A DNA stretch of 21,696 bases from a virus. The stretch lies in the IMG/VR virus record IMGVR_UViG_3300031785_001136, positions 1-21,696 of that record; one strand, given 5' to 3'. Below the pieces are notes generated by a model that was given only the letters and a program-made list of their open reading frames with translations, was not told the DNA's origin and did no database searches. Shown here piece after piece: positions 1 through 21,696 of this stretch (within the stretch, counting starts at the first letter, position 1; every line of letters begins with the position of its first letter). The translations under genes were made by a program, and so were the position numbers.

Positions 1-12
1 GCTTTCTCTAAT

Positions 13-702
13 TCATTGATTGGTTCCATAGAGCTCCAGTTTATCTGCAACAAATTTCCTAATGTACTCTCCGAGCAGTTTGATGTACTTTGCTTTGTTG
101 TATTCTTCGTAGACGACACATTCTCCATTTTCACAAGCCATAATGATTACAAGTTTTTTTACTGATATGTTCTTTAGTTCATACAGCATACATCCATACC
201 CCATTGCTTGGACAAAGTAGTGCTCAATCCAATCTCTTGGTTTGGGTTTCTTAGATGTTTTAAAGTCGATTATTGCTAACTCACCATCATAATCTGCAAT
301 GCAGTCAACAGTTCCAGCAATACCTAGTTGCTTACTATATAGGGCACCTTCCAGAGCGTGAATATTATCAATTTTATCTAATTCTGGTTTTGATATCTTA
401 AATAAGAAATCTGATAATGGTTGTACTTTCGGAAGTTTCTGATCATTTTTTAGATAATGCTCAGTAAGTGTGTGCATATCTGTTCCACGAGATGTGGCTG
501 CCTTAGTAATTTTATCTGCTGTCTCAGTTCCAACTCTCTTTCTCCAATCAATAAAAATCTGTTTATTATAGTGACTAGTGATAGATGTGATTGAGACTAA
601 CTTAATTAGTTCCTCCTCATCAGGTATTTTATAGTATCTTACACCATCTATGGTCTCTCGATCTAGATGTGGTAACTCTATATCTACGTGTTTAAAAGTC
701 AT
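13..702 (-). CDS. PD-(D/E)XK (Cas4/RecB-like) nuclease
   Basis: Probable phage exonuclease of the PD-(D/E)XK superfamily, likely acting in DNA recombination, repair or host DNA breakdown. Counting from the ATG at 702 (229 aa), the visible motifs are RGTDMH (about 72-77), Glu118, GTVD with Asp133, IDFK with Asp146 and Lys148, and a downstream QAMGY (Gln165, Tyr169). This is the order expected in RecB/Cas4-type nucleases. An in-frame ATG at 750 would add 16 residues but overlap the upstream oxygenase gene by 59 nt. The ATG at 702 overlaps by only 11 nt, lies about 12 nt after an AGGG, and begins the stretch that looks like normal protein, so I prefer it. It is the last gene of a coupled chain. 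The nuclease assignment is from motifs; the biological substrate is inferred. Confidence 0.8.
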   Translation of the reverse strand: MTFKHVDIELPHLDRETIDGVRYYKIPDEEELIKLVSITSITSHYNKQIFIDWRKRVGTETADKITKAATSRGTDMHTLTEHYLKNDQKLPKVQPLSDFLFKISKPELDKIDNIHALEGALYSKQLGIAGTVDCIADYDGELAIIDFKTSKKPKPRDWIEHYFVQAMGYGCMLYELKNISVKKLVIIMACENGECVVYEEYNKAKYIKLLGEYIRKFVADKLELYGTNQ

Positions 703-1417
703 GCCAGACAACCGCCCTGCGTTCATAGTATTCTTGATTAGGTTGTTCAATGTAGTAGTACAATGCTAATGAATATCTTTCAATATTCGGTGGTGTTTTT
801 AGAGGAATTGGATGACCATGCACTGATTTATCTGATAAAGTAAAAATCACTGCTCGATTGAATATTGGTTCAATCTTTTTAGCACATTTCTTACTATCCA
901 TATCCCACAATTCTAAACATCCCTCCCACTCACGCATCCAATTTGGATTCAAATATAATAATAAATTTAAGACACGAAAGTGATTTGTTTGTGGATGAAT
1001 ATTAAAATCAACATGTAGTGATAATTTACCACCTGCCGATATTCGGTGTGCTCCTCCACCTGCAAAATTAGGATCACCTTTTAGACCTTTAATTCCTGTA
1101 AGATCCTCAAGGTATGAGAGAAAAATATTAGAATTAAAATACTGTATAGTATGATATACAGTTGGAGTTTTATATTGTAATTGTATTGAACTTTCATGAG
1201 ACCAAGGTGTATAAAATTTATTCACCTGATGATCTCTCATGTATGCATTATTGGAACTTTCAGTCGCCCAATGATCAGTAGTCTTAAGTTCGTTAAAACA
1301 CTGAGTTGCAGTATTTGAGTTAATAAAATTATCTAAGACAATATGTGGAAATGGTCTTGAGTTTAGGTAATGATAATTTAACTTTGCACCTATTTCATAA
1401 TCACTAAAAATTTGCAT
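692..1417 (-). CDS. 2OG-Fe(II) oxygenase (prolyl-4-hydroxylase-like)
   Basis: This 241-aa protein has the double-stranded beta-helix signature of iron/2-oxoglutarate dioxygenases. It shows an H-x-D iron pair in LHVDF (His135, Asp137), a distal histidine in SVHGHP (His200, or His202), and an arginine (Arg214, in ERYSLALYYY) placed to bind 2-oxoglutarate. The architecture is that of the prolyl-4-hydroxylase/2OG-FeII_Oxy_3 group common in T4-like cyanophages. Substrate is unknown; free amino acids, protein side chains or nucleic acid are all possible. The ATG at 1417 overlaps the phoH stop as TAATG, so translation is probably coupled to phoH, and its own end overlaps the nuclease gene by 11 nt. 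It is the longest of three oxygenase-like genes in the window. Confidence 0.87.
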   Translation of the reverse strand: MQIFSDYEIGAKLNYHYLNSRPFPHIVLDNFINSNTATQCFNELKTTDHWATESSNNAYMRDHQVNKFYTPWSHESSIQLQYKTPTVYHTIQYFNSNIFLSYLEDLTGIKGLKGDPNFAGGGAHRISAGGKLSLHVDFNIHPQTNHFRVLNLLLYLNPNWMREWEGCLELWDMDSKKCAKKIEPIFNRAVIFTLSDKSVHGHPIPLKTPPNIERYSLALYYYIEQPNQEYYERRAVVWHDF

Positions 1418-2166
1418 TACATACCTGATTGTAGTTTTGCAACGATATATTCTTTGACCAATCCAGACCTAACAATATCATTAACATCAAACTCTATTAT
1501 ATCAAAAGAAACCATTTTTCGCAAGATGTTCATGAAGTCCACAATTCCATTTCTATCGTTAGTTTTAGTAAGATCTGATTGAGTAGCATCTCCACAAAAA
1601 CATATTTTACTATTTTCACCTACACGAGTTATGATACTATCTAACTCATGAAAATTAAGATTTTGAAATTCATCAACTATGATGATCGCATTGTCTAAAG
1701 TCGTTCCTCTTATAAAAGATGTGCTCCAAAATTTAATTGTTTCTTGTGATCTAAGATTACCATATAACATTTCAAAATCTGCATCAGAGGGCATCTGAAA
1801 CATATATTTAACCATGTGTTTGTAAGGTATTTGATATATGTCTGCCTTATCTTCATGATCACCTGGTAAGAATCCAATCTCACGGGTGCTAACCAGTGAT
1901 CTCACAATATAAACTCTCTCGTAGGGTGTTGTTTCATCTAATACATCTTTCAATGCTTTGTAAAGTGTAATAAAAGTTTTTCCTGTCCCTGCAACACCAT
2001 ATGCAACAACATTTTTTTGTTGATTATAAGAATCAAACAAAACTTTCTGATTATCAGTCAGAGGACTAATATCAACGAGATATTCATTATTAATAGGTTT
2101 CTTTTTTCTCATTTGCTTTGCTGTATAACCTATACCGATTGGTTCGGATTTTCTTTTACGAGGCAT
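1417..2166 (-). CDS. phoH: PhoH-like P-loop ATPase
   Basis: PhoH-family ATPase, a very common T4-like cyanophage gene. In the 249-aa product the Walker A is GVAGTGKT (57-64), and the Walker B is IIIVDEFQN (Asp165-Glu166). The family landmarks LPGD (about 100-103) and GDATQSD (about 182-188) are also present. Residues 1-23 are strongly basic. In bacteria phoH belongs to the phosphate-starvation regulon, but the role in phages is unsettled; PhoH domains are linked to RNA metabolism as helicase-like ATPases. The ATG at 2166 overlaps the preceding stop (TAATG), and its own stop overlaps the next start in the same way, so it sits in the middle of a translationally coupled string. I see no pho box nearby. 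Confidence 0.95.
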   Translation of the reverse strand: MPRKRKSEPIGIGYTAKQMRKKKPINNEYLVDISPLTDNQKVLFDSYNQQKNVVAYGVAGTGKTFITLYKALKDVLDETTPYERVYIVRSLVSTREIGFLPGDHEDKADIYQIPYKHMVKYMFQMPSDADFEMLYGNLRSQETIKFWSTSFIRGTTLDNAIIIVDEFQNLNFHELDSIITRVGENSKICFCGDATQSDLTKTNDRNGIVDFMNILRKMVSFDIIEFDVNDIVRSGLVKEYIVAKLQSGM

Positions 2167-2414
2167 TATAATTTCTTAACCCTCGACCCTGCAACTTTTC
2201 CTGCTCTTCGGAGAACATCATTCCAACCAGGTTTGCTCTTTCTTAACTTATCTTTCCATTCCCCAACTTCTCCTACACCAGGCATCGTTGATGGATCTGA
2301 ATAGTCACGAGTCCAATCAGGATTATCCTCTCTCCACTGATCCCAATCATTCACACTCATCACAACTTCTTTCTGTTCACCAGTTTCTTTATTAATAACA
2401 GGATATGTAGCCAT
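2166..2414 (-). CDS. Conserved small phage protein upstream of phoH
   Basis: An 82-aa hypothetical protein with a patterned sequence: an N-terminal strand-like segment (MATYPVINKETGEQKEV), a WDQWREDNPDW segment rich in Trp and acidic residues (about 24-34), and a basic C-terminal tail ending GSRVKKL. From memory, very similar small proteins sit next to phoH in other T4-like cyanophages, so I consider it a real gene, though I cannot assign a function. There is no zinc-binding cysteine pair, membrane segment or signal peptide. It lies 6 nt after the upstream oxygenase stop and overlaps phoH by one nucleotide, which implies co-translation with it. Confidence 0.8.
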   Translation of the reverse strand: MATYPVINKETGEQKEVVMSVNDWDQWREDNPDWTRDYSDPSTMPGVGEVGEWKDKLRKSKPGWNDVLRRAGKVAGSRVKKL

Positions 2415-2420
2415 AGTATT

Positions 2421-2909
2421 TTAATCGGTAAATTTATTTAGAACCTTACTCCAAGGGTTAATAAGCAAAGATACTCTTTTTCCTGTAAATGGTTCAACAT
2501 AATGAAATGTCTTAGGTGGAAAAATGACCAATCTATTCTCCTTTGGTGTTATTATATCACATTCTAGGTGTAATTGTCCACCCTGTAAATCTTCCACAAC
2601 TGGATAATATACCATAGAACATAAAGGAAAGTGTAAAACACCCTTTTGCTTCAAAAAATCTTCATCTTTATCATAATGCCATTCAGATGGTCTTGAGTTA
2701 TTCTGTGTCCAAAACTCGTATCCCACACAAGAAGACATATCGTAAAAATTTGACGCTATATCAATAAATTTGCAACAAAAATCTTGAAATTTGTGATTTT
2801 TTTCAAATGTACACCATTCTTCATTTATATTCTCATCTTTTAGAATATCTTGAATTTCGACTTTAACAGAGTCTATATTATTGATAACATTATCAAGTAT
2901 TATTACCAC
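2421..2909 (-). CDS. 2OG-Fe(II) oxygenase-like protein (GTG start)
   Basis: A 162-aa compact member of the 2OG-Fe(II) dioxygenase fold. The iron triad is readable as H-x-D in SEWHYDKDE (His78, Asp80) and a distal His136 in KTFHYVEPF. Arg145 (GKRVSLLINPW) is the expected 2-oxoglutarate anchor. The small size and the ending with RVSLLINPW resemble short phage hydroxylases. No ATG exists near the N-terminus. I accept the GTG at 2909 because an AGAGG lies 7 nt upstream, and the codon sits inside the last codons of thyX (overlap of 7 nt). The substrate is unknown. The gene is placed between thyX and the phoH pair, in the nucleotide-metabolism chain. Confidence 0.8.
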   Translation of the reverse strand: MVIILDNVINNIDSVKVEIQDILKDENINEEWCTFEKNHKFQDFCCKFIDIASNFYDMSSCVGYEFWTQNNSRPSEWHYDKDEDFLKQKGVLHFPLCSMVYYPVVEDLQGGQLHLECDIITPKENRLVIFPPKTFHYVEPFTGKRVSLLINPWSKVLNKFTD

Positions 2910-3535
2910 TCAAGTGCCTCTGAGACCGTAGGAAACTGCACTTTAAATATATCCTTACAAGCATTTGCAATATCCATGTGCTCTTTTTGTGTTCCATGTC
3001 CAGAACGCAAATCAATATAATGAACCCACGATCTGACACTACCAGACATATAGATGCGAGTTGGTGTTGCTAAGGGTAGTACAAATCTAGCACATTCTTT
3101 TGCTATGCCCTCTCTTAATAATTCATTATACAAATCCATGCCTTCATTGAAATATTGTCTAATCCTCTCTTGTAGAAATTTAGTTTGTTTTTCTGGAATA
3201 TCGTCAATACTATTCTGACGATTTTTTGTGTCCTGTCTCCTCAAATCTGGTAGGGGTATATTTGCGTCTAATAAATTAGTATCTGCATATCTTTGACTAA
3301 ATTCTTGAAAAGTGAAAGAACGATGTCTTAATATCTGTGCAGCAAGTCCTCTTGTAGTGTTAATTTCAAGAGTCATAAATGCTTGCTCAAAAATTGACCA
3401 ATGTTGATGTTTTATGCAGTATCTTAATAGACCAGCGTAATTTTCATTGTCCTGATTATTAGGATTACTTACACGAGCACAATATGCCATGTGCTTTTCA
3501 GCATCAGGTGATACACTTACAAGAGATACGTTCAT
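2903..3535 (-). CDS. thyX: Flavin-dependent thymidylate synthase
   Basis: ThyX makes dTMP from dUMP using methylene-tetrahydrofolate and FAD/NADPH, supplying thymidine for phage DNA synthesis. The diagnostic ThyX signature RHR(x7)S is intact as RHRSFTFQEFSQR (Arg70, His71, Arg72, Ser80). The C-terminal region contains RSWVHYIDLRSGHGTQKEH (about 168-186), typical of the dUMP-binding part of the family. At 210 aa it has the expected length for the family. Its ATG overlaps the stop of the upstream 55-aa ORF as ATGA, and its end overlaps the next oxygenase gene, so expression is probably coupled along the operon. Confidence 0.97.
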   Translation of the reverse strand: MNVSLVSVSPDAEKHMAYCARVSNPNNQDNENYAGLLRYCIKHQHWSIFEQAFMTLEINTTRGLAAQILRHRSFTFQEFSQRYADTNLLDANIPLPDLRRQDTKNRQNSIDDIPEKQTKFLQERIRQYFNEGMDLYNELLREGIAKECARFVLPLATPTRIYMSGSVRSWVHYIDLRSGHGTQKEHMDIANACKDIFKVQFPTVSEALEW

Positions 3536-3699
3536 TTAAATCCTTTAGATGTCTTTTCTTCAATTATTGCTAGTTCATTCTTAGCGGTTTTCAATTGTTC
3601 TTTGATCAATTTAAGTTTATCTTCATCATAAAGTTCTCTTTTCTTCAAAAGTCTCTCAAGTAACTTAATCAATCTTTTTGCTCTGCTAGTCTCGTTCAT
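3532..3699 (-). CDS. Small helical hypothetical protein (55 aa)
   Basis: A 55-aa ORF I translated by hand: it begins MNETSRAKRLIKLLERLL and ends TSKGFK. It is rich in Lys, Glu and Leu with heptad-like spacing (RLIKLLERLLKKRE, then KLKLIKEQLKTAKNELAIIEEK), so a short coiled coil or helical hairpin is likely. The start ATG overlaps the preceding stop (GAATGA), and the stop overlaps the thyX start (AAATGA). These precise junctions on both sides are the best evidence that it is translated. The function is unknown. It might pair with the acidic 58-aa product encoded just before it, but that is inference. Confidence 0.68.
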   Translation of the reverse strand: MNETSRAKRLIKLLERLLKKRELYDEDKLKLIKEQLKTAKNELAIIEEKTSKGFK

Positions 3700-3872
3700 T
3701 CATCATCCTCAAAAATCTCATCATAACCTAAATCGTGAGGTTTTGACCTTTTTACCTCTTCATAAGTATCCATAGTCAAATATGCATCAGTATCAGATAA
3801 TACTTCTGCCTTTATATTGTCCACAACTAATTCAAGTTGACGAACTAGTAATTTAAGTTTTTCTCTGTCCAT
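3696..3872 (-). CDS. Small acidic hypothetical protein (58 aa)
   Basis: A 58-aa ORF found by hand translation: MDREKLKLLVRQLELVVDNI at the start and GYDEIFEDDE at the end. The N-terminal half looks like one amphipathic helix. The C-terminal half is acidic and Tyr-rich. The start overlaps the upstream stop as TAATG, and its TGA overlaps the next ATG (ATGA), so it fits without gaps between two neighbours. I do not recognise a family. The tight tiling and sensible amino-acid composition support a genuine gene. Confidence 0.68.
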   Translation of the reverse strand: MDREKLKLLVRQLELVVDNIKAEVLSDTDAYLTMDTYEEVKRSKPHDLGYDEIFEDDE

Positions 3873-4075
3873 TACTTTTTGAAATATTTTTGAATTATGT
3901 CTATTTGATCCTGATATTTTGCAATCATGTCTAATTCACCCTCTATCGCCTCTACAATATTTGAGTGTTCTCCAATACCAACAGGATTAGCCAAATATAC
4001 CTCAACATTTGCTACATGTTTTTGAATGTCTCCTTGTGCATGAGCAAGAAGTGCTTTGATCAACTGTTCTCGCAT
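3872..4075 (-). CDS. Conserved cyanophage hypothetical (67 aa)
   Basis: A 67-aa, mostly helical protein (MREQLIKALLAHAQGDIQKH...; ANPVGIGEHSNIVEAIEGEL in the middle; KYFKK at the end). I recall nearly identical small proteins with the NPVGIGEHS motif in many T4-like cyanophages, but no function is known to me. There is no cysteine cluster or membrane segment. It is the first gene after the strong terminator at 4105-4131 and thus opens the coupled chain that runs down to the nuclease. No sigma70 or late promoter is obvious in the roughly 30 nt upstream (4076-4104), so transcription may depend on read-through or on a promoter I cannot recognise. Confidence 0.78.
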   Translation of the reverse strand: MREQLIKALLAHAQGDIQKHVANVEVYLANPVGIGEHSNIVEAIEGELDMIAKYQDQIDIIQKYFKK

Positions 4076-4104
4076 AGTTCTTTGTATTTCTACTAATTAT
4101 AACA

Positions 4105-4131
4105 CAAAAAAAGAAGGGGTACAACCCCTTC
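4105..4131 (-). terminator. Rho-independent terminator
   Basis: Read on the minus strand, a perfect 8-bp stem (GAAGGGGT pairing with ACCCCTTC, 4113-4120 with 4124-4131) with a three-base loop is followed by a run of seven T (4106-4112). It lies directly after the 28-aa ORF and before the 67-aa gene, closing the riboswitch/DUF4278 unit. Confidence 0.9.
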
Positions 4132-4134
4132 GTT

Positions 4135-4221
4135 TTATTTTCCATATAGAAACTTAACTTCAGCAGTTATGATTGTGAGAAAGATAGCAGACGCTATGCA
4201 TATCTCTAATGTTTCAATCAC
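4135..4221 (-). CDS. Possible 28-aa membrane peptide
   Basis: A 28-codon ORF reading M(GTG)IETLEICIASAIFLTI followed by ITAEVKFLYGK. The middle (about residues 6-20) is hydrophobic enough for one membrane span, flanked by an acidic N-terminus and a basic C-terminus. Its GTG overlaps the TGA of the DUF4278-like gene (GTGA), and its stop sits 3 nt before the terminator stem, so it fills the operon exactly. No independent ribosome-binding site is visible; coupled re-initiation would be needed. The short length makes it a candidate rather than a firm gene. Confidence 0.45.
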   Translation of the reverse strand: MIETLEICIASAIFLTIITAEVKFLYGK

Positions 4222-4343
4222 TTAAGACTTGTAAGTTCTTTTTCTGTTCTTACACCACGGTAAGTTAGATCGACCTTGTTAGTCTGCTTTGCTTTGTTTC
4301 TATCGGTGTCATACTTAACACCACGGTATGTGACTTGTGCCAT
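4218..4343 (-). CDS. DUF4278-like small protein downstream of riboswitch-like RNA
   Basis: A 41-aa peptide, MAQVTYRGVKYDTD... ending LTYRGVRTEKELTSLK. It holds two copies of a T-Y-R-G-V motif (residues 5-9 and 27-31), the hallmark I associate with the cyanobacterial DUF4278 family. A strong AGGAG (4351-4355) lies 7 nt before the ATG. Cyanobacterial small proteins controlled by nitrogen status, which act on nitrogen-assimilation enzymes or regulators, are commonly placed behind glutamine-sensing RNAs. The RNA motif just upstream makes a similar role plausible here, but that is inference. The duplicated motif also creates a short DNA repeat (ACACCACGGTA at 4252 and 4318 on the plus strand). Confidence 0.78.
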   Translation of the reverse strand: MAQVTYRGVKYDTDRNKAKQTNKVDLTYRGVRTEKELTSLK

Positions 4344-4344
4344 C

Positions 4345-4448
4345 GGTTTTCTCCTGTAGTAATAGGGATTTTTAGCCCCGTTCCTTCAGTCGGCATTTGC
4401 GTCCCCGTAGGGATGAACGAACCCGTTCCGTGTCGGCTTACTTGCGTC
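4345..4448 (-). promoter_or_regulatory. Glutamine-riboswitch-like (downstream-peptide/glnA motif) leader
   Basis: The minus-strand leader holds a compact fold resembling the glnA/downstream-peptide glutamine aptamers of cyanobacteria and cyanophages. Its outer helix CGTTC (4415-4419) pairs with GAACG (4379-4383). The inner hairpin is TCCC-TACG-GGGA (4402-4413) with a UNCG-type loop. GACGCAAATG follows, then GAAGGAACG, as in the family's conserved ends. Downstream are a possible GGGG...CCC hairpin (about 4364-4378) and the AGGAG of the DUF4278-like gene. A second partial copy of the 3' half (GACGCAA...GGAACG, 4424-4448) precedes it. Its GAACG can pair with the same CGTTC, giving an alternative hairpin at 4415-4428. 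The match is from memory of the consensus and was not computed. Confidence 0.62.
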
Positions 4449-4661
4449 TTATGGTTCAAAATCGCATTCTTCTTCTACTTTAGTTTTAAAGTAGTTTAAT
4501 AAATCTAACTTTGATCGTTCATCAAGATATTGATCTTGTCGAACCTCTGAAGCTAGATCTTTCCACCCATCACATTTAATAGTCCAATGGACTGGTTCAT
4601 GGTTAGCGAGTAGAAGTGGTAAAAAAATGCCCATAAGATGAACGTAAAGGTATGTTAGCAT
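4449..4661 (-). CDS. Small secreted or membrane-anchored hypothetical
   Basis: A 70-aa protein whose first 19 residues form a hydrophobic segment (MLTYLYVHLMGIFLPLLLA) followed by NHEPVHW, which looks like a signal peptide or membrane anchor. The remainder is charged, with Cys30 and Cys66, and ends EEECDFEP. I do not recognise a function, although small proteins of this design are common in cyanophages. The start is ambiguous. The ATG at 4661 has AGGG almost touching it, which is too close for an ideal site, while Met10 (4634) would still retain most of the hydrophobic stretch. Its stop codon directly abuts the riboswitch-like leader. Confidence 0.6.
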   Translation of the reverse strand: MLTYLYVHLMGIFLPLLLANHEPVHWTIKCDGWKDLASEVRQDQYLDERSKLDLLNYFKTKVEEECDFEP

Positions 4662-4756
4662 ACCCTAACTATTTAGTCAAGTAGTCTGTAGTTAAAGTTA
4701 CAGAAAACCCTACAGGTCAAAAATTTGGCGGGATTTTTTTTGCGATATTTTTGGAA
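4662..4756 (-). other. Intergenic spacer with inverted repeats
   Basis: On the minus strand, CTGTAG and CTACAG (about 4686-4715) form an outer inverted repeat, and CTGTAACTTTAACTACAG gives a competing inner one. TTGACT near 4675 has TAACAT 17 nt later, but that -10 would lie inside the start of the 70-aa gene. There is no clear terminator with a T-run on the minus strand. Late-motif similarity (CTAAATA) is weak. Confidence 0.3.
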
Positions 4757-5086
4757 TTACTTTCGCTTTTTGGATTTGGATGGACTTTTGTATCCCCACA
4801 TAGCAGGTTTAATATTACCACCACCATACTCTATGCTCTTTAAGTTATTTTTAAACTTATCATAGTACATATCAAATAGTTTTGTGCGACTACCTCTGGT
4901 TAGGTCATAACAATCTCTATCATTGTGAATATAATGAACTATAAGTGCATCTGTGGGTGCATTACGAGTATTGCACTCAGCTAGAGTTCCATTTTCAATT
5001 ATGATTTCACAACCATAATCTTCCTTATGTGATGACTTCTCCTCATCTGACCAAGTACGATTCTTCTTATGTTTCGTATCGTTCAT
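4757..5086 (-). CDS. Conserved cyanophage hypothetical (109 aa)
   Basis: A 109-aa protein with a hydrophilic Lys-rich N-terminus (HKKNRTWSDEEKSSHKED), a central segment CEIIIENGTLAECNTRNAPT followed by DALIVHYIHNDRDCYDLTRG, then FDMYYDKF, and a basic tail KSPSKSKKRK. I recall this block as strongly conserved in T4-like cyanophages, without known function. Three cysteines (Cys26, Cys38, Cys59) are not arranged as an obvious metal site. The ATG overlaps the stop of the preceding gene as ATGA, pointing to translational coupling with the AT-hook-like protein. Confidence 0.78.
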   Translation of the reverse strand: MNDTKHKKNRTWSDEEKSSHKEDYGCEIIIENGTLAECNTRNAPTDALIVHYIHNDRDCYDLTRGSRTKLFDMYYDKFKNNLKSIEYGGGNIKPAMWGYKSPSKSKKRK

Positions 5087-5685
5087 GCTCTATCTCTCCA
5101 TTCTATATCTGGATATGCCTCTTCCACTATTGATCTAGAAATTTTATATTTGTCTTCTAAACTTTTTTCTTTTACTAAACACATTATTTCTGCTTCTAAT
5201 GGATGAAGACCTGAAAGTAAATTAATAAACATACTTTCTCTACGAAGGTTTTTCATTCCATCATTACCACCCTTCACAAAATGATAAAACTTCGTGCATT
5301 CTCTACGAATTGTTGTCCTACCTTGTTGATCGGTAACACCCATGGAAAATGAACCAGTTTCATACATGCTACGGGTCTGCATATCTATTTTTTTAGATAG
5401 AGTTCCACTCGAAGAGGTTTGTTCACCATATGATTCATAAGGAACCTCGCCTGGTGGTAGTGCACTTTCTATAGCTGCATCAAAATTCCAAAGAAAAAGC
5501 ATCTTTAGAGAAACATGCTCATAAGTTTTCAGAACTTCGACTTTTTTGTTTACTGATCTCTGCTTACTTGCGAGATCTAAAACTTCAAAAGCAAGAGGGT
5601 TGTTTGGTAGTTTCTTGATAGGTGTATCAACAACCTTTCTAGGTCTACCAGGTTTTCTACCCGTCTTCGTCGTCGTCGTTGTCAT
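5083..5685 (-). CDS. AT-hook-bearing conserved phage protein (DUF6433-like)
   Basis: About 200 aa from the ATG at 5685. A longer reading would start at a TTG (5694) inside the previous gene, which is less likely. Residues 1-17 are T-rich and basic with a GRKPGRPRK core, an AT-hook-like minor-groove binding motif. The rest carries FYHFVKGGNDGMKNLRRESM (about 133-152) and LSGLHPLEAEIMCLVKEKSL, which I associate, with moderate certainty, with the DUF6433 family of marine T4-like phages. No catalytic motif is seen. A DNA-associated role is inferred only from the AT-hook. It overlaps the upstream membrane-protein gene by about 29 nt and the downstream gene by 4 nt. Confidence 0.78.
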   Translation of the reverse strand: MTTTTTKTGRKPGRPRKVVDTPIKKLPNNPLAFEVLDLASKQRSVNKKVEVLKTYEHVSLKMLFLWNFDAAIESALPPGEVPYESYGEQTSSSGTLSKKIDMQTRSMYETGSFSMGVTDQQGRTTIRRECTKFYHFVKGGNDGMKNLRRESMFINLLSGLHPLEAEIMCLVKEKSLEDKYKISRSIVEEAYPDIEWRDRA

Positions 5686-5881
5686 AATTTTCAAATCTAA
5701 ATGCTACAATATCATCTGGAACTAAGTTCCCATTTTCATCAAACATCTCAGGATGTTGTCTTGGTATCTCTCGATAATTCATCATGTATTCTCTGGATAC
5801 CCATCCTGCTAGTATTCCTATCACTAATGATAAGAATGATACAGGTAGTGCGAGCACTAATACGATGTCTAAATCAGACAT
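5657..5881 (-). CDS. Small single-span membrane protein
   Basis: A 74-aa protein with one strong membrane segment at residues about 5-27 (IVLVLALPVSFLSLVIGILA core), then WVSREYMMNYREIPRQHPEM and an acidic tail FENYDNDDDEDG. I recall the PEMFDENGNLVPD block in other cyanophages. The function is unknown. A good AGAGG lies a few bases before the ATG at 5881. Directly upstream are both a consensus sigma70-like promoter and an exact TATAAATA late motif, so this gene heads a transcription unit that may be read early and late. Confidence 0.78.
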   Translation of the reverse strand: MSDLDIVLVLALPVSFLSLVIGILAGWVSREYMMNYREIPRQHPEMFDENGNLVPDDIVAFRFENYDNDDDEDG

Positions 5882-5901
5882 GTTACCTCTTGTACTTGAC
5901 T

Positions 5902-5909
5902 TATTTATA
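5902..5909 (-). promoter_or_regulatory. T4-type late promoter
   Basis: The minus strand reads TATAAATA, an exact match to the T4 late promoter core, about 20 nt before the ATG of the membrane-protein gene at 5881. Confidence 0.6.
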
Positions 5910-5920
5910 GTAGTAATTTA

Positions 5921-5949
5921 ATTATACTCTATTATTTTATAAAAGTCAA
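5921..5949 (-). promoter_or_regulatory. Sigma70-like early promoter
   Basis: On the minus strand, TTGACT (5944-5949) and TATAAT (5921-5926) are separated by exactly 17 nt, near-perfect for host sigma70. The -35 begins 1 nt from the glutaredoxin stop. It would transcribe the 5881 gene and those beyond. Confidence 0.75.
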
Positions 5950-6186
5950 TCAAATTATTTTTTGTTCACGCAAATATTTGACTGCATCAATACAACCACC
6001 TAAATTTTTATTATCAACAACGACTTGGGGAAAAGTAGAACCCTCACCAAACTGGGCATAAAATTCCTCTCTTGTAAAATCTGTTCCTAAATCATATACC
6101 CTATGCTGAAGTTTTGCTAACTGCATTACCTCTTTTATCTTGACGCAGTAAGGACATCCCTCTCTACTGTAAACAGTAAAATTCAT
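5950..6186 (-). CDS. grx: Glutaredoxin
   Basis: A 78-aa dithiol glutaredoxin, a redox carrier that in T4-like phages can feed electrons to ribonucleotide reductase. The active site is CPYC (11-14) after a beta strand (NFTVYSREG). The cis-proline loop is TFPQV (51-55), followed by a glycine pair GG (63-64) for glutathione binding, with ID next to it. The length is normal for phage glutaredoxins. The ribonucleotide reductase genes themselves are not in this window. The gene is separated from the oxygenase-like gene upstream by 24 nt, with no convincing promoter of its own. Confidence 0.93.
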   Translation of the reverse strand: MNFTVYSREGCPYCVKIKEVMQLAKLQHRVYDLGTDFTREEFYAQFGEGSTFPQVVVDNKNLGGCIDAVKYLREQKII

Positions 6187-6210
6187 ATTTTTAGTAAAAT
6201 TATATTTAGA

Positions 6211-6789
6211 TTAGTCAAAAAAGAATATTTGAAATAGTCTTGAATCCGTCATACTTTGACCAAAGTATTGCGATGCAGCATGAATTGATTGTGCGTCAAA
6301 GATAAACAAACGATTAAATACGTTACCTATACTATCGACTAGATCAAACTTTGTTGAATCATAATATCCTCCAGTGAAACAAGAATCAATATCACCATGT
6401 CTACTGTTTCTCATTCCATTCTTGTGAGCATACAAATTGGTGCCACATTGATATGGAGCATCAGGTGTGAGGTATATCATCGCTGCCCAAGTTTGATAAT
6501 CGCAATGATAAACTAAAGCATCCTCTGCGGTACAATACTGAAATCTACCATTCATTCCATGATCTTCCCACTTCGTTATCGTAATATCCATAATCCTCTC
6601 AAACTTTTCTTTTGTGCCTGGTGCAAAAAATTGCTCCTCTGTGCGAATACCCTTATGATACTCAGGATTTGCTGAGAACTTCTGTTTAAGAGCAAACTCT
6701 CTAACAGCGTGAGGATCTTTATAAAAATCATCAACAACCCACACTGTCTTATTAGATTTTACATTTATTTGAGATGGAATAAATTTCAT
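6211..6789 (-). CDS. 2OG-Fe(II) oxygenase-like protein (DUF6445-like)
   Basis: A 192-aa protein that reads like a divergent 2-oxoglutarate/iron oxygenase. H-x-D is in LVYHCDYQTW (His95, Asp97), a distal histidine in QSIHAASQYF (His170), and an Arg184 in DSRLFQIFFFD. The WAAMIYLTPDAP segment after the H-x-D is typical of these folds. I associate it with a DUF6445-type family seen in bacteria and phages, from memory. It overlaps the preceding glycosyltransferase gene by 4 nt (ATGA), which ties it to the glycosylation cassette rather than to glutaredoxin. It may modify a sugar or a protein side chain, but no substrate can be read from sequence. Confidence 0.75.
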   Translation of the reverse strand: MKFIPSQINVKSNKTVWVVDDFYKDPHAVREFALKQKFSANPEYHKGIRTEEQFFAPGTKEKFERIMDITITKWEDHGMNGRFQYCTAEDALVYHCDYQTWAAMIYLTPDAPYQCGTNLYAHKNGMRNSRHGDIDSCFTGGYYDSTKFDLVDSIGNVFNRLFIFDAQSIHAASQYFGQSMTDSRLFQIFFFD

Positions 6790-7886
6790 GCTTGATTTGC
6801 TATCTGATGTAACTCCTCACAATATTTTCCAGAATCATTATAGTGCTCCATATTAAGAAGAAAGTTAAATTGAGGAAAGGGTAACTTACGATCTGGGTTC
6901 ATCAACCTATCAGTCTGTAGTTTCATGGAATCGAAATCACTTAAATCCTTATAACACTCTGCTTGAAGAACAATATGTTCATTCCTAGATGGAGCAAATT
7001 CTTCTGCTTTCATACCACAATCTAATGCCCTTTCATAATTACCACGAAGTTTGAACATATCTCCCATCGCATATAATGCAAAGTATGCTAATTCATCTAT
7101 TTCTTTTGCTTTTCCTGTCTTGTGATAATCGTGTTTAAAATTTAAATATTGTCCAAAATAAAATATTGATCTTCTAGCATACTCTTTGATGTGATCCATA
7201 CCTAATGGATAATCACCTAAAGTTGAATCATAATAACTCTTTCCGATATACCAAAAATGATATGGATCTTCAAGGAGTTTTCTTGTGGGGACTTTTTGTT
7301 TTTCTAATTCTAAAGCATCGGTTAGAAATTTATTCATGTCATCCCATGTTTCACCGTCGTTGGTGATAATATGTCTGAATCCTTTTGGTAATTGCTCTCT
7401 CTGAAAATTGTCTCCTACACCATCAATGTATATGCACTCATGTCTACGATCATGCTCAAATTTCCAAGCAATCTTTGAGTTCCACAACCATGTGCGGAAA
7501 TATATTGAACCTGCACCCATCGCAGTCATATTAAATGATTGAATTGATGTATCATTTAAAGGTGTCCAATCAAAATCATCATCAACTTCAAGTTGCTCAT
7601 CAGCATCCATTCTCAATATCCAATCACATCCATGATCAGTATTCAATGCTTTCTGTAACGTATGATCACGATTCACACCAGGATAATCCCATTCATGATT
7701 GTAAGTAAAACCAGGAATATTTTTTTCCTTATAAAACTCTTCGATGATGCTTTGAGTTTTATCTGATCCATTACATTGAACTACCCAGTAGTCAATATAT
7801 TTGTATGAAGACTCAAGCATTCTAAGAATCACTCTTTCTTCATTTCCAACCATTGCATTCAAGCAAATTTTACATTCTTTTTTCAT
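6786..7886 (-). CDS. Family 2 glycosyltransferase with helical C-terminal repeat region
   Basis: A 366-aa protein whose N-terminal half is a GT-A glycosyltransferase of the family 2 type. It opens KICLNAMVGNEERVILRMLE, has a nucleotide-binding acidic stretch NGSDKTQSI (39-47), and the metal-binding D-x-D in LRMDADEQLE (Asp94, Asp96). The C-terminal part (about 255-366) is helical with TPR-like spacing (AYFALYAMGDMFKLRGNYER, then EHIVLQAECYKDLSDFDSM), possibly for oligomerisation or acceptor binding. The N-terminal pattern matches the group of SPBc2/lipopolysaccharide-type glycosyltransferases found in many myoviruses. It overlaps its neighbours by 4 nt on both sides, so it is co-translated with the fusion enzyme and the oxygenase-like gene. 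Confidence 0.87.
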   Translation of the reverse strand: MKKECKICLNAMVGNEERVILRMLESSYKYIDYWVVQCNGSDKTQSIIEEFYKEKNIPGFTYNHEWDYPGVNRDHTLQKALNTDHGCDWILRMDADEQLEVDDDFDWTPLNDTSIQSFNMTAMGAGSIYFRTWLWNSKIAWKFEHDRRHECIYIDGVGDNFQREQLPKGFRHIITNDGETWDDMNKFLTDALELEKQKVPTRKLLEDPYHFWYIGKSYYDSTLGDYPLGMDHIKEYARRSIFYFGQYLNFKHDYHKTGKAKEIDELAYFALYAMGDMFKLRGNYERALDCGMKAEEFAPSRNEHIVLQAECYKDLSDFDSMKLQTDRLMNPDRKLPFPQFNFLLNMEHYNDSGKYCEELHQIANQA

Positions 7887-9115
7887 ATTGAAAGTATACC
7901 AGGTAAACGTTTTTCATCTTTGATTGCAACCAACCAAGCACTTACACAAGGGATATGTGGTTGCATTTCCCAAGTATCTAGACGATAAGTTTGGAAGCGA
8001 ATATCGGTATTACGGATAAATTGTGCTTTGTTTCTATCAGTGTAATACCAAAAACTATGTTCATTCCAAAAACTTACATGTGTTGGATCCTGCCATGCTC
8101 CACGACCATCAGTTGATGGAACCTCGATCATTGCCCAACCACCATGTGCTAGAACACGATGTATCTCACTCATGGTTCTGATTGGATCACGAAGATGTTC
8201 TATGATATGACTTGCATTTAATACACCGACACTATTATCTTCTAATGGGATACCAAGGTTTAAATCCCAACTAATATCAGCACCCTCTTGATCTATAGTC
8301 ATATAACCAGGTCTTGGAAATAATCCACCACCAATATCAACTTTTAAAAGACCACGAAGATCCGCATCTCTTTCTGCTAATGCATATGCATTTTCATTAA
8401 ATAATCTCTTAGTCTCTGTTTGTATTTTTTCATTCCGTTCCAACCAAGTATTATCTCCAGTGACTCTGTAAATATACAAAGGTTTTTTAATATGATGCAT
8501 TTTAGTCACCATGTACGTGCGAATCATGAGTTCATGATCATCACAAATACTAAGTTCTTCTTTGTGTCCACCAATTTGATGATAAATATCTTTCCTCCAT
8601 GATCTAACATGATCAGGAGCATACCATATGAAACCTAAACTATGACTTGATGGTTCCCAAGTTTTCATTGTAGTTAAGATTTTATCACGGAACTTATATG
8701 GGTAGTGAGTCCATCCATGATCTACGTTATATGGAACAAAGTCATCATCCCAGATTGCAGAGTCACTATAAGCGAACCCAACCTCTGGATCTTGATATGC
8801 TTTGTTTAAAAGTTGAAGACACTTTGGATCTATCAAATCATCAGAGTCAACCTCAACCAAAACATCTCCTGTGCCTTTATGAAAAGCATGATGTTTATGA
8901 TATCCTACATTTTTTGATGTATTATCTGTTTCATATATAATGACTCTCTCATCCTCTTCAAATTCTTTTGGTAAAAGATCTCTTTTAATATCATTATTCA
9001 ACCAAAGAATCCACTCCCAATTTGTATATGTCTGTGCAAGAATACTATCATACAACTCCTTATGATAAGGAGTATTTTTATGAGCAGGAGTAATTATACT
9101 AAACTTATGATTCAT
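7883..9115 (-). CDS. Fused family 2 glycosyltransferase / SAM methyltransferase
   Basis: A 410-aa two-domain enzyme. Residues about 4-230 are a GT-A glycosyltransferase (FSIITPAHKNTPYHKELYDS; LVEVDSDDLIDP with the D-x-D-D at 90-93; GGHKEELSICDDHELMIR near 182-199). Residues about 255-400 are a class I SAM methyltransferase of the type 11 group: motif I KVDIGGGLFPRPG (258-270), the acidic Asp275, LGIPLEDNSVGVLNASHIIE (about 287-306), and HRVLAHGGWAMIEVP after it. The reading frame is continuous with no sign of frameshift. Such a fusion could add and then O-methylate a sugar. It is the first gene after the fibre cluster, with a promoter-like region at 9125-9183, and starts the overlapping cassette. 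Confidence 0.88.
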   Translation of the reverse strand: MNHKFSIITPAHKNTPYHKELYDSILAQTYTNWEWILWLNNDIKRDLLPKEFEEDERVIIYETDNTSKNVGYHKHHAFHKGTGDVLVEVDSDDLIDPKCLQLLNKAYQDPEVGFAYSDSAIWDDDFVPYNVDHGWTHYPYKFRDKILTTMKTWEPSSHSLGFIWYAPDHVRSWRKDIYHQIGGHKEELSICDDHELMIRTYMVTKMHHIKKPLYIYRVTGDNTWLERNEKIQTETKRLFNENAYALAERDADLRGLLKVDIGGGLFPRPGYMTIDQEGADISWDLNLGIPLEDNSVGVLNASHIIEHLRDPIRTMSEIHRVLAHGGWAMIEVPSTDGRGAWQDPTHVSFWNEHSFWYYTDRNKAQFIRNTDIRFQTYRLDTWEMQPHIPCVSAWLVAIKDEKRLPGILSI

Positions 9116-9124
9116 TCAAATACA

Positions 9125-9156
9125 ATTATATAAAAATATTATAGCACCTATGTCAA
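9125..9156 (-). promoter_or_regulatory. Probable sigma70-like promoter for the modification cassette
   Basis: The minus strand has a perfect TTGACA (9151-9156). Downstream lies an AT-rich stretch with TATATA at an 18-nt spacing and TATAAT at a 20-nt spacing (9125-9130), so the -10 position is uncertain. It lies about 10-40 nt before the ATG at 9115. Confidence 0.5.
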
Positions 9157-9175
9157 GTTTTATCTACTTTTTAAA

Positions 9176-9183
9176 TATTTATG
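9176..9183 (-). promoter_or_regulatory. Late promoter motif CATAAATA
   Basis: The minus strand reads CATAAATA, and the TAA inside it is the stop codon of the 930-aa fibre gene. It is about 60 nt from the ATG of the glycosyltransferase-methyltransferase fusion, further than at other genes here. Confidence 0.45.
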
Positions 9184-11971
9184 AATTAGTTTGATAGAAT
9201 CCATTACAGTAGAAAAAGTGTCCTGAAAATGTTTGAACTGCATATGTGACGTTTGAATCATTTCTAAAATATATGTCAGTTGAACCATTATGAGCAAACA
9301 CATAAATTACATCTGTATGATTATTGTCTGAAATACTAATATTACCACCCCATCCAGCATCAACTGTAAATGGTAAACCCTGAACTTTAAATGAACCAGA
9401 TCCACCAAGACCTGAAATTTGTAACGCCCAAAAAACTTTATTACCAATCTTTGTATACTGACCTGAATATGTGCCAGATCCTCCAGTTATAGTAGGTGTC
9501 CAAAGGCCCTCTTCATAATCATTTAAAGCGTTGGCGGTTGCGGTGTCTCCGTTGAATGTTATACCACCAGAGGATAAAATGCGAAGTTTTTCTGCAGTAT
9601 TATTTGTCCTAAAAGAAATATCATCACTTTGTATATTACGAATAACAGTTCCACCATATGCTGTGTGATGACCAAATAATGAACCATAACCGCTACCCTT
9701 ATTTGCACCAAAGTAACACATAGTCCCCGTTGACTCTGCAATTTGCACGGGAACATTATCATCAGTGAGAGGGGTCGTTTGAGATCCATTAGTCCTAAAC
9801 AAACTTCTACCACTACTGTCGATGCGAAGTCTTGCAGAACTTGTACCACCAGAAGTTCTGGTATAAAATCTGAGTTCACCATCATCTTTATTGGATGTAT
9901 CAGAACCAGCATGGAATAATATACTAGCAACTTTATTTGTGTCCCAAAATCCGTGCATTTCACCAAGACCATCATAAGCACTGGTACCTGTACCTCTGAA
10001 TGATAATCTACCACCAGAAGTATTACCATTAATCTGTATAGAACCATTAGTGGGATCTAATACAGTGCTGTAACCACCAGTCATAATCCTTCCACCACTG
10101 TCGATGCGAAGTCTTTCTTGCCCATTAGATGAGTAAAATGCTTGATAAGAAGTATGACCGTTACTATCTCCTATTACCTTCCATACATTTATATTATTAT
10201 TACCACCTCCACTTCTTACATTAAGTCCCCACTCATTACTAGTTCCTGTAGATCTACCTAACATCCACCAGTTACCAGAGGTAGTTGCGGCTGAGTGATC
10301 AAAAGGTTGGTTGAGGGTTGAATATTGTCCTACTAATCCTATATTGTTACTACTAAATAGAGCTGCATTATTATTATTATGAGGGTGAGAAGATCCACCA
10401 TAATTAATTATGTGTGTGCCTGAAGAACTGAATATAGATTGTGCATTACTGTCTATTCGATATGCTATCGTGTTAGATGCTGAAACTCTAAAAACTAAAC
10501 TACCAGAATTACTAGTTTGGTCAACATAAGAATATCCTGGTCTATCAAAAATTAATTGATTGTTTGTTAGTTGTGAATTTTGAGTTCCAGAAACATATAT
10601 TCCACCAGTAGTTAATGTGCTACCAGAAAAAGTTAAACCTGATTCACCCTGTATAGTATTCGATGTTCCAGTTGCGGTAAGAACGTAATTATTTACATTA
10701 CCGTTTATTGTTGCTAATGCTCCTTGTGCACCTGTGGAACCTGTTGCACCTTGAGATCCTGTAGATCCTGTAGCACCTTGAGCACCAGTTGGTCCTGTTG
10801 ATCCTGTTGATCCTGATGCACCCTGAGCACCAGCATTACCTTGTGCACCTGTAGGTCCTGTTGCACCCTGAGCACCTGTTGGTCCTGTAGCACCTTGAGA
10901 ACCTGTTGGTCCTGTAGCACCTTGAGCACCAGTATTACCAGTTGATCCTCCTGGACCTGTTGCACCAGCAGCACCTTGAGCACCTGTTGGTCCCATCGAA
11001 CCAACTTCAACCCACTGTGCGGATGGTGATCCAGATCCGTCATCATAGTAGATACTTAAATCTCCAGTATCACTTTCCCACCATAAATCTCCAACTGTAA
11101 CTCCACTTGAGGGAGCAGATGTGCTGATATGTGCCTGTGCACCTTGTAGTCCTTGATGACCCTGAGCACCTTGGGCACCTGTAGCACCAGTGTTTCCTTG
11201 ATGACCTTGAGCACCAGTTGGTCCTGTTCCACCAGCAGATCCAGATGAACCAGAAGCACCTTGTGCACCTTGAGCACCTGTAGCACCAGCGTCACCTGTT
11301 CTAGCAAAGGTGATAAATATATCTGCGGAGTTTGAGAATGAAGTAACACTACCTGATACATATGCACTTGTTACTTTGAAATATCCTGATGCTTCAGTTA
11401 ATGATGAAATTGTATATAAGACAAAATTATTTGGGTTAGACTGTAGTGATACTTTATAATGACCCTTAATTGTAGATGTTGAGTCATCTATTGTTCTTAA
11501 AAATGATTGTATATCTGTATTTGTGCTACCACCTTCCGTATCATCTATGTAGAGAACTGTCGCTGATGTGAGATTCGCATTATTAAATTTAAGCACCCCT
11601 GCACCAGGATCACTATCTGCTGTGTTTGTGCTAAATGCGTACTCGAAAGACGCTCCACCAAAAGTACCCTCTGAACCTTGAGCACCAGTTGAACCTGTTG
11701 CACCTTGAGCACCAGCAGCACCTTGAGCACCCGTGTTACCTGTTGCTCCCGTATTTCCAGTCGCACCTTGATAACCTTGAGCACCTTGTGCACCTTGAGC
11801 AGCAGTGGCACCCTGAGCACCAGCAGCACCTTGAGCACCTGCTAATCCTTGGGCACCTACAGCACTAGTTGTAACAACTCTAATCCAAGATGATCCATTC
11901 CATCTCCACTTGGTTTGATTCTCTTCGTGAAGATCATTTAATGATGGACTATTTGGAAAATTTAAAGCCAT
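9179..11971 (-). CDS. Collagen-like tail fibre/adhesin, 930 aa
   Basis: A large virion fibre or adhesin. Residues 1-32 are a small N-terminal module ([13 protein letters not shown]... [11 protein letters not shown]) shared with the two fibres encoded just upstream, probably for virion attachment. Three Gly-X-Y collagen-like blocks follow (about 39-103, 226-280, 324-418). Between them are a beta-rich insert (about 104-225) and a [20 protein letters not shown] module (294-313). The rest is beta-rich with recurring LRIDS-GGR or LRIDSSGR phrases, typical of trimeric shafts. It ends in a compact region ([20 protein letters not shown] onwards, about 812-930) that resembles phage receptor-binding tips. 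There are no chaperone/autocleavage motifs. It is expressed from the late motif at 11988-11995. Confidence 0.9.
10718..11002 (-). repeat. Collagen-coding repeat, third block of the 930-aa fibre
   Basis: Codes about 31 Gly-X-Y triplets with a strong GPT-GAQ-GAT nonapeptide period (27 bp). Confidence 0.8.
11132..11296 (-). repeat. Collagen-coding repeat, second block of the 930-aa fibre
   Basis: Codes about 18 Gly-X-Y triplets, mostly GAQ, GHQ and GAT. It is shorter and less regular than the other blocks. Confidence 0.75.
11663..11857 (-). repeat. Collagen-coding repeat, first block of the 930-aa fibre
   Basis: Codes about 21 Gly-X-Y triplets (GAQ, GAT, GNT), interrupted once by ATAAQG. Confidence 0.75.
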
Positions 11972-11987
11972 TATATACTTTTTGAAT

Positions 11988-11995
11988 TATTTATG
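11988..11995 (-). promoter_or_regulatory. Late promoter motif CATAAATA
   Basis: CATAAATA on the minus strand, 17 nt before the ATG of the 930-aa fibre gene. The stop codon of the 81-aa gene (TAA, 11991-11993) is embedded in it. Confidence 0.6.
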
Positions 11996-12236
11996 TTGCG
12001 ATTCCAATCACACCTTCCGCATACGCTGCTTCGATGATTGCTGTAGATCCAACTGCTGTTATTGCCTCTCCTTTATTAATCTTAAAATTTGTATAAAGAT
12101 TTTGAATTTCTTCTGTTGCAATTCTAGCACGATTTGTGAGTGCGTTCGTAATCCAATCTTTTTGATCCGTCATTACATACTGAAGTGCTTTGTATTCACC
12201 TGTGGTAATGCCGACTGTATAACTTGTATGTATCAT
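11991..12236 (-). CDS. Small fibre-cluster protein (81 aa)
   Basis: An 81-aa protein, MIHTSYTVGITTGEYKALQY..., with a helical middle (DWITNALTNRARIATEEIQN, about 27-46) and a hydrophobic Ala/Ile-rich end (STAIIEAAYAEGVIGIAT). Homologues with the YTVGITT-EYKALQYVMTDQ pattern recur beside fibre genes in cyanophages, as I recall. It is likely a structural accessory or fibre-associated protein, but no activity can be inferred. It sits between two collagen-like fibre genes with its own late motif 19 nt upstream. Confidence 0.75.
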   Translation of the reverse strand: MIHTSYTVGITTGEYKALQYVMTDQKDWITNALTNRARIATEEIQNLYTNFKINKGEAITAVGSTAIIEAAYAEGVIGIAT

Positions 12237-12254
12237 TTTAAAAAGTCTTTTGAT

Positions 12255-12262
12255 TATTTATC
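12255..12262 (-). promoter_or_regulatory. Late promoter motif GATAAATA
   Basis: GATAAATA on the minus strand, 19 nt before the ATG at 12236. The TAA stop of the 688-aa fibre gene (12258-12260) lies inside the motif. Confidence 0.6.
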
Positions 12263-14324
12263 CTACTAGGTGTCCACTAAATTTAAAATAATCTGAACCA
12301 CCATAAGCTTGAGCAGAATTATCATCGGGATCAAAATAAACTCTTGCAGTATCGTTTACATTCATATATTTGTAGTATGTGTATGATGCGTTTGCCCCAT
12401 ATTGATTAGCATAACCATTATTATTACGATCTATTCTTAAATGAGCATCATTTCCTGAACCAGTTTTAGAATTATTAATATGCAAGTAATATCTAAAAAC
12501 TGTGGCTGTATTATTAAATGCTATTGAAGATATGTGAAAAAGATATACCCCTGCAACTGATGCTGTAAATACACCATTGCTACTATTATAATCACTACCA
12601 ACATTAACATCAACAGAACCAAATACTACATAAGAATTAGATTGTACATGACTTCCATTCACTACCGCTTGGAAACAAGGTTGATTAGGCATTCTCACAC
12701 CACCATTTGTGGTATGAAGCACAATATTACCTGAATTAGATTGAATCCCTAAATCAGCACCACCACCTCCATTTGTACCACCAGATCCGATGAAACCGTG
12801 ACCAGTTCCATCACTATTAGTAAACAGTAGAGCTTTGTTAACAGAACCACGACATCTTATATACGCATCTCCGCTACCATTTTCTATATGAAGTAGTGTG
12901 CCAACATTTGTTGTTCCTCCAATAGAAAAATATCCATTTGCATCAATGCGAGTTCTTAAATCATATGAACTTCCATTATTATACCAAACATCATAATTAC
13001 TTCTTGTAGCAGAATCATTTCCAACAGCCCACTCAGTGCTATCATGTGTATTATCATATAATATAAAATTATCTCCTGTAGTTACTTTTAATCTTAAGAG
13101 ACCACCAGCAGAAGTGCTTGTAGTTCCAGCAACATGCAATGTATTTGATGGAGAACTTTCATTGATACCAATTTTATTATCACCAGTTGCAGTTAAAGGA
13201 CCATTAGTTATTCCACCAGATGTGGAAGGTCCAAAGTATATTTTATTTGCACTTGCGTCTCTTGCAAATACACCAATAAAATTATTTCCAGCAGCATTAG
13301 GAGTTAAAAAACCTCTGTAACCTGTAATTACTTGGTTCTGTGCATGGAATGAGCTTCCTGAAATTGCTGATACATCTACACATAATGCAACAGTTCCACT
13401 ATTACTATTTGGATTTCCAACCATTATGGACTTATAACTGTTGCTATACCCATAATTCTTTACTGCTAATGTTTGTAGAACATCTGATGAGAGTTTAATA
13501 TTGCCACTTGAGTCGATGCGAAGTCTTTCTGTCGCATTAGTATGCCCATTAGTTGATCCTGTAGCAAAACTCATGTACCCATTAGTACAACTAGTTGCTA
13601 GAACTAAACCATTTTGATCACCTGATAATAAACCGTGTCCAATTGAACTAACCTCTATTCCCCCATCTTGTTTGAATACTAATGTTGGGTTGTCTCCTTC
13701 GTCATTATTATCAGTATCTGCTTCTATGATTAACTTGGCATCACCACTTGCTCCTGATGAAACAGTTAGACTCGTGCCATCAAAAGTTAAGTTTGATTCG
13801 CCAACTAAATTAGTTCCACTACCACCAGTTATGACTCTATTATCTGCATTACTTGATATCGTTGCTGAACCTGAAGGTCCTGTGGGACCAGTTGATCCTG
13901 TAGCACCTTGTGCACCAGTTGGTCCTGTAGGTCCTGTTGAACCAGTAGCACCTTGAGCACCAGTAGAACCTCCTGAACCTGTAGCACCTTGAGCACCAGT
14001 TGATCCACCTGCACCTGTAGCTCCTTGAGCACCTGTTGCTCCTGTCGCACCTTGAGCACCTGTTGCTCCTGTCGCACCTTGAGCACCTTGAGCACCTGTT
14101 GGTCCTGTAGGTCCTGTAGGTCCTGTTGATCCATTATTTCCTGTCGCACCTTGAGCACCAGTTGCTCCTGTAGCACCTTGAGCACCAGTTGGTCCTGTAG
14201 CACCTTGAGCACCTGTGCTTGCAGATATTCTCTGCCAGATTTCTCCATTCCATTTAAATGAAACACCATTAGCGGTGTATGTATCATTCACACTAGGACT
14301 ATTTGGAAAATTAAAGGCAGCCAT
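12258..14324 (-). CDS. Collagen-like fibre with C1q-like head, 688 aa
   Basis: A trimeric fibre candidate. Residues 1-32 are the shared N-terminal module ([20 protein letters not shown] then [11 protein letters not shown]). Residues 37-153 are an uninterrupted Gly-X-Y stalk dominated by GPT, GAT and GAQ triplets. A long beta-rich middle follows, with [11 protein letters not shown]. The last 130-140 residues read as a C1q/TNF-type jelly roll. Their hallmarks are a strand [20 protein letters not shown], then [13 protein letters not shown], the YYLHINN strand, and the closing [10 protein letters not shown]1q heads on collagen stalks are well known in animals and in some bacterial spore and phage fibres. 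The phage role is probably receptor binding. Late motif at 14342-14349. Confidence 0.87.
13866..14216 (-). repeat. 27-bp-periodic collagen-coding repeat
   Basis: Codes the Gly-X-Y stalk of the 688-aa fibre. Units such as GPTGAQGAT recur, giving a 27-bp DNA period with synonymous variation between copies. Confidence 0.85.
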
Positions 14325-14341
14325 TATCTACTTTTTTTAGT

Positions 14342-14349
14342 TATTTATG
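14342..14349 (-). promoter_or_regulatory. Late promoter motif CATAAATA
   Basis: CATAAATA on the minus strand, 18 nt before the ATG of the 688-aa fibre gene, and containing the TAA stop of the 101-aa gene (14345-14347). The 27 nt at 14322-14348 are identical to 16748-16774. Confidence 0.65.
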
Positions 14350-14650
14350 TTGTCTTAATAGCGATCAAGTTTGTTTTCCACGCTGCCTTTACGCTATCTG
14401 TCCATACAGCGTTACATACAGCTTTGACTTCATCAACTATATCTGTTACTCCATCTGGTTCTTTTGTTAATGGATTCTCAACAAGATTATCTGATTCATC
14501 TAAAGTGCCTGGATCAAGAACAAATCTATTAAAAGATCTTGTGAGTTCTGTTCCATCTTTTTTGATGACTGTAGCTTTTCGGACCTGTACTAGTTTGTAC
14601 TGTCCAACTATTTCTATTTTGTCGTATTCTATTGATTCTGAAAGTGCCAT
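14345..14650 (-). CDS. Small fibre-cluster protein (101 aa)
   Basis: A 101-aa protein, MALSESIEYDKIEIVGQYKL..., with a beta-rich N-terminal half (VQVRKATVIKKDGTELTRSF) and a helical C-terminus (VKAVCNAVWTDSVKAAWKTN). I recall close relatives with VRxATVIKKDG and CNAVWTDSVKxAW in the fibre region of many T4-like cyanophages, and it is presumably a virion or fibre-assembly component. The function is unproven. A strong GGAGGA is 11 nt before the ATG, and a late motif lies at 14689-14696. Confidence 0.8.
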   Translation of the reverse strand: MALSESIEYDKIEIVGQYKLVQVRKATVIKKDGTELTRSFNRFVLDPGTLDESDNLVENPLTKEPDGVTDIVDEVKAVCNAVWTDSVKAAWKTNLIAIKTT

Positions 14651-14687
14651 TAGGGAAGTCCTCCGAACTAAACTGGTTTAGGCATTT

Positions 14688-15038
14688 TTATTTATTCTCA
14701 GAGGGAAGAGGTCTAGTCTCAGTATCTTTATTAAGATAATCAATACTGTTATTGATTTCATTTAAAATACTTGTCTTCTTACTATCCAAATTTGTCCATG
14801 ATGAAATATCAGAACTTGTGATAGTAGAAAATCCTATAAAATTGGATGATGCTGCATCAGTACAATTGAAAGACCCAGTAACTTGATGTGATAGCATTGA
14901 ACCACCATCATCAAATGATCCATCATATGTATAGTTAACAGTTTTGATTACGTCTGTTAAACTTCCTTCATCCTTCACCTCTACATCAGTGACTGTGAAT
15001 GTAAAATTTGTATTACTTGTTGTTGCTGTGCTTATCAT
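14688..15038 (-). CDS. Fibre-cluster hypothetical protein (116 aa)
   Basis: A hypothetical protein starting MISTATTSNTNFTFTVTDVE, rich in Thr/Ser and beta strands (VNYTYDGSFDDGGSMLSHQV), with LDSKKTSILNEINNSIDYLN near the end. I prefer the ATG at 15038. The longer reading starts with TTG at 15056, inside the preceding fibre gene, adding six residues. The ATG falls 3 nt after that gene's stop, a natural junction. No Shine-Dalgarno is clear for either start. Its position among fibre genes suggests a structural or fibre-accessory role, but I recognise no family. Confidence 0.7.
   Translation of the reverse strand: MISTATTSNTNFTFTVTDVEVKDEGSLTDVIKTVNYTYDGSFDDGGSMLSHQVTGSFNCTDAASSNFIGFSTITSSDISSWTNLDSKKTSILNEINNSIDYLNKDTETRPLPSENK
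14689..14696 (-). promoter_or_regulatory. Late promoter-like motif AATAAATA
   Basis: AATAAATA on the minus strand, about 39 nt before the ATG of the 101-aa gene. It overlaps the stop codon of the 116-aa gene (14688-14690). Confidence 0.5.
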
Positions 15039-15040
15039 AG

Positions 15041-16750
15041 TTAATTTGTTGGCCAAGGTGCTGTTGGTGGTGTAAAGTTTGCACCATTATATCGACAAAC
15101 ATGAGTCCATCTTACATTATCTACGTACATTTCCTGATGTTCATTTGTGTGATCAGTATTTCTTCCCATATAGCAATAGCTAGGATTACCACCCTGAAAA
15201 GTCATATTTGAATTTGTTGCTTTTAGGGTTCCATTCACATAAAGTCTAAAGTCATCAGCACTATCATCAAATTCCCATGCAACATGCATCCAAGCATTAT
15301 GAGTTAAACCACTATTTGTGTTTACACCAGTACCCTGACTTGAATAGAAATACATTGAAGTCACTGAGGAACCTGGACTATATCCTTTAAATGTTCCTCT
15401 ATTACTTTGACCATCAGCAGTTAATACATGATAATAACTTGTAGATGTATCTACAACTTTTACATAATATTCAAAAGTCCAATCAGTATTATCCAATCTG
15501 AAATCACTAAGATTACTCTGAATATTTAGATAATCACCTGAGTTTGAACTACATAGTCTCAATGTATGAGAATTACCAACTGGACTTGTATGATTTGTAC
15601 TCATTTGTGCGTTGCCATTAAGAGACAGTGTGTGTCTAGCAGCACCATCTGTTATTGATGAAGCACCCTCTATTAAAAGTTTAACATCACTCCAGTATGG
15701 ATCAATTCCTACGTCTGTATTTTTCCAATTAGTTCCATTATAAACTTTAATTCTTTTATCACTGGTATTAAAATACAACTGACCTGTTGAAGGACTACTT
15801 GGATTAGATGAAGCGGTTGGAAGAACGCTTGGACCACCTGCTCCTTGAGCACCTGTAGGACCAGTTGGTCCTGTCGATCCACCTGAACCAGTAGCACCTT
15901 GCGAACCAGTCGGTCCTGTAGGTCCTGTGGGTCCTGTTGGTCCTGTAGGTCCTGTGCTACCACCAGACCCCGTTGCACCTTGTGCTCCTGTTGAACCAGT
16001 TGCACCTTGAGCACCAGTTGATCCTCCTGAACCTGTCGCTCCCTGAGCACCAGTTGATCCTGTGGGTCCTGTAGATCCAGTTGCACCTTGAGCACCTGTC
16101 GATCCACCTGCACCTGTAGCACCTTGAGCACCAGTTGGTCCTGTTGATCCTGTTGCACCAGTAGCACCTTGAGCACCAACAGCACCTTGAGCACCAGTAG
16201 CACCAGTAGCACCCTGAGCACCAACAGCACCCTGAGCACCAACAGCACCTTGTGCTCCTGTAGCACCTGTCGCACCTTGAGCACCCTGTGCAGCGGTGGC
16301 TCCTTGAGCACCAGTAGGTCCTGCTGATCCTGTAGATCCTGTACCACCTTGAGCACCTGTTGCACCAGTTGCACCTTGAGCACCTTGAGCACCAGTAGCA
16401 CCTGTTGGTCCTGTTGCTCCTTGAGAACCTGTTGGTCCTATAGGTCCTGTGGATACCTCCACCCACTGATTACTATTACCATCGTTATAGTAAGCCGATA
16501 GTATACCAGAGTCAGAATCCCACCACAAATCACCAGCATCAGGACTACCAGGTGCACCAGTGGACATAGTTAAACCTGCATCATCTCCCTGAGCACCAGC
16601 AGCACCTTGAGCACCTGTCGCTCCTGTGGGTCCTTGTGCACCAGTTGCACTTACCCTTTTCCAAACAGTTCCATCCCACTTGAATGAAACGCCATTCTCG
16701 GTATGAACATCATTAGTATTTGGACTATTTGGAAAATCGAACGCAGCCAT
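15041..16750 (-). CDS. Collagen-like fibre with LamG-like lectin head, 569 aa
   Basis: A fibre/adhesin with the shared N-terminal module ([20 protein letters not shown] then [14 protein letters not shown], 1-34). There is a short Gly-X-Y patch (36-55), a [19 protein letters not shown] module (73-91), a long Gly-X-Y stalk (101-305), and a [20 protein letters not shown] linker. The C-terminal domain (about 351-569) looks like a laminin-G/concanavalin-like jelly roll. It has [14 protein letters not shown], then [20 protein letters not shown] followed by GTLKAT, and ends [20 protein letters not shown]. LamG heads commonly bind sugars, so host-surface glycan binding is inferred. It is expressed from the late motif at 16768-16775. 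Confidence 0.88.
15836..16450 (-). repeat. Long collagen-coding repeat of the 569-aa fibre
   Basis: The longest Gly-X-Y tract in the window, about 68 triplets (residues 101-305), including a run of consecutive GPT triplets. Nonapeptide periodicity gives 27-bp tandem similarity. Confidence 0.85.
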
Positions 16751-16767
16751 TATCTACTTTTTTTAGT

Positions 16768-16775
16768 TATTTATC
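16768..16775 (-). promoter_or_regulatory. Late promoter motif GATAAATA
   Basis: GATAAATA on the minus strand, 18 nt before the ATG at 16750, with a leader identical to that of the 688-aa fibre gene. Confidence 0.65.
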
Positions 16776-16788
16776 ATAAGAAATTTAA

Positions 16789-18333
16789 TTACCTTCTTAC
16801 ACCATGATAATAATCCACACTAGAAAATCTAGATGCAACAGAGACACCCTCTACCCAACCACCAGCAAAAGATGAAACATTTGCAGTGCTACTAAATTCA
16901 ACTCTTATCACATAATTAGTTCCTGATACTGAACTTATGTTCACATCACAATGACTTGCTGCTTCAGAATGTTGTTCTACAACAGTTTTTGTAACGTTTT
17001 GAGAACCACCACCATTATATCTGTTTACACCAAAAATAATTTTGTTAGGTCGAGTATGTGCGTCTGAAACTGCTTGAAGACGAGTAAAATAAGTAACCTC
17101 AAAACCTGCTTGATGGAAGTTTTCATCAATATCAATATCTACAATGGTTTTATTTGTAGCGTTACCTGAGACCGAGTTTTTATTCACACTAAAATAATGT
17201 TTGAAAGCTTGAATATTGGTACCACTTTCATTACGAATTTGAAATTGGGGATCGTTTTCTCCACCAGCATTTATAGATCCAGCAACAGTTAAAGCATCTG
17301 TTGCTGTAGTTGTTGCTATACCTACGTTACTTGTTGTATTAATACCTGTGCTATTTGACTGCCAGACTGTGAGACTACTAAGAACACCAGCATTTGCATC
17401 TACCCACTGATTACTATCACCATCATTGTAGTATATTTTTAATTGACCAGTATCACTCTCCCACCATAAATCTCCAGCGTTTGGACTTGATGGTGCATTA
17501 TCCGATATTGTGACTGTCTCTGAACCACCAGATGTTTCTACCCACTGGTTACTATCAGTATCAGAGTAGTAAATAAAGAGTTCACCAACATCACTATCCC
17601 ACCACAAATCACCACCACTTGGACTACCTGGTGGATTACTGCTTACGGAGACACTCGCTCCACCGCCACCGCCACCTGATGCACCTTGAGCACCTTGAGC
17701 ACCTTGAGCACCAGTTGGTCCTGATCCACCGCCACCGCCACCAGCAGCACCTTGAGCACCCTGAGCACCAGTTGGTCCTGAAGCACCCTGATATCCTTGA
17801 GAACCTTGAGCACCTGCTCCAGCAGCACCTTGAGCACCCACAGCACCTTGTGCACCAGTAGCTCCAGAAGGTCCTGTGGGTCCTGAACCAGCAGTAACTG
17901 TAATTGTTTTCTCTGCACCATTACCTGTTGCAGCAACACCATTTCCTACAAAATTTAAAGTTGTTGCCTGTGTTGATAGGGCAGATCCCTCATCCTTAAC
18001 AGTAACACCTGATGTAAATGCAGCACCGTCTTGAGTTAGATTTCCTGTAAAGTTTATATTACCGCCAACGTCTAGGTGATATTGGGCAACTGTAGTTCCT
18101 ATCCCAACTTTACCTGATGTAAAAGATATATTGTATGCTGTTGTTCCTACACCCACATTCCAAGGGTTTACACGAACAACTGTATTACCAACACCTGCTG
18201 CACCCTGATCCTGCTCAAGGTATAACTTACCGTCGTATGTATTAATTGCTAATTCGCCTAACTCCAGTTGAGTTATAGTCGGCACTTTATTAGGAGTCGA
18301 AGATCTCCTAATCCTAATTTTCGGATCAGACAT
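16789..18333 (-). CDS. Collagen-like fibre/structural protein, 514 aa
   Basis: The first fibre gene of the cluster and the one with a different N-terminus: MSDPKIRIRRSSTPNKVPTI then TQLELGELAINTYDGKLYLE (1-40). This resembles the baseplate- or hub-attaching leader seen in cyanophage and tropism-determinant fibres. A repetitive beta section (VGVGTTAYNISFTSGKVGIG) leads into a Gly-X-Y stalk (about 151-226) broken by two Gly-rich hinges. Two tandem GDLWW-SD-G modules follow (about 241-268 and 287-313). The C-terminal 190 residues form an unassigned beta domain ending VDYYHGVRR. I infer a virion role from context. Upstream is an 18-bp palindrome between two late-like motifs. Confidence 0.85.
   Translation of the reverse strand: MSDPKIRIRRSSTPNKVPTITQLELGELAINTYDGKLYLEQDQGAAGVGNTVVRVNPWNVGVGTTAYNISFTSGKVGIGTTVAQYHLDVGGNINFTGNLTQDGAAFTSGVTVKDEGSALSTQATTLNFVGNGVAATGNGAEKTITVTAGSGPTGPSGATGAQGAVGAQGAAGAGAQGSQGYQGASGPTGAQGAQGAAGGGGGGSGPTGAQGAQGAQGASGGGGGGASVSVSSNPPGSPSGGDLWWDSDVGELFIYYSDTDSNQWVETSGGSETVTISDNAPSSPNAGDLWWESDTGQLKIYYNDGDSNQWVDANAGVLSSLTVWQSNSTGINTTSNVGIATTTATDALTVAGSINAGGENDPQFQIRNESGTNIQAFKHYFSVNKNSVSGNATNKTIVDIDIDENFHQAGFEVTYFTRLQAVSDAHTRPNKIIFGVNRYNGGGSQNVTKTVVEQHSEAASHCDVNISSVSGTNYVIRVEFSSTANVSSFAGGWVEGVSVASRFSSVDYYHGVRR
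17656..17883 (-). repeat. Collagen-coding repeat of the 514-aa fibre
   Basis: Codes Gly-X-Y triplets (GAQ, GAV, GPT) broken by two poly-glycine runs (GGGGGGS and GGGGGGA), giving GC-rich stretches in otherwise AT-rich DNA. Confidence 0.8.
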
Positions 18334-18345
18334 TATATGTGTTGG

Positions 18346-18353
18346 TATTTACC
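18346..18353 (-). promoter_or_regulatory. Weak late-like motif GGTAAATA
   Basis: GGTAAATA on the minus strand, about 13 nt before the ATG of the 514-aa gene. It departs from ATAAATA at one position. Confidence 0.3.
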
Positions 18354-18359
18354 ATTAGT

Positions 18360-18377
18360 CAGCAGTATATACTGCTG
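18360..18377. repeat. Perfect 18-bp palindrome
   Basis: CAGCAGTATATACTGCTG is its own reverse complement. It lies between the late motif at 18381-18388 and the start of the 514-aa fibre gene. It could be a dimeric-protein operator or a cruciform or RNA hairpin, but it has no T-run after it, so it is not a typical terminator. Confidence 0.85.
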
Positions 18378-18380
18378 TAT

Positions 18381-18388
18381 TATTTATC
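18381..18388 (-). promoter_or_regulatory. Late promoter motif GATAAATA
   Basis: GATAAATA on the minus strand, overlapping the TGA stop of the HNH gene (18387-18389) and about 48 nt before the fibre ATG at 18333. Confidence 0.55.
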
Positions 18389-18755
18389 AAGTACAATTAT
18401 TCCTTCTTGGACGATATAAAAACAAATTTTCTTGCTCTGGTTTCATCCACTCTTTTATTTTTTCATACCTATCTTTATCAAAAAAATCCTGAGAGAAATA
18501 CCATTCCTCCCAAGATTGATGACCTTTATTTCCATTACATGATGAACAACAACACACTACATTTTTTGTGAAGTCTGCTCCTCCTTTTGATCTAGGAACT
18601 ACGTGATCTATTGTTAAGTCACTGTCTGACCCACAATATGCACACTCATAATCCCATTTTTCTTTTATCTTTCTCCTCCATAATCTTTTTGCTTCTGCTG
18701 GACTCGTTGTTTGTAATTCATACAAATACTGATTGGGAGTAGATAGAATATCCAT
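18387..18755 (-). CDS. HNH endonuclease
   Basis: A 122-aa free-standing HNH nuclease. The beta-beta-alpha-metal core is clear: CAYCG (zinc Cys38, Cys41), LTIDHVVPRSKGG with Asp50-His51, KNVVCCCSSCNGNKG with Asn65, zinc cysteines Cys70 and Cys73, and the closing Asn. Residues 1-30 and 85-122 are flanking helices without a recognised DNA-binding repeat. It lies between talC and the fibre genes. In phages such genes are often mobile homing-type nucleases that cut a rival genome nearby, which fits its position at a module boundary. No intron or intein is seen next to it. Confidence 0.9.
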   Translation of the reverse strand: MDILSTPNQYLYELQTTSPAEAKRLWRRKIKEKWDYECAYCGSDSDLTIDHVVPRSKGGADFTKNVVCCCSSCNGNKGHQSWEEWYFSQDFFDKDRYEKIKEWMKPEQENLFLYRPRRNNCT

Positions 18756-18774
18756 ATAGGATTGTAACTACGAA

Positions 18775-18782
18775 TATTTATG
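18775..18782 (-). promoter_or_regulatory. Late promoter motif CATAAATA
   Basis: CATAAATA on the minus strand, 20 nt before the ATG of the HNH gene, and containing the TAA stop of talC (18778-18780). Confidence 0.55.
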
Positions 18783-19443
18783 TTGAAGAATAATTCTTTA
18801 GACTTGCTTTATGATCTGCATCAAAGATCTCAAGTCCCTTGTCGGTTAGAACATGATTATACATCTTTTCAAATACTGCAGGAGGCATAGTAACTATATC
18901 TGCACCATTAGCAAATGATTGAGATACACTATTCACATATCTAATTGAAGCAGATAATATTCTGGTTCTATGAATTGATTGCACTCTGTAGACCTCATCT
19001 ATATCTTTGATGAGTTGTAAACCTGCAATAGAGTTATCATCAAGTCTACCAACGAAAGGAGAAACATATGCTGCTCCTGCCTTTGCTGCAAGTATTGCTT
19101 GTGCAACGTCAAAGATCAAAGTTACATTAACTCTAATTAAGTTCTTCACTGATAGTTCTGCACAGGCAAGTAAACCATCAGGTGTACATGGTACTTTAAT
19201 TGTTGCTGATTTAGCAAACTTAGTTGCTAATCTAATTCCTTCTTCAATCATTTCGTTGGAATCACCAACAACTTCCATACTGATATCTCTTAAACCAATA
19301 TCTTCTAACTCTTTGTATACATCTTCTGGATCTCTACCACTTCTCTTAATTAAAGTAGGGTTAGTGGTTATTCCATCTATAAGTCCTGTCCCATAATATT
19401 TTTTTATAATCTCAGTTTCAGCAGTATCTAAAAAAATCCTCAT
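18778..19443 (-). CDS. talC: Transaldolase (TalC type)
   Basis: Short transaldolase of the TalC/fructose-6-phosphate-aldolase-like group, an auxiliary metabolic enzyme of cyanophages thought to push host carbon through the pentose phosphate pathway towards nucleotide precursors. From the ATG at 19443 it is 221 aa. It begins MRIFLDTAET (Asp6), has GITTNPTLIK (Asn28), the Schiff-base lysine in ATIKVPCT (Lys83), VNVTLIF (about 105-111), and the phosphate-binding SPFVGRLDD (128-136). The length and starting sequence match the family. An in-frame ATG at 19461 would add six residues (MHLPEV) not typical of TalC, and a TATAAT would lie only a few bases before it, so I choose 19443. Confidence 0.95.
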   Translation of the reverse strand: MRIFLDTAETEIIKKYYGTGLIDGITTNPTLIKRSGRDPEDVYKELEDIGLRDISMEVVGDSNEMIEEGIRLATKFAKSATIKVPCTPDGLLACAELSVKNLIRVNVTLIFDVAQAILAAKAGAAYVSPFVGRLDDNSIAGLQLIKDIDEVYRVQSIHRTRILSASIRYVNSVSQSFANGADIVTMPPAVFEKMYNHVLTDKGLEIFDADHKASLKNYSST

Positions 19444-19464
19444 AACTTCTGGTAAGTGCATGTA

Positions 19465-19495
19465 ATTATAATAGCATAAAAATTCAAAAAATCAA
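19465..19495 (-). promoter_or_regulatory. Weak sigma70-like promoter before talC
   Basis: The minus strand has TATAAT (19465-19470) and TTGATT (19490-19495) with a 19-nt spacer, longer than ideal. The position about 22 nt before the preferred talC start is sensible. Confidence 0.35.
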
Positions 19496-19740
19496 ATGCC
19501 CTGATCCTTTTGTTTTGAAAAGAACTCTTTTAATGATGATTGTAACTGTCCTTCATTTCTTTTTGGTTCTAACTTGTTGTATCCCTTCATCTTTTTCCAT
19601 TCATTATGCAACGCACCTAGTAACCATGCTTGTGAAAGACTCTTAGGTCCGTTCTCAAGTAATTCTAGATACCTTTTATTTGTTGTGTATCCTTTATATT
19701 CTTCTCTCCAATTGGAGTCATCATAAAGTTTGTTAGTCAT
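19492..19740 (-). CDS. Conserved phage hypothetical (82 aa)
   Basis: An 82-aa hydrophilic protein, MTNKLYDDSNWREEYKGYTT..., with a helical middle (SLSQAWLLGALHNEWKKMKG) and a Lys/Gln-rich end (SSLKEFFSKQKDQGI). I recall similar proteins in T4-like cyanophages but no function. The ATG overlaps the end of the basic 172-aa gene by 8 nt. No cysteine, signal peptide or membrane segment is present. Confidence 0.72.
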   Translation of the reverse strand: MTNKLYDDSNWREEYKGYTTNKRYLELLENGPKSLSQAWLLGALHNEWKKMKGYNKLEPKRNEGQLQSSLKEFFSKQKDQGI

Positions 19741-20251
19741 CTTTTTCGTAAGTGTAAGTTTTTCCTTTTACTTGTGTTTCACCTTCTTTACTTTTACCAC
19801 CTGGTTTCATTTTACCTAGTTTGATATTTCTCTTTGGTAATCCACCCTTTCTACTTCTCTTCAGTGTAGCATCACCGCCACCTTTTGTCTGAACTATCAC
19901 AGAGTCCTGTCCATATTTCTTACCTAATTTCTTGACTTCCTTCTTGAACTTTCTCTTACCTTTCTTACCAGAAGTCACAACATGACTTCTTTCCTTTACC
20001 TCTCTCTCCTCTCCTGTCTTTTCATCCTTTTCAGAATAGCGACCAGTTACTTTAGTAGCACCTTTACCAAACTTACTACGAACATCACGATCTAAACTTT
20101 TAGCTCGTTCTCTGTTTTCCTTATTAGACTTATCACCACGACTTGCAGAAAGCACTGCGACTCCTCCTTTGTCGTGCTTTGATTTGATACGGCTAAGACT
20201 ACTTTCGTCCAACCGAGAACATTCTAGCACAAAATCTGAAAAAGTCTTCAT
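19733..20251 (-). CDS. Very basic conserved phage protein (172 aa)
   Basis: A 172-aa, extremely Lys/Arg-rich protein (KGKRKFKKEVKKLGKKYGQD; GDATLKRSRKGGLPKRNIKL) with an N-terminal MKTFSDFVLECSRLDESSLS that recurs as a leader on several small cyanophage proteins in my memory. Its charge suggests nucleic-acid binding, a packaged internal protein or host-nucleoid interaction, none proven. A late-type motif GATAAATA lies 19 nt before the ATG, consistent with late expression, and the pebS stop overlaps the end of that motif. Confidence 0.75.
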   Translation of the reverse strand: MKTFSDFVLECSRLDESSLSRIKSKHDKGGVAVLSASRGDKSNKENRERAKSLDRDVRSKFGKGATKVTGRYSEKDEKTGEEREVKERSHVVTSGKKGKRKFKKEVKKLGKKYGQDSVIVQTKGGGDATLKRSRKGGLPKRNIKLGKMKPGGKSKEGETQVKGKTYTYEKDD

Positions 20252-20269
20252 CTTATTATCGTTTTTTAA

Positions 20270-20275
20270 TATTTA

Positions 20276-20277
<2 letters not shown>
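20270..20277 (-). promoter_or_regulatory. Late promoter motif GATAAATA
   Basis: GATAAATA on the minus strand, 19 nt before the ATG of the basic 172-aa gene. It overlaps the TGA stop of pebS (20276-20278). Confidence 0.55.
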
Positions 20278-21114
<837 letters not shown>

Positions 21115-21130
21115 GATTATTTTTATTTCT

Positions 21131-21158
21131 ATTATACACTAATTTATATCATAGTCAA
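21131..21158 (-). promoter_or_regulatory. Sigma70-like promoter of the pebS unit
   Basis: TTGACT (21153-21158) and TATAAT (21131-21136) on the minus strand with a 16-nt spacer, about 17 nt before the ATG at 21114. It follows the psbA terminator directly. Confidence 0.72.
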
Positions 21159-21172
21159 GAACCCTTATAGGC

Positions 21173-21204
21173 AAAAAAATACCCCGAAATTTTTTTCGGG
21201 GTAC
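21173..21204 (-). terminator. psbA rho-independent terminator
   Basis: On the minus strand, a 10-bp stem (TACCCCGAAA with TTTCGGGGTA, 21180-21189 and 21194-21203), a four-base loop, then seven T (21173-21179). It lies 25 nt after the psbA stop. Confidence 0.93.
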
Positions 21205-21229
21205 TTGGAATCAAAAGGTGAATTTGAAA

Positions 21230-21696
21230 TTAACCGATTGATGGTGCGGATAAAGCAACCTCTGTAGTCTCAGCAGATGCTAAGTCTAGTGGGAAGTTGT
21301 GTGCATTTCTTTCATGCATAACTTCCATACCTAAGTTTGCTCTGTTTAAAACATCACCCCATGTAGGAATGATCTTTCCGTTAACATCAACTACAGACTG
21401 GTTAAAGTTGAAACCATTTAAGTTGAATGCCATTGTGCAGATACCCATTGAGGTTAACCATACACATACAACAGGGAAAACTGCTAGGAAGAAGTGTAAA
21501 CTTCTTGAGTTGTTGAATGAAGCATACTGGAAGATTAATCTACCAAAGTAACCGTGTGCAGCTACAATATTGTATGTTTCTTCTTCTTGTCCGAACTTAT
21601 AGCCGTAGTTTTGACTCTCTGTTTCTGTAGTTTCTCTGATTAGAGATGAAGTAACTAAAGAACCGTGCATTGCACTGAAGAGACTACCACCGAACA
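21230..21696 (-). CDS. psbA: Photosystem II D1 protein, C-terminal part (runs off the window)
   Basis: Phage copy of the photosystem II reaction-centre D1 protein; replacing turned-over D1 keeps host photosynthesis running during infection. The window holds residues about 206-359 of a 359-aa protein; the 5' part lies beyond the right edge. Visible landmarks are His215 (SAMHGSLV) and His272 (NNSRSLHFF), ligands of the non-haem iron, Ser264 in the QB pocket, and the oxygen-evolving-cluster ligands in [17 protein letters not shown] (His332, Glu333, His337, Asp342, Ala344). A CtpA-processed tail [15 protein letters not shown] follows. No frameshift or intron interrupts the visible part. A terminator follows closely, so it is probably the last gene of its unit. 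Confidence 0.98.

Follow-up and report, generated by a model that had tools for sequence, protein, structure and literature searches.

A complete small gene within the P2 loop of a glutamine-type aptamer in cyanophage genomes

Organization of the locus

The DNA analyzed here, referred to as the window, is the whole stretch of 21,696 nucleotides (positions 1-21696), and a reading of its translations identifies it as a fragment of a T4-like cyanophage. On the same reading it carries a psbA-like ORF (21694-21230) and ORFs resembling transaldolase (19461-18778), glutaredoxin (6186-5950), thyX (3535-2903) and PhoH (2166-1417). The region 9179-18333 holds four long tandem ORFs with collagen-like G-x-y repeats (GATGAQG), which presumably encode adhesins or tail fibres, together with overlapping ORFs on both strands that are born of the repeats.

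The locus of interest lies on the minus strand. The original prediction had placed it at 4135-4448, and its elements were indeed found at or beside those positions, but the unit really begins at about 4680, so that a promoter, the first half of an aptamer and a gene had been left out. The features, with the basis of each, are as follows.

4652-4680, minus strand: sigma-70-like promoter, TTGACT-17-TAACAT (consensus match only)
4640-4644, minus strand: P1 5' strand of aptamer 1, CGUUC (sequence and folding)
4631-4638, minus strand: P2 5' arm of aptamer 1, UCUUAUGG, holding the AUG at 4634-4632 (pairing and covariation)
4449-4634, minus strand: ORF-A, 61 aa, inside the P2 loop, PHROG 6471 (pN/pS and AlphaFold model)
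4447-4454, minus strand: P2 3' arm of aptamer 1, CCAUAAGA, holding the stop codon UAA at 4451-4449 (pairing)
4424-4446, minus strand: 3' core of aptamer 1, CGCAAGTAAGCCGACAC, and GGAACG (sequence and relatives)
4424-4428, minus strand: P1 3' strand of aptamer 1, GAACG (sequence and folding)
4415-4428, minus strand: alternative linker hairpin, GAACG-GGUU-CGUUC (folding; predicted probability 0.59-0.78 without ligand)
4379-4419, minus strand: aptamer 2, a small-loop glutamine aptamer with P2 UCCC-UACG-GGGA (cmscan and pattern search)
4351-4355, minus strand: ribosome-binding site AGGAG of the DUF4278 peptide (sequence)
4218-4343, minus strand: 41-aa DUF4278 peptide, PHROG 5049 (Pfam and PHROG match)
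4135-4221, minus strand: 28-aa membrane peptide, MIETLEICIASAIFLTIITAEVKFLYGK, with a GTGA overlap (conserved in relatives)
4113-4131, minus strand: intrinsic terminator, an 8-bp stem followed by Ts (sequence)

The downstream part of the locus was described correctly in the original prediction. The 41-aa peptide, which had been called DUF4278-like, matches PF14105 with 29.4 bits against a Pfam gathering cut-off of 25.3, and contains the two proposed copies of TYRGV; the strong ribosome-binding site is an AGGAG located 7 nt ahead of its ATG. Dozens of relatives retain the possible 28-aa membrane peptide, again joined by a GTGA/ATGA overlap, and the expected terminator has an 8-bp stem and Ts at 4131-4113. 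In four freshwater-type contigs (L256, L265, L286 and L292) a second YRG-type peptide (MTATYRGVKYNTHT...) replaces the 28-aa peptide, and in other phages short lysine-rich peptides stand in its place; such replacements mostly keep a 4-nt overlap.

The leader proposed for this peptide is also real. The minus strand at 4419-4379 reads CGUUCA-UCCC-UACG-GGGA-CGCAA...GGAACG, so that P1, P2 and the conserved core are all present in order, and the inner hairpin carries the UNCG-type cap that had been noticed (UCCC-UACG-GGGA). The pattern CGTTCATCC..GGACGCAA..GGAACG occurs once in the window, at this position, where 0.00 occurrences are expected in shuffled sequence. In the covariance-model check proposed with the prediction, local cmscan gave 32.2 bits (E 1.5e-5) with RF01739 and 21.1 bits with RF01704; both scores stay below the gathering scores of 35 and 33, the former by 2.8 bits. 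In an RF01739 search limited to this record the E-value of aptamer 2 was 3.7e-7. Because aptamer 2 scores under both cut-offs, the Rfam scan of the whole window lists nothing. Its orthologue in P-TIM68 clears RF01739 (35.4 versus 35 bits), and the first, small-loop unit of P-RSM6 clears RF01704 (33.1 versus 33 bits). The reading as a glutamine riboswitch followed by a DUF4278 peptide is well supported, and the phage may in this way control host nitrogen metabolism.

The locus is, however, not the self-contained unit it had been taken for, since aptamer 2 belongs to an obligate tandem pair and its upstream partner encloses a gene. Homology to other phage genomes starts upstream of aptamer 2, exactly at GACGCAAGTAAGCCGACACGGAACG (4448-4424), and IMG/VR contigs reveal this 25-nt element as the 3' half of another aptamer. 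This aptamer 1 (4644-4424, minus strand) lies directly upstream of aptamer 2, and the loop of its P2 hairpin is a complete gene of 61 codons, ORF-A. The insert opens with UCUUAUGGGC (AUG at 4634) and closes with CCAUAAGA, which is followed by CGCAAG. The 8-nt flanks of ORF-A at its start and stop are perfect complements and form a P2 of 8 bp, in register with the P2 of Rfam RF01739, between CGUUCA and the core.

The predicted transcription start, at about 4645, falls on the first base of aptamer 1, and among the relatives' chains that have TTGAC this motif begins 36-38 nt ahead of CGTTCA in 99 of 117. A literature search on promoter early stem-loops in cyanophages returned nothing relevant. 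ORF-A starts 10 nt past the predicted transcription start, and the resulting leader of about 10 nt is too short for any leader riboswitch. In unit 1 the gene does not follow an aptamer in its 5' UTR but lies within the aptamer itself.

Pairing, coding capacity and distribution of gene-wrapped units

Comparison of relatives shows that the flanks of the in-loop genes pair and covary as P2. The arms change together in other units, as in UCUAUGG/CCAUAGA, UCCUCA/UGAGGA, UCUCCA/UGGAGA, UCCCUA/UAGGGA, UCACUAU/AUAGUGA and, with a GUG start, UCAUCGUG versus UACGAUGA. The covariation score of the start/stop stem was 0.350, compared with 0.125 ± 0.016 after shuffling (0/500) and at most 0.143 in slid versions. 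Since these shuffles leave relatedness in, we also calculated a cluster-level value with one unit per ORF cluster, from a source scan that had fixed P2 only at its closing GA. Over 43 ORF clusters, Watson-Crick pairs at positions 3-7 summed to 3.33 of 5, versus 1.94 ± 0.15 with swapped arms (0/5000), and sliding the register by one base lowered the sum to about 1.4. The mean energy of the arm duplex was -8.75 kcal/mol, versus -3.04 ± 0.37 with swapped arms. In full units without ligand, the predicted P2 probability had a mean of 0.80 and a median of 0.96, and fell to 0.20 with a foreign 5' arm. In two predictive scans, the 3' arm was prescribed as CATAGA or ATGA, and nearly all true hits carried TCTATG or TCAT as their 5' arm. 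In some units the P2 arms are short or contain mismatches. The P1 strands of unit 1 are complementary and invariant in all 45 units of the covariation set, and this invariance means that P1 gives no covariation support.

The in-loop ORFs are genes under selection. In an aptamer-blind search, the motif L[IL][DN]Y[FL]x[TS]KV in the protein was the sole criterion for collecting relatives of ORF-A (425 contigs, 80 kept), and both aptamer halves surrounded the ORF in 77 of the 80; among the other three, one unit runs off the end of its contig, and two identical sequences lack the aptamer halves. In both in-loop families the pN/pS was 0.23 (close pairs, arms excluded), indicating purifying selection; for ORF-B this close-pair value replaces a first dN/dS estimate of 0.74, which was saturated. 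ORF-A and ORF-B match PHROG 6471 and PHROG 504, both of unknown function, and the in-loop ORFs are annotated as hypothetical in P-HM1, P-HM2, P-SSM7, S-SSM7, P-RSM6, S-SSM4, S-SKS1, S-TIM54 and ACG-2014b. The AlphaFold model of ORF-A (pLDDT 84.5) combines a hydrophobic N-terminus with a hairpin of two helices bearing two invariant cysteines, and a fold search with it against the PDB gave no significant match. The in-loop stop codon lies within P2, shortly ahead of it, or in the core at a few fixed offsets. Across units, identical core nucleotides are translated in each of the three frames. The core is therefore conserved as RNA, and not as peptide.

The 25-nt element occurs in at least 120 IMG/VR contigs. 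The CGTTCA 5' half stands at one of two distances upstream: a few nucleotides, which gives an ordinary hairpin, or 120-240 nt, the space then being filled by a complete ORF. In the initial set of units, the gap was below 40 nt in about 110 and 120-225 nt in 127, with none intermediate. Gene-wrapped units are present in hundreds of marine and freshwater cyanophage contigs, with two small-protein families in the loops, and in isolates including P-HM2, P-SSM7 and S-SSM7. The loop types are interchangeable and the units stand in tandem: chains of two comprised 82 hairpin-gene, 61 gene-gene, 51 gene-hairpin (the type of the window) and 20 hairpin-hairpin pairs (single units, which may include ones truncated at contig ends, were also counted), and after 109 of 110 gene-bearing first units the next CGTTCA follows within a few bases, usually 3-5.

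Several individual units deserve description. A variant wrapped unit (L020:2050-2320) has a Shine-Dalgarno sequence in its 5' arm (CGTTCATCCTAGGAGGTTTTTATG ... CATAGGACGCG), and its P2 would hide this sequence instead of the AUG. At L249:2960-3250 the in-loop ORF begins with GTG and its P2 has 10 bp (TCATCGTG ... TACGATGA); in the hairpin unit upstream, the pair that closes P2 is inverted to A-U (CGTTCA-ACCTC..GAGGT-CGCAAG). P-RSM6 carries, a few hundred bases past its glutamine units and just upstream of the transaldolase gene, a manA RNA (L372:1938-2123; RF01745, 188 bits).

Rfam does not see the wrapped units. Unit 1 of the window gave only a chance hit and no match to RF01704, and P-HM1 and P-HM2, which have two wrapped units each and no small-loop unit, gave no glutamine riboswitch match with the Rfam models at E 0.1. 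Presumably the models cannot bridge an insert of this kind, and as a result earlier annotation found the small-loop copies only.

We also analyzed the hosts. Among 151 Cyanobiaceae genomes, ordinary glutamine riboswitches are present (RF01704 in 92, RF01739 in 53), and the pattern GACGGAA..AAGGAACGC was absent from all 151. In the 30 type 2 host copies examined there was no gene in P2, and the spacing from CGUUCA to the core was 14-20 nt in 30/30. A loose pattern scan of genome contigs gave hits that were nearly all due to chance; the single true one, L225 (CABZLA010000036.1), is a phage contig that carries two wrapped units and is filed under the GTDB genome of the Prochlorococcus single cell AG-337-J18, which was probably an infected cell. 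The phage-type element was thus found in cellular genomes only on a phage contig within a Prochlorococcus single-cell assembly.

A proposed switch and its alternatives

We propose that the locus yields one early phage transcript with two head-to-tail glutamine-type aptamers, in which the start and stop flanks of the in-loop gene are the strands of P2; we give this reading a probability of about 0.6. The mRNA of ORF-A is most likely near-leaderless, with its own start and stop regions completing the sensor. Aptamer 2, with its ordinary short loop, would lead the DUF4278 peptide, and aptamer 1 would have no leader role. If the wrapped aptamer still binds L-glutamine, its folding would hide the AUG in P2 and stop re-initiation on ORF-A, and when ORF-A is translated the terminating ribosome would cover the core and the P1 3' strand and keep the aptamer open.

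Folding predictions suggest how the two units could be coupled. The linker hairpin joins the P1 3' strand of aptamer 1 to the P1 5' strand of aptamer 2 and excludes both P1 helices. In the predicted ligand-free optimum of the window transcript, P2 is kept and this hairpin takes one strand from each P1, which explains the predicted probability of only 0.06 for the P1 of unit 1 without ligand; the state with both aptamers closed is predicted to lie 5.3 kcal/mol higher, ligand energy excluded. Glutamine binding could therefore shift both units together. If glutamine broke the linker hairpin, the P1 helices of the two aptamers could form; the DUF4278 peptide would then be switched on and ORF-A off. 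The in-loop protein may thus be favoured at low glutamine and the DUF4278 peptide at high glutamine.

Type 2 glutamine riboswitches of picocyanobacteria control DUF4278 peptides and are switched on by glutamine (PMC6316151). If the phage units behave likewise, glutamine would promote the DUF4278 peptide and close the in-loop AUG. IF17, the factor that inactivates glutamine synthetase, has DUF4278 as its N-terminal part (PMC6316151), and the phage peptide is likely aimed at this enzyme. P2 pairing, its covariation and the coding selection are computational findings; glutamine dependence, the direction of control and its reciprocity are what we infer from these comparisons. In the window, P2 has a predicted probability of 0.96-0.997 without ligand (RNAfold) and is nearly closed. 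A simple glutamine-dependent opening of P2 is thus not obvious, and expression of the inner gene may need ribosomes to load before the 3' half has been transcribed. In the full regulatory scheme, the aptamer would incorporate the gene it regulates, one aptamer would control two genes in opposite directions, with glutamine turning the in-loop gene off and the DUF4278 peptide on, and ribosomes on the inner gene would oppose the sensor physically. We offer this scheme as a tentative model that is somewhat less likely than not to hold.

The same stability of P2 without ligand, and the coincidence of the predicted transcription start with the P1 5' strand, could also mean that the wrapped structure is real and yet no ligand switch. 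P1 and P2 would then tie the 5' end of the mRNA to its 3' end; a near-leaderless mRNA would thereby be shielded from decay that depends on its 5' end, and only nascent transcripts would be translated. Tying the ends needs no core, however, whereas core nucleotides outside the helices are kept in 77/80 of the blindly found units and match those of recognized small-loop aptamers, and nearly every unit is in tandem with another glutamine-type aptamer. We consider this explanation unlikely.

Less probable still is that the inverted flanks are DNA-level exchange sites, resembling either integron attC sites or the shuffling cassettes known from T4-type phages, that swap small genes. Interchangeability among hairpin, ORF-A and ORF-B loops would fit such sites, and the repeated GGAACG-CGTTCA junctions permit homologous exchange. 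However, exchange sites should be alike, whereas the arms vary between units and remain complementary within each unit; moreover, their register is that of the aptamer P2, the cores match the RNA family, and no recombinase ORF is evident beside the unit in the window. Exchange may occur as a by-product of the repeats. Finally, although Rfam detects only the second unit in the window, the notion that aptamer 2 alone works and that aptamer 1 has decayed and is broken up by a gene is hardly credible and was rejected because of the strong covariation, to which the full conservation of P1 and core in wrapped units and the two wrapped units of P-HM1 and P-HM2, which lack a small-loop unit, can be added.

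Relation to known systems

Riboswitches are taught as leader elements that stand ahead of a gene. The arrangement proposed here implies that, in a compact genome, even an mRNA with almost no leader can carry a ligand sensor, and it links small phage proteins to glutamine, a nitrogen signal of the host. The wrapped architecture also explains why covariance-model scans missed these units.

The units share with type 1 glutamine riboswitches (glnA motif, RF01739) the P1 CGUUC/GAACG, the register of P2, the GACGSAA core and the occurrence in tandem copies, which has been described for glutamine riboswitches (PMC2864571). They differ in that the phage core is CGCAA instead of CGGAA, and in that the P2 of unit 1 is capped by a whole gene. 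With type 2 (Downstream-peptide, RF01704) they share the CGCA core, and the picocyanobacterial copies likewise precede DUF4278 peptides, but the host copies examined have 14-20 nt in place of the insert, never a gene. Canonical glutamine riboswitches have already been reported in phages (PMC9964418, PMC9004378), and the leader alone is therefore not new. Those of S-CREM1 (glnA) and of Melnitz, Mosig and AG-345-P14 have the same small-loop aptamer in marine phages, but no gene within the aptamer was described (PMC9964418, PMC9004378). In our analysis, S-CREM1 and S-PM2 contained small-loop units only. Group I introns provide another case of a protein ORF in a peripheral loop of a functional RNA, with the start region sometimes located in a stem. 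Unlike the units described here, they are splicing ribozymes with no ligand aptamer, and their ORF is not bounded by a stem made of its own start and stop codons. For a gene enclosed in an aptamer with its start and stop flanks as P2, we found no description in the open-access literature, a scope outside which Klähn 2018 and Ames & Breaker 2011 fall. It was thus already known that glutamine riboswitches occur in tandem, target DUF4278 genes and are found in phages, and what appears to be new is the gene wrapped within the aptamer.
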